Source: Candidatus Thiodiazotropha sp. (ex Monitilora ramsayi)
GTDB lineage: Bacteria; Pseudomonadota; Gammaproteobacteria; Chromatiales; Chromatiaceae
Length of the DNA: 64,000 bases
Direction: 5' to 3'
NCBI GenBank assembly: GCA_025655595.1
Contig: JAHXIO010000006.1
Coordinates: forward strand, 62,001-126,000
Shown piece by piece: positions 1 to 64,000 of this stretch. The stretch's first letter is position 1. Each line of letters begins with the position of its first letter. Position numbers and translations under genes: made by a program. Under the pieces are notes generated by a model. That model made no database searches. It was not told the origin of the DNA and saw only the letters and a list, made by a program, of their open reading frames with translations.

Positions 1-658
1 TGAGATTGCCTCATTTGGTCAACAGGCTGTCTCATGGTCGCTGGCCTCTGTTGTCGGGGTGATTACGCTGATTGTCTATGTGATCCTGATGCCGTTGCTG
101 GTGTTCTTCTTTCTCAAAGATAAGCGTTTGATCATCAATTGGATGGTGCAGCACATGCCAAGGCACCGAAGCTTCGCCGGTACCGTGTGGAAGGACGTGG
201 ATAGGCAGATCGCTAACTATGTGCGGGGAAAATTCTGGGAGATCGTCATTATCTGGGCTGCCAGTCTGGTGACATTCACCCTGCTGGGCCTCAATTATGC
301 ACTGCTGCTGGCAGTGATGGTCGGGCTGTCTGTCATCATCCCCTATATCGGTGCCGCTGTGGTGACGATTCCTGTACTGTTCGTGGCCTGGTTTCAGTGG
401 GGATGGGGGCCAGATTTCATTTGGTTGTCTGTTGCCTATCTGGTAATCCAGGCCCTTGACGGTAATGTGCTGGTACCTCTGCTCTTTTCAGAGGTTGTTG
501 ATCTGCATCCGGTGGCGATCATCGTGGCTATCCTGGTTTTCGGCGGGTTTTGGGGGTTCTGGGGTGTTTTCTTCGCCATTCCACTGGCAACCCTGGTGCA
601 GGCGGTGCTTGAAGCCTGGCCCAAGGGTGCTGATGAGGATCCGCTTGGGCAGGAATGA
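1..658 (+). CDS. AI-2E family transporter / PerM-like permease (5' truncated by window edge)
   Basis: The reading frame is open from the first bases of the window, so the gene starts outside it; a GTG at 59 is not the real start because conserved family sequence (FGQQAVSWSLASVVG) is encoded upstream in the same frame. The visible part has several hydrophobic helices, a short basic loop (FLKDKR) and the C-terminal membrane block with VIPYIGAAVV and a GGFWGFWGV segment typical of AI-2E exporter/PerM proteins of about 350 residues. The family comprises inner-membrane proteins of poorly defined substrate. The assignment to family is firm; the transported substrate cannot be told from sequence. 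Confidence 0.85.
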   Translation, partial: EIASFGQQAVSWSLASVVGVITLIVYVILMPLLVFFFLKDKRLIINWMVQHMPRHRSFAGTVWKDVDRQIANYVRGKFWEIVIIWAASLVTFTLLGLNYALLLAVMVGLSVIIPYIGAAVVTIPVLFVAWFQWGWGPDFIWLSVAYLVIQALDGNVLVPLLFSEVVDLHPVAIIVAILVFGGFWGFWGVFFAIPLATLVQAVLEAWPKGADEDPLGQE

Positions 659-716
659 GTAAAGCGACCCACCCGGATGGGTAAGTCGCTGCAGTCGAGG
701 CGGTATCCGATAAAAG

Positions 717-905
717 CTATTTTTTACTGCTGAAACCGATGATGGAATAGAGGGGGCACCAGCTGATCAGTCCGGTCAGCAGGGGCACTGCGCCGATCGC
801 AGCCCACCAGACAGGCTCCGGGCTGATGACAAAGCCCCAGACGAGTAGTGCGGCGCCTACGAGTACTCGTAGTGTGCGTTCGATAGTTCCAACATTTTGT
901 GTCAT
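717..905 (-). CDS. DUF2892 (YgaP-type) small inner-membrane protein
   Basis: A 62-residue protein starting NVGTIERTLRVLVG, the hallmark of the DUF2892 family, with two hydrophobic segments (about residues 12-27 and 32-47) and a CPLYSIIG motif near the end. In other bacteria the family is found alone or fused to rhodanese domains (YgaP) and is often next to Crp/Fnr regulators, as here, where the regulator gene lies just upstream on the same strand. A Crp-like palindrome (1011-1027) lies in the gap upstream of the start and may control it. A good Shine-Dalgarno (GGAGA, reverse strand near 910) precedes the ATG. Function is probably tied to sulfur or redox stress but is not known. Confidence 0.85.
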   Translation of the reverse strand: MTQNVGTIERTLRVLVGAALLVWGFVISPEPVWWAAIGAVPLLTGLISWCPLYSIIGFSSKK

Positions 906-1010
906 GGGAAATCTCCTTCGTAATTCTGTGTCAGGTTAGCATCGCCTTGCCGGGTAGAATTGCCCGCCATTGCACTATGATGAGATCGTAAGTGTTGGTG
1001 GCGTGGTTGT

Positions 1011-1027
1011 ATGTGACTTTGTCACAT
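1011..1027. promoter_or_regulatory. Crp/Fnr-type operator palindrome
   Basis: A perfect 17-bp palindrome, ATGTGAC-TTT-GTCACAT, sits about 110 bp upstream of the DUF2892 start and just after the stop codon of the Crp/Fnr gene. The TGTGA/TCACA half-sites match the CRP family, but their spacing is 5 bp rather than the usual 6 bp. It is a likely binding site for the neighbouring regulator; the binding protein is inferred. Confidence 0.55.
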
Positions 1028-1037
1028 AGATGACGCC

Positions 1038-1763
1038 TCAGTTTTCGCGGGTTTTTGTAGCCAGTCCGTTGGTGTCGTTCAGGTGAACGAATCCCCGGGT
1101 TACTGAAATCAGTCCCTGATGCTCGAAATCCTTCAGGATACGGCTCACTACCTCCCGGGACGTTCCCAGATCTGAGGCGATTGCCTGGTGAGTGATCTGA
1201 ATGTCGCCTTCCTCACTGGCAATACCTGGTTGTAGAAGATAACTGGCCAGGCGTCTGTCTACACGCCGGAAAGCGATCTCCTCAACAACGCTTATCACAT
1301 CACCCAGCCTGTCACTGATCAGGCTGAAGATGTAGTTGCGCCATAGGGTGTGTTGGTGGGTCCAGAGTTTGACTTCCGAGGTATTGATGATCACAGCTTC
1401 GATAGGGGTTTCACAGATAGCGAAAGCGGGAAAGGGCTTGTCGCTGATGATGCATGAAGCGGTAAGGATGCAGCTTTCCCCGGGACCAATGCGGTAAAGT
1501 GTCAGCTCCCGCCCATTTTCCCCAAGTTTGTAGACCCGGGCTGTTCCGCTGAGGAGTAGGGCGAGATGGCCACATTGGTCACCCTGGTCGCATATGGGGT
1601 GTGGTGCGTCAAGCCTGGCCAGATTGGCATGCTTAAAAAAGATCGAGCGAAAGTTCTCATCTGCATCCCGCAGAAAGCCGAACTGTCCGATCACGCTTTC
1701 GATAATATGATTATTTGAGATCAATGTCTTATGCGTAGGGGTAAGCGCTGAATTGGGTGTCAA
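1038..1763 (-). CDS. Crp/Fnr family transcriptional regulator
   Basis: A 241-residue protein with an N-terminal cyclic-nucleotide-binding-like beta-roll (about residues 40-155) and a C-terminal winged helix whose recognition region is IASDLGTSREVVSRILKDF. It has cysteines in CDQGDQC and in GESCILTASC but no N-terminal FNR-type Fe-S cluster motif, so it is not FNR itself. The gene is upstream of DUF2892 on the same strand, a common pairing, and is divergent from the sensor kinase at 1907. It is predicted to sense a redox or sulfur-related signal in the cytoplasm; the ligand is unknown. The annotated ATG gives the usual family length plus a short N-terminal extension. Confidence 0.88.
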   Translation of the reverse strand: MTPNSALTPTHKTLISNNHIIESVIGQFGFLRDADENFRSIFFKHANLARLDAPHPICDQGDQCGHLALLLSGTARVYKLGENGRELTLYRIGPGESCILTASCIISDKPFPAFAICETPIEAVIINTSEVKLWTHQHTLWRNYIFSLISDRLGDVISVVEEIAFRRVDRRLASYLLQPGIASEEGDIQITHQAIASDLGTSREVVSRILKDFEHQGLISVTRGFVHLNDTNGLATKTREN

Positions 1764-1906
1764 TGGTGTCCTGTCAGGTTATTATGATATGCCATATGTA
1801 AAACTCGCGGCTAGCACAGAGAGGTCAACCCGGTAGATATGTCAACAAGCCCGAACATAAACCATAATGTAGCCTGATAGTCTCTTTAGACCAGTAAGTA
1901 ACGGTT

Positions 1907-4750
1907 ATGTCTGATCCACACAACGAAGAGCGAAAGGTTAAACAGGAGAGGGTGCGCCTTCTTTATACCAATGGAATCACGCTGATTATCGCGAACCTTA
2001 TCGCCGGCCTGTTGTTCTTTTATATCAATCAGGGCTGGGAATCGCCGTTTGAAATGTTTTGGGGCGGACTGCTGGCCTGCGTATTGTTGGGGCAGATAAT
2101 ACTAACCATTTTTGTCCGTAACCTCTCGTTGGTAAGGTTGCAGCTTTGGCGATTCGCCTATCTGCCTGGCGTTGTGTTGCTGGGATTTCTCTGGGGGTTT
2201 GCGCTTTTTCATGTCATTCAGTATGAGGTCTACGATGACCATGCGATCATGGATATGATCCTGGTGGGGACCATTTTTTTGCTCACCACACTCCTGCTGA
2301 CAGTTGATATCTTCTTTAGTTTTATTTTCGCACTCTCTGCATTGGGCCTGTTGCTTTTCAATCTGTCAGATCAAACCGACCTTATTTCAGGTGGTTTTTT
2401 GACAGGTTTTCTCGCTTACTCGCTGGCGCTGCTGATTCTCTCGGCCTGGATGACATACTATCAGCAAGGCTATCTTCTCATGGCGGCCAACAGATCATTG
2501 CTGCACGATCGTATGGTGGAATCCGAAACGACACTTACAGAGATGCGTAACCGTCTCACGGATGAGAATGACCAGCGGCAGACGGTTGAACAGGAGCTGT
2601 TTCTTGCCAAGGAGGCGGCAGAGAGCGCCAATCTGGCGAAATCAGAGTTCCTTGCCACCATGAGTCATGAAATTCGCACGCCACTGAACGGAATTTTGCC
2701 GATATTGGAAATGCTGCGGGAGACCCGTCTCGATACGGAGCAGAAACAGTTCGTTACTACGGCCCTTAATTCTTCACAGGTATTGCTCAGCATCATTAAC
2801 GACATTCTCGATTTCTCCAAAATTGAGGCTGGCAAGCTGGATCTCGAGTATATAGAGATCAATCTCGTCAATATCGTAGAACAGGTTACCTCGCTGATGA
2901 AGAATGCTGCCGATCGGCGGGGTCTGACACTAAAGCATAAGATCGATAGCAACGTACCCAGGAATGTGCGCGGGGATTCGATCCGGTTGCGCCAGATTCT
3001 GACCAACCTGGTCAGCAATGCAGTCAAATTTACAGAACAGGGTGAAGTCTGCGTAGAGGTCTCAATGCGCCAGTCCTCTCGTACGGAAGTGGATCTGCTC
3101 TTTGCGGTCAGGGATACGGGGCTGGGTATGACTGAGCAGCAGGTTGAACGCCTGTTCGAACCCTTCTCCCAGGCCGACGCGTCGACCACGAGGAAGCACG
3201 GTGGAACCGGACTCGGCCTTGCCATCTGTAAACGATTGACTGAATTGATGGGGGGGCGGATTGGTGTCAAATCCGTCAAGGGGCAGGGCTCCTATTTCTG
3301 GTTCATTCTGCCGATGCGAAAATCATTGCAGGATATGCCGTCCAGCAGGCGAAATCTGCGTAACATACGAACTCTCATGCTGGCTGATCAAACGGTGGAG
3401 GAGGTTCAGGCTGTAGTCCGTACGCTGCAAAATGCCGGGATGCTGCTGGAGTTTGCGGCCGATCAGTACGATGCGATGACGAAGCTTAAAACCTCGGCGA
3501 ATCTTGGGCTTAGCTGGCGATATGAGCTGATTTTAATCGATGCCGGCTTGTACGCCTCCAGCTTGATCCAGTTGATCGGTAATGCGAGAGATATTCACCA
3601 TATGCGAGATGTTCATATTCTGGTGGTGAATGCGGATGAGAACGAACAGGAGGCACTGGAGAGTTTGAGCGTCGATGTAGTGGTCAGTCCGATCAAACAT
3701 AAAGAGATCAAACAACGCATAGAGCGGATGCTGGATGTGGAGCAGAGTTCGTCCGGACATACAGCGCCAGATGATGAACCCGTGCCGCGGTTGCCGGATG
3801 ATCACCTTAGCTGGTTGGACAAACAGGTCAGTGAAGACGCACCGGCGCAGGAAGATGCGCTGATGGTGCAGGACCCCAAGCCAGCGTCCCACACAAGACT
3901 GGTTGGCCGGGTACTTGTGGTGGAAGACAATCCCGTCAATCAGGCGGTGGTGAAGAAAATGCTGGAGAAGGCGGGTCTTGCGCCTGTGACCGCCAACGAT
4001 GGTGTTGAGGCGATGGATATTTTGCAGCAGGAACAGTTCGATGTGGTCCTGATGGACTGTCAGATGCCCCGGATGGATGGCTATGAAGCCACAGAGGCGA
4101 TTCGTGAGAAAGAGGTTCGGCAAGGACTGATGAGGTTGCCAGTGATTGCCATGACGGCCAATGCCATGGCGGGTGACAGGGAGCGCTGTCTGTCGGTGGG
4201 CATGGATGACTACCTGTCAAAACCGGTCAAGCCCTCACAATTGGAAACTATGCTGCGTCAGTGGTTGCCGATGGAAGAGGTTCTGGCGGAAGATACAATC
4301 GGCCCAGATGTTCCAATGCAGGAAGCGATGCAGGAAAGCCATGAGCCAGCCGTTGGTGTGGTAGATACCATTAGTGATTTGGGAGAGGAAATTATGGAGT
4401 CGCACGGGGTCGTCGATCACAGTGTACTCAAGGAGCTTTACGAGATTATGGAAGAGGATTTCGTCTCTATCATCGAAAGTTATCTCAAGAGTGCGCCGGG
4501 ATTGATGCACGGTATTCGTGATGCGGTGAAGTCGGGGGATATGGATGCGCTGGTCAAATTCGCACATCCTTTAAAATCGAGTAGTGCCAATGTTGGCGCC
4601 ATGGAGCTCTCCGTGCTTGCCCGTGAGCTGGAATTCAAGGGCAGGGAGGGCGATAAGAGCGATCTGGTCAGCAGCTACAACACGGCTGCGGAGATATTTC
4701 GCAAAACCGTAGGCGAGCTGCGTGAAATTGCCAAGCGTGGCAGCATCTGA
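1907..4750 (+). CDS. Hybrid sensor histidine kinase with receiver and Hpt domains (BarA-like layout)
   Basis: A 947-residue inner-membrane phosphorelay protein. Order of parts: about six hydrophobic helices (residues 20-190), coiled coil (200-240), HisKA with SHEIRTP and phosphoacceptor His254, HATPase with N box NLVSNAVKF and glycine boxes DTGLGM and GTGLGLAI, a divergent receiver-like domain (about 480-610) without a clear acidic pocket, a canonical receiver (about 660-790) with phosphoacceptor Asp717 in LMDCQMP, and a C-terminal Hpt with His887 in HPLKSSS. The layout resembles BarA, but the N-terminal membrane region is a multi-helix bundle rather than a periplasmic sensor, so the signal may be membrane-borne. 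No cognate response regulator is adjacent. Confidence 0.93.
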
Positions 4751-4808
4751 CAGCAGGTGACTCAGTCCTAGTCCCGGTTCACCCTACGGTTATCTTTTCC
4801 GCATGTCC

Positions 4809-6221
4809 TTACAGGTTTTCTGAAGCGAAGTCCGCCAGGCGGGAGCGTTCACCTCGCTGCAGGGTAATGTGGCCGCTGTGAGGCCAATCCTTAAAGCGGT
4901 CAACGGCATAGGTCAGCCCGGAGGTGGTCTCCGTGAGATAGGGTGTATCTATCTGTGCCACGTTGCCGAGGCAGACGATCTTAGTGCCGGGACCTGCGCG
5001 GGTGATCAGTGTCTTCATCTGCTTCGGGGTCAGGTTCTGTGCCTCATCCAGGATAATGAATTTATTGAGAAAAGTGCGGCCACGCATGAAATTCAGTGAG
5101 TGAATGCGGATGCGGCTACGTAGCAGATCCTCGGTGGCGGCCCGGCCCCATTCGCCGCCCTCAGTCTGGGTCAGTACTTCCAGGTTGTCCATCAGGGCAC
5201 CCATCCAGGGGGTCATCTTCTCCTCTTCTGTACCGGGCAGGAAACCGATGTCCTCACCCACGGGTACCGTCACGCGGGTCATGATGATCTCACGATAGAG
5301 ATTGAGATCCAGCGTCTGCACCAGTCCGGCTGCCAAGGTCAGCAGGGTCTTGCCGGTACCCGCTGTGCCCAGAAGGGAGACAAAGTCGAGTTCAGGATCG
5401 AGGAGCATGTTGAGGGCGAAGTTCTGCTCCTGATTGCGTGCCGTTATGCCCCATACCGCATGTTTGGGATTGCTGTAATCCTCAGCCAGCTCAATGATAA
5501 CGCCCTCATCCGCCTTCTTCTCGCGTACGATGGCCTGGAAGCCCCCTTCGCCGGGTACATAGAGACATTGGCTCGGATACCATGCCTCGGTGTCCGGCCC
5601 CGAGACACGATAGAAGGTTCGACCTTCCTCCTGCCAGGATTCCAGCTCCTTCGTATGTAATTCCCAGAAATCATCCGGCAACCTGTGGAAACCGTTATAG
5701 AGAAGATTTACGTCCTCGAGGACTTTGTCGTTGGAGTAGTCCTCTGCACGGATGCCCAGCACCGTGGCCTTGATGCGTAGGTTTATATCTTTCGATACCA
5801 GGATCACTCGCTTGTCTGGATGCTCGGTCTGCAGACTCAGCGCCATGGCCAGGATGTTGTTGTCCGGAGTATTGCCCGGCAGTGAGGAGGGCAGTGCCAT
5901 GTCAACGGGTTTGGTTTGAACAAACAGATGCCCGGTCAGATTCTCCACGACCCCATTCAACTGCAGTGTATTGAGAGGGATACCCTGGCTGATGGCATGT
6001 TGCGAAACATGGGAGATGAGCTCATCGAGGAAGCGACTGGTCTGCCTGACGTTTCTCGCCACCTCTGACATCCCTTTTTTACCTTTGTCGAGCTCTTCCA
6101 GCACCACCATGGGCAGAAAGATGTCGTGTTCCTTGAATCGGAAAAGCGCCGACGGATCGTGCATCAGTACGTTGGTATCGAGGACAAATAGCCGGGGTCT
6201 TTCCTGGGCTGATTCAGACAT
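4809..6221 (-). CDS. PhoH family ATPase with N-terminal PIN domain
   Basis: A 470-residue PIN-PhoH protein. The N-terminal PIN ribonuclease-like domain begins LFVLDTNVLMHDP with conserved acidic residues (Asp15, an Asp near 118-120, Asp145). The C-terminal PhoH P-loop ATPase has Walker A GTAGTGKT (residues 285-292) and Walker B FIILDEAQN followed by TPKQMKTLITR. Proteins of this form are RNA helicase/nuclease toxins or RNA-processing factors (PhoH2-like, YlaK-like). It stands alone between the sensor kinase and the bcp gene. Start chosen at the ATG giving the full PIN domain. Confidence 0.92.
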   Translation of the reverse strand: MSESAQERPRLFVLDTNVLMHDPSALFRFKEHDIFLPMVVLEELDKGKKGMSEVARNVRQTSRFLDELISHVSQHAISQGIPLNTLQLNGVVENLTGHLFVQTKPVDMALPSSLPGNTPDNNILAMALSLQTEHPDKRVILVSKDINLRIKATVLGIRAEDYSNDKVLEDVNLLYNGFHRLPDDFWELHTKELESWQEEGRTFYRVSGPDTEAWYPSQCLYVPGEGGFQAIVREKKADEGVIIELAEDYSNPKHAVWGITARNQEQNFALNMLLDPELDFVSLLGTAGTGKTLLTLAAGLVQTLDLNLYREIIMTRVTVPVGEDIGFLPGTEEEKMTPWMGALMDNLEVLTQTEGGEWGRAATEDLLRSRIRIHSLNFMRGRTFLNKFIILDEAQNLTPKQMKTLITRAGPGTKIVCLGNVAQIDTPYLTETTSGLTYAVDRFKDWPHSGHITLQRGERSRLADFASENL

Positions 6222-6344
6222 GCGATCTCTCGGGGACTGGAACGGTGGATGGGCGGGTACCTGATCCGTTATTGATCAGACAGAGAGGCAACCTGGGACA
6301 TGGTCGAAATGACATCAAAATCCGGCTATACGGGGTGTTCAGCA

Positions 6345-6824
6345 CTAATTTCCAGCACGCATGGCTTTGACTGCATCCAGGACCTCGTCAACATGATCCT
6401 TGACCTTTACCTTGCGCCACTCCTGTCGCAGTATCCCAGCCTCGTCGATAAGGAAGGTGCTGCGCTCTATCCCCCTGACCTTTTTGCCGTACATCGACTT
6501 CATCTTGATCACATCGAAAGCCTTGCATAGCACCTCTTCCTTGTCCGCAAGGAGGTCGAAAGGGAAGCCCTGCTTGGCTTTAAAGTTCTCTTGCGCCTTG
6601 AGGCTGTCTCTAGAGGCACCGAGGATGACCGCAGATTGTCGTCTGAACTTGGCGATGGCAGCAGTAAAATCGAGACCTTCCTGGGTACAGCCAGGTGTGC
6701 TCGCCTTTGGATAGAAGTAGAGCACGACAGGCTTGCCCTGGTAATCTGAAAGTTTGATATTCTTGTCGCCGGTGGCGGGTAGTTCGATGTCGGGTACGGG
6801 TTTGCCGATCGCGATCTTGCTCAT
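6345..6824 (-). CDS. bcp: Thioredoxin-dependent peroxiredoxin, Bcp/PrxQ type
   Basis: A 159-residue thioredoxin-fold peroxidase that reduces hydrogen and organic peroxides in the cytoplasm. The peroxidatic Cys46 lies in PKASTPGCTQEG. The resolving Cys five residues later that is found in E. coli Bcp is replaced by Leu; the only other Cys is at residue 100, so the enzyme is either a 1-Cys form or uses Cys100. It lies downstream of gcvR on the same strand, the same order as E. coli gcvR-bcp, which also sits beside dapA-bamC. Function is firm; the resolving mechanism is not. Confidence 0.92.
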   Translation of the reverse strand: MSKIAIGKPVPDIELPATGDKNIKLSDYQGKPVVLYFYPKASTPGCTQEGLDFTAAIAKFRRQSAVILGASRDSLKAQENFKAKQGFPFDLLADKEEVLCKAFDVIKMKSMYGKKVRGIERSTFLIDEAGILRQEWRKVKVKDHVDEVLDAVKAMRAGN

Positions 6825-6916
6825 GGATCCTGGGATACTCCGAAGTCGTTTCCTGTTTCAGGCTGACAATATCATGAGGCCGTATCAAGCCTCAAACCTC
6901 TGTTTATGTGGAAGAC

Positions 6917-7459
6917 CTAGCCTTTAATCGGCTCGATGACAGCATCGAGGTTGAGCCCGTCGCAGTAGTCCATGAACTCCTCCCGCAGACCGGCGATATG
7001 GATGTCGGCCGGGATACCGACGCTCATATGGACCGAGAACATAGGCGTGCCGGTATGTGCGGCGGAGTAGCTGGCCGTCATCATATCCTCGATGTTGATA
7101 TTCCGTCCGGAGAAGAATTCGGCCAGTTGATTGACGATTCCCGGGTGATCCATCGACACGACTTCGACCATGTAGGGTAGGAGATTGGTCGAGGGTGCTT
7201 TCTCCTCGGTGCGTTTGCAGATGATGGTCAAGCCCAGCTCATCTTGCAGGTCAGGCAGTGCGTTTTCCAGCTTTGCCAGAGTGTTCCAATGGCCTTCAGT
7301 GAGGATCAGTACCGCGAATTCACCACCCAGCACGGTCATCCGGCTGTCGGTGATATTGCAACCTTCATCGAGAATTTTCTTGGATAGGGCCTTGACGATG
7401 CCAGGGCGGTCTTTACCAAGTGCGGAAATGACCAGATAGTTATTCGGTGTGGTGGACAT
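6917..7459 (-). CDS. gcvR: GcvR-like ACT-domain regulator of glycine cleavage
   Basis: A 180-residue protein with two ACT domains: NYLVISALGKDRPGIVKAL at the start and YMVEVVSMDHPGIVNQL in the second half, each the typical ligand-binding fold start. In E. coli GcvR binds glycine and GcvA to repress the glycine cleavage operon; the same role is inferred here. The open frame extends to 7513, but MSTTPNNY at 7459 matches the family N-terminus, so this start is preferred. It is divergent from dapA and is followed by bcp, a conserved gammaproteobacterial neighbourhood. Confidence 0.88.
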   Translation of the reverse strand: MSTTPNNYLVISALGKDRPGIVKALSKKILDEGCNITDSRMTVLGGEFAVLILTEGHWNTLAKLENALPDLQDELGLTIICKRTEEKAPSTNLLPYMVEVVSMDHPGIVNQLAEFFSGRNINIEDMMTASYSAAHTGTPMFSVHMSVGIPADIHIAGLREEFMDYCDGLNLDAVIEPIKG

Positions 7460-7632
7460 GAAGCTCGTGCCGCTAGTTAAGTAATTTAGTCTCTCAAGAG
7501 ACAAGTGTATCATCAGGATGATTATCTATCTGAAAAAGTCTCTCACCACAAGTCCCGGTTTCTCGACTTGTCAGGATTGCAAGGCACAGGATACCATTGC
7601 CGATCGGGCCAAGAAGATTGAGTACAATTCAA

Positions 7633-8508
7633 ATGTTTCAGGGCAGTATGGTAGCGATGGTCACTCCCATGGCGCAGGACGGTGGCGTAGACACTGCTGC
7701 GCTGGGCAGGGTGATCGAATATCACATCGAACAGGGGAGTGACGCCATTGTCGCTGTGGGCACCACGGGCGAATCGGCAACCCTGGACGAAGCGGAACAC
7801 TGCGAGGTCATCCGCCAGGTTGTGGATGTGGTTGCCGGGCGGATACCTGTCATTGCAGGCACGGGAGCCAACAGCACGCGGGAGGCGATCGACCTCACGC
7901 GTTGCGCCAAACAAGCGGGTGCGGACGCCTGTTTGTTGGTGACGCCATACTACAACAAGCCGACTCAGGAAGGCTTGTATCAGCACTTCAAGGCTGTAGC
8001 CGAAGCGGTGGATATCCCACAGATTCTCTACAATGTGCCGGGTCGCACGGCCTGCGACATGCTGCCGGAAACCACGGCGCGCCTGGCCAAGATCGGCAAT
8101 ATTATCGGTATTAAGGATGCCACCGGGGATCTCTCCCGGTTGGAAAGTCTCATTGAGCAATGCGGCGACAACTTTAAACTCTATAGCGGAGACGATGCGA
8201 CAGGCTGTGAATTTCTGTTGCGGGGTGGGCACGGTGTCATCTCTGTGACTGCCAATGTGGCGCCGAAACTCATGCATGAGATGGTGGCCCAGGCGCTGGC
8301 CGGTGATCGAGAGGCGGCTGAGGCGGCTGATGCCAAACTGGGCGGATTACATTCGGCCCTCTTTGTGGAGTCGAACCCCATTCCCGTCAAGTGGGCGGTG
8401 GCGAAGCTGGGGCTTTGTGATACAGGCATTCGTTTGCCGTTGACCTGGCTAAGCCCTTCAGCCGAAGCCGAAGTGACAGCGGCGATGCAACAAGCCGGTG
8501 TCCTTTGA
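7633..8508 (+). CDS. dapA: 4-hydroxy-tetrahydrodipicolinate synthase
   Basis: A 291-residue class I aldolase-fold enzyme that condenses pyruvate with aspartate semialdehyde in lysine and diaminopimelate synthesis. Visible signatures are GTTGES (Thr44-Thr45), Tyr107 in TPYYNKP, Tyr133 in YNVPGR and the Schiff-base Lys161 in GIKDATGD. The ATG at 7633 starts with the family N-terminus [12 protein letters not shown]; an in-frame TTG at 7597 would add a non-family extension. It is followed after a short gap by bamC, as in E. coli. Confidence 0.97.
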
Positions 8509-8652
8509 AATTGCATTGCCAATGCAACTTAACACTGGCGATTGCGGTCCGATTCCAACGAGTCGCAGGGTCGATTGTGCCGCCCTGTGAGACAAATAAC
8601 ACACACCGTCGGGAGACGGGAACTGTCAACTACCAGACTGATCTATTCTGAC

Positions 8653-9795
8653 ATGCGGTTTACCCTCTATCTTATTTCAATTCTTCCTCTGCTCATTTCA
8701 TTCACCGGTTGCAGTTCCAACGGCGGTTTCTTCTCCGATTCGGAGCGGGAATACCGCAGGCAACAGGAGACAGTGCAGGATCTGGAGGTGCCGCCGGACC
8801 TGACCAGTTCAACCATTCGGGATGCCATGGTGGTGCCGGGTACGGGTGGTGCGTCCTATGAAGCCTATACCAAAAGAGAGCAGCGCATTGCCCCTGGTGC
8901 TGGCAGCAACGCAGAAGTGCTGCCGGATTTTGAAAATGTCTCCATTCATCGGGACGGAGATCTTCGCTGGCTGGTGATTCAGGGTGAACCACAGCAGGTT
9001 TGGCCGAAGATTGTCGATTTTTGGCGTAAGAATGGACTATTGTTGGTGGAGCAGGACCCGGCCATCGGTGTCATGAAGACTGACTGGCTTGAGAGCCGTG
9101 CCGACATCAAACAAGGAACGATTACCGAGTTTTTTCGCAAGGCTGTTGGCGGCGTCTACGCTTCAGCGACTCGAGACCAGTTCCGGGTGCGGCTGGAGCC
9201 GGGTCAGCAAACGGGTACTACCGAGCTCTATCTGACCCACCGCGGTATGGAGGAGAAGCTGGTGGAGAACATCAGTGGGCAGGCGGACACCACCTATTGG
9301 ACGCCACGACCAAACGATCCTGGGATCGAGGCCGCCATGCTGCGTAGTCTCATGGTCCACCTGGGTATCACCCAGGAGCAGGCTGAGACCATGCTGGCCC
9401 AGGAAACCGAAGAGCAACCGCGATCCAGGCTGGTGAAGACCTCTCAGTTCAGCGAGCTCTACATCAGAGAGGGGTTTGCCCGAGCCTGGCGTTTGACCGG
9501 TATCGCCCTTGATCGGGTCGGTTTCGCAGTCGAGGACAGAGATCGGAGTGCAGGTGTCTACTATGTGCGTTACAACCAGCTCAGTAGCGATAAGACGGAG
9601 AAAAAAGGCTTCTTCTCTAAGCTTGCATTCTGGCGTGATGATGAGGCCGAGATCGACGACAAGGTTCAGTACCAGGTGGCGTTGGACGAACTCGACGAGG
9701 AAACCCGGGTGGTCGTCCGCAATGAGGCCGGGGTGATGGATAACTCCGAGATTGCCCAGCGCATACTGGCACTGATTGACGAGCAGATCCGTTAG
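8653..9795 (+). CDS. bamC: Outer membrane assembly lipoprotein BamC (NlpB)
   Basis: A 380-residue lipoprotein of the BAM complex, which inserts beta-barrel proteins into the outer membrane. The start at 8653 gives a clean lipoprotein signal (MRFTLYLISILPLLISFTGC) with the lipidated Cys at the end. It is followed by the unstructured BamD-binding segment with VPPDLT and then two helix-grip domains (roughly residues 95-210 and 260-378). An in-frame extension back to 8542 is rejected because it would place residues before the signal peptide. Position after dapA matches the E. coli order. Confidence 0.93.
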   Translation: MRFTLYLISILPLLISFTGCSSNGGFFSDSEREYRRQQETVQDLEVPPDLTSSTIRDAMVVPGTGGASYEAYTKREQRIAPGAGSNAEVLPDFENVSIHRDGDLRWLVIQGEPQQVWPKIVDFWRKNGLLLVEQDPAIGVMKTDWLESRADIKQGTITEFFRKAVGGVYASATRDQFRVRLEPGQQTGTTELYLTHRGMEEKLVENISGQADTTYWTPRPNDPGIEAAMLRSLMVHLGITQEQAETMLAQETEEQPRSRLVKTSQFSELYIREGFARAWRLTGIALDRVGFAVEDRDRSAGVYYVRYNQLSSDKTEKKGFFSKLAFWRDDEAEIDDKVQYQVALDELDEETRVVVRNEAGVMDNSEIAQRILALIDEQIR

Positions 9796-9805
9796 GTCCT
9801 GAGTC

Positions 9806-10576
9806 TTGTCCTTCCGTTTCGCCACGCTTGGGAGTGGTAGTCGGGGCAACGCCCTGTTGCTGGAGACGGCAGATGTCAGGGTCTTGGTCGATTGTGGCTT
9901 TCCAGCCAGGGAGACAGAAAAACGGTTGGCGGCCCTGTCGGTCGATCCACAGACTCTCAGTGCGATCTTCGTCACCCATGAACACGGCGATCATATTCGC
10001 GGCGTAGGCGCTTTGGCCCGGCGTTACCAGCTGCCGGTGTGGATGACCGATGGCACCTATCGCGCTGCTCACTACGGACAACTACCCAAGCTGAACAGAC
10101 TCGATTGCCACGCCGGATGGATCTCAATGGGCGATCTTGAGCTGTTGCCTTTTCCCGTTCCTCACGATGCCAGGGAACCCTGTCAGTTTCTCTTTCAATC
10201 GGAAGGCAAGCGGTTAGGTCTACTGACTGATACCGGACATATTACGCCACATATTCAACAGAAGCTGCTCGGATGCGATGGCTTGATTCTCGAATTCAAC
10301 CATGATGCGGAGCTGCTGAGAAACGGACCCTACCCGCCGCGTCTGCAGGCGCGGGTAGGAGGACTGCATGGCCACCTGAGTAACCATCAGGCTGGTAATC
10401 TGTTGAAGCAGGTCGACGGTTCGCAACTGCAATGCCTGGTTGCGTCCCATCTGAGTGAGAAAAACAATACCCCACAGAAGGTCGGCCAGGTGGTTGAGGA
10501 GAAGGCACCGAGACTGACCGAGGTTCTCCATTTCGCAGAGCAGGACACGCAGAGTCACTGGTTCGAATTCGGCTGA
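9806..10576 (+). CDS. MBL-fold metallo-hydrolase, YycJ/WalJ type
   Basis: A 256-residue metallo-beta-lactamase-fold protein starting with a TTG at 9806 that gives the family start SFRFATLGSGSRGNALLLE. The metal-binding motif THEHGDH (about residues 53-59) and later His (PVPHDA), Asp (LTDTGH) and the terminal ASHLSEKNN motif are present. YycJ/WalJ relatives are cytoplasmic 5' exonuclease-like proteins linked to DNA repair or cell-wall signalling. The gene starts 10 bp after bamC and is probably cotranscribed with dapA-bamC. Confidence 0.88.
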   Translation: MSFRFATLGSGSRGNALLLETADVRVLVDCGFPARETEKRLAALSVDPQTLSAIFVTHEHGDHIRGVGALARRYQLPVWMTDGTYRAAHYGQLPKLNRLDCHAGWISMGDLELLPFPVPHDAREPCQFLFQSEGKRLGLLTDTGHITPHIQQKLLGCDGLILEFNHDAELLRNGPYPPRLQARVGGLHGHLSNHQAGNLLKQVDGSQLQCLVASHLSEKNNTPQKVGQVVEEKAPRLTEVLHFAEQDTQSHWFEFG

Positions 10577-10835
10577 GGCTTAGGGAAAACGCTAAGTCCC
10601 TGATTCGGCAGGTAGGAACCGGTCCCCACCCTGAGACTGAAGAAAGTAGTTACAGGGCAATTCCCCGATAGATGTGTGGATTCATCCGTATTAGTACTTG
10701 GTAAATATTTAAAATTACTTTAGTTTTCAGTGAGTTGAGTGTAAGGTTTCTGAGTTTGTAAACTGACGATGAGGCAATTCTCCTGCCCTCAGCAGTTACA
10801 GAATAATTATGTAGGAGAGTACTTGGAGGGCTTAA

Positions 10836-12104
<1,269 letters not shown>

Positions 12105-12124
12105 ACGAGACCCCCAGTGATGCA

Positions 12125-12157
12125 AAAAGCCCGGCACCTGGCCGGGCTTTTTTTATG
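12125..12157 (+). terminator. Rho-independent terminator after sqr
   Basis: AAAGCCCGGC and GCCGGGCTTT form a 10-bp stem with a 5-nt loop (ACCTG), followed by a T run. It lies 20 bp after the sqr stop. Confidence 0.9.
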
Positions 12158-12207
12158 GGCAACAGGTCAGCCGTACTCTCGGTGGCTGTACTGTCCCATC
12201 GACTCGC

Positions 12208-12795
12208 CTAGGTCGACAGATAGGCCTTAACCTCGACCCGGCGTGCCGAATCGTCTTCGTTGAAGACACTGGCGCGAACATAGGGGCCCAAGACCGGCAC
12301 CCGCAGAATATGGGTCAGATCGGTGCCGCCAATCCAGGGCAGTCCGCCGGTGGTGGTCAGATCGTTGCTCTCGATCCGTATGGTTCGATGGCTTGAGTTG
12401 CCGGGATCGAAGTAGTTGTCGAAGTTGAAGAAGTGACTGGTCTCACCGATCACGCCGACTCCATAGACGAAGTCATTGACCGAGAAGCTCAGCTCCAGGG
12501 TGAAGCCCCGCTGGGTGGTGCTGTTGAGGGCGTCCGAAATGACATAGGCATTGATGGTCCGGTAGCCATCGATATTGATCATGTGGTACCCCTTGCCGCT
12601 GTGGCCGTTCACCGAATCCTCGGGAAACAGGGTCATGATCTTGGTGCAGGGGCGGTCGCAGATTTTGGGGAAGATGGGTTTCTTCGCCAGCTTCTTGATG
12701 ACACTCTTGTCCTCTTTCGGCAGATAGTAATTCCAGTCGGGTCGTGCCGCGTGGACTGCCTTGGTGTAGCCTTTATTTGTCGCTCGTTTAGCCAT
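12208..12795 (-). CDS. Protein of unknown function (cluster with two further unknowns)
   Basis: A 195-residue protein that I do not recognise. The start at 12795 has a clear GGAGG Shine-Dalgarno, so the longer open frame to 12855 is rejected. It has a basic N-terminus (MAKRATNKGYTKAVHAARPDW), a CDRPC pair, and a beta-rich remainder with alternating hydrophobic strands (FTLELSFSVNDF, PYVRASVFNEDD) like a jelly-roll or lectin-type sandwich. It has no signal peptide or membrane helix. It lies downstream of the 433-residue unknown on the same strand, and both are divergent from the large unknown at 14399, so the three probably act together. Confidence 0.75.
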   Translation of the reverse strand: MAKRATNKGYTKAVHAARPDWNYYLPKEDKSVIKKLAKKPIFPKICDRPCTKIMTLFPEDSVNGHSGKGYHMINIDGYRTINAYVISDALNSTTQRGFTLELSFSVNDFVYGVGVIGETSHFFNFDNYFDPGNSSHRTIRIESNDLTTTGGLPWIGGTDLTHILRVPVLGPYVRASVFNEDDSARRVEVKAYLST

Positions 12796-12889
12796 AATGT
12801 GCCTCCATTGATTGGTTAGTCGACGATGGGAAAGGGCTGACCGCCGGTGAAACAAGGCGGCGCCCGGTTATCCGATCGTCCCGATCGCC

Positions 12890-14191
12890 TTATTCGGTAT
12901 CAGGCGTCTCCTCTTCCGCCACCGGACAGCAGCGGTACTCCTGCGATTTGTCCAGCAACTCGATCTGCCGTTTCAGCAGCTCGTTTTGCAGACGCTGGTG
13001 CTCCAGCTCAATCTTGATACTCTCCTCCAGGGCCGGTTCACAGGTCTGGCAGTCGTCGAGGCAGCCCCTCACCACTACCCCGGGGGTGGGCAGGCTGGTG
13101 CGGAAGGAAAACTCCATCTCGGCACGGATCTCTTTGGCAACATTGCCCTTATTGTCGAGGATGCCGTTCTTCTGCAGATCAGCCTGTACCGCACTGATGG
13201 CTTGGTTCCCCAGTGTCTGGCTGACAGGCTCCTGATTGACGTTGATGGCACCCAGGGAGGCGAGATTGACCCGGCGGAAACTCGCTAACTGAGGCGTTTG
13301 CAGTTCCGTCGCCAGATAGGCGGCCTGCAGTTCCGGCAGTTTGCTGGAGTTGGCCAGCACGCCGGCGGGCAGGGTGGTCAGTTGGGGATCCCTGGCGATG
13401 GGTCGGTTGACGACTGAACTGTCGCCGGCGGGATCGATCACCCTGGTGCGGACAGCCTGGATCGTCAGCTTGACCGTCTGCACCTTGTTGACCTGGTAGA
13501 AGAGGTAGGTCACCGCCCGGCACCGGTTGGGATTGGAGAAGGTGCGGCTGCTGCTCTCCAAATGGCTTTCGCTCTCTCCCTCTGCATGCTGACGTGTGGA
13601 GACCTCGCCGATGGAGACCGAATTGGACTCACGGGTCATCTGTACCGCACGGTTATGGGAGGACTCCGCATGCACGTTCAGTTCACGCAGGAAAGAGCGG
13701 GTCGATTGGGCGTTGTAGTTCCCGGATACGCTGACCGAGGGACCGCTGAAGATCGTTTCAAAGATACCACTCGTGCTGCCGGAACTGGATGCCGAACCCG
13801 ATGAGCTGGACGAGGCGCTGCTCTTGTCGCTCGATTCCAGATCCGACATAAAACGATCCACCGAGTCCATATAGAACTGCTCTTCGGCCATGCGCTCGTG
13901 CCGGTAAGAGAGCTGAGTCTCGCTATCGAAGGTGAAGCGGGAACGCCGGTCCAGACTGAAGAGGCGAACCTTCTCACCGGGCAGTAGGGTGGTGCTGTAA
14001 ACCAGATTACCCTGCTCCATGGGTCCCGTGCAGCGTTCCAGGCGGATATGCAGCGCCACCTCCACCGGTACCCGGTGAGAGCGGTTGTTGTCGTTGACCG
14101 TCGCCAGGTGCGTCAGACGATAGACAAAGTCCAGGTAGTCGCATTTCTTACCGTCGGGGATCTCGGGACAGCAGGCTATCGAGTTTTCCAT
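12890..14191 (-). CDS. Protein of unknown function with Ser-rich low-complexity segment
   Basis: A 433-residue protein that I do not recognise. It has no signal peptide. Visible parts are a beta-rich N-terminal domain (about 1-85) with TTLLPGEKVRLF, an acidic helix with SRFTFDSETQLSYRHER, a serine run (about 120-140), a second beta-rich part (about 145-260), and a C-terminal helical region with cysteine pairs GCLDDCQTC and YRCCPV. The GGAGAA Shine-Dalgarno supports the ATG at 14191. It precedes the 195-residue unknown and is divergent from the 776-residue unknown. A structural role in a secreted or surface assembly is possible but only a guess. Confidence 0.75.
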   Translation of the reverse strand: MENSIACCPEIPDGKKCDYLDFVYRLTHLATVNDNNRSHRVPVEVALHIRLERCTGPMEQGNLVYSTTLLPGEKVRLFSLDRRSRFTFDSETQLSYRHERMAEEQFYMDSVDRFMSDLESSDKSSASSSSSGSASSSGSTSGIFETIFSGPSVSVSGNYNAQSTRSFLRELNVHAESSHNRAVQMTRESNSVSIGEVSTRQHAEGESESHLESSSRTFSNPNRCRAVTYLFYQVNKVQTVKLTIQAVRTRVIDPAGDSSVVNRPIARDPQLTTLPAGVLANSSKLPELQAAYLATELQTPQLASFRRVNLASLGAINVNQEPVSQTLGNQAISAVQADLQKNGILDNKGNVAKEIRAEMEFSFRTSLPTPGVVVRGCLDDCQTCEPALEESIKIELEHQRLQNELLKRQIELLDKSQEYRCCPVAEEETPDTE

Positions 14192-14398
14192 GTCAATTCT
14201 CCTTTCTGTTTTCGTATCGACAGACTAGGGGAGGCTCCATCCCCGTTCTGTGAAAAAGTTGACCTGCCTGAAGTGACATATTCACGTGGTCTTCAGTTTG
14301 CTCTCAGATACAAAGGTTGTACGGGTCGCTGTGCGAAGGAATCCATGCACGGTGACGACTGTTTTGAATTCAAATCTGCCGAAGATGAGGAGATGGAT

Positions 14399-16729
14399 AT
14401 GGCAACATCAAGGAAAACGAAGGGAAACGAACTGAAGATTAGTGTCGAGCTTCAGGCGTTTGATGATCAGCAACCCTGGCCAGAGCTATCGGCCTATCTC
14501 TATAGCCGCTCGGGGCGCCTGTTGGAGAGGTCGCCGGTCAAACAGGATGCCAGGCGGCATGGCTCAGGTACGGCTCTTTTCGAAGACGTGCCGGATACCA
14601 AGGGATTGACCCTGAAGATCGGGCCCAATGTGGAAACCGCAAGGGAGATTGCACGACAGAAGTTATCCATTCAGCGTTTCGACAATCTACCGCGGGTGGC
14701 GGATATTCCCACCGTCATACTGCCAAAGCCGATCTGGATCTGTTGGATCAAGGTGCCTTACCTGGTGACCGGCAGGGTGGATAAGTGGGCGGATGGCAAG
14801 AAATACCCGGTTTGTGTCGGTGAAGTGGATATCTACGATGTGGATGTCTACTGCCTGTTGAAGATCCCCGACATCATCATCGAACGTATCCGCGACGGCA
14901 TCATTGATCTGGTGGTGGATCCGCCGCCTTTCGATATCCGGCAACCGGATAAGCTGCCCCCGTGGTGCGACATCGACGATGACGACTGGTGCGGTACGCC
15001 GCCCGGACCCAGGCCGCCCTTTATCGAGGACCTGCAGGCGAAAATCGCCCGATTGCCGAAGGAGTGGTCGTTTGCCGCTCAGCGTGTGACTGCCATGGAC
15101 ACCGCCCGGGCACGCCTGGATCAACATCTCGAGGCGATGCCTTTTGCCGAGAAGCAGCAATGGCTGAACAGTACTGTGAGTGAGGACGTGCAGCTATCGA
15201 AGATCCTCTACTCCAATACTCAGCAGTTCCGTCATCTGCTGGTGGAACGGTTCCAGTCCTTTCGTTTCTGGCTCTGCTGGTATCCCTGGATCCACTGGTT
15301 GTGGTGGCCATGGTGCCGCTTCTACGGTCTGGAAAAACTGGGCACCGCACAGCTTCAGTCGGACGGCAGTTTTACCGAGATTGTTCCCCTGTCGATCTGC
15401 CGCAAGGACCAACCCGATCTCTGGTTAAAGGTACGCCAGACCATCGAGGGTGTCGACCGGGTGATCTATGCCCGCTATCCGGTGTTGTGCCACACTTACT
15501 GGAACCATCCCAGTGGCAAATCGGTCAATCTCCTGACCTACGATGCACAGACCGTCGTCTGCGATCACAACGACGATACCGATAAGCCGGGGACCTATGT
15601 CATGCCTCTGGGTATCGGCGATGACGGTTGGTATCAGATCGAGCAGGCCCATCTGAAGCCGGGGGATATTCCCAACACCGATCGGGGGCTCTACAACGCG
15701 ACAGATCCCTACGGTACCCGCCTCGATGTACGGATGCAGTTCCATGACGATCTGATCGGCAAGGGTGTCGCCTACTATCGTTGGTCGGTTGCACCGGAAG
15801 GTACTTCAAGCTGGGCCTATCTGAATGCGCCGGTCACCCATCGTCACCTGACCCAGATCGGTGTCAACTTCTTCATCGTGCCGGAGGAGTTGGGGCCCTT
15901 CGCCGTCGGTGGCGAGCCCAGTCTGTTCAAGGTACCCGATCCCGCCAAGGACTGGATCGCGCTCAATCGCAACGACCGGGCCTTTGCGTATTGGTATACC
16001 GCGATATGGGACAGCGAGCAGAACCGCTATGTACCGCAGGTAGCCGACGGCCGCTATGTGTTGCGTCTGGAGATGTTCGACGCCGCCGGCAACCGGCTGG
16101 ATCCCACGGCGCCGGGTGCCGACTGGAACTTCTTCCTGCCGACCTCGGATGCGGTGGGCGGTATCTGGCCGGTGGACGACAATCCCCACATACAGCCTGA
16201 CGGCAGCGTCCATTTCAATCTCTGGGTGGACAACACCGACACCACTGCCGATATCCAGTCGGTGGGGCTGGGCGGTTCGCCCACCGGTGAGTGCCAGTTC
16301 ATCGAGTATAACGACGGTGCCACCGATCAGGTGAGAGTAACCTATGTGGCCTACCACAAGCAGCCACCTGAGCGGGACTTCCTGGCCAGCTACGGTCTCT
16401 CCATCAAACGGGGCATCTCCGGTACCACGGTGGAGAGCCACAGCTCATCCACACCGGCCCACACCCCCACCAACCTGGATGCGGGTGTGAACCATCTGCT
16501 GAGACAGATCGGCACCAAGGGTCCCTATACCCGATGCGCCTTCGCGGTGGAGCTCCATGCCTATCCGAGGACACGCAACGGTTTCAGTCGGATTCGTCAG
16601 TACGAGAGCCACGACACTTCGGCCTTCGCATTGATGAAAAAGCCGCTGCCATGCCCGCCGGTCAGGTTGTCGGCTGCCTCTGTCGAGCCGGCCGTAGAGA
16701 CTGAGATCTTAAAGGTCCGCTCAGAATAG
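14399..16729 (+). CDS. Large protein of unknown function with Trp/Cys-rich segment
   Basis: A 776-residue protein that I do not recognise. The frame is open from 14048, but that would overlap the divergent gene; the ATG at 14399 has a GAGGAG Shine-Dalgarno at proper spacing. The first 90 residues look like a small beta domain. A very aromatic stretch around residue 290-310 (FWLCWYPWIHWLWWPWCRF) runs into a domain with LGTAQLQSDGSFTEIVPL, which resembles a transthyretin/carboxypeptidase-regulatory-like beta sandwich. The remainder is beta-rich with many aromatic and Asp/Asn residues and repeated DGRYVLRLEMFDAAGN-like strands. No signal peptide is visible. A strong terminator follows. Confidence 0.75.
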   Translation: MATSRKTKGNELKISVELQAFDDQQPWPELSAYLYSRSGRLLERSPVKQDARRHGSGTALFEDVPDTKGLTLKIGPNVETAREIARQKLSIQRFDNLPRVADIPTVILPKPIWICWIKVPYLVTGRVDKWADGKKYPVCVGEVDIYDVDVYCLLKIPDIIIERIRDGIIDLVVDPPPFDIRQPDKLPPWCDIDDDDWCGTPPGPRPPFIEDLQAKIARLPKEWSFAAQRVTAMDTARARLDQHLEAMPFAEKQQWLNSTVSEDVQLSKILYSNTQQFRHLLVERFQSFRFWLCWYPWIHWLWWPWCRFYGLEKLGTAQLQSDGSFTEIVPLSICRKDQPDLWLKVRQTIEGVDRVIYARYPVLCHTYWNHPSGKSVNLLTYDAQTVVCDHNDDTDKPGTYVMPLGIGDDGWYQIEQAHLKPGDIPNTDRGLYNATDPYGTRLDVRMQFHDDLIGKGVAYYRWSVAPEGTSSWAYLNAPVTHRHLTQIGVNFFIVPEELGPFAVGGEPSLFKVPDPAKDWIALNRNDRAFAYWYTAIWDSEQNRYVPQVADGRYVLRLEMFDAAGNRLDPTAPGADWNFFLPTSDAVGGIWPVDDNPHIQPDGSVHFNLWVDNTDTTADIQSVGLGGSPTGECQFIEYNDGATDQVRVTYVAYHKQPPERDFLASYGLSIKRGISGTTVESHSSSTPAHTPTNLDAGVNHLLRQIGTKGPYTRCAFAVELHAYPRTRNGFSRIRQYESHDTSAFALMKKPLPCPPVRLSAASVEPAVETEILKVRSE

Positions 16730-16750
16730 ACAGGAATATAATAGGGTTTT

Positions 16751-16776
16751 AAGCCGCCTTCGGGCGGCTTTTTTTC
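16751..16776 (+). terminator. Rho-independent terminator after the 776-residue unknown
   Basis: AAGCCGCC-TTCG-GGCGGCTT forms an 8-bp GC-rich stem with a stable UUCG loop, followed by a T run. Confidence 0.9.
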
Positions 16777-16866
16777 AGGTATCGTTAGGGCATGAAATAG
16801 AGGTAATCACGGCGGAGGGATTTTGATATCCTCAGCCTCCGGGATTCGTGACAAGGCGGAGAGACA

Positions 16867-18078
16867 GTGGCAATCAACAGGCGGCAGACCCAGGCAGTAT
16901 CGGTAGGCGGCGTCAAGGTCGGCGGCGGCGCACCGGTGGTGGTGCAGTCGATGACCAATACCGATACGGCGGATGTGGCGGCCACCACAGAACAGGTTGC
17001 GGCACTGGCCGCTGCGGGGTCCGAACTGGTCCGCCTGACAGTGAATAACGAGGCGGCGGCCAGGGCGGTGCCTGAGATCAGGGACCGGCTGCTGGGCATG
17101 GGTGCCGATGTGCCGCTGATCGGCGATTTCCACTTCAACGGCCACCGGCTCCTGAGTGATTTTCCCGCCTGCGCCGAAGCCCTGGCCAAGTACCGCATCA
17201 ACCCGGGCAACGTGGGTAGTGGGGAGAAACGGGATAGTCAGTTCGCCAGTATGATCGAGACCGCCTGCCGTTACGATAAGCCGGTACGGATCGGAGTCAA
17301 CTGGGGCAGCCTGGACAAGGGCTTGGTGGCGCGACTGATGGATGAGAACTCCCGTGCCGCCGAGCCGCTGGATGCCGCGCATATGACCTACCGGATCATG
17401 GTGGTCTCTGCACTGGAGAGTGCCAAGCGGGCCGAGGAGCTGGGGCTTGGCGCCGACCGAATCATCATCTCCTGCAAGATGAGCGGCGTGCAGGATCTGA
17501 TTGCCGTCTACCGGGAGCTGGCGCAACACTGCGACTATGCGCTCCATCTGGGGCTGACCGAAGCGGGTATGGGTTCCAAGGGTATCGTCGCCTCGAGTGC
17601 GGCCCTGTCGGTGCTGTTACAGGAGGGGATCGGCGATACCATCCGTATCTCTCTGACACCGGAGCCCGGTGGTGCAAGAACCCAGGAGGTGGTGGTGGCC
17701 CAGGAACTGCTGCAGTCCATGGGGATCCGAGCCTTTACGCCAATGGTGATTGCCTGCCCCGGCTGCGGGAGAACCACCAGTACCTATTTCCAGGAGCTGG
17801 CCAAAGAGGTCCAGCACCATCTGCGAGAGAAGATGCTTGAATGGAAGGTGCACTATCCTGGGGTGGAGGATCTCTCCGTGGCAGTCATGGGTTGTGTGGT
17901 GAACGGACCGGGCGAGAGTAAACATGCCGACGTCGGGATCAGCCTGCCGGGTACCGGAGAATCCCCGGCTGCCCCGGTCTATGTGGATGGAGAAAAAACC
18001 GTCACACTCAAGGGTGACGATATCGCCGGTCAGTTCATTGGCCTGGTGGATAACTATGTGAAGCAGCGTTACGGGTAA
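16867..18078 (+). CDS. ispG: 4-hydroxy-3-methylbut-2-enyl diphosphate synthase (flavodoxin/ferredoxin-dependent)
   Basis: A 403-residue cytoplasmic enzyme of the MEP isoprenoid pathway. It starts at a GTG (16867) with GGCGGAGAG upstream. The TIM-barrel part contains [11 protein letters not shown] and GDFHFNGH; the C-terminal domain binds a 4Fe-4S cluster through CPGCGR and [11 protein letters not shown]. Length and motifs match the proteobacterial two-domain form. It is preceded by the terminator of the unknown gene and so has its own promoter. Confidence 0.97.
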
Positions 18079-18162
18079 CCGAATCGAAGAGCGCTTTTTG
18101 GAGGGTTCACCCCGTCAACAATAAAGTGTAGAAAAAACACCGGTAAACGGAGGAAGAGAGCA

Positions 18163-18663
18163 ATGAAAAAAATCATGATACCGATAATCCTGGGAGTGCT
18201 TCTGCCACTGACCCAAACGGCGATGTCCGAAGAGGAGGTCTCGCCGACCGTCACCCTCAAGCGTCTTTCGCTGGAGACCGCAACCGCGGTTGCCCAGGGC
18301 GCGATTGAGGCCTGCCGCAAGGAGGGTATTCAGATCGGCGTCACCGTCGTGGACCGTGACGGCATCGTACAGGTGACTTTGCGAGATACCATCGCGGCGC
18401 AGATTACCGTGCCCATCAGTCGTCAGAAGGCCTTCACCGCGGTCAATTTCAACGCGGCAACATCGGCCCTGACCAGTCGCGCCGGTACGCCGATCGGCCG
18501 TATCGACGGGCTGGTAATGTCGGCGGGCGGCCTGCCTATCCAGGCGGGAGGACAGTTGCTGGGCGGCGTGGGCGTGAGTGGCGCACCTTCCGGTGAGACC
18601 GATGAGCGTTGCGCCCAAGCGGGTGTGGATGTGGTGATCGATGATCTGGAGATGGCAATGTAA
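18163..18663 (+). CDS. Exported GlcG/HbpS-like haem-binding-family protein (DUF336)
   Basis: A 166-residue protein with a Sec signal peptide (MKKIMIPIILGVLLPLTQTAMS) and a GlcG/HbpS domain: LETATAVAQGAIEACRKEG at the start, the VVDRDG strand, and the GGQLLGGVGVSGAPSGETDERCA block near the end. Exported relatives bind haem or small molecules in the periplasm; here the ligand is not known. The AGGAAGAG Shine-Dalgarno supports the start. It stands alone between ispG and the redox cluster. Confidence 0.85.
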   Translation: MKKIMIPIILGVLLPLTQTAMSEEEVSPTVTLKRLSLETATAVAQGAIEACRKEGIQIGVTVVDRDGIVQVTLRDTIAAQITVPISRQKAFTAVNFNAATSALTSRAGTPIGRIDGLVMSAGGLPIQAGGQLLGGVGVSGAPSGETDERCAQAGVDVVIDDLEMAM

Positions 18664-18745
18664 GGCCTACGGCCGGCGAGCCGTGGCTTGTGAGACTTGT
18701 GACCCGTTGAGGGATGTCGGCATGTGAATGCCAGACGTGTTCGCG

Positions 18746-19111
18746 TTAAGGCATGACCGGCTGGTGGTCGTGGTCATGGGACTCGGCGGGTGGCAGGGAT
18801 CTGCCGGCAAAAAGCGCCTCGGCCGCTGAGTAAGGGTCTGTCTCGCTGGTAACGACGACTGTTACGCCGGCACCCGACATGCGGCGAATAAAGCCCTGGC
18901 CGCAGCTGCCGGTGACCAGTTTGTCGACACCGAAGATGGGGTGATCATCCCCCCGGAACTCATGCATCGACATCTGTTTCGGCAGGTCGAGCCGGTGGGT
19001 CTCTTTCGGATTGCCGGTTGAAGGGTCCTGCTCGTAGACGAGAAATCTGCGAGCCTTACCCGCATGCTGGGTGATGGTGCGGAAGTTTTGACTGGTGACG
19101 GCGATTTTCAT
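18746..19111 (-). CDS. NifX/NifB-like dinitrogenase iron-molybdenum cofactor family protein
   Basis: A 121-residue single-domain protein with the NifX/NafY fold: KIAVTSQNFRTITQHAGKARRFLVY at the start and a GSCGQGFIRRMSGAGVTVVV block. The His-rich tail (ESHDHDHQP) could bind metal. No nif genes are near, so a general Fe-S or metal-cofactor carrier role is more likely than nitrogenase assembly. It is the last gene of a minus-strand group: Fnr-like regulator, DUF6858, then this gene 35 bp downstream. Confidence 0.85.
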   Translation of the reverse strand: MKIAVTSQNFRTITQHAGKARRFLVYEQDPSTGNPKETHRLDLPKQMSMHEFRGDDHPIFGVDKLVTGSCGQGFIRRMSGAGVTVVVTSETDPYSAAEALFAGRSLPPAESHDHDHQPVMP

Positions 19112-19146
19112 GATGTCTCAAGGGAGTGTGGTTGGCGTATCAAAAC

Positions 19147-19593
19147 CTATCCATTAATTGTGTCACTGCCGGTTAAGGCAGCATCGCTGGTTAGGGCGTT
19201 CGCCCACTCCTCCATGAGGGCGTTCACCACCGGCATGGGTGCCTCAATGAAAGAGATGGTAAAGCCCTCGCCGCTTTGGCAAATGCCGATGGAGCAGGGC
19301 CGCATCGCGAGTTGAACCGGGTCCTGTAGTGTAAATCCAAAACAGAAAACCACATTGGCTGCACCCACGATATCATCGGCAAGCTGTCCTTCGGGTAGCG
19401 CCGCGGTATGGGCATAATGGTCGAAGGTGCCGATATAGCAACCGGCATTATGGGATTCGATCTGTTCTCTCAGGTAGGCGGCGATTCCCTCCACCGAGTC
19501 GAATCGGCATTCCGAAAATCCGAGATGCAGTGTAAAGAGCGGCAGCTCAATCTGCGCAAAGGTCTGCTTCAATGTGCGCTCTCCCTGATTCAA
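19147..19593 (-). CDS. DUF6858 family protein
   Basis: A 148-residue cytoplasmic protein that fits the DUF6858 family as I recall it: REQIESHNAGCYIGTFDHYAHT, NVVFCFGFTLQDP and ISFIEAPMPVVNALMEEW are the conserved blocks. The function is unknown. In other sulfur oxidisers and anaerobes the gene is found near NifX-like and redox genes, as here. An FNR-like box (19654-19667) lies about 65 bp upstream. The family assignment is from memory of motifs and should be searched. Confidence 0.7.
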   Translation of the reverse strand: MNQGERTLKQTFAQIELPLFTLHLGFSECRFDSVEGIAAYLREQIESHNAGCYIGTFDHYAHTAALPEGQLADDIVGAANVVFCFGFTLQDPVQLAMRPCSIGICQSGEGFTISFIEAPMPVVNALMEEWANALTSDAALTGSDTING

Positions 19594-19631
19594 TCGGCGC
19601 TTTGCGGGCTAACAATATCGGGTAAGCGTAC

Positions 19632-19652
19632 GCCCGGAAGCCTGTTCCGGGC
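19632..19652. other. Perfect hairpin between Fnr-like gene and DUF6858 gene
   Basis: GCCCGGAA and TTCCGGGC form an 8-bp perfect stem with a 5-nt loop. It lacks a T run on either strand, so it may be an attenuator, a rho-dependent site or an mRNA-stability structure rather than a classical terminator. Confidence 0.5.
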
Positions 19653-19653
19653 A

Positions 19654-19667
19654 TTGAAAATGATCAA
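19654..19667. promoter_or_regulatory. FNR-like box upstream of DUF6858/NifX genes
   Basis: On the minus strand the site reads TTGATCATTTTCAA, one mismatch from the FNR consensus TTGAT-N4-ATCAA. It overlaps the stop codon of the Fnr-like regulator gene and is centred about 67 bp before the DUF6858 start, a fitting distance for activation. The binding protein is inferred. Confidence 0.5.
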
Positions 19668-20371
19668 TCTTCGGCGAGGCGTTTGAGATTGGGTACGTCG
19701 AGTAAAAACTGGTTGGGAGAGGTTTCCACCAGCAGGCTCTGGCGCTTGAATTCAGCGATGGTGCGACTGGCAGTCTCCGTGGTGATGCCGAGCATGGCCC
19801 CCATATCCTCGCGGGCGAAGAGACTGCACTGGCTCTCTTCCGTATTTTTTACCAGCCGCAGAAGCAGTCGGGCGATACGCTGCTTGGCAGAGCCGGTTGA
19901 GAGTTCGGTCAACCAGGCATCGGCCTCAGTCAACGCGCGCTGCCAGCGATTGAGCAGCTCCCGATGCAGGCCTGGGTTCTCATTGCTGAGATTGTTCACG
20001 ACCCTGAGTGGGAGGGCACAGACTTCTGTCTCCTGCAGGACCACCGCATCGTGCTGATAGGCTTCCCCTACGAGAATCTCGAGGCCGGTGACATCGGTCG
20101 TGCGGACCAGCCTGACGATACGCTGACTGCCATCCGGCAGGTATTGCACCAGCTTTATGACGCCCGAGCGTATGGTGTAGAGGCGTTCGCCCCTGTCGCC
20201 GGCGTGATAGAGCGTGGCGCCAACCGGCAACGTGTACTGATCGATGGGATCGTGCAGTTTTTCGAATGCGGTGTCCTCGACGCCTGCGAAGAGCACAGAT
20301 TCCCGGATCGAGCACTTGAGACAGTCCGCGACGCCGTCCCGGGCTTCTTTGAAGGTAACGTTCTTTACCAT
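19664..20371 (-). CDS. Fnr/Dnr-like Crp-family regulator with incomplete Fe-S cysteine set
   Basis: A 235-residue regulator with N-terminal CLKC (Cys17, Cys20), sensor beta-roll with GDRGERLYTIRSGVIKLV, Cys118 in ETEVCALP, and a winged helix with REDMGAMLGITTETASRTIAEF. FNR uses four cysteines; here the third N-terminal one is missing, leaving Cys17, Cys20 and Cys118. It may bind a cluster with another ligand, or may sense a different signal. It heads a minus-strand group with DUF6858 and a NifX-like gene. Confidence 0.88.
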   Translation of the reverse strand: MVKNVTFKEARDGVADCLKCSIRESVLFAGVEDTAFEKLHDPIDQYTLPVGATLYHAGDRGERLYTIRSGVIKLVQYLPDGSQRIVRLVRTTDVTGLEILVGEAYQHDAVVLQETEVCALPLRVVNNLSNENPGLHRELLNRWQRALTEADAWLTELSTGSAKQRIARLLLRLVKNTEESQCSLFAREDMGAMLGITTETASRTIAEFKRQSLLVETSPNQFLLDVPNLKRLAED

Positions 20372-20594
20372 GATCCTCTGGTGGTTTTATCGTTGTTTGC
20401 AGTCTCAAAGAAGACTGGTAACTTAAGGTTAATGGGTACAGCGTGAACAATACCAGATAGATACCTGAGTAGAATACCCTCTTTTTTTGACAAAAACCCG
20501 CTGGATCAGCACTTATGGGCGGTGTAATGTGGCATGGGAGTGCAGTTTTCTATCAGATGGGTCAACCCGGGAATCCTGAGAAGTGAGGCCGAGT

Positions 20595-21590
20595 ATGAAT
20601 CAAGGTGAAAAGGGAAAGTCGCTGCAGCATATTCTCATCGTTGATGATCAGCCTGCCAATCTGGCCAGTCTGGAGCAGATCCTGGAAGCCAATTACCAGG
20701 TATCAAAGGGGGAAAATGGTCAGATCTGTCTTGATCTCGCTTTGAAGCTGAGTCCCGATCTGATCCTGCTCGATGTCGATATGCCGGTGATGGACGGACT
20801 ATCCGTCTGCCGCAAGCTCAAATCCGACCCTGCCACCTCCATGATCCCGATTATCTTCGTCTCGGCGCTGTCACGACTGGAGGAGCGGCTGGCCGGGTAT
20901 CGCGCCGGTGCGGATGACTATGTTGCCAAGCCCTACAACGTGGATGAGCTGTTGGCGAAGATCCGTATCGCCCTCAACACCCGTTTTGATCTGGAGGCTG
21001 CGAGGGAGCGTGCACAGCAGAATCTGGGCAATGTGGCGGACTCCCTTTCGACCTGCAATGAACTGGATGCCATGAAGCAGTTCATCCACGACACCTTCGA
21101 TTGCCAGGATCTGCGCTCTTTGGGAGACAGAATGCTGAAGACTTTCGACCACTTCGGTCTGAGAGTCATCGTGCGGATGCTGGGGTCAGGCCACTACTTC
21201 TCTCATGCGGGAGAGGTGGGCGCCCTCGACCAGGAGATGATGGAGGCAATGTACGACAAGGGCCGTCTGATCGACTTCGGTCACCGGACCCTGATCAATG
21301 CCGATCATGTGTCAGTGCTGGTACGCAATATGCCGGTCCACGATGCCGACCGCTATCGGCGCTGGAAGGAGAACCTGACCCTGCTGGTGGGAGTGGTGAA
21401 CAACTGTGTGGCGGCGGTGGAGAACGAGAGTATCGAACTGCACCATGCCGGCCTGCAGTCACTGGTCAAAGGGTTGAATCAACTGATCGAGCATCTGCAG
21501 GATCCGGATCTGCAGATGGACCAGGATCACGCTACCTCACACCTGACCCACCTGATCAGTGTTTGGGAATCGAATACCCAGGCATCCTGA
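20595..21590 (+). CDS. Response regulator with uncharacterised output domain
   Basis: A 331-residue protein with an N-terminal receiver domain (about 10-130): ILIVDDQPANLASLEQIL, the phosphoacceptor Asp in ILLDVDMPVMDG, VSALSR and the KPYNVDELLAKI end. The C-terminal 190 residues lack HTH, GGDEF, HD-GYP or phosphatase motifs; they contain a short coiled coil, a QFIHDTFDCQDLRSLGDRML helix and a possible GAF-like beta core (LRVIVRMLGSGHYFSHAGEV), then helices. The ATG at 20595 is preferred over an upstream GTG. No kinase is adjacent. Confidence 0.85.
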   Translation: MNQGEKGKSLQHILIVDDQPANLASLEQILEANYQVSKGENGQICLDLALKLSPDLILLDVDMPVMDGLSVCRKLKSDPATSMIPIIFVSALSRLEERLAGYRAGADDYVAKPYNVDELLAKIRIALNTRFDLEAARERAQQNLGNVADSLSTCNELDAMKQFIHDTFDCQDLRSLGDRMLKTFDHFGLRVIVRMLGSGHYFSHAGEVGALDQEMMEAMYDKGRLIDFGHRTLINADHVSVLVRNMPVHDADRYRRWKENLTLLVGVVNNCVAAVENESIELHHAGLQSLVKGLNQLIEHLQDPDLQMDQDHATSHLTHLISVWESNTQAS

Positions 21591-21774
21591 ACCCGGCCCC
21601 CGTTCTGGGCCGAAACTTCGTGTAAACCACCTTGAGCAGATGGGTCAGGAACCCTGTAATCATTTCTGTCGGATAATCGAAGTTCTCCAACTCCCAGCTG
21701 AACTGGCGATCGCATAAGGCGCTATCGAAACGGCCGAGCCCCGGGAGATTGATCAGCAGCGTCTTGATTATCAT
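21556..21774 (-). CDS. Possible small hypothetical protein
   Basis: A 72-codon open frame in the 370-base gap between the response regulator and uup, overlapping the end of the regulator gene by 35 bases in antisense. Its sequence (MIIKTLLINLPGLGRFDS..., TGFLTHLLKVVYTKFRP) has protein-like composition, but no family is recognised and the Shine-Dalgarno is weak. It may be a gene remnant. Nothing else is seen in the gap. Confidence 0.3.
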   Translation of the reverse strand: MIIKTLLINLPGLGRFDSALCDRQFSWELENFDYPTEMITGFLTHLLKVVYTKFRPRTGAGFRMPGYSIPKH

Positions 21775-21959
21775 GCAACAAACTCTCTTGAGGCTTGGCC
21801 CGGGCGGCGAATAGTGTTGAGATAGCCCACCTTGGAAAAGCCGCGGTCTTTAATGCTCCTCGGCAGACTGAGGAAATATCCCCTATCGGGCCGCTAAATA
21901 GCAGGCGTATTCCGGACCGGGTTTGAGTGAAACTTATTAAGTATGAATCGGAAGCAGCC

Positions 21960-23861
21960 GTGCCGTTGATCACCCTGAGAAATATCCAACTGAGTTATGG
22001 CGACAAGCCACTGTTGGACCACGTCGATCTCAATATCGAGCGGGGTGAGCGCATCTGTCTGCTCGGTCGCAACGGGACTGGCAAATCGACCCTGATGAAA
22101 GTGCTGCTGGGTGAGGTGCCGGCCGATGACGGGGAGCGTGTGGTCGGCAACGGCGTGCGTCTGGCGCGGCTGATCCAGGAGGTGCCCGGCGGCACATCCG
22201 GTAGCGTCTTCGACGTGGTGGCCGACGGTATCGGGCACCTGGCGGATAAGATCAAGCACTACCACCATATCAGCCATCAGCTGGCCGAGACCGGAGATGA
22301 GGCGTTGCTGGATCAGCTCTCAAAAGCCCAGCATGCCCTGGAAGCGGCGGACGGCTGGCAGTTGGAACAACGGGTGGAGACGGTGATCTCCCGTCTTGGT
22401 CTGGACGCGGACGCGGAGTTCGACGAACTCTCCGGCGGCATGAAGCGCCGGGTGTTGCTGGCCCAGGCTCTTGTCACCGAACCGGATCTGCTGCTACTGG
22501 ACGAGCCCACCAACCACCTCGATATCGAGTCGATCGACTGGATGGAGGAGTTCCTGCTCGGCTATCCCGGCGCCATCCTCTTCGTCACTCACGACCGTGC
22601 CTTCCTGCGCCGGCTGGCGACAAGGATTCTGGAACTCGATCGGGGGGCACTCACCGACTGGCCGGGGGACTATGCCAACTTCCTGCGCCGCAAGGAGGAG
22701 CGGCTCAACGCCGAGGCACTGGCCAATGAGCGGTTCGACAAGAAACTGGCCCAGGAGGAGGTCTGGATCCGCCAGGGCATCAAGGCGCGCCGGACCCGCA
22801 ACGAGGGCCGTGTTCGCGCGCTCAAGGCAATGCGGGACGAGCTGCGCCAGCGACGCGAGCAGACCGGCAAGGTGAAGATGGAACTCGCTGCGGGAGAGCG
22901 CTCCGGCAAGCTAGTGGTTGAGGTCGAAAACATCAGCTATGCCTGGGACAACGAGCCGGTGATCCGTAACCTCACCACCACCATCCTGCGCGGCGACCGG
23001 GTCGGTATCATCGGACCCAACGGCTCCGGCAAGACCACCCTGCTGAATCTATTGCTGGGACGCCTGCAGCCCGACTCAGGCCGGGTCAAGCTCGGTACCC
23101 AACTGCAGGTGGCTTACTTCGATCAGTTGCGCAGCCAGCTTGACGAGGAGCGCTCGGTGCAGGACAACGTCGGCGGCGGCAGCGAGAAGGTGGAGATCGG
23201 CGGCAGGAGCAAACACATCATCGGCTATCTGCAGGATTTTCTCTTCACGCCCGAGCGAGCTCGGACACCCGTGAAGGCCCTCTCCGGCGGAGAACGCAAC
23301 CGGCTGTTGTTGGCCAAGCTCTTCACCAAACCGGCCAATGTGCTGGTCCTCGACGAGCCCACCAACGACCTGGATGTGGAGACCCTGGAGCTGCTGGAGG
23401 AGCTGCTGGCCGACTACCCCGGTACCCTGCTGCTGGTCAGCCACGACCGTGAGTTCCTCGACAACGCGGTGACCAGTTGCCTGGTGTTCGAAGGGGAGGG
23501 CAGGGTGACCGAATCTGTCGGCGGCTACAGCGATTGGGAGGCCTACAGCCGGTCCAGGCAAAAGGCGATATCGAATCAGGCGTCCCCCGCTGAGGTCAAG
23601 TCTGCCCCGGAGAGGCCGAAAAAGAAGAGAGAGAAGCTGAGCTACAAAGACCAGCGCGAACTCGACGCCCTCCCGCAGCAGATCGAGGCGCTGGAGACGC
23701 AGTTGGATGAGCTGCAGACACAGTTGAGCGACCCGGACCTCTATCGTACCCAGGGGGATCGTGTCGCAGTGCTTCAGCAACAGGTGTCCGGGGTGCAAGA
23801 GGAACTGGATCAGGCCTATGAACGCTGGGAAACCTTGGAATCGATGCAGGCAGGCAGTTAG
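21960..23861 (+). CDS. uup: ABC-F family ATPase, Uup type
   Basis: A 633-residue cytoplasmic protein with two ATP-binding cassettes and a C-terminal coiled coil. First cassette: Walker A GRNGTGKST, signature LSGGMKRR, Walker B LLLLDEPTNHLD. Second: GPNGSGKTT, LSGGERNR, VLVLDEPTNDLD. The C-terminal 80 residues (KKKREKLSYKDQRELDALPQ...) form the coiled coil typical of Uup, which acts on ribosomes and DNA structures. The GTG at 21960 gives the family start (M)PLITLRNIQLSYG; the GTG at 21927 would add a non-family extension. Length agrees with E. coli Uup (about 635). Confidence 0.95.
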   Translation: MPLITLRNIQLSYGDKPLLDHVDLNIERGERICLLGRNGTGKSTLMKVLLGEVPADDGERVVGNGVRLARLIQEVPGGTSGSVFDVVADGIGHLADKIKHYHHISHQLAETGDEALLDQLSKAQHALEAADGWQLEQRVETVISRLGLDADAEFDELSGGMKRRVLLAQALVTEPDLLLLDEPTNHLDIESIDWMEEFLLGYPGAILFVTHDRAFLRRLATRILELDRGALTDWPGDYANFLRRKEERLNAEALANERFDKKLAQEEVWIRQGIKARRTRNEGRVRALKAMRDELRQRREQTGKVKMELAAGERSGKLVVEVENISYAWDNEPVIRNLTTTILRGDRVGIIGPNGSGKTTLLNLLLGRLQPDSGRVKLGTQLQVAYFDQLRSQLDEERSVQDNVGGGSEKVEIGGRSKHIIGYLQDFLFTPERARTPVKALSGGERNRLLLAKLFTKPANVLVLDEPTNDLDVETLELLEELLADYPGTLLLVSHDREFLDNAVTSCLVFEGEGRVTESVGGYSDWEAYSRSRQKAISNQASPAEVKSAPERPKKKREKLSYKDQRELDALPQQIEALETQLDELQTQLSDPDLYRTQGDRVAVLQQQVSGVQEELDQAYERWETLESMQAGS

Positions 23862-24297
23862 ACGACAGCGCTGTTTGCCTCTTCTGATCGTCCTATGGTT
23901 GACGGTGTTGTGGACGGGCGAAGCGATAGCGGGCGCCAGTTGCGTCATCGCCAAGCGGCTGGGAGACTCCCTCGCCATCGAATGGATCGCCTCCCCCGAT
24001 GAAAGCGCCGAATCCGCCATCCTCAAAGCCAAGCAGAAACTGCTCGAACAGGGCTATCGACAGAAAGGACAGGACGTCCACGCCCAGGCCAGCACCTGGA
24101 TGCCCCATGCTCACATGGTCATCGTCAAAACCACCTATACCACCAGGACGGGGCGTACCCGTACCAGCTACGGTTGCGGTTACAGTCCCCGTTCAGCCGC
24201 CGAAGCGGAAAGAGCGGCTGTCTACGATCTGCACAACTACTCCTGGGGCTGGAAACCGGAATTGGGATATGAAGTGATGGAGTCGTTTCGGTACTGA
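23818..24297 (+). CDS. Secreted protein of unknown function
   Basis: A protein of about 159 residues with a signal peptide (PLLIVLWLTVLWTGEAIAGA) followed by about 120 residues without membrane segments. It is not recognised. It has two Cys (ASCVIAK and YGCGYSP) that could form a disulfide and the repeated hydrophobic/aromatic end LHNYSWGWKPELGYEVMESF. The ATG at 23818 overlaps uup by 44 bp, pointing to translational coupling; a TTG at about 23875 is an alternative. A hairpin terminator overlaps its stop codon. Confidence 0.7.
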   Translation: MNAGKPWNRCRQAVRRQRCLPLLIVLWLTVLWTGEAIAGASCVIAKRLGDSLAIEWIASPDESAESAILKAKQKLLEQGYRQKGQDVHAQASTWMPHAHMVIVKTTYTTRTGRTRTSYGCGYSPRSAAEAERAAVYDLHNYSWGWKPELGYEVMESFRY

Positions 24298-24755
24298 CTC
24301 GAGGTAGCCTCGTCAGCTTTTTTGTCTGGTGTATTCCCTGGTGCTAATGTATTTTTCTTTTCCAGTTTGAATTGATCTCGTCCCAAGCCTGGTTTTGGTC
24401 GTTTGTTTACGAGTTCAATTCGTCTGATATCCTCTATTCGAAATAGAATTTCCCCTTCACTCTCACCATCCCTGAATTCATAGATTAAGTTATCATTTCC
24501 CCAGTACATGGCATCATCCATGAGAATAAAGCCGCTTTGTATCTGGTTATTGGTTATTCTGGTGTATAGAGGAAAACTGATCTTTCCGTAATAGTAGTAA
24601 CTTTCAATGCCATTATCTTTGAGCGGGACGTTGAACTGAGCAAATACCCAGACTTTTTTACTGCTTGAGTTGGCTTTTGCAGCTTGGACTTCATCGTTCA
24701 GATTACAGCCCGTCAATAAAACAGAGAGTAATACTAGTAGCCAGTAGTTTTTCAT
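24237..24755 (-). CDS. Lipoprotein of unknown function (cassette gene, C-terminus probably a run-on)
   Basis: A 172-residue frame with a lipoprotein signal (MKNYWLLVLLSVLLTGC) and an exported domain with WVFAQFNVPLKDNGIESYYYYG and a beta-rich middle; no family is recognised. The last ~27 residues are encoded antisense to the terminator and the 3' end of the gene at 23818, which is not how a native stop is usually placed. I infer that the original 3' end and its attC were lost at the edge of the cassette array and the frame now reads into the neighbour. Its start lies 20 bp after an attC core site (24775). Confidence 0.6.
   Translation of the reverse strand: MKNYWLLVLLSVLLTGCNLNDEVQAAKANSSSKKVWVFAQFNVPLKDNGIESYYYYGKISFPLYTRITNNQIQSGFILMDDAMYWGNDNLIYEFRDGESEGEILFRIEDIRRIELVNKRPKPGLGRDQFKLEKKNTLAPGNTPDKKADEATSSQYRNDSITSYPNSGFQPQE
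24294..24323 (+). terminator. Terminator of the uup-secreted protein operon
   Basis: CTGA-CT-CGAGG / CCTCG-TCAG pair around a 3-nt loop and are followed by a run of six T. The structure overlaps the stop codon of the preceding gene and also lies inside the minus-strand lipoprotein frame that converges on it. Confidence 0.7.
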
Positions 24756-24774
24756 CTTGATACTTCCTTAACAA

Positions 24775-24840
24775 CGCTAACGTGTCCTTTTCAACAAGGG
24801 GGAATCAGTAGCTGTATCCGGTGTGTAACACTGGTTGGGT
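24775..24840 (-). repeat. attC-like site 1
   Basis: Plus-strand cores CGCTAAC (24775-24781) and GTTGGGT (24834-24840). Next to them AAC-GTGT pairs with ACAC-TG-GTT, leaving TG unpaired. Hairpins at 24802-24846 (AATCAGTA/TACTGATT), 24873-24888 and 24888-24916 and the palindrome CAGATTATAATCTG (24851-24864) follow on, so this spacer is unusually rich in secondary structure. Confidence 0.5.
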
Positions 24841-24945
24841 ACTGATTGATCAGATTATAATCTGTTGATTTACGCTTCGCTTGAAGCGGGTAAAAGGGTC
24901 GTCGACCCCTTTATCCGAAAGATTATCATTTGTCACCGATGCCTT

Positions 24946-25320
24946 TTATTCAGTAGAGTTGCTTTTTGAGAGTAAATTATCTAAAGGTATTTTTGCGCCA
25001 CACCAAAAACAGTTCGATCTTCTGCTTTTTATCTTTTTTCCGCACTCTGGGCATGATGTAATGGTGCTCGATGATTTTCCATCTTTAATGCCATCTCTTA
25101 AATCTATCTCTTTTATCTTTTTTTCCAGTTGGTTCTCTGATATGCCATTTTCTTCCAGTAACTCCCAGATGGCATGTGTAATAAGGATTAAATTATCCAG
25201 TTTTTCTTCTACATAGACTATATCGCTGGAATTTGAGTGTGACCTTACCTGAGTTTCACCCGTTACAGATTTAACTCTTCCAATTCTATATTCTTGAAAT
25301 GTATCCCGAACCCATCCCAT
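24946..25320 (-). CDS. Hypothetical protein with C-terminal zinc ribbon (cassette gene)
   Basis: A 124-residue protein not recognised beyond its C-terminal zinc ribbon: CPECGKKI and CFWCGAKI, four cysteines spaced as a zinc-binding knuckle pair. The N-terminal part is charged and helical (ITHAIWELLEENGISENQLEKKIKEID), perhaps a dimerisation helix. The start is 18 bp after the core site of attC 2. Codon use is AT-rich compared with the core genes. Confidence 0.65.
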   Translation of the reverse strand: MGWVRDTFQEYRIGRVKSVTGETQVRSHSNSSDIVYVEEKLDNLILITHAIWELLEENGISENQLEKKIKEIDLRDGIKDGKSSSTITSCPECGKKIKSRRSNCFWCGAKIPLDNLLSKSNSTE

Positions 25321-25337
25321 TTCATTATCCTAATTTC

Positions 25338-25410
25338 AGTTAACGCCTCGCTCTAAGGCGAATTTTGAGCGCAGCGTAAAAATTTGTCCAACAGCAGCGT
25401 CTTGTTAACT
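25338..25410 (-). repeat. attC-like site 2
   Basis: Symmetrical cores AGTTAAC (25338-25344) and GTTAACT (25404-25410), 73 bp in all. The arms align as CGCT-CT-AAGG...AATTT against CGCTGCTGTTGG...AAATTT when one is reverse-complemented, with isolated unpaired bases. Confidence 0.65.
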
Positions 25411-25431
25411 TTACCACTGCATCAATTCTAT

Positions 25432-25911
25432 TTAGAAAACACCGTTTTCATTTCTAACCTTCCCGCCAAAAAACAACCCATACAGCCTCATAGGTAAGCT
25501 AATAGCTTGTATCGCATCCCAGTGTTCAACCAAACGGCCATCAACTACCTTCCATGTATCTATGATATTTAGGCCTTGTGAATCATCTCCCCGATGTTTC
25601 GCCCTCAGGGTCGCATGAGAATGAATAGTAACGTATTCGCCATCTACATAAATGTGCTTAACATCATAACTAAACTCAGGTGCATTTTTTACAAAATCAC
25701 TGACAGTTTTTATAACCCCCTCAATGCCATCGGCAATATTACGATTGTGTTGTCTGTAAGGGCTGCCTGAGTATCGACGTGATATTTCCTCAAAATTATG
25801 GTCGTTCATAAGCAGTTGAACAAACTCAAGGACAGCCTCAGCACTATTTTTAGCGTCAGTGCTCCAATGCGCTTTTTTTAGTGTATCAATATCAATTTTT
25901 GGATTTGCCAT
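25432..25911 (-). CDS. SnoaL-like / NTF2-fold protein (cassette gene)
   Basis: A 159-residue protein with the NTF2-like SnoaL fold: AEAVLEFVQLLMNDHNFEEISRRY, YRQHNRNIADGIEGV and a terminal WKVVDGRLVEHWDAIQ, as in ester-cyclase-like and quinone- or aldehyde-related SnoaL proteins. Substrate unknown. The AGGAG Shine-Dalgarno supports the ATG. It is divergent from the HxlR regulator at 26064, and both probably share one cassette and one control region. Confidence 0.8.
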   Translation of the reverse strand: MANPKIDIDTLKKAHWSTDAKNSAEAVLEFVQLLMNDHNFEEISRRYSGSPYRQHNRNIADGIEGVIKTVSDFVKNAPEFSYDVKHIYVDGEYVTIHSHATLRAKHRGDDSQGLNIIDTWKVVDGRLVEHWDAIQAISLPMRLYGLFFGGKVRNENGVF

Positions 25912-25973
25912 CTCTTGCTCCTAATTACTTAAAATATTAAAAACGCTAGCTGAGAGGCAGCGCTTCATTTAAC

Positions 25974-26026
25974 TTGCATAATGCAAGGGTAAATTAATTG
26001 ATTGCAATATGCAAGTGAATTACAAT
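25974..26026 (+). promoter_or_regulatory. Promoter and twin operator for hxlR-type regulator
   Basis: Two near-identical palindromes, TTGCATAATGCAA (25974-25986) and TTGCAATATGCAA (26002-26014), have centres 28 bp apart. A promoter TTGATT (25998-26003)-17 bp-TACAAT (26021-26026) points at the HxlR gene, and the second palindrome fills its spacer. This predicts autoregulation and control of the divergent SnoaL gene. Confidence 0.65.
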
Positions 26027-26063
26027 CTAAATCATTGTTTGAAGTGAAACACGGTGAGGAAAA

Positions 26064-26462
26064 ATGCCCCGGCGTTCAGATTGTCCTATTTCTAATGTTT
26101 TGGATTTTGTGGGTGATAAATGGAGCTTGTTGATTCTCCGGGATCTTGTTTTTTTCAATAAACACTCGTATTCGGAGTTTCTAAACTCACCAGAAAAAAT
26201 GGCCACTAATATACTGTCAAGCCGCCTGGAAAGACTTGAGAATGATGGCTTAATAGCCAAAAAGGTTGATGTGGAGGACAAGCGAAAGAATGTTTATACA
26301 CTGACGCAATTAGGCAGGGATATGTTGCCAATCATGTTAGAGATGATGATTTGGAGCAGTAAGCACGATCCAAATACCAATGCCCCTGAGCAACTAATAA
26401 AAAGGGCAAAGAACGATCGTGAAAACTTAATAAATGACTTGTTGGGTAGAATTGAAAGTTAA
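26064..26462 (+). CDS. HxlR family winged-helix transcriptional regulator (cassette gene)
   Basis: A 132-residue regulator with the HxlR signature CPISNVLDFVGDKWSLLILRDL, where the N-terminal Cys7 is the usual redox/electrophile-sensing position, then FLNSPEKMATNILSSRLERLENDGLI (recognition helix) and the wing KNVYTLTQLGRDMLP. It is the only plus-strand gene in the array. Its stop codon lies inside the core site of attC 3, so its end is set by the cassette boundary. GGTGAGGA precedes the ATG. It likely controls itself and the SnoaL gene. Confidence 0.88.
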   Translation: MPRRSDCPISNVLDFVGDKWSLLILRDLVFFNKHSYSEFLNSPEKMATNILSSRLERLENDGLIAKKVDVEDKRKNVYTLTQLGRDMLPIMLEMMIWSSKHDPNTNAPEQLIKRAKNDRENLINDLLGRIES

Positions 26463-26544
26463 CGCCCATGTTTAGGGGCCGCCGGCGAAGCCGGACGTCC
26501 CAGTGAGGAGCAGAGCGACGAACGGCTAGAACTACTTGTTATGT
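26457..26544 (-). repeat. attC-like site 3
   Basis: Cores AGTTAAC (26457-26463) and GTTATGT (26538-26544), 88 bp. The arms pair as GTT-TAG against CTAGAAC with one unpaired base, and the inner part holds a GCCGGC-GAA-GCCGG hairpin. Confidence 0.6.
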
Positions 26545-26559
26545 TTTTCTCGTACGCCA

Positions 26560-26988
26560 CTACGATGGAACCCATTCTTTTGATTGATACTCATACGCCC
26601 AAAAATCAGGCCCGCCGGTTTCAAAGAGTATTTCAATGCGGAGTTCTGGATTGCCTTGCATATGACCTTGCGCAGCCAACTTTGCCTCTTCAAATGTGAA
26701 GTAGTGGTATTTTTCTGCATCCACGTACAATCTGAATTTCTTCTCTTCCAAATGCTCTTTGTTCATTCCTTGAACTAGTGCTTTTACGCAATAAATGAGC
26801 AAGATGAAAAAAGCGACTGTAAGAACGAGTGCTCCCCCGGCCCATATTGCTGCTTTTTCGGCAGGCCACCTTTCAGGTTCTGCTGCACTCAACCATGAAT
26901 AGAAAACCACGCTTAATCCCGCGTATCCAGTAGCTGGAATGGAAATGACCACTCCAACCCAAAGCAGCACCTTCCGTTGGTTGATCAT
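26560..26988 (-). CDS. Hypothetical membrane protein (cassette gene)
   Basis: A 142-residue protein with two transmembrane segments (KVLLWVGVVISIPATGYAGL and IWAGGALVLTVAFFILLIYC) and a C-terminal cytoplasmic domain with FRLYVDAEKYHYFTFEEAKLAAQGH and WAYEYQSKEWVPS, which looks like a small beta-alpha-beta module. No family is recognised. The frame is open to 27087, but that would read through attC 4, so MINQRK at 26988 is taken as the start, 8 bp after the core site; no clear Shine-Dalgarno is present. Confidence 0.65.
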   Translation of the reverse strand: MINQRKVLLWVGVVISIPATGYAGLSVVFYSWLSAAEPERWPAEKAAIWAGGALVLTVAFFILLIYCVKALVQGMNKEHLEEKKFRLYVDAEKYHYFTFEEAKLAAQGHMQGNPELRIEILFETGGPDFWAYEYQSKEWVPS

Positions 26989-26995
26989 TTTTTTA

Positions 26996-27065
26996 ACATA
27001 ACGGTTGAGCTGTGGGGCACGAGGCGGATTTTTGCCGATAGTCCAACACAAGTGATTTGTTATAC
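26996..27065 (-). repeat. attC-like site 4
   Basis: Cores ACATAAC (26996-27002) and GTTATAC (27059-27065), 70 bp. The arms align through TGTG--GGGC and TGTGTTGGAC after reverse complement; an inner GGCGG/GCC hairpin closes the loop. Confidence 0.55.
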
Positions 27066-27067
27066 GC

Positions 27068-27511
27068 TTATTCGCTAAATTTAGCATCTGCTGCCTTTGT
27101 GCTCACAGTAGTTATTATGTCTTGCACGGCTTCTGTATCTTGTTTTTCCCACACTATCCACTCTGCGTTATCAAACATAACTAGCTTAGAGCTAATGTTA
27201 TTGTTTTTTAGATTTAATAATGTTTCTTCGCGCAATTCGTCAGCTATAGAAAATGACCTGCCTGTAGGGATGATTTTATTCATTTCTGCTTCCATAAAAC
27301 CCATTAACCAGGATGGTGGTGGATTAGCTACCTCTAGGGTTGTATTGTTGATTTCACGATACCATTCATTTGTATCATTTAGTTTAGTGATAAGTAGTTC
27401 TGTAATTGCGTTGTGCCCAGTATGCACTGGTACTGTGTTGGTTGGCGCAGAAGATTGAGAGCAGCTCAGTATGCTAAAAATATGCACCAGTATATAAATA
27501 TGTTTAATCAT
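27068..27511 (-). CDS. Putative lipoprotein of unknown function (cassette gene)
   Basis: A 147-residue exported protein: MIKHIYILVHIFSILSC is a lipoprotein-type signal ending at Cys17. The mature part has helical stretches (NAITELLITKLNDTNEWYREI, DELREETLLNLKNNN) and a WIVWEKQDTEAVQDIITTV end. No family is recognised. The start is 7 bp after the core of attC 5 and the stop lies 3 bp after the core of attC 4, a textbook cassette fit. Confidence 0.65.
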   Translation of the reverse strand: MIKHIYILVHIFSILSCSQSSAPTNTVPVHTGHNAITELLITKLNDTNEWYREINNTTLEVANPPPSWLMGFMEAEMNKIIPTGRSFSIADELREETLLNLKNNNISSKLVMFDNAEWIVWEKQDTEAVQDIITTVSTKAADAKFSE

Positions 27512-27517
27512 GTATGC

Positions 27518-27579
27518 GTATAACGTCTAGCTTCAGCCGCGCGCGCCTTTGACGCGTCGACTGGAAGCTTTTGTTAGCT
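27518..27579 (-). repeat. attC-like site 5
   Basis: Cores GTATAAC (27518-27524) and GTTAGCT (27573-27579), 62 bp. The arms AGCTTC-AG and CTGGAAGCT pair with a single extrahelical G, the signature that sets the recombined strand in true attC sites; an inner CGCGCGCC/GACGCG element forms the loop. Confidence 0.72.
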
Positions 27580-27594
27580 CATTTTCTTGCCACA

Positions 27595-28935
27595 TCATCT
27601 GCTAATCCCACTCAAAGTAAACTCAATTGATCGCCTTCGCCTCTCGTTGAGAAGATATGAGCAATTCGCATACTCGCGATTAATCATTTGAATTTGTAAT
27701 GCCGACGGTTGACTGCTGCTTCGATTGAAGTCAGTATCCCATTTCACTAATTCTGACTGTATCATGCCCTTATTTGACGAGTTATCGTCTGTGGTTATAT
27801 CTAAAACCCTTAACAAGAATATAAGCCTCTCCCATTTATTTGATGTTTTCATTGCTCTGGTAGTTAATGCTAAAGTATGGGGATTTCCATGTATATTTAT
27901 GGCTTCTTCTATTTCATGCGAGCCAAATTTCAACTTCAGTTTTGCAATCAGTCTAGATGCCTCCTTAGCTACACTAGGGGAAGGATCATCAAGGGCGACC
28001 ACCAATAATGATTTAGACTCATCTCCCATGAGTTTTTCTAATGCTTGGATTGCTGACTTTCTTATGCCAGGTGACTTATTGTCAAGATGTTGCGATATAG
28101 ATGGTATTTCTTGTTTAGCACCTAAATAGGCTAAACCAAGAATCGAAAATTTCTTGCGTGAGATACTTTTAGAACCACTAGTGACCTCAAAAGAGTAGAT
28201 GCTTCTGACATCGCACCCCTTCCTTAATAGATGGGTGATGGCTAATTCACGAATAGATATATGCCTGTCAAACAGAAATGTATTTGCAATAACCTCCCCT
28301 TGTTCAGGACTGTTTTTTAAATAAATTAGAAACGCTTCACGCCTTATTGGCATAAACGGGTCTTTAATCGCGAGTTTAAGCAGGACAGAAAGGGTTTCAC
28401 CAGAAACCTCACGTAGATGGCCTGCTGCAATATTTCTAACCAGTACATCTGGATGGGAAAGGCATTTGTTAACTAATTCGTCTCTGTCTAATAACGAATG
28501 ATCAAAGCATAACCGGACAGCTATCCTTGCTACTTTTGGTTCTAATGAAAATGCGACTTCCCTTATGGATTCTGAATTTTCATCTTTTAACAAATACTCT
28601 AGTACATTATCTATAAATCGTGTGTGATTGTCTCTGCCACAAGTTTTTAAATGAAATAGATCAGGAAGACTCTCTGCAAATGCTTTCGCATTCTTGGGGG
28701 TCATCAACTTGAGCAACGCACTCCTTGCTGCCTCTCGTACTTGAGGAACCCAGTCATTTACCCTGACTATTAACTTAGGTATTGCGACGGGGCTACCGAG
28801 CATTCCTAACCGACGAACAGCATTTTCTCTTTTAAAGCCATTCCAATGCTCTGCCATCATAAGCAAATCATCTAATCCTTCTTGCTTATGAAAGGATCTT
28901 AACAAGCGTTTTAAGAGGTTTTCATTTTCTTCCAT
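27595..28935 (-). CDS. HEAT-repeat-like protein (cassette gene)
   Basis: A 446-residue all-alpha protein made of HEAT-type repeats: recurring units such as GSPVAIPKLIVRVNDWVPQ, VREAARSALLKLM, IREVAFSLEPKVARIAV and IRKSAIQALEKLMGD, each about 35-40 residues. Such solenoids bind other proteins; no enzymatic motif is visible. It is unusually large for a cassette gene. The start is 16 bp after the core of attC 6 and the stop is 16 bp from attC 5. Confidence 0.75.
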   Translation of the reverse strand: MEENENLLKRLLRSFHKQEGLDDLLMMAEHWNGFKRENAVRRLGMLGSPVAIPKLIVRVNDWVPQVREAARSALLKLMTPKNAKAFAESLPDLFHLKTCGRDNHTRFIDNVLEYLLKDENSESIREVAFSLEPKVARIAVRLCFDHSLLDRDELVNKCLSHPDVLVRNIAAGHLREVSGETLSVLLKLAIKDPFMPIRREAFLIYLKNSPEQGEVIANTFLFDRHISIRELAITHLLRKGCDVRSIYSFEVTSGSKSISRKKFSILGLAYLGAKQEIPSISQHLDNKSPGIRKSAIQALEKLMGDESKSLLVVALDDPSPSVAKEASRLIAKLKLKFGSHEIEEAINIHGNPHTLALTTRAMKTSNKWERLIFLLRVLDITTDDNSSNKGMIQSELVKWDTDFNRSSSQPSALQIQMINREYANCSYLLNERRRRSIEFTLSGISR

Positions 28936-28950
28936 AGCGGATATTTATTG

Positions 28951-29012
28951 AGCTAACGATTAGCGTAATAGGCGCGACGAAAGGAGCGTCCTAATTAACG
29001 CGCTTGTTAGCT
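28951..29012 (-). repeat. attC-like site 6
   Basis: Cores AGCTAAC (28951-28957) and GTTAGCT (29006-29012), 62 bp. The arms GCG-TAAT-AGG-CGC and GCG-TCCTAATTA-CGC pair with isolated unpaired bases. On the minus strand it begins GCTAACAAGCGCG, a common attC start. Confidence 0.72.
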
Positions 29013-29488
29013 GTTAGGCCGAAATCACTTTGTAGTTTATCGAGCTCACTCCACTCCTTATCTTCATAAAAATTGATTTCAATTGGATAAACTGGATGCC
29101 CATTTAATGCCTTATTTAAATTAGCCATAAATTGCTCTCGATCTGCTATGTAAAAAACAAACTCTTTAAGATTATTTCCAGTGGCAGAATAAACATCCAT
29201 ATATAATAGTTCCCTATCTTTTATTGTTTCTAAACCATCTTCTAATTTAATCATCGATTCGTTTATTTCTTCTGACGGCATTCCATTGTTATTAGTGCCA
29301 TTGTATTTCCATGACACAACAGTAAGCCATGGAAGTCTGTGACGAGTTACTTCATCTGGAAATTCGTTCATGAATTTGTAGATAACTGGGTTACCTTTGA
29401 TTTTCGCTTCACCAACTGACCATGTCTCTTCAGACCACGCCATGACAGAAACTCCAAATGTTATCAATAATGCAAGGATAGATTTCAT
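28991..29488 (-). CDS. Exported protein of unknown function (cassette gene)
   Basis: A 165-residue protein with a Sec signal (MKSILALLITFGVSVMAWSE) and an exported domain with WSVGEAKIKGNPVIYKFMNEFP, VVSWKYNGTNNNGMPSEEINESM and a mid-chain FYIADREQF; no family is recognised. Its last residues (TANKRVN) are encoded inside attC 6, as often happens in cassettes. The start is 12 bp after the single core site at 29500. Confidence 0.65.
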   Translation of the reverse strand: MKSILALLITFGVSVMAWSEETWSVGEAKIKGNPVIYKFMNEFPDEVTRHRLPWLTVVSWKYNGTNNNGMPSEEINESMIKLEDGLETIKDRELLYMDVYSATGNNLKEFVFYIADREQFMANLNKALNGHPVYPIEINFYEDKEWSELDKLQSDFGLTANKRVN

Positions 29489-29499
29489 CTCTCTTATAC

Positions 29500-29543
29500 A
29501 GCTAACAGTTTATTATATTGCTGGCACAAATAGCGTGTTATGC
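29500..29543 (-). repeat. Degenerate attC-like end of the array
   Basis: AGCTAAC (29500-29506) matches the other core sites and is 12 bp from the first cassette start. GTTATGC (29537-29543) could be the partner core, but the arms between them (30 bp) do not pair well, so this is a partial or decayed site at the array edge. Confidence 0.4.
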
Positions 29544-29875
29544 CGCAAGCACAAATATTGATTTATATTGCATATTGTTCACACAATGTTCTCATTGCAA
29601 TATTGACTGGCAACCTTTTTGATATGCATTAGAAGTCCTTCAACCTTATGATTTTCTAAGAGTATCTATAAGAAACTCAAAAGATGCCAGAATAATCGGA
29701 GCCTGTCTGTAGTCTTTTTCCTACACAGCCACTTTTAGTGAAGTGAATGACTAGGTTATTCGGTGAATCCCCATTGTCTCAATTACTTTGTATTACTTAC
29801 ATACCTGGTTTGGCGTTCTGCTATTTACATGTAGCCCGCTACTTTATGCCGGTCCGCAGGCAGTCATAACGATAG

Positions 29876-30091
29876 CGGATAACTCCCATAACCTGTGGAC
29901 AAGGGCCCTTTCATGGACAAATAAAAGGGGACACTGCTGAATTCAGCCTCAAAGATCAGCAAGCGGCGCTGGACGTTTACGCCTGCGTGAAGATCAACAA
30001 AGGGGTGGCGGGACTCGAAGACCTGCGATCGGCCTTGAGTAGCCGGTTCCGTTGCAAGAGCGTTCGGGTTCCTGCAGAGGCCGAAGCCTGA
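29876..30091 (+). pseudogene. Gene remnant (C-terminal fragment, no start codon)
   Basis: A 71-codon open frame without an ATG. Its second half (EFSLKDQQAALDVYACVKI and SALSSRFRCKSVRVPAEAEA) has the composition and GC content of a core gene, unlike the surrounding AT-rich DNA. I read it as the decayed 3' end of a lost gene; the family is not recognised. Confidence 0.35.
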
Positions 30092-30231
30092 TTATCGTAC
30101 CTCCGGCCGGTTGATTAACCGGCTGGTCTGCATCTGGCGGTACCACACGAACCGGACAGATAACCCCAGCATCCCTTTTTCCTGCCTCGTAGGGCCGTTT
30201 TTGAGACTCACGAATGGTTTTTGGTACCTCT

Positions 30232-30375
30232 CCCGATGATTTTTTAAACGCATCGGAAGATTTTCGAAAACCGTGGGATATTTTTACTGGGTCACAAGAC
30301 TAATTTCGAGGTTCGCCCGATTTTTTTTGAAACCGATGGGATAAAAAGACCGGATCACGAGATGATTTCAACTCG
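30232..30375. repeat. Imperfect tandem repeat of about 70 bp
   Basis: Two diverged copies can be aligned: CCCGATGATTTTTT...CCGTGGGATA...CTGGGTCACAAGA and CCCGATTTTTTTT...CCGATGGGATA...CCGGATCACGAGA. Origin unknown. Confidence 0.5.
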
Positions 30376-30415
30376 GCATTGACCAAAATTTAGTCAATGC
30401 CGAGATTATTTTTGA
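30372..30415 (+). terminator. Strong hairpin with T-rich tail
   Basis: CTCGGCATTGAC and GTCAATGCCGAG form a perfect 12-bp stem with a 9-nt loop, followed by ATTATTTTT. It has the form of a terminator, but no gene is seen directly upstream. Confidence 0.55.
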
Positions 30416-30682
30416 CATGAGCCAGAATATTTTACTCGTGATCCTCAATCAACATCTCGCCGTTTTCAATATTATTTGCTCACGCCTCAATCAGAGACCC
30501 GTCATTCTCAAATATAAAGGAATGAACCTCAATCGGAATGCTGTACTGCTCTCTATTAATCGTTTTAGGTTCGATCAAAAATTCATAATCCATATAAAGT
30601 GTTTTTTGATTCAATCAGATCGCTAAACTATTGTTCAGTTATTCCATCTGTCGATTACACCAAACCAACTATTGTAAGCAGA

Positions 30683-31111
30683 ATGATCTATCGGGGTGCA
30701 ACATCGTCTGATCTTGTAGGAATTGAAAGGCTGCTGCGTGCCTGTCGCTTGCCTTCTGACGACATTGCCGATCATGTTCAAAACTTTGTCATCGTTGAGG
30801 TTGCGGATGAAATCATCGGTGTCGGTGGGCTTCAGGTCTGCGGAAGAGAGGGGCTGATCCGTTCTATAGTCATCGCACAGGATTACAGGGAAAGGGGAGT
30901 GGCAGAGAAGCTCTATCGGATCTTGGAGGAATGCGCCCGCTCGATCAGAATTGATGCGCTGTATCTGCTTACAGAATCGGCGGAAGGATATTTTTCCAGG
31001 CTCGGTTTTACGACTATCGAACGTGGCGATGTCCCTCGATCGATTACCGAGACACAGCAGTATCAGACGCTTTGCCCGTCGTCGGCAAAGGTAATGATTC
31101 GTAAACTCTGA
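30683..31111 (+). CDS. GNAT acetyltransferase, ArsN2-like
   Basis: A 142-residue GNAT-fold enzyme. The acetyl-CoA site is near SIVIAQDYRERGVAEKLYRI. The end block YLLTESAEGYFSRLGFTTIERGDVPRSI and TLCPSSAKVM closely follows ArsN2-type arsenic-resistance N-acetyltransferases, so acetylation of an arsenical or similar small amine is possible; no ars genes are adjacent. ATG 30683 is used because it begins the GNAT fold (MIYRGATSSDLVGIERLL). An upstream in-frame extension to 30599 is not family-like. Confidence 0.78.
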   Translation: MIYRGATSSDLVGIERLLRACRLPSDDIADHVQNFVIVEVADEIIGVGGLQVCGREGLIRSIVIAQDYRERGVAEKLYRILEECARSIRIDALYLLTESAEGYFSRLGFTTIERGDVPRSITETQQYQTLCPSSAKVMIRKL

Positions 31112-31166
31112 CAAGGTCTGCAGATAAACATGACTTTTCAGGATCAGGGCAGCATTACATTCACCA

Positions 31167-31201
31167 TTGAAAAACATGTATATGCAACTATAATCGGGAT
31201 A
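31167..31201 (+). promoter_or_regulatory. Promoter and operator of the MarR gene, probably leaderless
   Basis: TTGAAA (31167-31172)-16 bp-TATAAT (31189-31194). The word CATGTATATGCA (31175-31186) fills the spacer and recurs inverted at 31674-31685 in front of the next gene. The -10 ends 6 bp before the ATG at 31201, so transcription would begin at or next to the start codon. Confidence 0.6.
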
Positions 31202-31626
31202 TGGAAAATGATATCTGTTTCAATTTGGCGATGCGAAAATCGACTCGATTGATCACTCAGTTTTATGAGAGAAGATTCAAAGCTGTTGATCTGAAGGTTG
31301 GACAGTTCTCCATTTTGCGAGCCACCTATTTGCACCGTGAAACCACAAATAAAGACTTACAAGGTTTATTGGTACTCGATCAGACAACGCTATCCCGCAA
31401 CTTAAAGCCGCTATTGCGTGACGGATATTTACAAATAAAGCCAAATGTAAACGACAGTCGAATCAAAGTGATAAGCCTTACTAAAGCGGGTAAATCGCTA
31501 TATAAAAAGGCCTTGCCCATTTGGGCTCAAGCACAAGAGGATGTCATTCAAAGGCTTGGTGTAAATAATGCAAAAGATGTATTAAACATAGCCGACGTTT
31601 TTCTGGACGCTTTCAGCGATAGTTAG
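31201..31626 (+). CDS. MarR family transcriptional regulator
   Basis: A 141-residue winged-helix regulator: FSILRATYLHRETTNKDLQGLLVLDQTTLSRNLKPLLRDGYL is the helix-turn-helix and SRIKVISLTKAGKSLYKKALP the wing and dimerisation helix. No Shine-Dalgarno precedes the ATG. An identical 12-bp word lies in its own promoter and over the start of the following hydrolase gene, so it probably represses both. It has one Cys (Cys6 in MENDIC), a possible redox switch. Confidence 0.87.
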   Translation: MENDICFNLAMRKSTRLITQFYERRFKAVDLKVGQFSILRATYLHRETTNKDLQGLLVLDQTTLSRNLKPLLRDGYLQIKPNVNDSRIKVISLTKAGKSLYKKALPIWAQAQEDVIQRLGVNNAKDVLNIADVFLDAFSDS

Positions 31627-31673
31627 AATCAATGCATTTATATTCTCGTCTGGAAAATGCCTAGCATAAAACA

Positions 31674-31685
31674 TGCATATACATG
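31674..31685 (-). promoter_or_regulatory. Second MarR-type operator, at the hydrolase start
   Basis: TGCATATACATG is the exact reverse complement of the 12-bp word in the MarR promoter. With the flanking CA it extends to CATGCATATACATG, an imperfect palindrome. It overlaps the first possible ATG (31683) of the hydrolase gene. Confidence 0.6.
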
Positions 31686-31694
31686 GTGAGTAAA

Positions 31695-32564
31695 ATGAAT
31701 GCGACAGCGAATGCGCCCCATAGCAATCTTAAATGGATAAGTGGCGGCGTAATTAAATACGTGGTGATCAACGGTATCAATATTCGATATCTTCAGGTAG
31801 GAGAGGGTCCGCCACTGGTTCTTATTCATACTATTCGTACCCAGTTGGACTATTTCCGAAAAATCATTCCTGAATTAGCTAAACACTACTGTGTTTATGC
31901 GCTGGATCTACCGGGTCACGGTTATTCAGACATTGTTGATCGGGCACACGATAAACCCCTATTTGTTGATGTGGTTACAACCTTTATTAAAGAGCTGGGA
32001 TTGAAAGAGGTGACACTGGCTGGGGAGTCCATAGGGGGTTCAATCGCTCTGGGTGTGGCGACAAAGCAAGAGGTAAGTATAAAGCGTGTTATCGCTATGA
32101 ATGCTGCTGATTATGACAATAGCAACGGACTCGATCGAAGCTCCGTCTTGGGGCGAATACTATTCACTGGGATCACATGGCCTGTCATAGGTTGGGTAAT
32201 ATCCAATGCCGAAACCCGTGAAGTGTTGAAACTAATATTGCGCGGTGGATTTGGTCATCCTGATCATCTACCCAAAGACTTGGTAACTGAATTTAGTCGC
32301 GTGGGGAAACGAAGGGGTTATTCGAAGGCTTTCCGGTCCATCTTTCTGAATTGGCACAGCTGGACAGAAAATAGAAAACTGTATCGCCAAATCAACACAC
32401 CGGTCGTGCTGGTCTATGGTGAACATGACTGGACGACTCAGAGTGAAAGAACGAGCAATCTAGAGAGTATTAAGGATTCAAGATTGATCGAAATTGAAGG
32501 TGCAGGTCACTTTTCATCATTGGACAGCCCGGAGAAAATTACAGACATCATTCTCAATGGTTAA
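31695..32564 (+). CDS. Alpha/beta hydrolase
   Basis: A 289-residue alpha/beta-hydrolase-fold enzyme with the oxyanion region PPLVLIHTIRTQ, nucleophile elbow GESIGG, catalytic Asp in YGEHDWTT and His in GAGHFSS. Relatives are esterases or haloalkane/epoxide-type hydrolases; the substrate cannot be told. The ATG at 31695 has GGTGAG upstream and avoids overlap with the operator; the ATG at 31683 is the alternative. It probably belongs to the MarR regulon as its main target. Confidence 0.85.
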   Translation: MNATANAPHSNLKWISGGVIKYVVINGINIRYLQVGEGPPLVLIHTIRTQLDYFRKIIPELAKHYCVYALDLPGHGYSDIVDRAHDKPLFVDVVTTFIKELGLKEVTLAGESIGGSIALGVATKQEVSIKRVIAMNAADYDNSNGLDRSSVLGRILFTGITWPVIGWVISNAETREVLKLILRGGFGHPDHLPKDLVTEFSRVGKRRGYSKAFRSIFLNWHSWTENRKLYRQINTPVVLVYGEHDWTTQSERTSNLESIKDSRLIEIEGAGHFSSLDSPEKITDIILNG

Positions 32565-32731
32565 TGTTTTGCCACTGGGGCTTTAGCAGCACGACGGAGA
32601 GTGCAGCAGGGGGCAATAGTAGACGAACATGATGTGTTCGTTAGTATGAAGCATGAGGGTTACCTTATGGTGTTAAGGTCAGTCAGCGCTTCCATCTTGG
32701 ACGGTAACTCTCATCTTCTTCAAGTGAGGTT

Positions 32732-34708
32732 TCAGATCAAGTCTGAGTTATTCGTTCCTGCCGGTATCACCACTTGCGGGCAGACCGCCGCAATCTCGTC
32801 GTAGACCTGCCATGGCGCTTCTTCATAGCGGCGGGAGAAATGAAAAGGGATCAGGTGTTGGACTCTCGCCGTTCTCGCGATCTCCGCGCAGGCTTTGGTG
32901 GTCAGGTGGCCGGTACGTTGTGCCTGTGCCGAGTCTTTCTCTCTAAAAGGGGATTCACAGAAGAGGGTGTGGGCGTCTTGCGCCAGTGTGGAGAGTTTCA
33001 TGCGGTTCCCGGTGGTGTCGGCCAGATCGGTGGCGTAGGTGATTTTACTCCCGGGGAGGGTCAGTGTGAGATCGTCAGCCAGTTGGCGAACACGCTCTTT
33101 ACTGCCGTCGGGCAGGGTGATCTGTGCATCCCATCGTTCTTCGACGATCAGCTGTTTCAACTCGGTGAGCCAGGGGCCGGGTGCGAGATCGCGTTGAATG
33201 AGCCGCTCTTTGCGGACGTTGATCTGCATGACGGGTTCAAAAGCATAGGCGAGCACGGGAATGCCGTGATCGAGGGTGACGGCGCGTACGCAGAAGCCGG
33301 CTTCATCCAGTACGACGCCGTCCTTGATCGCCACCTCGCCATTTTGCTGACGGCCTGCAATGCCGGCTTGCAGGCTGAAGCGGATAAGGCGCTCGCCGTG
33401 CAGTTCCGCAATATCGAAACGGGGTCCCCGGTCACCGATCCGATCCCAGTGGATGCCGTTGATCAGGTGTCCTATTTGATCGGTGAGACCGGGCGGACCG
33501 TAGAGGCGGCAACTCCCCGCTTCACCGATGCGTGAGCGCAGCAGCCAGAGGAATCCGCAGATATGGTCCATATGGGCATGGCTGATGAAGACATCGCTCA
33601 CCTGATGCGCCACTCGTGCCGGCAGGCGTGCCCCGTCGCCGAGGTCGAAGAGCAGACTGCGCCGCTGGTGAGCCAGGCGGAGATGGAGTTGGGGATCGCC
33701 GAAGACGCCGTTCATCAAAACCGCGGAGGCGCTGCCGGTCTGCACCATGGGACGGAGCCCGATTTCCTGCGGCAGTTTGGCGTCTGGCACCAGGTCGGAG
33801 GGGGGGAGATAACGCACCACGTTCTCCGCGAACCGCTTGCCGGTCACCAGCGAGCCCGAATCGTTACGGACGGCGTCACGCACCAGGACGACCCGGGTCT
33901 GCCGGTCTTCCGGGGGCAGCAGGACCTGCAGGGTCTCCCCTGTCATATCGACGACCTCACCCATACCGACTGTTCTCTCTGCTTCAAGAAATGCCACTTG
34001 TTTGCCCAACCAGGCTTCGGCTGCCCGGCGGGGCGGCGTCCCCAGGGTGCTGACTTCGGATAGGGTGGTCTCCACGCTGTTTGCATGGACCAGATAGTCG
34101 TCCCATAAGCGGGTGCGCTCACGGTTTCGGGCATTTTTACCAGGACGTCCGGCCGACGGCGAAGCCTCGACTGTCGCGACCTCGGCAGGCAGTGTGTCGA
34201 GCTCCTGGTTTAGGCGGGGCGCCTGTCCCTCTCGAATCAGCACCATCACAAGGTCCACATTTGCTGCACGCGCTAGCGATGTTAGGAGTTCAGCCCCCGC
34301 CACGCCACGTACGACCCCGGGTGCATCGATGAAAAGGGTGCCGTCCTCAACCTGATCGGCCAATCCGCCGACGGCCTCGATGAGGGGCAGGCGGAAGCGG
34401 GCGGCGTCGAGGCTGCAGATCGCCGCCCGATCCACGACTTCCCACTTGTCGCGGTGCCACAGACCGAGACTGACCGCGCCGGGGATACCGAATGACGGCC
34501 TCCCCGGATCCGCTGCCAGACACCAGATTCGTCTGCCTGACTGACTCAGTGACACCGCCAGTTTTCCCGCCAGGGTGCTTTTACCGATACCAGGCGGGCC
34601 GAACAGCAGCACGCGTCGCTCCCGAGCCAACAGCAGTTCGGTCAGTGCTTCAGGGTGTTCTGCGTGGAAGTGTCGATTCATTTCTACGGGCCCATATGGC
34701 AGTGGCAT
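32732..34708 (-). CDS. Fusion of Clp1-type polynucleotide kinase to RNase Z-like nuclease
   Basis: A 658-residue two-domain protein. Residues about 30-300 are a P-loop domain with Walker A GPPGIGKST (37-45) followed by WCLAADPGRPSFGIPGAVSLG, the pattern of Clp1/Nol9/Grc3 polynucleotide 5'-kinases (DxGQ..xxPP..SL). Residues about 320-658 are an RNase Z-type metallo-beta-lactamase domain: HAHMDH (377-382), DLADTTGN with a metal Asp, and FHFSRRYEE near the end, as in the tRNase Z HxHxDH and HFSxRY motifs. It suggests one protein that cleaves RNA and phosphorylates a 5' end. The start at 34708 or 34681 is uncertain; neither has a clear Shine-Dalgarno. Confidence 0.85.
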   Translation of the reverse strand: MPLPYGPVEMNRHFHAEHPEALTELLLARERRVLLFGPPGIGKSTLAGKLAVSLSQSGRRIWCLAADPGRPSFGIPGAVSLGLWHRDKWEVVDRAAICSLDAARFRLPLIEAVGGLADQVEDGTLFIDAPGVVRGVAGAELLTSLARAANVDLVMVLIREGQAPRLNQELDTLPAEVATVEASPSAGRPGKNARNRERTRLWDDYLVHANSVETTLSEVSTLGTPPRRAAEAWLGKQVAFLEAERTVGMGEVVDMTGETLQVLLPPEDRQTRVVLVRDAVRNDSGSLVTGKRFAENVVRYLPPSDLVPDAKLPQEIGLRPMVQTGSASAVLMNGVFGDPQLHLRLAHQRRSLLFDLGDGARLPARVAHQVSDVFISHAHMDHICGFLWLLRSRIGEAGSCRLYGPPGLTDQIGHLINGIHWDRIGDRGPRFDIAELHGERLIRFSLQAGIAGRQQNGEVAIKDGVVLDEAGFCVRAVTLDHGIPVLAYAFEPVMQINVRKERLIQRDLAPGPWLTELKQLIVEERWDAQITLPDGSKERVRQLADDLTLTLPGSKITYATDLADTTGNRMKLSTLAQDAHTLFCESPFREKDSAQAQRTGHLTTKACAEIARTARVQHLIPFHFSRRYEEAPWQVYDEIAAVCPQVVIPAGTNNSDLI

Positions 34709-34973
34709 GCGTCTGTCAGGAAAGCTGCCCGGTTTCGGGAAAGCCTTCCACTTATAGAATATTGGATTATCTGCGGTTGAGCATGCTTCACTTGTGAATC
34801 TGTTAAGGGTGGGAAAGGGTAATGAGGCGTACCAAAGTCAAACAGACACGTATACGCCATGTGTACCCACCGCTGTGGCATTCGCTTAACCGTTCCACGG
34901 AGGAAAAGTCAGCTACACTGACTTCATCTCTTCCTGTCGAGAGATAGGTATGACGGCCATTCAAGGGGGGACT

Positions 34974-35552
34974 ATGGCACCGAGAATCCTCGCATTCGCA
35001 GGCAGCAGCAGGAGAGACTCCTTCAATAAAAGACTCTTGAAGATTGCCGCATCGGGGGCCGAAGCTGCCGGGGCGGATGTCACGCGGATCGATTTGGCGG
35101 ATTACCCAATGCCGCTCTTCAATCAGGATCTGGAGAGCGAACAGGGGATTCCGGAAAATGCCCTGAAATTTAAAAGACATCTCATCGACCACGACGGCTT
35201 CATCATCGCTTCACCGGAATATAACAGCGCGTTCAGTCCGCTGCTGAAGAACGTCATTGATTGGGCGTCGCGAGCCGAATCGGACGATGAGCCGCCACTG
35301 ATGGCATTCCAGGGTAAAACGGCAGTTATCCTTGCGGCTTCCCCAGGCGCGCTGGGCGGGCTTCGCGGACTGGTGTTTTTAAGGATGTTGCTGGCCAATA
35401 TCGGTGTGACGGTTCTACCTGATCAACAGGCCATTCCCCAGGCCTTTAAAGCTTTCAATGAGGATGGCTCACTGGTGGATGAACGGAAGCAACAATCAGT
35501 CCTGGCGCTTGGCAGAAAGTTGGCGGCTACCGTGGGTAAGCTGAATGCATGA
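34974..35552 (+). CDS. NADPH-dependent FMN reductase (flavodoxin-like)
   Basis: A 192-residue flavodoxin-like reductase with the FMN phosphate loop FAGSSRRDSFNKRLL and the SPEYNSAFSPLLKNVIDW block typical of NADPH-dependent FMN/azo/chromate reductases (ChrR/YieF/SsuE type). The AAGGGGGG just upstream favours the ATG at 34974 over the one at 34950. Substrate range is not predictable; a role in quinone or metal reduction is likely. DUF1304 follows 40 bp downstream. Confidence 0.9.
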   Translation: MAPRILAFAGSSRRDSFNKRLLKIAASGAEAAGADVTRIDLADYPMPLFNQDLESEQGIPENALKFKRHLIDHDGFIIASPEYNSAFSPLLKNVIDWASRAESDDEPPLMAFQGKTAVILAASPGALGGLRGLVFLRMLLANIGVTVLPDQQAIPQAFKAFNEDGSLVDERKQQSVLALGRKLAATVGKLNA

Positions 35553-35592
35553 ACGTTTCACGATGCGTCATTCATGGCGACACGGATAAGCA

Positions 35593-35949
35593 ATGTCACT
35601 CCTAACAGACATCGTTGTCGGTTTCATTGCCTTTCAGCATCTCAGTTTTCTTGTCATGGAGATGTTTCTTTGGGATAAGCCGCTGGGTCTGCGCGTGTTC
35701 GGACATACCAGGGAGTCTGCAGCCATGACAAAGGTATTGGCCGCCAATCAGGGTTTGTATAACGGTTTCCTGGCAGCCGGACTTTTCTGGGGAATTATCC
35801 TGGGTGCCGATGGCACCGGCGTGAAGATTTTCTTCCTGAGCTGTGTAGTGGTTGCGGGACTTTACGGTGCGGCAACTGCCAGTCGAAAGATCCTGATCAT
35901 TCAGGCGGTCCCTGGGGCGATAGGGTTGCTGCTTGTGATCTTTTCGTAA
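35593..35949 (+). CDS. DUF1304 family membrane protein
   Basis: A 118-residue integral membrane protein with four hydrophobic segments, LVMEMFLWDKP and AANQGLYNGFLAAGL, the hallmark of DUF1304. Function unknown. It follows the FMN reductase closely and is probably cotranscribed. Confidence 0.88.
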   Translation: MSLLTDIVVGFIAFQHLSFLVMEMFLWDKPLGLRVFGHTRESAAMTKVLAANQGLYNGFLAAGLFWGIILGADGTGVKIFFLSCVVVAGLYGAATASRKILIIQAVPGAIGLLLVIFS

Positions 35950-36018
35950 CACGACAATCCTTTGTCAAAGCAAAGATTCAATCGGAAAGACAAGGTCAGC
36001 CTGTTCTCTTTTTTTTCA

Positions 36019-36630
36019 TTATGTGGGTGCACCCCGATAGTAGTGCCAGAGGAACAACGAGCCCACGCTTTTCCACGGTGTCCAATGGGCGACGAGTTCC
36101 CGTGCCTGCTTGGCTGATGGTTTGTCCGGCAGGTTTTTCAGGCGGCCCAGTGCGACTTGCAACGCCAGGTCGTCGGCGGGAAAGATATCCTGCCGCTGCA
36201 GAGAGAACATCAGATAGATTTCGGCACTCCAGCGGCCGAATCCCCGGACTGCCGTGATGCTCGCAATTGCGTCATCGTCACTCATCCCTTCCAGGCCCTG
36301 GATGTCGAAACTTCCCGACACGACGGCCTCTGCCATGCCTTTGGCATACTCTATCTTTCGGGATGACAAACCGGCTTCACGTAATAATTGGTCTTCTGTC
36401 GCTAACAGTGCATCGGCGGAGATCTCCGGCAGACAATCTTTAACCCGATCCAAAATAACCCGTGCCACTTCGGTTGAGATTTGCTGACTGACGATTGTGG
36501 ACAGGAAGGTCTCAAACCCTTTTGGCCGAATGCGGGGAGGTGGCGGTCCCATCTCCGCAAAAGCCTGTTCGAGATCCCGGTCGACCTGGGATAGCGCTCT
36601 CATGCCCGCGGCGATGTGATGGGTGTTCAT
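36019..36630 (-). CDS. DNA-3-methyladenine glycosylase II (AlkA-like)
   Basis: A 203-residue helix-hairpin-helix DNA glycosylase: FLSTIVSQQISTEVARVI at the fold start, hairpin RGFGRWSAEIYLMFSL and catalytic Asp in FPADDLALQ. It excises alkylated bases (3-methyladenine and others). It lies near ada in divergent orientation, so the pair forms an alkylation-repair group. It lacks the N-terminal AlkA domain of E. coli, being the compact form. Confidence 0.9.
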   Translation of the reverse strand: MNTHHIAAGMRALSQVDRDLEQAFAEMGPPPPRIRPKGFETFLSTIVSQQISTEVARVILDRVKDCLPEISADALLATEDQLLREAGLSSRKIEYAKGMAEAVVSGSFDIQGLEGMSDDDAIASITAVRGFGRWSAEIYLMFSLQRQDIFPADDLALQVALGRLKNLPDKPSAKQARELVAHWTPWKSVGSLFLWHYYRGAPT

Positions 36631-36945
36631 GCTTTAGCTGTGGCAGATGGGGATCTATAAAAAATATTCTCTGAGTAGAATGACATATTCCTACGAGAAC
36701 ATCATGAGGAGGTGTGAGGATTTGTCCGGTCTTCCGCATCACAATGGTGGGGCAGGGCCCCACCAAACAGTTTAGGTGTCCACAACAACACAAATAAGCC
36801 CTGGGAATCTTAGTGATCTTCTGTTTGTAACAGCCGGAATTCTCCAAGTACCAGGGAGATCCGGATTGAACGACAAGAATCGGATGGATGAAATCGGTTT
36901 GCTGAGCTCTAATGGGAAAACAGAAACGTCATGAGGAGCAATGAC

Positions 36946-38013
36946 ATGACAATGCCGGTACAAGAAGCCATGCATCGGGCGATTGCGGATCGAGACAAAT
37001 CCTATGATGGGCGCTTTTTCTATGGCGTCGTTACGACGGGTGTCTTCTGTAAGCCGTCTTGTGCCAGTCGTCATGCGCGAGGAGAGAATATCCGCTTTTT
37101 CCACGATGTGCCGTCGGCCATGCGCGCAGGTTTCAGACCTTGCCAGCGCTGCCATCCAACGGAGAGCGGACAAGGTGTGCAGTGGCTGAGTGATATTGCC
37201 CGGTATATAGAGAGCCATGCCGATGAGCGTCTGACCTTGAGTCACCTGGCGAATCGTGCGGGTCTGTCGCCATCCCGTTTTCAGCGTCTCTTCAAGGCGG
37301 CATTCGGGATCTCACCCAAGGTCTATCAGGACGCGGTTCGTCTCAGGTATTTCAAACGATCGCTAAAGCAGGGGGAGGATGTCACCAGTGCCATCTACTC
37401 CGCAGGCTTTGGTTCGGCAAGCCGTGTCTATGGGGAAGAGACGCGTCATCTTGGGATGGCGCCCAAGACCTACCGTTCAGGTGGCGCAGGTGAAACCATT
37501 TTCTATGCTTGTCGTGATACGGCGGTTGGCCCGATGCTAATGGCGGCGACGGATCGCGGCGTCTGTTTCGTGGAATTCGGTGAGAATGAGCACACGCTTT
37601 TAGATCAATTGCATGAGGAGTTCCCTCAAGCGAAGATCGTCTCTTCACCGACTGAAGATGCGCCTGAACTCGATGCCTGGGTCGGCGCGCTTGAGGCTTA
37701 CATCAGCACGGGCGCGCCCAGGCCCGATCTGCCGCTCGACCTGCGCGGTACGGCTTTTCAGATGAAGGTATGGCGCTTCCTGGTCAGTGTCCGTGAAGGG
37801 GAGGTAATGACCTACGCCGAATTGGCCGCGAAACTCGGTAGGCCCAAAGCGGCCCGGTCTGTCGGGTCTGCCTGCGCGGCGAACCGAGTCAGCGTGCTCG
37901 TTCCCTGCCATCGAGTGTTACGGGGTGATGGTCAACTTGGCGGCTATCGCTGGGGAATCGATCGGAAGCGGGCGCTGTTGGATCTGGAGCGATCCAGGAG
38001 ATCCGATAAGTAG
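36946..38013 (+). CDS. ada: Bifunctional Ada: methyl-sensing regulator and O6-methylguanine-DNA methyltransferase
   Basis: A 355-residue protein. The N-terminal Ada zinc domain has Cys35 and Cys39 (FCKPSC) and Cys66/Cys69 (CQRC); Cys35 is the phosphotriester methyl acceptor. An AraC-type HTH follows (ERLTLSHLANRAGLSPSRFQ). The C-terminal methyltransferase has PCHRV with the active Cys near residue 321 and the arginine finger ARSVGSAC. AGGAG before the ATG at 36946 decides the start over the ATG at 36931. It activates repair genes, probably including the divergent glycosylase. Confidence 0.95.
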   Translation: MTMPVQEAMHRAIADRDKSYDGRFFYGVVTTGVFCKPSCASRHARGENIRFFHDVPSAMRAGFRPCQRCHPTESGQGVQWLSDIARYIESHADERLTLSHLANRAGLSPSRFQRLFKAAFGISPKVYQDAVRLRYFKRSLKQGEDVTSAIYSAGFGSASRVYGEETRHLGMAPKTYRSGGAGETIFYACRDTAVGPMLMAATDRGVCFVEFGENEHTLLDQLHEEFPQAKIVSSPTEDAPELDAWVGALEAYISTGAPRPDLPLDLRGTAFQMKVWRFLVSVREGEVMTYAELAAKLGRPKAARSVGSACAANRVSVLVPCHRVLRGDGQLGGYRWGIDRKRALLDLERSRRSDK

Positions 38014-38204
38014 TTCTATTCCTGGCATAAGTGACTTTAAAACAGTCACTTAGTATGCTCGCTAATGCCTCTCCATTAATGTAAATGTTGCACACCCAAA
38101 GGATTGTGATAGCCAATCTCTGGCATGGAAAATCAGAAAAAGCTAATATAAGAAGATTCTTAGGCGCTTGCCGAAAAGCCCAGTCAACTCAAGGTTTATT
38201 CTTC

Positions 38205-41117
38205 ATGCAGGACCCAACATCCCACTCCGACAGCGACCTGGGGCGTGTCGAAGTTAAAGAGACCACGTGCTACATGTGTGCATGCCGCTGCGGCATCCGC
38301 GTGACCCTGCGCGATGGCGAAGTACGTTATATCGAGGGCAATCCGGATCATCCCCTGAACAAGGGAGCGATCTGCGCCAAGGGCTCCTCGGGCATCATGA
38401 AGCAGTATTCTCCGGCCCGACTGACCAAACCCCTGCTACGTAAGCAGGGCTCGGAGCGGGGCGATTCCGATTTCGAGGAGATCTCCTGGGAAAAAGCCTT
38501 CGACATCATGCAGGAGCGCCTGGGTAAGATTCGCGCCGAAGACCCGAAGCGGTTCGCCCTCTTCACCGGACGTGACCAGATGCAGGCCCTGACCGGCATG
38601 TTCGCCAAGCAGTTCGGTACCCCCAACTATGCGGCCCACGGCGGTTTCTGTTCTGTCAATATGGCGGCGGGGCTGATCTATACCATCGGTGGCTCCTTCT
38701 GGGAGTTCGGTGGGCCCGACCTGGAGCGCTCCAAGCTCTTCATCATGATCGGCACCGCAGAGGATCACCACTCCAACCCGATGAAGATTGCTCTCGCTGA
38801 CTTCAAGCGACGCGGCGGGCGTTTCATCTCCATCAACCCGATCCGTACCGGCTACTCGGCCATCGCCGACGAATGGGTGCCGATCAAACCCGGCACCGAC
38901 GGCGCCCTGATGCTGGCGATCATCCGCGAGCTGATCCAGCAGGGGCTCTACGACCGGGAGTTCCTGATCAAGTACACCAACTCGGCAGAGCTGGTGGTGG
39001 ACGACCCCAAGCGGGACGATCACGGGCTCTTCCGCCGCTTTGAGATGCACATCGAAGAGGGCTGTTTCGATCCGGAGAACAAACTCTGGTGGGACCGGGA
39101 GCTGGATCGGGAGATCTCAACCCACACCCCGGGCACCGACCCGCGCCTCCTGGGCAGTTTCACCCTGGATGACGGCACGCCGGTCAAGCCAGCCTTCCAG
39201 CTCTTGAAGGAGCGGGTGGAGGAGTACACCCCGGAGTGGGCCGAGGACATCACCGGTATCCCCGCCGACACCATCCGCCGACTGGCCCACGAGATGGGTG
39301 TGGTGGCCAGGGATCAAAAGATCGAGCTGCCGATCCAGTGGACCGACAGCTGGGGCAATGAGCACAACAGCGTCACCGGCAACCCGGTCTCCTTCCACGC
39401 CATGCGCGGTCTGGCCGCCCACTCTAACGGCTTCCAGACCATCCGTGCCCTGGGCATTCTGATGACCATTCTCGGCACCATCGACCGGCCCGGCGGTTTC
39501 CGCCACAAGGCGCCTTTCCCGAGACCGATTCCACCCTGTCCGAAACCGCCGAAGGGACCGGAAGGCGTGCAACCCAACACGCCGCTCGAAGGCATGCCCC
39601 TGGGCTGGCCGTCAAAACCGGACGACCTTTTCGTCGACGAGGCGGGCGAGGCAGTGCGAATCGACAAGGCCTTCTCCTGGGAGTACCCACTGTCGGTCCA
39701 CGGCCTGATGCACAACGCCATCACCAACGCCTGGCGAGGCGACCCCTACAAGGTCGATACCCTGCTGCTGTTCATGGCCAACATGGCCTGGAACTCCTCC
39801 ATGAACACGGAGAACGTCCGCGACATGCTGAAGGACAAGGATGAGAACGGGGAGTACAAGATTCCCTTCCTGATCGTGGCCGACGCCTTCCAGTCGGAGA
39901 CGGTGGCCTTCGCCGATCTGGTACTGCCCGACACCACCTACCTGGAGCGCCACGACGCCATGTCGATGCTCGACCGGCCGATCTCGGAGTACGACGGTCC
40001 GGTGGATTCGGTACGCATCCCGGTAGTGCCGCCGCGGGGCGACTGCAAGCCCTTCCAGGAGGTGCTGATCGAGATGGGCAGTCGCCTCGGTCTGCCTGCC
40101 TTCGTCAAAGAGGACGGTAGCCGCAAGTTTCGCAACTATCCGGACTTCGTGACCAATTATGAGACCTCGCCCGGCTCCGGCATCGGCTTCCTGGCAGGCT
40201 GGCGCGGAAAGGGGGGCGAGAAGTTCCTCAAGGGCGAGCCCAATCCCCGCCAGTGGGAGATGTACAAGGATAACGGCTGCGTCTACCACTACGAGCTGCC
40301 CAAGTCCTACCAGTACATGCGTAACTGGAACCAGGGCTACCTGGAGTGGGCGAGGGCTCACGGCATGACCCGCTATGTGGAGCCGATCACCCTGCATCTC
40401 TACTCCGAGGTGCTGCAGCGCTTTCGTCTGGCGGCGCAGGGCAAGCTGCCCGGCAAGCAGCCGCCCGAGCGACTGCGCAAGCGTGTGGCCGAGCACTTCG
40501 ACCCGCTGCCTTTCTACACGGCGCCGCTTGAACATAAATTGGTCGATACCCACCACTATCCGATCAACGCCCTGACCCAGCGGCCGATGGCCATGTACCA
40601 CTCATGGGACAGCCAGAATGCCTGGCTGCGGCAGATCCACACCCACAACTATCTCTTCGTCAATCCCAAGCTGGGGGAGGCCTCGGGTTTCGGTGACGGG
40701 GACTGGATCTGGGTCGAGTCACCCACCAACAAGGTGCGCTGCATGGCCCGCTTCTCCGAGGCGGTGGAGCCAGGCACGGTCTGGACCTGGAACGCTATCG
40801 GCAAGGCGGCCGGTGCCTGGGGGCTGTCGAACAGGGCCAACGAATCGCAGAAGGGTTTTCTGCTCAACCATGTGATCTCGGAAGAGCTGCCTCCCTGCGA
40901 GGCGGGTGACCATATGTCCAACTCCGACCCGGTCACCGGGCAGGCCGCCTGGTTCGATGTACGGGTGAAGATCTATCCGGCGGCACCGGACGAACCCAAG
41001 GTCACCTCACCCCAGTTCAAACCGCAGAAAAGGGTGCCGGGACAGGACAGTCGTCGCGGGAAGTGGCAGGGATTCTTTGCCGGCAAGTTTCGGCGGAAAC
41101 ACAAAATTGAGAGCTGA
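38205..41117 (+). CDS. soeA: Sulfite dehydrogenase (cytoplasmic) catalytic subunit SoeA-like molybdoprotein
   Basis: A 970-residue molybdopterin oxidoreductase of the DMSO-reductase family. The N-terminal 4Fe-4S site is Cys22-x2-Cys25-x3-Cys29-x27-Cys57. No twin-arginine signal precedes it, so the enzyme faces the cytoplasm, as SoeA does. The operon order (large subunit, four-cluster Fe-S protein, DmsC-like anchor) matches soeABC of purple sulfur bacteria, which oxidises sulfite to sulfate and feeds quinone. ATG 38205 is chosen because it begins directly before the first cluster motif; the open frame back to 38085 is not family-like. A role on another sulfur substrate (polysulfide, thiosulfate) is the alternative. 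Confidence 0.87.
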   Translation: MQDPTSHSDSDLGRVEVKETTCYMCACRCGIRVTLRDGEVRYIEGNPDHPLNKGAICAKGSSGIMKQYSPARLTKPLLRKQGSERGDSDFEEISWEKAFDIMQERLGKIRAEDPKRFALFTGRDQMQALTGMFAKQFGTPNYAAHGGFCSVNMAAGLIYTIGGSFWEFGGPDLERSKLFIMIGTAEDHHSNPMKIALADFKRRGGRFISINPIRTGYSAIADEWVPIKPGTDGALMLAIIRELIQQGLYDREFLIKYTNSAELVVDDPKRDDHGLFRRFEMHIEEGCFDPENKLWWDRELDREISTHTPGTDPRLLGSFTLDDGTPVKPAFQLLKERVEEYTPEWAEDITGIPADTIRRLAHEMGVVARDQKIELPIQWTDSWGNEHNSVTGNPVSFHAMRGLAAHSNGFQTIRALGILMTILGTIDRPGGFRHKAPFPRPIPPCPKPPKGPEGVQPNTPLEGMPLGWPSKPDDLFVDEAGEAVRIDKAFSWEYPLSVHGLMHNAITNAWRGDPYKVDTLLLFMANMAWNSSMNTENVRDMLKDKDENGEYKIPFLIVADAFQSETVAFADLVLPDTTYLERHDAMSMLDRPISEYDGPVDSVRIPVVPPRGDCKPFQEVLIEMGSRLGLPAFVKEDGSRKFRNYPDFVTNYETSPGSGIGFLAGWRGKGGEKFLKGEPNPRQWEMYKDNGCVYHYELPKSYQYMRNWNQGYLEWARAHGMTRYVEPITLHLYSEVLQRFRLAAQGKLPGKQPPERLRKRVAEHFDPLPFYTAPLEHKLVDTHHYPINALTQRPMAMYHSWDSQNAWLRQIHTHNYLFVNPKLGEASGFGDGDWIWVESPTNKVRCMARFSEAVEPGTVWTWNAIGKAAGAWGLSNRANESQKGFLLNHVISEELPPCEAGDHMSNSDPVTGQAAWFDVRVKIYPAAPDEPKVTSPQFKPQKRVPGQDSRRGKWQGFFAGKFRRKHKIES

Positions 41118-41118
41118 T

Positions 41119-41273
41119 TAATTGTGAATTTTGAATGTTGAATTTTGAATTGGATGTGTGCGCTTCGCGCACCATTGGTTTTGATCTCCTTGCTCTGAGC
41201 TTAGTGTGATCAAAAAACTGTGAGCAAAACGAACACCAAAATTCAAAATTAATCATTCAAAATTCAAAATTGG
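41119..41273. repeat. AT-rich inverted repeat in the soeA-soeB gap, copy 1
   Basis: The left arm has repeated TTTTGAAT words and the right arm repeated ATTCAAAA words, so the two can pair over 25 bases or more. A GTGCGC-TTC-GCGCAC hairpin (41158-41172) follows the left arm. A related copy lies in the soeB-soeC gap at 42011-42123. Confidence 0.75.
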
Positions 41274-41282
41274 ATAAAACGA

Positions 41283-42008
41283 ATGACACAGTTAGCACTT
41301 GTAATCGACCTTAACGTTTGCGTAGGCTGCCACGCCTGCGTGACCAGCTGCAAGGAGTGGAACACCTCCGGCTGGGCCGGTCCCATGACCGATCAGCGGG
41401 CCTATGACGAGGATCCCACCGGGACCTTCTTCAACCGGGTGCAGACCTATGAGGCGGGGGTCTTTCCCCACACCGAGACCTACCACTTTCCCAAGTCGTG
41501 CCTCCACTGCGAGGATCCGCCCTGCGTGCCGGTCTGTCCTACAGGAGCCTCCTATAAGCGCGAGGACAACGGCGTGGTGCTGGTGGACTACGACAAGTGC
41601 ATCGGCTGTAAATACTGCTCCTGGGCCTGCCCCTACGGCGCCCGCGAGATCGACGAGAAGCAGCGGGTGATGAAGAAGTGCACCCTCTGTATCGACCGTA
41701 TCACCGACATGACTCTGCCCGAGTCGCAGCGCAAGCCCGCCTGTGTGCTGGCCTGTCCCACCAACGCCCGCCTGTTCGGCGATGTACACGATCCCAACTC
41801 GGTGGTCTCGGTGGCGATTCGCGAGGAGGGGGGGTATCCCCTGCAGCCGGAGTGGGGTACCAAACCGGCCAACCACTATCTGCCGCGTCGCAAGACCCGT
41901 ATCCAGATCCATGAGGATGAACTGGTCCGCGCCGACAATCCGCTCAAGAAAGAGCAGTTGCCGAGCCTGCCCGAAGGCGGCGAGACCCTGGACGACGTGG
42001 CCTGGTGA
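41283..42008 (+). CDS. soeB: SoeB-like iron-sulfur subunit
   Basis: A 241-residue cytoplasmic ferredoxin-like protein with four cysteine groups for 4Fe-4S clusters: CVGCHACVTSC, CLHCEDPPCVPVCPTG, CIGCKYCSWACPYG and a CTLC...CVLACPT set. It passes electrons from SoeA to the SoeC anchor. It starts just after repeat copy 1; the Shine-Dalgarno is poor (GGATAAAACGA), so translation may depend on the repeat structure. Confidence 0.9.
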   Translation: MTQLALVIDLNVCVGCHACVTSCKEWNTSGWAGPMTDQRAYDEDPTGTFFNRVQTYEAGVFPHTETYHFPKSCLHCEDPPCVPVCPTGASYKREDNGVVLVDYDKCIGCKYCSWACPYGAREIDEKQRVMKKCTLCIDRITDMTLPESQRKPACVLACPTNARLFGDVHDPNSVVSVAIREEGGYPLQPEWGTKPANHYLPRRKTRIQIHEDELVRADNPLKKEQLPSLPEGGETLDDVAW

Positions 42009-42010
42009 TT

Positions 42011-42123
42011 AGTTATGAATTGTGAATTTTTAATTTTGAATTGATGTGTGCGCTACGCGCACGGAGTTTTTTAATGAAGCGAACACCGGCATTCAAAATT
42101 CAACATTCACAATTCAAAATTAT
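42011..42123. repeat. AT-rich inverted repeat in the soeB-soeC gap, copy 2
   Basis: Shares with copy 1 the TTTTGAATTGATGTGTGCGC block, the GTGCGC-TAC-GCGCAC hairpin (42048-42062), the CGAACACC word and the ATTCAAAA-rich right arm. It is shorter because the middle part of copy 1 is missing. Confidence 0.75.
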
Positions 42124-42142
42124 TTTTCGGAGAAAAATATAG

Positions 42143-43120
42143 ATGCATCCCGCTTTCTCAGTCATATTTCTTACCACGCTGATCGGTGCCGGTCAGGGCC
42201 TGTTCCTGGCCCTCTACACCGGCCAGCTCTACTCGCTGGCCAATCTGTTGCCAGTGCAGAGTGATCATTTCTACTCTCTGGGTAGTCTGGCGGCACTGGC
42301 TCTGTTGATCGGCGGGCTGGTGGCTTCCATCTTTCATCTCGGTCGGCCCGAGCGGGCCTGGCGTGCCGCCACCCAATGGCGTACCTCCTGGCTGTCACGG
42401 GAAGTGATCGTGCTGCCTGCAGCCATGGGGCTGATCTTTTTCTATGGTCTGTTCCACTATCTGGGCTGGACCGATCCCCTGTTTGTGATCTCACAGACTC
42501 TGCCTGTGGATATCACGCTGATCATCGGTGCACTGGGCACCCTGGCGACCTTCCTGCTGTTTCTTTGTACAGCGATGATCTATGCCAGCTTGCGCTTCAT
42601 CAAAGCCTGGCATTCTCCCCTGACGGTGGCCAACTTTCTGTTCCTTGGTGTTGCATCGGGTTTCATGCTGGCGGCTGCATTCTCGGCCTATCTAGGCATC
42701 AACCTGGTGGCTTTTTACGGCACCTGGGCTGTGATCGCGACCCTGCTCGGTGCCATCACCCGGGGTATATCGCTCTACCGCAACACCCGTTTTCGCTGCA
42801 AGGTCGATCTGAAGTCGGCCATCGGTGTACACCACTCCGACCTGCACCAAAAGGCGCAGGGGTTCATGGGCGGTTCGTTCAATACCCGCGAGTTCTTCCA
42901 CGGTAAGTCAGATGGGTTTCTGCGGGCGGTGCGTTACGGTTTTCTGTTGATGGTTTTTGTACTGCCGGTGGTACTGATTGTGCTGGCCTATGTGTTGGAG
43001 TCGGCACGCCTGCCGATGGTGGCCTTCGCGATTCAGTATCTGGGGTTGGTCTTGGAGCGTTACCACTTCTTCACCGAGGCCAAGCATCCGCAGAATCTCT
43101 ACTACCAGAGCATGGCGTGA
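42143..43120 (+). CDS. soeC: SoeC-like DmsC/NrfD-type quinone-reacting membrane anchor
   Basis: A 325-residue membrane protein with eight hydrophobic segments and the DmsC-type blocks STLGRPERAWRA-like (FHLGRPERAWRAATQWRTSWLSREV) and YHFFTEAKHPQNLYYQ. It anchors SoeAB in the inner membrane and hands electrons to quinone. CGGAGAAA precedes the start. It is the last gene of the soe operon. Confidence 0.88.
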   Translation: MHPAFSVIFLTTLIGAGQGLFLALYTGQLYSLANLLPVQSDHFYSLGSLAALALLIGGLVASIFHLGRPERAWRAATQWRTSWLSREVIVLPAAMGLIFFYGLFHYLGWTDPLFVISQTLPVDITLIIGALGTLATFLLFLCTAMIYASLRFIKAWHSPLTVANFLFLGVASGFMLAAAFSAYLGINLVAFYGTWAVIATLLGAITRGISLYRNTRFRCKVDLKSAIGVHHSDLHQKAQGFMGGSFNTREFFHGKSDGFLRAVRYGFLLMVFVLPVVLIVLAYVLESARLPMVAFAIQYLGLVLERYHFFTEAKHPQNLYYQSMA

Positions 43121-43157
43121 GTATTACGGTGTGCGGATTGAGTCGGATGTGGGAATT

Positions 43158-43232
43158 GGTGCGGCGAGGCGGCCGCACCCTAAGGTGTGGGTCCATCTGG
43201 TTTTCAGACGTAGGGTGCGGCCTTGCCGCACC
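43158..43232. repeat. REPIN-like inverted repeat pair, unit 1
   Basis: GGTGCGGC...GCCGCACCCTA (43158-43182) and its inverted counterpart TAGGGTGCGGC...GCCGCACC (43211-43232), 28 bp apart. A second pair of the same words lies at 44099-44250, so the two units flank the lipase gene. Confidence 0.65.
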
Positions 43233-43290
43233 GATGGGCTCATGAGCAAGGCATCGCTGAGTGGGGCTCGGTGAGCCATTGGAGGTCATG

Positions 43291-44085
43291 ATGAAAAAGT
43301 TAATTGCACTCTATCTGTTTTTTTTCTCTACCACCGTTAATGCCGATGTGGCGGTATTGATACACGGCTATCTGGGTTCCGCCGGTTCCTGGGAGCAGAG
43401 CGGGGTTACAGCTTCATTGATGCAGAACGGCTGGCAGCGGGCGGGTCTGATCACCCCCGGCGGTCTACTGCCTGCGCCTGCGGGCCGTAAGGGCAACCGT
43501 TTCTACACAGTGGATCTGCCGTCCATGGCGCCTGTCGCCATCCAGGCCGATCTGTTGCGTCGCATGTTGGCGCTGATTGAACAGCGGCATGGAGATGAGC
43601 CGGTGATTCTGGTCGGGCACTCAGCCGGTGGCGTGGTGGCGAGAATGGCGCTGGTGCAGGGCGGCGTGCGAAACCCGAAAGCGCTGATCACTATCGCTAC
43701 CCCTCATCTTGGTACCCTGCGAGCGGTGGAGGCGCTGGAGGAGACCGACGATCCCTTTCCTATCAGTGTGGTCAAGGAGTTCTTTGCCGGAGATCTCTAC
43801 GGGGTGGTTCGCGACTCCTGGGAGGTGCTGCTCGATCTCACCCCGGAGCAGCCGGGCAGTCTGTTGTTCTGGCTCAATCGACAGCCCCATCCGGAGATCA
43901 CTTACGTCTCGGTGGTCAGGCCGGGACCCATCGGTGCCGGGGATGAGTTGGTACCTGCCTTCAGTCAGGATATGAACAACGTCAATACCCTGAAAGGTCG
44001 ATCCGAAGTGGTGACCACACCTCTTAGTCATCGGCTGCATCCGAGTGACGGTCGATTATTGTCGAAGCTGTTGAGCAGCCAATAA
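43291..44085 (+). CDS. Secreted alpha/beta hydrolase (lipase-like)
   Basis: A 264-residue exported hydrolase: signal peptide MKKLIALYLFFFSTTVNA, HGYLGSAGSW oxyanion region, nucleophile in GHSAGG and an ATPHLG motif as in PGAP1-like or bacterial lipases; a C-terminal His in LSHRLHPSDG could complete the triad. GGAGG at 43281-43285 sets the start at 43291. It stands alone, between two REPIN-like units. Confidence 0.85.
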   Translation: MKKLIALYLFFFSTTVNADVAVLIHGYLGSAGSWEQSGVTASLMQNGWQRAGLITPGGLLPAPAGRKGNRFYTVDLPSMAPVAIQADLLRRMLALIEQRHGDEPVILVGHSAGGVVARMALVQGGVRNPKALITIATPHLGTLRAVEALEETDDPFPISVVKEFFAGDLYGVVRDSWEVLLDLTPEQPGSLLFWLNRQPHPEITYVSVVRPGPIGAGDELVPAFSQDMNNVNTLKGRSEVVTTPLSHRLHPSDGRLLSKLLSSQ

Positions 44086-44098
44086 AAGTTGAGAGATT

Positions 44099-44250
44099 GG
44101 TGCGGCAATGCCGCACCCTACACGCATAAAATCCACGGACAGCGGTACTGTTTTCAGCCGATATCCTGCTACACGCTGTTAACGGTATGAATCGCTGCGA
44201 ATTATGCGTCTATCACGACAGACTGCTGTAGGGTACGGCTCTGCCGCACC
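44099..44250. repeat. REPIN-like inverted repeat pair, unit 2
   Basis: GGTGCGGC-AAT-GCCGCACCCTA (44099-44120) and the inverted TAGGGTACGGC...GCCGCACC (44229-44250), about 108 bp apart. The palindromic heads match unit 1 at 43158-43232. Confidence 0.65.
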
Positions 44251-44336
44251 AGGAGCCGACACTGTCGATTCACCGTCAGGCTTGACCCAATTGTCTTAAT
44301 CGGTCATGGTCCTGCTCCACATGATTGGGTAGCACC

Positions 44337-45449
44337 ATGACCACTGAATACGACACCTCACAGGAACAACCACCTAGCCCCCGTTGTGCAGAAGATGCGG
44401 TTGAGCGTTTCTGCAACGGCTGCAACTGCTCCCAGTCGGTGCTCGCAGTCTTTGCCTCCCGTTTCGGTCTTGATGAGAGCACGGCAATGCGTATCGCCAC
44501 CGGACTGGGTGGCGGTGTCGGCCGTATGGGAAACGTCTGTGGTACCCTGACCGGCGGTGCGTTGGTGATGGGGTTGGCGATAGGGCCCACTCAGCGTGAC
44601 GATAAACCGGCCAAGGAGGCGACCTATGCCGCTACCCGCTGGTTGCAGGAGGCTTTTATTCAGCGACATGGCAGTCATCAGTGTCGTGAGCTGTTGGAAA
44701 AGGACCTGAGTAACGAAAACGAATACCGGCAGGCGAGGGAACAGGGGCTGTTCAAGACCCGTTGCCCGAACTACGTAGAGACCGTGGTGAGCCTGCTCGA
44801 TGAATGGTTGAAAAAGAATATGTCACCGATGAAACAGAAAATCCTCACTATGCTTGAACTGCAGGATGCAATGAACAGCAAGGTTAATCCGGATTGGCGT
44901 GAGGCCGGCTATGCCTGGTATCGGGCGATCTGGACCGAGTGTGCGGAGATGCTCGACCACTTTGGCTGGAAGTGGTGGAAGCACCAGGAGCCTGACATGC
45001 AACAGGTACATCTGGAGATCGTCGATATCTGGCACTTTGCCTTGAGCGATCTGATACTGCACAGTGAATCCCTGGAAGCAGCAGCCGGGCTGGCCCTCGA
45101 TGGGCTCAGCCAGGCGACCGATGCGGTCGATTTCCGGGAGTCGATCGAACAGTTGGCGGCGGCTTCCATCCAGACCCGTTCAGCGGACATCGGGCATTTC
45201 GCCGCACTCATGCGATCGGCCGATCTCAGCTTCGATGAACTCTTCAAGACCTATGTGGGTAAGAATGTCCTCAACTTCTTCCGACAGGATCACGGTTATA
45301 AGGATGGCAGCTATATCAAGCTCTGGCAGGGCAGGGAGGATAATGAGCATCTGGCGGAGATCCTCAGCTCGCTGGATGCGGACAGTCCCAGTTTCAGTGA
45401 CGATGTCTACCAGCGCCTGGAGGCGGCATATCCCAACAACGTCATGTGA
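44337..45449 (+). CDS. Fusion of C_GCAxxG_C_C family domain to dimeric dUTPase
   Basis: A 370-residue two-domain protein. Residues about 15-155 form a C_GCAxxG_C_C domain with Cys26, Cys29, Cys31 (CNGCNC), TGLGGGVGRMGNVCG (Cys68), Cys116 and Cys143 (CRELL..., LFKTRCPNYV). Residues about 165-370 form a dUTPase-2/MazG-type all-alpha NTP pyrophosphatase: LQDAMNSKVNPDWREAGYAW, with metal ligands Glu201, Glu204, Glu227 and Asp230 (the ExxE...ExxD pattern) in ECAEMLDH and LEIVD. It would remove dUTP to protect DNA; the cysteine domain may add redox control. The two parts are in one continuous frame. Confidence 0.85.
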   Translation: MTTEYDTSQEQPPSPRCAEDAVERFCNGCNCSQSVLAVFASRFGLDESTAMRIATGLGGGVGRMGNVCGTLTGGALVMGLAIGPTQRDDKPAKEATYAATRWLQEAFIQRHGSHQCRELLEKDLSNENEYRQAREQGLFKTRCPNYVETVVSLLDEWLKKNMSPMKQKILTMLELQDAMNSKVNPDWREAGYAWYRAIWTECAEMLDHFGWKWWKHQEPDMQQVHLEIVDIWHFALSDLILHSESLEAAAGLALDGLSQATDAVDFRESIEQLAAASIQTRSADIGHFAALMRSADLSFDELFKTYVGKNVLNFFRQDHGYKDGSYIKLWQGREDNEHLAEILSSLDADSPSFSDDVYQRLEAAYPNNVM

Positions 45450-45529
45450 GATTGTCGAGACTCATTTCCGGATGAAATGAGTTATGCTCACAGACTCTGC
45501 CATATCATGAGGTTCAGGAAAACAGGCCC

Positions 45530-46525
45530 ATGAAAAAGCGTATCTTTTCAGTTTCCTTTCTCTTGTTTTTCTGCTCATTGGCTGTGTCTGCGGCGGATAG
45601 TCTGGTTACGGCCAAACCGGCGATGCAGCAGGAAACCCATTCCGGATTTACCCGGGCACGCACCCGCCTGGTGCTCTCCGCCGAGACGGCCGGCCGGGTG
45701 TCGCAAGTCAATGCGGATGTAGGGGATGTGACGGGCGAGGCGGCCTTCGCCTGTCTGGATCAGACATTTATTGACCTGGAGTTGTCAACCAACAGGGCAG
45801 AGCGAGATACATTGGTGGTTGATCGGGCCTACTTCCGGAAAGAGGTGGAACGCATCCGGCAGTTGGTGAAACAGAACAGCTCCTCCGAGAGCCAGCTCGA
45901 CACGGCCCGGCGAAATCTGGACAAGACAAAGATACAACTCGATTCCCTGCGAATCGCCGCGGATATCCTGAAGGAGAGAAAAAAGCGTCACTGTGTCCAG
46001 GCACCGACCGGCTGGCAGGTGATCCATCGTCATGTAGAGCCGGGTCAGTGGGTCAACACGGGAGAGCCTGTGGTCGAGGTGGGGGACTACCGCAGCCTTC
46101 TGGTGCCCTTTGCACTGAGCATGCAGGAGTACCAGTCGCTGCTGCAGGGAGAAGACGCATTGACTGTTTACCTGCCGGATCAGCAACGTGAGGTCCCGGC
46201 AAATCTCTTGCGAACCTCCCCTGCATTCGATGAGGCCTCACGCAAGATCCATCTGGATCTCGAAATTGCCGAGGGTGTGGCGCCCCTCAGGGGAGGGTTG
46301 CGTGTTGAGCTTGGTCTGGATATTCCACTTCGAACCGGTGCTGTTCTGGTGCCCGAGACTGCTCTCGAGCAACGCTACGAACAGTATTGGCTGACACGCC
46401 CGGACGGGGAAGAGGTCAGAGTGGTCTATCTTGGCACCAACGACGGTCCTGAAGGTGAGTGGGTGAGTGTGGTTTCGCCTGCGATCAAGCCGGGGGATCA
46501 GTTCCGCCTGAGCGGTGAGAAGTAG
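45530..46525 (+). CDS. RND efflux periplasmic adaptor (HlyD/MFP family)
   Basis: A 331-residue exported adaptor. The signal peptide ends near SLAVSAADS and lacks a lipobox, so it is not lipidated. The barrel-sandwich hybrid domain (SAETAGRVSQVNADVGD), a coiled-coil hairpin (about 85-150) and a beta-barrel domain with VVEVGDYRSLLVPF follow. It links the inner-membrane pump encoded 2 bp downstream to an outer-membrane channel encoded elsewhere. Regulation is not visible. Confidence 0.9.
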   Translation: MKKRIFSVSFLLFFCSLAVSAADSLVTAKPAMQQETHSGFTRARTRLVLSAETAGRVSQVNADVGDVTGEAAFACLDQTFIDLELSTNRAERDTLVVDRAYFRKEVERIRQLVKQNSSSESQLDTARRNLDKTKIQLDSLRIAADILKERKKRHCVQAPTGWQVIHRHVEPGQWVNTGEPVVEVGDYRSLLVPFALSMQEYQSLLQGEDALTVYLPDQQREVPANLLRTSPAFDEASRKIHLDLEIAEGVAPLRGGLRVELGLDIPLRTGAVLVPETALEQRYEQYWLTRPDGEEVRVVYLGTNDGPEGEWVSVVSPAIKPGDQFRLSGEK

Positions 46526-46527
46526 CC

Positions 46528-49500
46528 ATGCAATCGGTGGTCGCCTTCTCCCTCAAACAGCGGGTCTTCTACAACCTGATGTTCGTGGTCTTGATGGTGG
46601 CGGGGTTCATCACCCTTTTCGCCCTGCCGGCGGAACGCTATCCCAATTTCGGATTCGGCGAGGTGATCATCTCCACCGTCTATCCGGGCGCCTCGCCCGT
46701 GGAGGTGGAGAGCCTGGTCACCCGCAAGATCGAAGAGGCGGTGGAGCGGGTCGATGATGTGGAATGGATCAATGCCACTTCCTTCAGCGGGCGCTCCCAT
46801 ATTCGCCTCAAATTCGTCGACGACAGCGACTACGACACCCTGTTCAATGAGGTTCGTTTCGAGGTCCTGAATATCATCAATGAGTTGCCGGAGGGGGTCG
46901 ATCCGCCCAGACTCCTGAACGCCAAAGTGCAGGACTGGCTACCGGTGATCTCGGTCAATCTGATCGGCGACCACAGCAACCGGGCACTGGCGTTGATGGC
47001 TGAAGAGGTGAAGATTCAGCTAATCAAGATTCCCGGGATACAGCAGGTAGAGTTCTCCGGTGAGCTGACCCAGGAGTTTCATGTCTTCCTCGATCCGGAG
47101 AAACTGCGTCAGCTGGGCGTCAGTTTCGATCAGGTGGCACAGGCGTTGAACAGTGCCAACCTGACCATTCCGGCAGGTAAATACACCAACGAGAGTGGTG
47201 AATTCCTGGTCAAACTGGATGAACGCTTTCGTAGTCTGGAACAGGTCAAGTCCACCGTAGTACGCAAAGACGCCGACGGCAGTCTGCTGAGGGTGGAAGA
47301 TCTTGCCAGCCGCATCGGTCTCGACTACCGGGATCCTATCGTTGTCGCGTCGGTTAACGGTAAGCCCTCCATTGGGCTCAAGGTGATTAAAGCCGATGAA
47401 GGCAATGCCATGGATATCCGCGACCGGGTGGTGGCGGTGGTTGATGACTTCAGGTCCACCCTGTCGGAACAGGGGGTGGAGGTGGTGTTGACCCAGGACT
47501 CCACCGTCTACATCAAGGATGGTTTGAGCACCCTGGGTATGAACATGTTGGTGGGTATTACCCTGGTCTCCCTGATCATCTGGTACTTCATGGGGATCCG
47601 TAATGCGGGGCTGGTGACCATCGGCATCCCTTTCTCATTCATGATCACCATGCTGATCATGTATCTGACCGGAAACAGTCTGAATGAGATCACGCTCTTC
47701 TCTTTCGTACTGGTGACCGGCATCGTGGTGGATGACGCCATCGTGGTGACGGAGAATATCTACCGCCATGTGCAGGAGGGCAAGCCGCTGCGCGAGGCGA
47801 TCATTGGCGGCACCGCCGAAGTCGCGGTACCGGTCATCGCCGCCACCATGACGACGGTGGCCGCCTTTCTGCCGATGCTGATCATGACCGGTTCCACCGG
47901 ACAGTTTTTCGCCCTGGTACCGAAAGCGGTGACCTTCGCCATCGGGGCCTCCCTGATAGAGTGCCTGTTGATACTGCCTATCCACTACTATGACTTCGGC
48001 CCGCGTCAACAGGGCGCCACCGAGCTGATGGAGCGGGACAATGCCCTGATGCGTTATGCCAGACGCTTTACCGACTGGCTGCTCAATTTGACCATGCGTC
48101 ACCGCTTGGTGTCGGTCTCCATCGTCACGCTGCTCTTTGTTGCATCGGTGGTGGTGTTGTCACTCTCCGCTTCGGGCAAGGTGCCTTTGATCCGTATTCA
48201 GTTTTTCCCCGACGACTACAAGCTCTATTACGTGGACCTGGTCGGACCCAGCAGTGTACCCATCGAGGAGGTGAACAACCGGGTCAAGCAGATTGCCGAT
48301 ACGATCATGGAAGACGGCCCGGGGATGGCGAATGCCACTTCGGGTTTTGCCGGTCTCTATTTCAATGAAGACTACGAACCCATCTATGGTAACAACCACG
48401 GATCGGTGATGGTGACCATGCCGTCGGTGGGTGAACAGACTTTCGATGACCCGCTGGAACATCTTGTTCGTATGCGTGAGAAGCTTGCGCCTCTCTATGA
48501 GAAAGACGGCTATCGGATCTCCGTGCACCCACAGAGTGACGGACCACCCAGTGGTAAGGACATCAACGTGCGGGTAGTGGGTGCGAATGTGGAGTCGGTG
48601 TCGGCTTTGGCCAAGGAGTTATTGGCATTCATGCGGGCCTCGCCCGAAATCGGCCCCAACCTGATCGGTTTGAAGGACGACCGGGGTGAGCCCAAACGGG
48701 TCTTTCGGCTTGAGGTGAACCAATCACGGGTGGCTGAGTATGGGCTGGATAACAGCCAGGTGGCACGTCTCGCCGCCAGCGTGCTGGACGGTCGCTATAT
48801 CGGCAAGTACCGGCATGTGGATGAGGAGATCGACCTTAAACTCTACGTGGACCCCGGGCACCTGGAGACGCCTGAGCAGGCGCTCTCAGTACCGATGATC
48901 GAGGATGCCGGTAGGCCTGTCTATCTGTCTGACCTGGTCGATGTCCGTGCCTACAACGAAGCGGGCGAGATAAAACGCTACCAGGGACAAAGGGCCATCA
49001 GCCTGAAAGCTGATATTCGTGAGGGGGCGACCACCTCGACGCCGGCAGTGGTCAATGCGGTACGCAGTCACTTCGAGCAGATCCGCGAGAACTATCCTGG
49101 CGCCACCGTCACCTTTGGCGGTGAGCATGAAGACACCCAGCGTTCCTTTGAATCCCTGGGGTACGCCTTCATCATCGCCGTGCTGGTGATGTATGTGATC
49201 CTTGCAACCCAGTTTCAGTCCTACCTGCAGCCGTTGATCATTCTCTCCGCAGTCGTCTTCGCTCTGATCGGCGTAGTATTCGGTAAGCTGGTGACTCAGT
49301 CCCTCTTCACTATCAACAGTTTTGTGGCAGTCATCGGTGTGGCCGGTGTGGTGGTGAATGATGCCCTGGTGTTGATCGACTTCATCAATAAACGCTACCG
49401 TGGCGGTATGACCCGGCGGGAAGCGATTGTCGAAGGGGTGCATATCCGGCTGCGGCCGATTCTGCTGACCACACTCACTACTACTTTGGGCCTGTTGCCG

Positions 49501-49692
49501 ATGGCTGTGGGTTTTCCAAGCTATTCGTTGATCTGGGGTACTATGGCATCCACCTTTGTCACCGGACTGGCGGCCGCAACGGCCCTGACACTGTTCATTA
49601 TTCCGGTGCTCTGGGATCTGTTACAGGGTATGCAGGAAAGACTGCAAAGTCGACGGGACAGACAAAAGAGGGCTGTAGTTGGCGAGAAGTGA
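46528..49692 (+). CDS. RND family efflux pump (AcrB/HAE1 type)
   Basis: A 1054-residue inner-membrane proton antiporter with twelve expected membrane helices and two large periplasmic loops. The N-terminal FALPAERYPNFGFGEVIIST and the TM4 block GIVVDDAIVVTENIYRHV with the proton-relay Asp pair are typical of RND pumps. The adaptor gene precedes it, with no outer-membrane channel gene in the operon. Substrates cannot be told from sequence. Confidence 0.95.
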   Translation: MQSVVAFSLKQRVFYNLMFVVLMVAGFITLFALPAERYPNFGFGEVIISTVYPGASPVEVESLVTRKIEEAVERVDDVEWINATSFSGRSHIRLKFVDDSDYDTLFNEVRFEVLNIINELPEGVDPPRLLNAKVQDWLPVISVNLIGDHSNRALALMAEEVKIQLIKIPGIQQVEFSGELTQEFHVFLDPEKLRQLGVSFDQVAQALNSANLTIPAGKYTNESGEFLVKLDERFRSLEQVKSTVVRKDADGSLLRVEDLASRIGLDYRDPIVVASVNGKPSIGLKVIKADEGNAMDIRDRVVAVVDDFRSTLSEQGVEVVLTQDSTVYIKDGLSTLGMNMLVGITLVSLIIWYFMGIRNAGLVTIGIPFSFMITMLIMYLTGNSLNEITLFSFVLVTGIVVDDAIVVTENIYRHVQEGKPLREAIIGGTAEVAVPVIAATMTTVAAFLPMLIMTGSTGQFFALVPKAVTFAIGASLIECLLILPIHYYDFGPRQQGATELMERDNALMRYARRFTDWLLNLTMRHRLVSVSIVTLLFVASVVVLSLSASGKVPLIRIQFFPDDYKLYYVDLVGPSSVPIEEVNNRVKQIADTIMEDGPGMANATSGFAGLYFNEDYEPIYGNNHGSVMVTMPSVGEQTFDDPLEHLVRMREKLAPLYEKDGYRISVHPQSDGPPSGKDINVRVVGANVESVSALAKELLAFMRASPEIGPNLIGLKDDRGEPKRVFRLEVNQSRVAEYGLDNSQVARLAASVLDGRYIGKYRHVDEEIDLKLYVDPGHLETPEQALSVPMIEDAGRPVYLSDLVDVRAYNEAGEIKRYQGQRAISLKADIREGATTSTPAVVNAVRSHFEQIRENYPGATVTFGGEHEDTQRSFESLGYAFIIAVLVMYVILATQFQSYLQPLIILSAVVFALIGVVFGKLVTQSLFTINSFVAVIGVAGVVVNDALVLIDFINKRYRGGMTRREAIVEGVHIRLRPILLTTLTTTLGLLPMAVGFPSYSLIWGTMASTFVTGLAAATALTLFIIPVLWDLLQGMQERLQSRRDRQKRAVVGEK

Positions 49693-49776
49693 AACTCATA
49701 GGCGCCAGAACCCTTTTTATGCTCTCTGCCAACATTAAAGGCACAGGTACATTGTTTCTCTTTCGATCGGACAAAA

Positions 49777-49800
49777 AACGCCCGCATGAAGCGGGCGTTA
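49777..49800 (-). terminator. Terminator of the PEP-CTERM gene
   Basis: AACGCCCGC-ATGAA-GCGGGCGTT is a 9-bp stem with a T run on the minus strand (read after 49777), serving the gene at 49824; it may also stop the RND operon from the other side. Confidence 0.85.
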
Positions 49801-49823
49801 AATCGAGGATCGAAAAGGCTGAA

Positions 49824-50558
49824 TCAGATTTTCTGTTTTCTCATCCGGCTGGCGCCGATACCAGCCAGGCCCAGACCCATCAGCATCAGCGTGGAGGGCT
49901 CGGGAACGGAGTAGGTGTAGGCCACGTGGATGTTTCCACCCCAGGCATTGTTGGAGTTTCTCTGCCAGCAACTGTCACGAAAACCACAGTTCAGCAGGTC
50001 GGCAGTCAGTGTACGGACCACTCTGAAATCGAGCATGTCGGTGCCGATAAAATCGCTGAGGGTAAAGGAACCCAGATTGAAAATGCCGTTGAAGCTGCCA
50101 CTGGCGGAATCGGTATCCCGACAGTCTGGCTTATCCCGACAATTGGATCTTACCACCTCATTGTTTTTGGCGACCTCTCTCCACGGATCGATCAGGCGGA
50201 TCTGCTGATTACTGACTGACTTGCCCCTGCCTGTTGCTGTCCGGTTGCCGTCTCTGGTGTCATAGGAATTGACGGTTGAGGTCAATGACCAGTTGGAATC
50301 GAACCAGATATCCACGCCGAGCAAGGTGCCCAGTGACCCGTCGAAGCGGTCGATGGATACGGTTTTCCGGTTGACCCGTTTTACCAAATAGTTTTTACCA
50401 TCGGCATCCTTCCCCGCATTTCGATCATAGAGTGTGTTGTATGAGGAAAAGTTGAACGATTCCGTGTAATTGTCCGTAACAATAGCGGCTTGCGCTGTGG
50501 AGCCGAGGATAAAACTGGTGGCCAGCCCCGCTCCGATTAGATACTTCTTTATATTCAC
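49824..50558 (-). CDS. PEP-CTERM sorted exoprotein
   Basis: A 244-residue secreted protein. The GTG at 50558 is chosen because it has GGAGATAAAG upstream and gives a compact signal peptide ((M)NIKKYLIGAGLATSFILGSTAQAA); the open frame runs to 50648 without ribosome-binding support. The C-terminus has the PEP-CTERM sorting signal: VPEPSTLMLMGLGLAGIGASRMRKQ. An exosortase elsewhere would process it for export or polysaccharide-linked secretion. The mature domain has DFIGTDMLDFRVVRTL and two Cys pairs; no further family is recognised. Confidence 0.88.
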   Translation of the reverse strand: MNIKKYLIGAGLATSFILGSTAQAAIVTDNYTESFNFSSYNTLYDRNAGKDADGKNYLVKRVNRKTVSIDRFDGSLGTLLGVDIWFDSNWSLTSTVNSYDTRDGNRTATGRGKSVSNQQIRLIDPWREVAKNNEVVRSNCRDKPDCRDTDSASGSFNGIFNLGSFTLSDFIGTDMLDFRVVRTLTADLLNCGFRDSCWQRNSNNAWGGNIHVAYTYSVPEPSTLMLMGLGLAGIGASRMRKQKI

Positions 50559-51018
50559 TGTCTTTATCTCCAGGGTGTAATGTCCATCCATCTGTGTGAC
50601 AGGAATAAAGCATTTTGCATGCCAACTACAAATAATATTTAAAATCAATAAGTTAATGATATGTGGATGATAAGGCTGAAATCGATGTAAAAATAGATCA
50701 AAAGTGACTAATTTGCGATTAGTCCTTTAAAAACAAACAGATGGAATAAGCGTATATATTGCGTGTGAACCTATTTCGCATCAACTGCATATAAACCCTA
50801 CCTTTGCCTGTAAAAATTTTCTAAAGGTAGGGTTTGTATGGCTGATGGCTCTCTTGTAATGGGCTCCAGTTGAGTTGATGTAGCTTTTAATCTTCTTGTT
50901 TCCACTGGGGCATTACTTAGTCTTTCGCGGGGAATGTATCGCAAATCAAATCAGTCCATTAGAATCCGCTTTTTGATCTTGACCATATCCCGCAATGAAA
51001 CCTGTCACTTGAGCCGCC
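50559..51018. other. Intergenic region with two strong hairpins
   Basis: No gene is seen in these 460 bases. They hold GACTAAT-TTGCG-ATTAGTC (50706-50724) and a 13-bp perfect inverted repeat AAACCCTACCTTT/AAAGGTAGGGTTT (50793-50835). The region carries the divergent promoters of the PEP-CTERM gene and tsaB. Confidence 0.6.
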
Positions 51019-51699
51019 ATGAAACTACTCGCCATTGAAACCGCCACTGAAGCCTGCTCCGCCGCGTTGTTGATCGGCGATGAAATGCAACTGCGATATG
51101 AGGTAAAGCCTCGAGGGCACAGTGAACTCCTGCTGGCAATGATGGAGGATTTGCTGGCCGAGGCCGGGTTGAAGCCCGCTCAACTCGATGCCATGGCTTT
51201 CGGCAGGGGGCCGGGTTCGTTCACAGGGGTACGCATCGCCACTGGTGTGGTACAGGGGGCGGCCTTCGCCGCTGATCTGCCGGTGGTGCCCGTCTCCACC
51301 CTGGCCGCACTCGCACAGCGGGCTTACCGTGAGAAAGGGGAACGTCATCTGCTGCCATCGTATGATGCCCGCATGGGGGAGCTCTACTGGGCTGCCTACC
51401 GAGTCGGTGATGATGAATTGGTACGGCTGGTGATCGATGAAGAGGTTGCCACAGCCGAGCGTGTTCACCTGCCTATCGATGGGGAGTGGTATGGCGTAGG
51501 TTCCGGCTGGACTGCCGGAGGCAGTGTTCTGGAGCAACGGCTGCAAGGACTGTTGCTGGGATTTCAGGCGCAGATGTTGTGCAGTGCCAGAGAGGTTGCA
51601 CAATTGGCGGTAGCAGACTTTGAACAGGGGTTGGCGGTATCGCCTGAACTCGCACTACCGGTCTATCTGAGGAATCAGGTCGCACACAAGGCGGGTTGA
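51019..51699 (+). CDS. tsaB: tRNA threonylcarbamoyladenosine biosynthesis protein TsaB
   Basis: A 226-residue protein of the actin/Hsp70-like fold with the TsaB start LLAIETATEACSAALLIG and FGRGPGSFTGVRIATG. It forms a complex with TsaD and TsaE for the t6A37 modification of tRNAs decoding ANN codons. It stands alone here. Motifs and length agree with the family. Confidence 0.95.
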   Translation: MKLLAIETATEACSAALLIGDEMQLRYEVKPRGHSELLLAMMEDLLAEAGLKPAQLDAMAFGRGPGSFTGVRIATGVVQGAAFAADLPVVPVSTLAALAQRAYREKGERHLLPSYDARMGELYWAAYRVGDDELVRLVIDEEVATAERVHLPIDGEWYGVGSGWTAGGSVLEQRLQGLLLGFQAQMLCSAREVAQLAVADFEQGLAVSPELALPVYLRNQVAHKAG

Positions 51700-51708
51700 A
51701 TCGCCTGT

Positions 51709-54588
51709 CTATTTGCTTTGCTTTCGCGGCAACCGTTTTATCTTGTCCGGCATGCTGTTTTCTGCGAGATAGATAATAAACTCGCTTTCCGGGAGCGGGC
51801 GACTCATGAGAAAACCCTGCGCCATGGTGATGCCGGCATCCAGCAGGTACTGCTTCTGGGTCTCTGTCTCTATACCTTCTGCCACCAATCCGAGTTGGAG
51901 TCGATCGGTCAAGGTGATTAGTGATGAGACGATGGCGATATCATTCTGGCTATCGGGCAGGTCTTTGATGAACAGCCGATCGATTTTGATTCGGTCGGCG
52001 GGCATCTCCTTCAGATACTTCAATGAGGCGTAGCCCGTGCCGAAATCGTCCACAGCAACTTTGACGCCCAGACTCTGAATCTCTTTCAGTTTGGCCAGGC
52101 TGCCTTCGAAGTCTTCGATGAAGGCTGTCTCTGTGATTTCAAGTTCCAGATGATGTGCTGCCATGCCAGTCACTTCCAGTGTATGAGCGACTGTCTCGAC
52201 AAAGTTTGGATTCTGTAACTGAACGCTTGAGACATTGGCGGAGACGTAGTCCAGCTGTACGCCCTCGTTGCGCCAGCGGATAAAATCCTTACAGGCCTGT
52301 TTGAGAACCCAGTTCCCCATCGGCTCTATCAGTCCGGTCTGTTCAGCGATCCGGATAAATTTATCAGGTGTAATGAGTCCCTGCTTTGGCCGCCTCCAGC
52401 GGATTAGCGCTTCTGCCCCAACCGCTCGTCCTGTGGGTAGATGGATGCAAGGTTGATAGTAGAGTTCGAACTCCTTTTGTGTCAGGGCTTCGATCAGATT
52501 CTGCTCGGTCTCCATCTCCTCGATCAGGCTGTACTGCAGAGTCTGATTGTAAAATGCATAGCTGCCGGGTTTCCGATGTTTTGCGTGGTACATGGCTGCA
52601 TCGGCGTTTTTCAGCAGATCGAGATAACTCTCACCGTCTTGTGGATAGACAGCGATACCTTTGCTGGCGGTGATCCGAACTTGCCGCTTACCGAGATTGA
52701 AGTGGTCATGGAAGACACGGTCCAGCCTCTCGATAATCTCCGGCAGTTTATTTCGTAAATCGTGGTTTTTCGAAGCGAAGAGAAAGACGAACTCATCGCC
52801 GGCGAACCGGCAAAGAATATCCCTTCGGCTGGTGAACTGTTTCAGACGCTCGGCGAGTGCCACAAGCAGTTCATCTCCCGCGGCATGGCCCATGGAATCG
52901 TTGATGATTTTAAACCGGTCGATATCCATGATCATGATCGCAACTTCATGCTGGTCTTGTTGAGCACGCCGCAGCGCTTTCTCAGTCTCCTGCTTAATGA
53001 GCCTGCGGTTAGGCAGTTTCGTCAGAGGATCATGATAGGCCTGATACTCGAGCTGCTGGTTCAGCTTGAGGTTTGAAATGGTGGAGGCGAGGATATCGCT
53101 GAACTGTGTCAGTATGAAGAGCTTGTCGATACCCGGGGAATCAGATGCGGACAGCTCCAGGATCAGGCAGGCTTCAACATGCTGCTTGATCAGTGCCGGC
53201 ATCAGAGAGATCTCGGTATCCTCCGGATAGCCGAAATGCTGGATGATCGGTAAGCGTTTCATCGCATATTCAGCGGGGCCCTTCCAGGGTGAAAGCGGTA
53301 GGTCGAGTTGTGATGTGGGGTAGGATGCGCTGTGCTCCAGGGTCTGATTATTCGATCTGTAGAGGCAGGTCAGGTGGGTGAGGCCCTGCTTGTTTTCAAA
53401 GTGTACGATTGCCATGTTGTCGGTGGCGACGAATTGCGACAAGGCGTCCAGGGCGATTTTCAATGCCTTGTGCACGATGCCGGCATGTTGCAGGCTATAG
53501 CTGAAGTCAATCAGGTTGGCCTGCTGATTGAAGCTGTTACCTAGCCTGGTGGCCATGTCATTGAACGCGTCGCCCAGTTCCGTGAACTCATCCTGGCCGC
53601 CAATCTCCACCCGGGTGCTGAAGATGCCGCGTGACAATTGACGCGTGCCATTGAGCAGTCTCTCCAGTGGCACCATGCTGCGGCGGATAGAGAAGATGCT
53701 CAATAAAATGACCAACCCCAGCGTCACAAATCCCACCTGCAGGAAAATCTTCTGAAACTGATTGATCGATGTGAGGGCAATCTCACCCGGCAAGGCAGCG
53801 ATAACTGTCCATTTCTCCACCTGATAGTGTGGTGCGAGAAAGAGCGACCAGTAGGCAGTGAATGTTTCTTTACCCTCGCTGTTTTTCCAGGTTGTCTGTT
53901 GGCTGTTGTTATTTTCTGTCTGAGTAACGATATCGGATAGCCAGGCTATGTCATAAGGCTTATTGCAATAGAGGGGGACACCATTCTCATGCAGGATACA
54001 GATCTGCTCGCGTCTGATATCGAGTTGTCCGGTATCGAAAAGGGTTGGTACATGGAGCCGGGCAACAAGCAGGTCGCCTACCGGGTTTTTTATATCCATC
54101 GGTACGATCAAATATATCCCTTTATCCTCTCTGAAGTTGCTCCTGTGCGACACCATTATCATGGATTTACCGGGAATACGTTGATCGTGTATCTCCCGGA
54201 TCAAAGTCTCGCCATTGCTGCTGTTGTCACCAAACAGATTGGTTGTATTGCCCTGATTGTCCAACCTGAAGAGAGCTTCGATACGTCGGGATGACTCAAT
54301 CCTGTTCGGTGTCAGGAGCTCGTCCAAAGCCAGTGGATGACCGGCATTGTAAGCGCTGGCAATGAGTTGAAGATGCTCCTTGGTATATTGCAGTCTCTGG
54401 AACACTTCCATGCCGATCATTTTCGAGGAGAGCCGTATCTCTTCGCTGTACTGGTCGACGAGTTTGTATCGGATCTGGTAGAGCGTCAGCGCGGCGAGCA
54501 GCAGCAATGGAACGATCGCGGCAGTGATAAACAGGACGACCACCCTGCGCGAGACGTGATTGTTGAGGATCCTTTTAGTCAGCTGCAT
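51709..54588 (-). CDS. Membrane GGDEF-EAL c-di-GMP enzyme
   Basis: A 959-residue sensor protein: an N-terminal membrane helix (about 15-37), a periplasmic sensor region (about 40-270), a second membrane helix (about 280-300), HAMP (SMVPLERLLNGTRQLSRG), a GAF-like middle region, a GGDEF domain in which the signature reads AGDEF, and an EAL domain with EALIRWRRP and later DDFGTGYASLKYL. AGDEF is tolerated in some active cyclases, so synthase activity is possible but unsure; the EAL part has the catalytic-looking motifs. It follows a pseudopilin gene by 3 bp, pointing to cotranscription. Confidence 0.92.
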   Translation of the reverse strand: MQLTKRILNNHVSRRVVVLFITAAIVPLLLLAALTLYQIRYKLVDQYSEEIRLSSKMIGMEVFQRLQYTKEHLQLIASAYNAGHPLALDELLTPNRIESSRRIEALFRLDNQGNTTNLFGDNSSNGETLIREIHDQRIPGKSMIMVSHRSNFREDKGIYLIVPMDIKNPVGDLLVARLHVPTLFDTGQLDIRREQICILHENGVPLYCNKPYDIAWLSDIVTQTENNNSQQTTWKNSEGKETFTAYWSLFLAPHYQVEKWTVIAALPGEIALTSINQFQKIFLQVGFVTLGLVILLSIFSIRRSMVPLERLLNGTRQLSRGIFSTRVEIGGQDEFTELGDAFNDMATRLGNSFNQQANLIDFSYSLQHAGIVHKALKIALDALSQFVATDNMAIVHFENKQGLTHLTCLYRSNNQTLEHSASYPTSQLDLPLSPWKGPAEYAMKRLPIIQHFGYPEDTEISLMPALIKQHVEACLILELSASDSPGIDKLFILTQFSDILASTISNLKLNQQLEYQAYHDPLTKLPNRRLIKQETEKALRRAQQDQHEVAIMIMDIDRFKIINDSMGHAAGDELLVALAERLKQFTSRRDILCRFAGDEFVFLFASKNHDLRNKLPEIIERLDRVFHDHFNLGKRQVRITASKGIAVYPQDGESYLDLLKNADAAMYHAKHRKPGSYAFYNQTLQYSLIEEMETEQNLIEALTQKEFELYYQPCIHLPTGRAVGAEALIRWRRPKQGLITPDKFIRIAEQTGLIEPMGNWVLKQACKDFIRWRNEGVQLDYVSANVSSVQLQNPNFVETVAHTLEVTGMAAHHLELEITETAFIEDFEGSLAKLKEIQSLGVKVAVDDFGTGYASLKYLKEMPADRIKIDRLFIKDLPDSQNDIAIVSSLITLTDRLQLGLVAEGIETETQKQYLLDAGITMAQGFLMSRPLPESEFIIYLAENSMPDKIKRLPRKQSK

Positions 54589-54591
54589 CGC

Positions 54592-55122
54592 TCAGTAGTC
54601 CTTGCCGTATCCGTAGAAGCCACCGTTGTTGGCGCGAACGATATCGTCCCGGCTCGATTTCGCCGTGAGCGGGGGAGCGCTGGCGCCATCCTCGCCCATG
54701 CTGTAGAGGTCGAAATCGGAGTTGATGGGCACCAGGTTGTGGTCTTTTCGCTGGTGCCCCTTCGCTTTGTTGCCGGCCCCTTCGATGCGTAGATACTGAT
54801 AGGGATTGCCCCAGGGATCGTCCATGCTGATTCCAACCTCGTCAAGGCTGTTGGGATAACCTTTTGTGTCGAGTTTGTAGTCCTCCAACACAAGCTCAAT
54901 CTGCTTCATTTCCTGAATAACGCTTCCCATCTCGGCTGTGTCCACATAACCCAGGTAGGCTGGAATGGCAATTGCGGCCACAATGCCCAGGATGGCCATG
55001 GCAATCATGAGTTCAGCTATTGAGAATCCCCCGGTCTGGGTGAACCGGAAGCATCTTTGCACTAAAACAACCGCAAAGTGCGGTTTTCGTTCATCATCAT
55101 TATCAAGACGGTGAGTATTCAC
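54592..55122 (-). CDS. GspG-like pseudopilin
   Basis: A 176-residue type II secretion/type IV pilin-like major pseudopilin. After a long leader the prepilin site G/GFSIAELMIAMAILGIVAAIA has the conserved Glu5; the mature part has the GspG end DPWGNPYQYLRIEGAG and a Ca-binding-like DFDLYSMGEDG. Most of the first 30 residues may be leader or a misassigned start. No other secretion gene is adjacent; the downstream gene is the GGDEF-EAL protein. Confidence 0.85.
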   Translation of the reverse strand: MNTHRLDNDDERKPHFAVVLVQRCFRFTQTGGFSIAELMIAMAILGIVAAIAIPAYLGYVDTAEMGSVIQEMKQIELVLEDYKLDTKGYPNSLDEVGISMDDPWGNPYQYLRIEGAGNKAKGHQRKDHNLVPINSDFDLYSMGEDGASAPPLTAKSSRDDIVRANNGGFYGYGKDY

Positions 55123-55401
55123 CGATGAATCCCCTTTCTCAGAAGCGATCCTGGAAAAAATCGCGCTGGAGTCTTTATCTCAACGGAAAGAGCATCCATC
55201 TCCTCCTAAAGCAGTTATTTATTTATCGGCTTTGTTGATGGGATCTTGAATCGGGAGCAGGATTTTGAAGGTGATTTATTAGTTGATAACTATTATAAAA
55301 ACAAAGGTTTTTGCGATAATGGCTAACCGCCTGGAATCCGGATTGCAATTTAGGTGGAAACTACCTAAATCGATAGAGAATGACGTAACAAATAACGTGG
55401 A

Positions 55402-55926
55402 TCAGAAACCGACTCCGACTCCCACGCCGCCCCAGGATCTGCCACCGGAACCGACACCGAAACCAAAGTTGACCCTGGGCTTAGGTTTCCTGACGCTCTC
55501 CTCTGGCCATAGCACCACCTCATCGGCGGTGAGTATCGGGAACTCGTATGGTGTCTCTCCCACCTCGCCGGTGCGGACCTGGGAGAACTTGCCGGTTACC
55601 GTCACCTGGCGGCCTTTGGCGTAGTTAACCGTCTCGAGATAGCCCTGACTCTGTGCGATAAAGCGTCCGTTGGGAGTTGCTTTGACATCGGGTTTGCCGT
55701 CGGACTTTAACGGATAGGCGAGTACCTGTAGCTCAGTGGTATCCGCCATATTTTGACTCTCGATGATCACGCCACCCCATTGCAGACGTCTCTCCGAAGC
55801 CGGGGAGGTGGCGGCCTCCTTGGGGGTGAGACTGCGATCGGCGTCGGTGGAGACTTTGGGGGATGAGGCGCACCCCGATAGGATGAGAATGCAGAACAGT
55901 GTCAGCGGAATATTGAGAAATTTCAT
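55402..55926 (-). CDS. Slp family outer-membrane lipoprotein (copy 2)
   Basis: A 174-residue Slp-type lipoprotein with signal MKFLNIPLTLFCILILSGC and the family core LQWGGVIIESQNMADTTELQVLAYPL, GRFIAQSQGYL and VTGKFSQVRTGEVGE. The C-terminus is a glycine-rich FGFGVGSGGRSWGG tail. Slp is a stress/starvation-linked lipoprotein. It is 5 bp downstream of a paralogue and so a tandem duplication. Confidence 0.88.
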   Translation of the reverse strand: MKFLNIPLTLFCILILSGCASSPKVSTDADRSLTPKEAATSPASERRLQWGGVIIESQNMADTTELQVLAYPLKSDGKPDVKATPNGRFIAQSQGYLETVNYAKGRQVTVTGKFSQVRTGEVGETPYEFPILTADEVVLWPEESVRKPKPRVNFGFGVGSGGRSWGGVGVGVGF

Positions 55927-55931
55927 ACCTT

Positions 55932-56477
55932 TTACCAGTAGTAGGGGTGTCTGCGCCAGTAGGGATACGGGTAGAAGTAGGGATTATAGAATGGGTCGTA
56001 GTAGTGGTGAGGGTACTGACGGGTTTCCTCCGGCCAGAGGTAATATCCATCCACATCCACGACAGGATAAGGGTAGTCATAACTGCCTACAGGGTGTTCC
56101 ACGAGCCCGTTGACGCTGCCAGTCACCGTCATGTGCCGATTCTTTGGGTACTCCTCCGGCTCCAGGAAACCTTTGATTCGGGCGATAAAGCGTCCGCTGC
56201 TCTTGGAGTCATCCAGCGGCTTACCCGATTTATTCAGTTTCACGGAGAGAATCTCGATATGTGTCTCTTCCGAGAGGTTCTGTACTGAAATGATACTGCC
56301 ACCCCAGCGAACCTTGTTGTCGACGAAACGTTCCGCCTCCTGCTGGACCTCATTCACATGAATGTCACCGGCAGGTGCGTTGCGGATATATTCAGGCACC
56401 TTTGAGGCGCAGCCGCTGAAGAAAACGCCGCAGAGTAGTCCTGTAATGATTGCTATGCTGCTGTATTTCATGATCAT
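55932..56477 (-). CDS. Slp family outer-membrane lipoprotein (copy 1)
   Basis: A 181-residue Slp-type lipoprotein with signal IAIITGLLCGVFFSGC and the family core VRWGGSIISVQNLSEETHIEILSVKL, GRFIARIKGFLEP and VTGSVNGLVEHPVG. The tail is Tyr/Pro/His-rich (HHYYDPFYNPYFYPYPYW), unlike the Gly-rich tail of the paralogue. It precedes copy 2 by 5 bp. Confidence 0.88.
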   Translation of the reverse strand: MIMKYSSIAIITGLLCGVFFSGCASKVPEYIRNAPAGDIHVNEVQQEAERFVDNKVRWGGSIISVQNLSEETHIEILSVKLNKSGKPLDDSKSSGRFIARIKGFLEPEEYPKNRHMTVTGSVNGLVEHPVGSYDYPYPVVDVDGYYLWPEETRQYPHHYYDPFYNPYFYPYPYWRRHPYYW

Positions 56478-56572
56478 TACTGCCAGATGTTTGAGAATAT
56501 CCTCGCCTCGACTGTCCGACAGTTAGACTCAGGTGGACGGGTTAAATTCCCGACCGCCAGAGCCGAAATTGA

Positions 56573-57574
56573 TTACTCTATGATGCGCTCTTTTTGCGCC
56601 TCCTCCTGGAAATAATAGTCGTATTTCTGGTGCAGGTGGTTGGTGAAAGACCATGCTTCGCTGTAAGAGAGCCCGCTGTCCTTGGGCAGGATCACCTTAA
56701 CATAGAGGTTATTGTCCCTCTTTTTCAGCTGAGTCAGCCGTTTGTCCAGGGTTTTACGTGAGACGCGCTTGAAACCGCTCTGCCCGGGCGCTTTGTAGTC
56801 GATTCTGTATTTGCCGCCGGATTTTGCATAACGTACTTCGACCACGGTCTTGCCCTTGGAGGTGCGAGCGGGTCGGATCAGCTTGTCATATTTGATCTTG
56901 AGGTCGGAGAAGTCGGTCTTCAATGTCGACAGCTCCTGAGTGGCGGTGACATTGCGTGCCAGGGCGGCAGAGAGCTCCTCCTCCTGACTGCGGAAGGAGA
57001 GACGCAGCGCATCCAGATCGGCTTGGGTGGAGATCTGCCGCTGATTGGCCTGATCCAGATCGCTGGAGAGTCGATCGGCGTATCGATTGGCCTGGTCCAG
57101 ATCACTGGAGAGTTGATCGATGTTTCGATTGGCCTGGGTCAGTTGGTTGCGCAGTTGTTCGCTCTCCCGGTTCAGTCGGATCACTTGAGTATCCAGCAGG
57201 TCGCGCTCCCGGCTGACGCTGGTGATCTGGTGGCGTTGGCTGGCGATGGCTGCCTCCTGCTCCTCCGCCTGCTCCTCCATTCTCAGCAACTGCATTCTCA
57301 GCATGGAGAGTTCATACTCCCGGGCGATCAGCTTCTCTTCCAGGGTGGCGTTCTCTTCACCGGTGGTGCGCGCCAGTTCCGCGGCCTGCTGCTCTGCCTC
57401 CATGGTGGAACGCAGCTGGCTCAGCAGTTCCATGTTGCGCAACAGAAGGATGACCATGGCGAGCATGAAGATCATCACAATCACGGTCATGATGTCGGTG
57501 AAGGAGGGCCAGAAGCTGTCGTCTCCCTGTGCCCCTTGCCGGTTGAGGCGAAGATCGATGAAGTTCTCACTCAT
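56573..57574 (-). CDS. MotB-like coiled-coil protein with proton-channel helix
   Basis: A 333-residue membrane protein with one N-terminal helix (about 24-45) carrying an Asp27 in WPSFTDIMTVIVMIFML, the place of the proton-carrying Asp of MotB/ExbD/TolR. A long coiled coil follows (about 50-225), then a C-terminal globular domain (about 235-333). The OmpA-like peptidoglycan-binding domain of MotB is missing. It is paired with the MotA/TolQ-like gene 5 bp upstream. The pair is a non-flagellar ion-driven motor of unknown function. Confidence 0.78.
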   Translation of the reverse strand: MSENFIDLRLNRQGAQGDDSFWPSFTDIMTVIVMIFMLAMVILLLRNMELLSQLRSTMEAEQQAAELARTTGEENATLEEKLIAREYELSMLRMQLLRMEEQAEEQEAAIASQRHQITSVSRERDLLDTQVIRLNRESEQLRNQLTQANRNIDQLSSDLDQANRYADRLSSDLDQANQRQISTQADLDALRLSFRSQEEELSAALARNVTATQELSTLKTDFSDLKIKYDKLIRPARTSKGKTVVEVRYAKSGGKYRIDYKAPGQSGFKRVSRKTLDKRLTQLKKRDNNLYVKVILPKDSGLSYSEAWSFTNHLHQKYDYYFQEEAQKERIIE

Positions 57575-57579
57575 CGCGT

Positions 57580-58509
57580 TCAGTCATCCTCGTGGAGGCG
57601 GAAGCCGCGCTTCAGGATATATTTCACTTCCGCCATGTCCTCATGCATCGACTCGGTTGTCACCTGATAGCTATGCAGGGTATCGAGAACGCGCTGTTCG
57701 ACCTCTTCAAATCCCTGCTGGGACTGCTTCATCTGGTTGACCAGCTCCTGCAGTGATCGTACCAGACCGGTGAATTCATACAGGGCGCTGTCGGTCTGCA
57801 CCTGAAATCGCGGTAATAACTCGTTGACGGTGACCTGCTCCACGCCGCTTACCAGATTTGTCTGCACGTCACTCAGTTTGATATTGAAATAGCCAAAAAA
57901 GATGAAACAGACAATGGCGGTGATGGTGGTGGATAGTGCGGTGGACATGCCATGTACCACCATGCCCATGCCGCCCACGTTGATGGAGGTGGCCAGCAGA
58001 TCCGAGGCGCCGATGAGGGCGATGGAGAGGGAGACGATAGTGCCGAAGACACCCGTAAGGATCAGGATATTGTTGATAAATCTCGGCAGACTGTTGCGTG
58101 TGCTCTCGTTGGCGACCAGGGTCGAGGCCAGGGAACCGTGGTTGATAGGACAGTTCGCTTTGAAGAGCCCCTGCATGGTGCGGTATCTGTTGGCGATGAT
58201 CGCCTTTTTGTGGATTCGATTCAGTGGATCCTGTTCACCCTCGCGTAAATTGCGCAGAAAACGAATCAGTGCGTTCTCCTCTTGAGCATAGTGGAGAAAG
58301 ATAGTGATCATGCGTAGGATGCCAATGGCAAACAGTCCCACAATGGCGCCGTTGATGATGAGTCCGGTAGGCGTCAACTGGTCGCGAAAATAGACTTGAT
58401 TGATAAATTCGAACCTCCACACCATCAGGATGGCGACGACCGCTGACATGAGTATCATCCTGATCAGGATGTTGCGGCTGAAGTTGCGACGTAGCTGTAT
58501 GCTTCCCAA
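57580..58509 (-). CDS. MotA/TolQ/ExbB-type proton-channel subunit
   Basis: A 309-residue membrane protein: two N-terminal hydrophobic helices, a cytoplasmic segment (about 80-140), and the MotA/TolQ/ExbB-type pair with RFINNILILTGVFGTIVSLSIAL and GMGMVVHGMSTALSTTITAIVCFIFFG. The TTG at 58509 is preferred: it has AGGAGCAGACCC upstream; the frame is open to 58623 only across the divergent promoter. It pairs with the MotB-like subunit 5 bp downstream, and the two form a five-helix-type stator unit. Neither flagellar nor Tol/Ton genes are adjacent. Confidence 0.8.
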   Translation of the reverse strand: MGSIQLRRNFSRNILIRMILMSAVVAILMVWRFEFINQVYFRDQLTPTGLIINGAIVGLFAIGILRMITIFLHYAQEENALIRFLRNLREGEQDPLNRIHKKAIIANRYRTMQGLFKANCPINHGSLASTLVANESTRNSLPRFINNILILTGVFGTIVSLSIALIGASDLLATSINVGGMGMVVHGMSTALSTTITAIVCFIFFGYFNIKLSDVQTNLVSGVEQVTVNELLPRFQVQTDSALYEFTGLVRSLQELVNQMKQSQQGFEEVEQRVLDTLHSYQVTTESMHEDMAEVKYILKRGFRLHEDD

Positions 58510-58559
58510 GGGTCTGCTCCTGGCGGTATAACGAACCCGAACAGTGTAACCCAGCCTGA

Positions 58560-59804
58560 ATGGAACAAGAAAGATTGAGAACACAATATCGCAGCGACTT
58601 ATTGGAGATATATCGCGCTGCACTGGCCAGGGTGGAGGGAACGGCTGCTGTCTCCGCCTGGTTGGAGCGACATCCCATCGAGGGTCCTGTACAGCTTGTG
58701 GCGGTCGGCAAGGCAGCCCAGTCGATGGCGACGGGTGCCCACCAGGTCCTGGGAAGTCAGATTGAGACTGCCTTGATCATCACCAAGACAGGGCATCTCG
58801 ATTCGCTTATCTGCCGGCGCTTGGGATGGGAGGGTATCGAGGCCGCTCACCCGGTGCCGGATGAGCGTAGCCTGCAGGCAGGCAGGCGACTGCTGGCATC
58901 TCTTGAGGAAGGTGGTGATCTGCCCCTCCTGATACTCATCTCCGGTGGTGCATCCAGTCTGCTGGAAGTGCCGGTGGCGGGTGTTGACCTCGAATTTCTC
59001 TCCCTTGCCAACCAGTGGTTGTTGGGTAGCGGCTTGGATATTGTGCAGATGAACCGGATAAGGAAGGGCTTTTCATTGGTCAAGGGTGGAGGGCTGTTGT
59101 CCTATATGCACGGACGCGCCATACATGCCCTTGCCATCTCTGATGTCCCTGGCGATTCGCCTGCAGCCATCGGTTCCGGGTTATTGGTAGAGGAACCGGA
59201 TCTCTCTTCTCAACTCTCCGACTTGTCCCTGCCGGAATGGCTGCGACGCCCCCTTATGAGAGGACTGGTGGAACGACCTCAACCGCTTGCTGAGGGACCT
59301 CAGGTCCATATCGTGGCTAATCTGTCTCTCGCCAAAGAGGCGGCGGCCGTGCGTGCGGACCAGTTGGGATACGATGTGTTCCTTCATGAAACGTTTTTAT
59401 CGGGAGACGCAGCAGAGGCGGGACAGCGACTGGTGGCTGAATTAAATAAGGGTGGAGAGGGGGTTTCCATCTGGGGAGGAGAGACCACAGTTCGCCTGCC
59501 GCCACTGCCCGGACGGGGTGGCCGCAATCAACATCTGGCGCTTTCGGCAGTCGTGTCATTGGCTGGCGTCACGGGCTGTTATCTGCTTGCAGCAGGTACG
59601 GACGGGACCGATGGGCCAACAGAGGATGCCGGTGCAATCGTCGATGGAGAGACATTGAAACGGGCTCAAATCGAGGGCTTCGATGCGGCGCGATCATTGA
59701 TGGCTGCGGACGCAGGCAGTTTCCTCGAGGCAAGCGGAGACCTGATTTTTACCGGCCCCACAGGGACCAATGTCATGGATCTGGTGATCGGATTGAGGTG
59801 TTGA
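58560..59804 (+). CDS. Glycerate 2-kinase-type enzyme (MOFRL/DUF4147)
   Basis: A 414-residue enzyme of the GckA/MOFRL family that phosphorylates glycerate. Blocks visible are VAVGKAAQSMA, GHPVPDERS-like (AAHPVPDERS), LISGGASSLLEVP, SDVPGD, and in the C-terminal MOFRL domain GGETTV...GRGGRNQHLAL and GTDGTDGPTEDAGAIVD. It starts the plus-strand operon with DUF455 and an exported protein. The Shine-Dalgarno is weak. Confidence 0.9.
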   Translation: MEQERLRTQYRSDLLEIYRAALARVEGTAAVSAWLERHPIEGPVQLVAVGKAAQSMATGAHQVLGSQIETALIITKTGHLDSLICRRLGWEGIEAAHPVPDERSLQAGRRLLASLEEGGDLPLLILISGGASSLLEVPVAGVDLEFLSLANQWLLGSGLDIVQMNRIRKGFSLVKGGGLLSYMHGRAIHALAISDVPGDSPAAIGSGLLVEEPDLSSQLSDLSLPEWLRRPLMRGLVERPQPLAEGPQVHIVANLSLAKEAAAVRADQLGYDVFLHETFLSGDAAEAGQRLVAELNKGGEGVSIWGGETTVRLPPLPGRGGRNQHLALSAVVSLAGVTGCYLLAAGTDGTDGPTEDAGAIVDGETLKRAQIEGFDAARSLMAADAGSFLEASGDLIFTGPTGTNVMDLVIGLRC

Positions 59805-59805
59805 G

Positions 59806-60633
59806 ATGGAGAGAGGGGATAGACCTGTGAGGAGTCTGTATCAGGCTGCAAGACACTGTCTCTTGAGTGACTCGCTGGAAGAGAAGTTACGTCTCTCGGA
59901 GGCCACGGCGGATGCCTGGCATGCGGGTGAATTGACGCTCAGCGACTGGACGTCCGCCGATGGATTGCACGAGGCCGGGCGGCCTGAAAACCCACCGCTG
60001 GTTCATCCGAGCCGATTACCCCGGCGCCGGCTGGGTAGCGAAAAGGGTCGGCTGGCGCTGATACACGCCATCGCCCATATCGAGTTCAACGCTATCAACC
60101 TGGCTTGGGATGCGGTGCAACGCTTTCCCGGATTGCCGGCGGATTTCTATACTGACTGGATCCAGGTGGCCAGGGAAGAGGTCCACCATTTTCGTCTGCT
60201 ACGGGAACGATTGCGTGATGGCGGGGTCGATTACGGGGATTTTCCAGCGCACAACGGGCTCTGGGATATGGCCATGCAGACTGCTGACGATCCCCTGGTT
60301 CGTATGGCGCTGGTGCCGCGTATGCTGGAGGCCCGGGGCCTTGATGTGACCCCAGGTATCATGCAGCGGTTTTCCGACATCGGGGATGAGAAAACGGTAG
60401 CGGTACTGCAGGTGATTCTGGACGAAGAAGTAGGTCACGTCAGTTTCGGCACACGCTGGTTCCGTTATCTCTGCGAGACCCGTGGGCTGGAGCCGGAGCA
60501 TACCTATTTCGATCTGTTGAGCCGCTTTGTCGGTGATGGTATCCGTTGCCCGTTGCACCGCCAGGCAAGACGGCAGGCAGGATTCAGTGAAGAGGAGTTA
60601 AGACGTTTGGAGAGCTTATGCGAAAAGATGTAA
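59806..60633 (+). CDS. DUF455 family ferritin-like protein
   Basis: A 275-residue all-alpha protein of the DUF455 family (ferritin-like, MiaE-related). Metal ligands expected in HAIAHIEFNAINLAWD, REEVHHFRLL and DEEVGHVSFGTRWF are present. It begins one base after the stop of the kinase gene, so the two are coupled, and it overlaps the next gene by 16 bp. Substrate unknown. Confidence 0.9.
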   Translation: MERGDRPVRSLYQAARHCLLSDSLEEKLRLSEATADAWHAGELTLSDWTSADGLHEAGRPENPPLVHPSRLPRRRLGSEKGRLALIHAIAHIEFNAINLAWDAVQRFPGLPADFYTDWIQVAREEVHHFRLLRERLRDGGVDYGDFPAHNGLWDMAMQTADDPLVRMALVPRMLEARGLDVTPGIMQRFSDIGDEKTVAVLQVILDEEVGHVSFGTRWFRYLCETRGLEPEHTYFDLLSRFVGDGIRCPLHRQARRQAGFSEEELRRLESLCEKM

Positions 60634-61337
60634 TTCACCGGTGTTTACTCGGGGTCATATTCGTTCTGCCGACCCTGATGATCTCTTCCCTGTGGGCTGA
60701 TGAGCTGACAGTTGACCTTCTGGTCTATCGGGTGGAGAGGCCCGGTGATGAGAGCTATATCAACCGAATGTTGGTGACGTCAGACTATCTGCGAATCGAC
60801 CAGGGCGAGCAGGATGCGGGCTTTATCCTCTTTGATCGAAAACAGCGGGTGATCTACAGCGTGAACCCCTTGGAGTCATCCATTCTGGTCATCGACCCTC
60901 AGAGTCCGGTTTCTCAGGTTGAAGATTTGCGCCTGGAGCTTGTTTCGAGTGATAAGCACGTAGCACCGAATGTGGCCGGTGCCAAGCCTCAGTACTGGCG
61001 GCTGACTGTTAATGGCGCAAGCTGTCGTGATGCCTTTGTCCTGCCGTCGACGATGCCGGAGTCAGTCGAAGCCTATCGTGAATATCTTAATGTCCTTGCA
61101 ACTCAGCAGGCCGTTGCGTTGAGTGCGCTGCCTGAGGAATTTCAGGATCATTGCGACAGCGCGGTGCATGCCTATGCGCCTGATGCTTTTTTGCAAAAGG
61201 GCTTGCCGCTGAAGGTTTGGGATGGACAGGGCTACAGTGAGGCACTGCTGGATTTTCGGCACGACTTCAAGGTCTCCTCAGAACATTTTACGCTGCCTGA
61301 GTTTTTTCGGAGGGTGCCGATGGGGTTTGGCGGATAG
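60618..61337 (+). CDS. Exported protein of unknown function
   Basis: A 239-residue protein with a Sec signal (CLLGVIFVLPTLMISSLWA) and a beta-rich domain: LLVYRVERPGDESYINRMLVTSDYLRID, followed by FILFDRKQRVIYSVN, a layout resembling lipoprotein-carrier (LolA/DUF4412-like) sheets. It is not recognised with certainty. It overlaps the DUF455 gene by 16 bp, so they are translated together. Confidence 0.72.
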   Translation: MRKDVIHRCLLGVIFVLPTLMISSLWADELTVDLLVYRVERPGDESYINRMLVTSDYLRIDQGEQDAGFILFDRKQRVIYSVNPLESSILVIDPQSPVSQVEDLRLELVSSDKHVAPNVAGAKPQYWRLTVNGASCRDAFVLPSTMPESVEAYREYLNVLATQQAVALSALPEEFQDHCDSAVHAYAPDAFLQKGLPLKVWDGQGYSEALLDFRHDFKVSSEHFTLPEFFRRVPMGFGG

Positions 61338-61372
61338 GTATTTACAGGCTCTGACTGTTCCGCTTTTACAAA

Positions 61373-62107
61373 CTATCGATTGCCGGTGTATCTCTCCCGT
61401 ATGAGACCCGCAGCCGTGACGCTGATGATCTCTGCGTGATCCGCATGCCAATCACCGAGCACATGCCGGACCTTATCTTTACCATCAACGGTCAAAGGGT
61501 GTTCTGCCGGCCTATGAGTGTGGCCGTGAATTAAGCGATCCACATGGTATTCAGTGATGTAATGAACCACGGTTTTCTGATTCGCATCCATGATGGCTTC
61601 CGCTTTGGATGCATTGGCTTCACCACTCTGTTCCCGATAGGCCATAGCCTGGGTCCTTCGCGCATCGAGCGGCATGGAGAGGAACCGGTCCGCGAAATCG
61701 GCTTGTCTCACTTGTTGTCTGAAAGCCTGGTAGGCTTCGTCATCCGTACACAACAGGTCACCGTGCATCAGTAGTGTAGGTACGCCTAATAGATCTATCT
61801 GAGTGGGATCGGGTAGCAGTACGGCGCCACACTCCCGGCAAAATCCCTCGCCAATAAGAAAGTCTCGGTTTCCGTGCATGAGGCTAAGTTGTGTGCCCGA
61901 TGCCGATAACGATTTCAGAGCGTAGGTAACTTGCGGTATGGGGTCACTCCGGTCGTCATCTCCGATCCATACGTCGAAGAGATCCCCCAGGATGTAGAGA
62001 TGATCTGCCTGTCCGGCGCGACGGTTGAGGAAATCCAGAAAGAGCTGCACCGTCTCCGGCCTTTCAGCGGAGAGGTGCAGATCCGAGATGAAGAGGTGTT
62101 CAGTCAA
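61373..62107 (-). CDS. lpxH: UDP-2,3-diacylglucosamine diphosphatase
   Basis: A 244-residue calcineurin-like phosphoesterase that makes lipid X in lipid A synthesis. Metal motifs: SDLHLS, GDLFDVWIGDD, HGNRDF and HGHTHRP. Length agrees with LpxH. It is followed in the same direction, upstream, by ppiB, a conserved gammaproteobacterial order. Confidence 0.96.
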   Translation of the reverse strand: MTEHLFISDLHLSAERPETVQLFLDFLNRRAGQADHLYILGDLFDVWIGDDDRSDPIPQVTYALKSLSASGTQLSLMHGNRDFLIGEGFCRECGAVLLPDPTQIDLLGVPTLLMHGDLLCTDDEAYQAFRQQVRQADFADRFLSMPLDARRTQAMAYREQSGEANASKAEAIMDANQKTVVHYITEYHVDRLIHGHTHRPAEHPLTVDGKDKVRHVLGDWHADHAEIISVTAAGLIRERYTGNR

Positions 62108-62149
62108 TGAGTCTTACAGGCCCAGGCAAAGCCGGCATGCGTGTCAGGG

Positions 62150-62641
62150 TCAATCTTCGCTGACTTCTGCCTTTTCGATAATGATATCCTCAACCGGGAC
62201 ATCCTGGTGGCCGGCGCGAGTGGTGGTCTCGACCCCCTTGATCTGGTTTATCACATCCATACCGCTGCTGACTTTGCCGAAGACACAATAGCCCCAGCCG
62301 TCCTGGCCGGGATGGTCGAGGAACTTGTTGTTCGACACATTGATGAAAAACTGTGCTGTAGCGGAGTGAGGTTCCATTGTCCGTGCCATGGCGATGGTAC
62401 CGATCTCATTGGAGAGGCCGTTCTTTGCCTCGTTCTCGATCGGGTCGCGAGTCTGTTTCTGGATCATGCCGGGCATGAAACCGCCGCCTTGAATCATGAA
62501 GTTGTCGATCACCCGGTGGAAAATCGTCCCGTCGAAAAATCCGTCCTTGACGTACTGTTTGAAGTTCTCGCAGCTCTTGGGGGCGTTGGCCTCATCGAGC
62601 TCGATGGTGATGGGACCTAAATTTGTGGTAAGTGTGATCAT
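62150..62641 (-). CDS. ppiB: Peptidyl-prolyl cis-trans isomerase, cyclophilin type (cytoplasmic)
   Basis: A 163-residue cyclophilin without a signal peptide. Catalytic and core blocks: [28 protein letters not shown] and [13 protein letters not shown]. It speeds prolyl isomerisation in protein folding. It lies upstream of lpxH and downstream of a paralogous exported cyclophilin. Confidence 0.95.
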
Positions 62642-62695
62642 AGTGTTACCTGTTCGATGTATTGAATTCTGAGCTTGTCATATCAGCTGTACGAA

Positions 62696-63265
62696 TTATT
62701 CGAGTACAGTGACTTTTTCAATCAGGACAGAAGTTTTGGGAACATTACGCATGCCGTTCTTGGTGCCTGTCATCTCGCCGGCAATTGCATCCACCACTTC
62801 CATGCCACTGGTGACCTTGCCGAAAACCGCATAGCCCCATCCGTCCCGGCTGGGATAGTCGAGAGAATTGTTGTCTCTATGATTGATAAAAAACTGTGCC
62901 GTGGCGGAGTGAGGTGCCGAAGTCCTCGCCATGGCTATGGTGCCGCGTTTGTTTTTCAGGCCGTTTTTCGCCTCATTTTGGATGGGTTCGCGCGTCTCTT
63001 TCTTTTTCATGTCCGCGGTGAACCCGCCGCCCTGGATCATGAAGTTCTTGATGACGCGATGAAAAACCGTACCGTCATAGAATCCGTCGCGAGCGTATTG
63101 CACGAAATTATCAACGGTTTTTGGCGCTTTCTCCCGGTCGAGTTCAAGCTTAATGCTGCCGTGAGAGGTCAACATCTCAATTTTTACGTTTTCTGCCCAG
63201 GCGTTCCCTATGCTGAGACCAATCAGCAATATGGGGGTCAGAAGTTGTTTTGTGAGTTTGTTCAT
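62696..63265 (-). CDS. ppiA: Peptidyl-prolyl cis-trans isomerase, cyclophilin type (exported)
   Basis: A 189-residue cyclophilin with a Sec signal (LLTPILLIGLSIGNAWA). Core blocks: [42 protein letters not shown] and GYAVFGKVTSGMEVVD. The start at 63265 is chosen because it gives the signal peptide; the open frame to 63469 is not family-like. It folds periplasmic proteins. It is a close paralogue of the cytoplasmic cyclophilin just downstream. Confidence 0.93.
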   Translation of the reverse strand: MNKLTKQLLTPILLIGLSIGNAWAENVKIEMLTSHGSIKLELDREKAPKTVDNFVQYARDGFYDGTVFHRVIKNFMIQGGGFTADMKKKETREPIQNEAKNGLKNKRGTIAMARTSAPHSATAQFFINHRDNNSLDYPSRDGWGYAVFGKVTSGMEVVDAIAGEMTGTKNGMRNVPKTSVLIEKVTVLE

Positions 63266-63692
63266 TGGGGTCTCATATTCAATTAAAGGTGAGTTGAAAC
63301 GCACATCATAGCGACAAGAAGATGGCAGAAAAAGGGGTATTTGTTCGTGCCGTATTTTGCCTGGTTTTTCGACCTTCCGGGCCTGAAAAGTTCCGGCTTG
63401 CGTATGGAAATGCGGATTTATCAGCTTCTCCGCGAGAGGCCGGGTGAAACACTGCTTTTCGGTTATCACCTATTGGACATGAGGACATGTCACACCATGG
63501 AGGTGTGATCAGTGACTGATCCAGACAGGTTGATGCTACTTGTGCATGGCCGCAGAAACAAATTGACCGTGAATGTTTAAAGTGCGGCAGCACCCTTTCG
63601 GGAGGCTGCTAAGGGGGCAGTAACCCGGCCTTCACTGATAGGAGGAAGGCCGAGTGCTATAGGAGTACCAAACCCGGAATACCGGGTAATGA
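63266..63692. other. Intergenic region with a series of hairpins
   Basis: No gene is seen. Five strong hairpins follow each other: TCACACC-ATGGA-GGTGTGA (63490-63508), GATCAGT-G-ACTGATC (63507-63521), GCAGC...GCTGC with an inner CCC-TTTC-GGG-type stem (63587-63609), CGGCCTTC...GAAGGCCG (63626-63652) and ACCCGG-AATA-CCGGGT (63672-63687). It may encode a structured RNA or hold the terminators of the two convergent-to-nearby genes. Confidence 0.5.
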
Positions 63693-64000
63693 TCAATTGT
63701 GCTTTGCGCCCTGCTCAATCCAGAGTTCGATTTTTGAGATCTCTTCCTGGGATAGCGCCTCTTTGCCGTGTGGCATGCGAATCGACGGGTCGACCTTCCC
63801 GGCGACCAAACGGTAAAGGGAGCTTGAGAGGGGATCGCCTGCTACGACAACTGGCCCGAATTTTGTCCCTTTCATGACTGTGTCATAGGTTTCCGTAACA
63901 AAGCCGCTTGCCTCGTCGCCAGCACCGCCTTTCGTGTGGCATTCGGTACAGTATTTATCGATGAGTGGTTTTACGTCCGATTTGAAACTGACCGCAGCCG
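63693..64000 (-). CDS. Cytochrome c-type protein (partial, 5' end outside window)
   Basis: The last 102 codons of a minus-strand gene that continues past the window edge. A haem-binding CTECH is followed by TKGGAGDEASGF, and later MPHGKEALSQEEISKIELWIEQGA gives the axial-Met region and final helix of the Planctomycete-type cytochrome c domain. A periplasmic location is expected from the haem. The upstream end and any further domains cannot be seen. Confidence 0.82.
   Translation of the reverse strand, partial: AAVSFKSDVKPLIDKYCTECHTKGGAGDEASGFVTETYDTVMKGTKFGPVVVAGDPLSSSLYRLVAGKVDPSIRMPHGKEALSQEEISKIELWIEQGAKHN

What the first reader, a model, noticed from the sequence alone, without database searches (positions are those of the whole stretch)
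32732..34708. Clp1-type RNA kinase fused to an RNase Z-type nuclease
One chain carries a Walker A plus ADPGRPSFGIPGAVSLG signature of Clp1/Nol9 polynucleotide 5'-kinases and a HAHMDH/HFSRRY RNase Z-type nuclease. In eukaryotes and archaea such kinases act with tRNA-processing enzymes; having both in one bacterial protein suggests an RNA cleavage-and-labelling or repair enzyme that is, as far as I know, not described.
Basis: partly seen in the sequence, partly recalled or inferred. Interest (0 to 1): 0.82.

Follow-up and report, generated by a model that had tools for sequence, protein, structure and literature searches.

The report
RNA kinase fused to RNase Z
A bacterial protein joins an RNA 5'-end kinase to a tRNA-cutting type of nuclease in one chain; relatives occur across many proteobacteria, often in genomes that also carry RNA-repair genes, so it probably processes the ends of broken tRNAs.

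Summary
In detail: 32732-34708 (minus) is one open 658-aa frame. Its N-terminal half matches Pfam CLP1_P above cut-off; its C-terminal half is an RNase Z-type nuclease. It is no assembly error: in 75 of 80 related loci the kinase reads into HxHxDH in one frame. Catalytic positions of both halves are invariant in the 52 sequences aligned. The host is most likely Candidatus Thiodiazotropha.

Context: 7 of 80 loci have RtcA, RtcB or archease within 8 kb, one as an RtcA - THUMP - fusion row. A high-scoring RtcB class, beside archease in three loci, occurs in 37 of 50 fusion-bearing genomes but 11 of 398 panel genomes. The window's own genome lacks that class and RtcA, and its genus shows no general RtcB link.

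Best explanation: an RNA-end processing enzyme for broken tRNAs beside RtcB repair. The kinase phosphorylates 5'-OH ends, closing them to RtcB; the RNase Z half acts on the acceptor end. No activity was tested. Routine tRNA 3' maturation is unlikely: 30 of 30 tRNA genes read (of 46) encode CCA, and 13 of 21 congeners lack the gene.

The parts
32732..34708 (-). whole fusion gene, 658 aa: Clp1/Grc3-type polynucleotide kinase + RNase Z-type nuclease
33803..34708 (-). kinase part, residues 1-302
   Evidence: CLP1_P over cut-off, 58.9 bits on this stretch
34574..34600 (-). Walker A GPPGIGKST, residues 37-45 (Lys43); G37, G40, G42, K43 invariant in 52 sequences
34457..34516 (-). AADPGRPSFGIPGAVSLGLW motif, residues 65-84; D67, P71, P76 invariant; aligns to GRC3 DLDPGQPEFSPPGVVSL
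34295..34327 (-). clasp-like DAPGVVRGVAG, residues 128-138; D128, P130, G131 invariant; aligns to GRC3 NTPGWIQG
   Evidence: the name 'clasp' as in PMC6777427, the assignment is mine
34091..34147 (-). lid-like arginine-rich RPGKNARNRERTRLWDDYL, residues 188-206; R198 and W202 invariant
   Evidence: assignment as lid is inference
32759..33745 (-). RNase Z-type domain, residues 322-650
   Evidence: PRK02126 E 1.8e-87, residues 329-650
33563..33580 (-). metal motif HAHMDH, residues 377-382; H377, H379, D381, H382 invariant in 52
33155..33187 (-). exosite GP-motif region LAPGPWLTELK, residues 508-518; aligns to B. subtilis RNase Z PPGPVYQKIKK
   Evidence: exosite role recalled
33266..33268 (-). 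H481, further metal-ligand position, invariant in 52
   Evidence: role recalled
33026..33028 (-). D561, metal-ligand position, invariant in 52
   Evidence: role recalled
32954..32956 (-). E585, HEAT-loop acid position, invariant in 52
   Evidence: role recalled
32906..32908 (-). H601 of HLTT, invariant in 52
   Evidence: role recalled
32840..32842 (-). H623 of HFSRRY, metal-ligand position, invariant in 52
   Evidence: role recalled

Best explanation
A bifunctional RNA-end processing enzyme for broken tRNA-type RNAs, used beside RtcB-type RNA repair. Step 1 (inferred from family): the RNase Z domain, which keeps its exosite GP motif and the catalytic positions, binds the acceptor/T-arm side of a tRNA or tRNA 3' fragment. 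Step 2 (inferred): the tethered Clp1/Grc3-type kinase phosphorylates the 5'-OH left by ribotoxin or stress RNases. RtcB needs a 5'-OH, so this end is now closed to RtcB and open to 5'-monophosphate-dependent decay or to another ligase. Step 3 (inferred): the RNase Z domain cuts or trims the 3' side. The two activities in one chain would thus decide whether a fragment is repaired or cleared. Shown here: both domains, invariant active-site positions, a widespread and selected fusion, and its statistical and physical link to RtcA, RtcB, archease and THUMP genes. Not shown: any activity or substrate.
For: Domains: CLP1_P E 6.3e-15, 52 of 52 members; GRC3 best in the PDB without Walker A; PRK02126 E 1.8e-87. 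Catalytic positions invariant in the 52 sequences aligned. One-frame fusion in 75 of 80 loci. Pairwise distances of the two halves correlate 0.81 over those 52. Physical link: 7 of 80 loci hold an Rtc gene within the up to 8 kb held: RtcA in L039, L043, L053, L060; RtcB in L026, L035, L097; archease in L026, L035. Expected by chance from the 50 genomes searched: 0.13 RtcA (4 seen) and 0.25 RtcB (3 seen). L043: RtcA - THUMP - fusion, same strand, about 50 bp apart. L033: a THUMP-like start about 80 bp downstream, cut by the contig end. L041 contig: a THUMP - RtcA - archease - RtcB row begins 8.4 kb from the fusion. Co-occurrence: RtcA in 27 of 50 fusion genomes against 18 of 398; the high-scoring RtcB class in 37 of 50 against 11 of 398, among these 4 of the 5 fusion bearers of that panel. 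Chemistry: a review states that CLP1 phosphorylation removes the RTCB substrate and that CLP1 silencing raised ligation in insect cells, while noting that other results do not fully agree (PMC13247085, passages).
Against: The window's own genome has no RtcA and only the lower-scoring RtcB class; in its genus 7 of 9 fusion bearers and 8 of 13 non-bearers have any RtcB, so there is no general link within the genus (the one high-class RtcB there, in G007, is in a bearer and next to the fusion). RtcA is in 0 of 5 fusion bearers of the phylum panel and in 1 of 23 genomes with a P0001 match in the order (some of the 23 hold the RNase Z half alone). 73 of 80 loci have no Rtc gene in the flank held, and many flanks are short. 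Genomes are related, so Fisher values overstate; L043 and L053 are close cousins, and L053 shows no THUMP match. With Walker A included, the PDB list is headed by RecA and midasin chains, CLP1 and GRC3 coming at E 7.5e-8 and 9.9e-8. A kinase that closes 5'-OH ends works against RtcB, so association alone does not give the direction.
Confidence: 0.62

Rival explanations
1. End-healing enzyme in the manner of T4 Pnkp: the kinase makes 5'-P and the RNase Z domain clears the damaged or cyclic-phosphate 3' end to 3'-OH, preparing tRNA halves for an ATP-dependent 5'-P/3'-OH RNA ligase.
For: Kinase plus phosphoesterase in one chain is a layout described for RNA repair (PMC7824862, passages); THUMP and Rtc genes nearby point to tRNA repair.
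Against: The linked ligase is RtcB, which uses the opposite ends. No ATP-grasp RNA ligase appears among the neighbour families shown (10 cluster representatives; 25 of 42 families).
Confidence: 0.2
2. Ordinary tRNase Z for 3' maturation of precursor tRNAs, with the kinase as an accessory.
For: Exosite motif and catalytic positions kept; best RNase Z match in the host genome, where no match is over the TIGR02651 cut-off.
Against: 30 of 30 tRNA genes read (the 30 best of 46 found) encode CCA; 13 of 21 congeners lack the gene, and their best RNase Z-profile match is only E 4.8e-10.
Confidence: 0.06
3. The P-loop half is a regulatory NTPase or G-protein-like chaperone and not an RNA kinase.
For: Weaker matches to MeaB, AAA and CbiA families; the Gln of the GRC3 DPGQ motif is replaced (Ser, Met, Arg and others).
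Against: CLP1_P is the best family in the window protein and matches 52 of 52 members; an arginine-rich lid-like segment is kept; the distant bacterial Ts-Clp1 is an active kinase although its lid is less well kept (PMC6777427, passages).
Confidence: 0.07
4. Stand-alone defence or stress gene that destroys tRNA fragments or foreign RNA, with no working link to Rtc proteins.
For: Patchy presence and no constant operon partner; kept in Thiodiazotropha genomes without RtcA or, in 8 of 9, without the high-scoring RtcB class.
Against: Only weak P-loop matches in the PADLOC library; no fusion in the phage records or viral contigs searched; Rtc genes enriched nearby.
Confidence: 0.13

Closest known systems
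Clp1/Grc3/Nol9 polynucleotide 5'-kinases (Pfam CLP1_P); bacterial example Thermus scotoductus Ts-Clp1
   Same: CLP1_P over cut-off; DPG.P.F..PG..SL and clasp-like motifs align to GRC3
   Different: Fused to an RNase Z; the survey gives bacterial Clp1 proteins 333 aa on average, SD 74 (PMC6777427 section 13), against mostly 640-725 aa open frames here; the GRC3 Gln of DPGQ is replaced
[not shown]
   Same: HxHxDH, further ligands, HEAT-loop Glu, HLTT His and GP motif aligned
   Different: Below the equivalog cut-off (109.2 against 292.95) and just below PRK02126 (293.5 against 315); kinase attached; host tRNA genes read encode CCA
PRK02126-type stand-alone RNase Z-like proteins
   Same: the nearest are 34-39% identical over the RNase Z half
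   Different: No P-loop in the open frames of L011, L012, L183, L184; whether they are parents or descendants of the fusion is unresolved
RtcB-archease-RtcA RNA repair genes
   Same: Neighbours in some loci and frequent companions in genomes
   Different: The fusion adds a 5'-kinase and an RNase Z; 'RNase Z' does not occur in the main text of the two Rtc papers checked (PMC7790460; PMC3973293)
T4 Pnkp and PNK-HAD repair enzymes
   Same: 5'-kinase and phosphoester-cleaving domain in one chain (PMC7824862, passages)
   Different: Other phosphoesterase and other kinase family (recalled)

Membership tests
Clp1/Grc3 polynucleotide kinase | CLP1_P profile over curated cut-off | tested here: met
   55.9 against 26.6 bits; 52 of 52 members match at E up to 0.001
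Clp1/Grc3 polynucleotide kinase | Walker A, Walker B Asp, clasp | tested here: met
   invariant positions in 52 sequences; DPG and clasp segments aligned to GRC3, weakly (whole-sequence E 2e-4); DPGQ Gln not kept
Clp1/Grc3 polynucleotide kinase | lid arginines | tested here: inconclusive
   R198 invariant, R194 at least 90%; no residue-level alignment to a solved lid obtained
Clp1/Grc3 polynucleotide kinase | 5'-OH RNA kinase activity | not testable with these tools
   needs assay
RNase Z | metal ligands HxHxDH, H481, D561, H623 and catalytic E585, H601 | tested here: met
   invariant in 52, aligned to 1y44; roles recalled
RNase Z | exosite GP motif | tested here: met
   aligned to 1y44; G511 invariant, P512 at least 90%
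RNase Z | NCBIfam equivalog score for RNase Z | tested here: not met
   TIGR02651 109.2 against 292.95 bits; PRK02126 subfamily 293.5 against 315. So it is called RNase Z-type and not filed as the equivalog
RNase Z | needed for CCA-less tRNA 3' maturation | tested here: not met
   30 of 30 tRNA genes read, of 46 found, encode CCA
RNase Z / Clp1 | predicted fold of both halves | not tested
   structure prediction switched off
Rtc RNA repair system | gene next to rtcA, rtcB or archease | tested here: inconclusive
   7 of 80 loci within 8 kb; not in the window
Rtc RNA repair system | co-occurrence with RtcB/RtcA | tested here: inconclusive
   strong over 50 genomes; not seen within the genus for RtcB; RtcA in 1 of 23 order genomes with a match
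Known anti-phage defence family | PADLOC profile match beyond a P-loop | tested here: not met
   best match E 3e-5, residues 27-68 only

The most novel reading that the evidence does not exclude
Proteobacteria carry an undescribed tRNA repair set: archease-linked RtcB, RtcA, a stand-alone THUMP tRNA-binding protein and a Clp1 kinase-RNase Z fusion. The fusion is a fate switch that closes the 5'-OH of broken tRNAs and processes their acceptor end, so that the cell chooses between RtcB re-ligation and clearance.
Probability: 0.3. Interest if true: 0.88.

Novelty: new variant of a known kind. Interest (0 to 1): 0.7.

Why it matters
Bacterial Clp1 proteins were reported as extremely rare, in 14 of 1,543 species with complete genomes, and only one had been shown to be a kinase (PMC6777427, passages). 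Here a distinct bacterial lineage of such kinases is tied to an RNase Z in one frame in 75 of 80 loci and linked to RtcB, RtcA, archease and THUMP genes. In animals CLP1 and RTCB act on the same tRNA ends with disputed effect (PMC13247085, passages). A bacterial kinase fused to its nuclease gives a small, testable system for that question, and suggests what archease-linked RtcB does in bacteria.

Tried and rejected
MinD/MeaB-like ATPase: rejected, CLP1_P scores far higher. Assembly chimera: rejected. Mobile origin: 17 plasmid records match, none over 80% of the query, every match listed starting at residue 278 or later; one phage record matches the RNase Z half at 26%; viral contigs none. Constant operon partner: none; the largest neighbour cluster besides the gene itself spans 8 of 80 loci, and among 47 close co-directional neighbours (of 50 listed; I left out one L041 and one L086 entry and L094's own RNase Z half) the commonest family is in 3. 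HHH_8 and peptidase M28 neighbours (6 and 7 loci) looked lineage-bound and were not pursued. Tree of RNase Z halves: the fusion rows did not form one side of a branch; stand-alone rows fell among them on a long branch, so gain or loss of the kinase is undecided; row L182 was dropped because I started it out of frame. Fold search was not used, there being no model.

Dropped before counts: alignments A5 and A6 each hold the window plus 51 of 80 loci. Left out were contig-cut and frameshifted rows, close relatives, and others not chosen, among them L100, whose HxHxDH-to-HFS spacing is about 40 aa shorter than in the rest; invariance is claimed for the 52 only. RtcA/RtcB searches by handle used 50 of the 80 genomes, chosen for longer flanks. 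The two RtcB classes were split by me at the score gap (E below 1e-140); 'archease-linked' rests on three loci. CLP1_P hit G245 was not examined; G199 (L128) showed no kinase motif. The THUMP protein was sought only in loci held and in the window, not in whole genomes.

Literature: eight full-text searches bore on the fusion or its context, on ELAC1, gave nothing. I saw listings (several cut, for example 10 of 31) and passages or a section of the papers cited; none seen describes the fusion. The library lacks most subscription papers and Burroughs and Aravind 2016 was not held, so prior mention cannot be excluded.

Full report

HOST. The window is G000:C4:62001-126000 of a 4.68-Mb genome. Congener contigs match by length named Candidatus Thiodiazotropha records (G010:C5 and NZ_MARB01000005.1, 242,817 bases; G007:C1 and JAHXHS010000001.1, 238,483 bases), so the host is most likely of that genus of lucinid-clam symbionts (biology recalled).

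DISTRIBUTION. Among 56 genomes the full-length protein is in the own genome, in 8 of 21 congeners and, at 49% identity, in one genome of another family; the other matches are RNase Z halves or short stretches. In the order, 23 of 210 genomes match at E 1e-20 or better, some through one half or through pieces on contig ends. A genome-collection scan with the kinase alignment gave 126 relatives, 80 kept. In 75 of 80 the kinase frame runs into HxHxDH; L066, L067 and L069 end at the contig edge; in L086 and L094 the RNase Z half follows in another frame. In L094 the kinase stop TGA overlaps an ATG of the RNase Z frame: a coupled split gene or a frameshift. Record titles include Methylobacter, Nitrosomonas, Nitrococcus, Desulfobulbus, Marinobacter, Photobacterium and a Zetaproteobacterium.

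BOTH SITES ARE KEPT. Over 52 sequences (window plus 51 of the 80 loci) the invariant columns include G37, G40, G42, K43, D67, D128, R198, W202, and H377, H379, D381, H382, H481, D561, E585, H601, H623. dN/dS is 0.21-0.31 (kinase) and 0.15-0.36 (RNase Z) for four congener pairs. Pairwise distances in the two halves correlate at 0.81. A profile lacking Walker A finds 9 PDB sequences at E up to 10: GRC3 best (E 2e-4), aligned at the DPG and clasp segments, 8 of 9 being GRC3 or CLP1 and one, at E 0.22, unrelated. With Walker A, P-loop proteins with repeated domains (RecA, midasin) head the list and CLP1 and GRC3 come at 7.5e-8 and 9.9e-8. No fold was predicted.

NOT ROUTINE tRNA MATURATION. None of 56 relatives has a TIGR02651 match over the cut-off, while 9 of 14 control genomes have one or more hits counted over it; the fusion is the best match in its own genome. 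The 30 best of 46 tRNA genes were read at their 3' ends: all 30 encode CCA, one with the match boundary one base off. Of 21 congeners 13 lack the gene.

NEIGHBOURS. The window's neighbours are FMN reductase, DUF1304, MarR and hydrolase genes; no Rtc or THUMP gene is in the window. Across 80 loci no partner is constant. But RtcA lies near in L039, L043, L053 and L060, RtcB in L026, L035 and L097, archease in L026 and L035. Given genome sizes and copy numbers in the 50 genomes searched, 0.13 RtcA and 0.25 RtcB would be expected within 8 kb; 4 and 3 were seen (Poisson 1e-5 and 0.002). L043 and L053 are close relatives, so independent cases are fewer. In L043 the order is RtcA, a 179-aa THUMP protein (PF02926, 24.4 bits, cut-off 20.6), fusion, about 50 bp apart; L053 shows no THUMP match. 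The same protein family (46% identical) opens a THUMP - RtcA - archease - RtcB row 8.4 kb from the fusion in the L041 contig (L185), and a 37-aa start like it (49-51% identical) lies about 80 bp downstream of the fusion in L033, where the contig ends.

CO-OCCURRENCE. RtcA: 27 of 50 fusion-bearing genomes; 18 of 398 in a phylum panel; 2 of 210 in the window's order. RtcB of any class: 43 of 50, 90 of 398, 15 of 22 in the genus. RtcB splits into score classes; the high class (E below 1e-140, my cut) is in 37 of 50 against 11 of 398. Copies in L026, L035 and L185 sit beside archease. In the panel the fusion family was seen in G000, G109, G139 (contig ends after 165 aa, kinase only), G200 and G435; four of these five have the high class, against 7 of the other 393. 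Fisher values are and ignore kinship. Against the link: G000 lacks the high class, RtcA is in none of these five, RtcA is in only 1 of 23 order genomes with a match, and within the genus RtcB is in 7 of 9 bearers and 8 of 13 non-bearers.

MECHANISM. RtcB joins 3'-P or 2',3'-cyclic phosphate to 5'-OH (PMC3973293, abstract and passages); a 5'-kinase removes that partner, and a review states this of CLP1 while calling the evidence not fully aligned (PMC13247085, passages). RtcA and RtcB are implicated in tRNA repair, and tRNA fragments induce their operon in Salmonella (PMC7790460, passages). With an RNase Z exosite motif and a THUMP neighbour (tRNA binding recalled), tRNA is the likeliest substrate. 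I commit to an end-processing fate switch on broken tRNA, at 0.62 for RNA-end processing beside Rtc repair and less for the direction of the switch. The Pnkp-like healing rival uses the same domains and is kept at 0.2.

NOVELTY. In the 2019 Clp1 survey the terms lactamase and RNase Z do not occur in the main text (its supplements were not seen), and bacterial Clp1 proteins average 333 aa (section 13). The searches named in Tried and rejected showed no description of the fusion; an important 2016 review was not held. Two known families in a new, widespread fusion with a new context: a new variant of a known kind.

Noticed in passing
window 24001-32000: Low-GC stretch (0.39-0.44 in 2-kb steps, against 0.51-0.63 elsewhere) left of the fusion gene, with a HEAT-repeat protein at 27595-28935 (-); may be a horizontally acquired island.
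   Followed up: no
L043 2893-3429; L185 13597-14139; L033 3148-3258: Stand-alone THUMP-domain protein (only its start in L033) beside RtcA, RtcB, archease or the fusion; possible tRNA-binding part of the repair set.
   Followed up: partly
L041 6402-6292 and L040 2113-2003: Matches of only 37-39 aa to the N-terminus of the THUMP protein near the fusion; gene remnant or duplicate.
   Followed up: no
L094 8990-8995: Kinase stop overlaps an ATG of the RNase Z frame in Pontibacterium granulatum: naturally split, coupled genes or a frameshift.
   Followed up: partly
L100 7983-9851: Marinobacter fusion with about 40 aa less between HxHxDH and HFS than the others; possibly a reduced exosite arm.
   Followed up: no
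G651 and G652 (genomes of L055 and L056, Nitrosomonas): Six and four RtcB matches per genome, some of them fragments.
   Followed up: no
L051 6369-7268, also L043, L048, L058, L066, L073: HHH-domain protein of about 300 aa near the fusion in six loci; may be lineage-bound synteny.
   Followed up: partly
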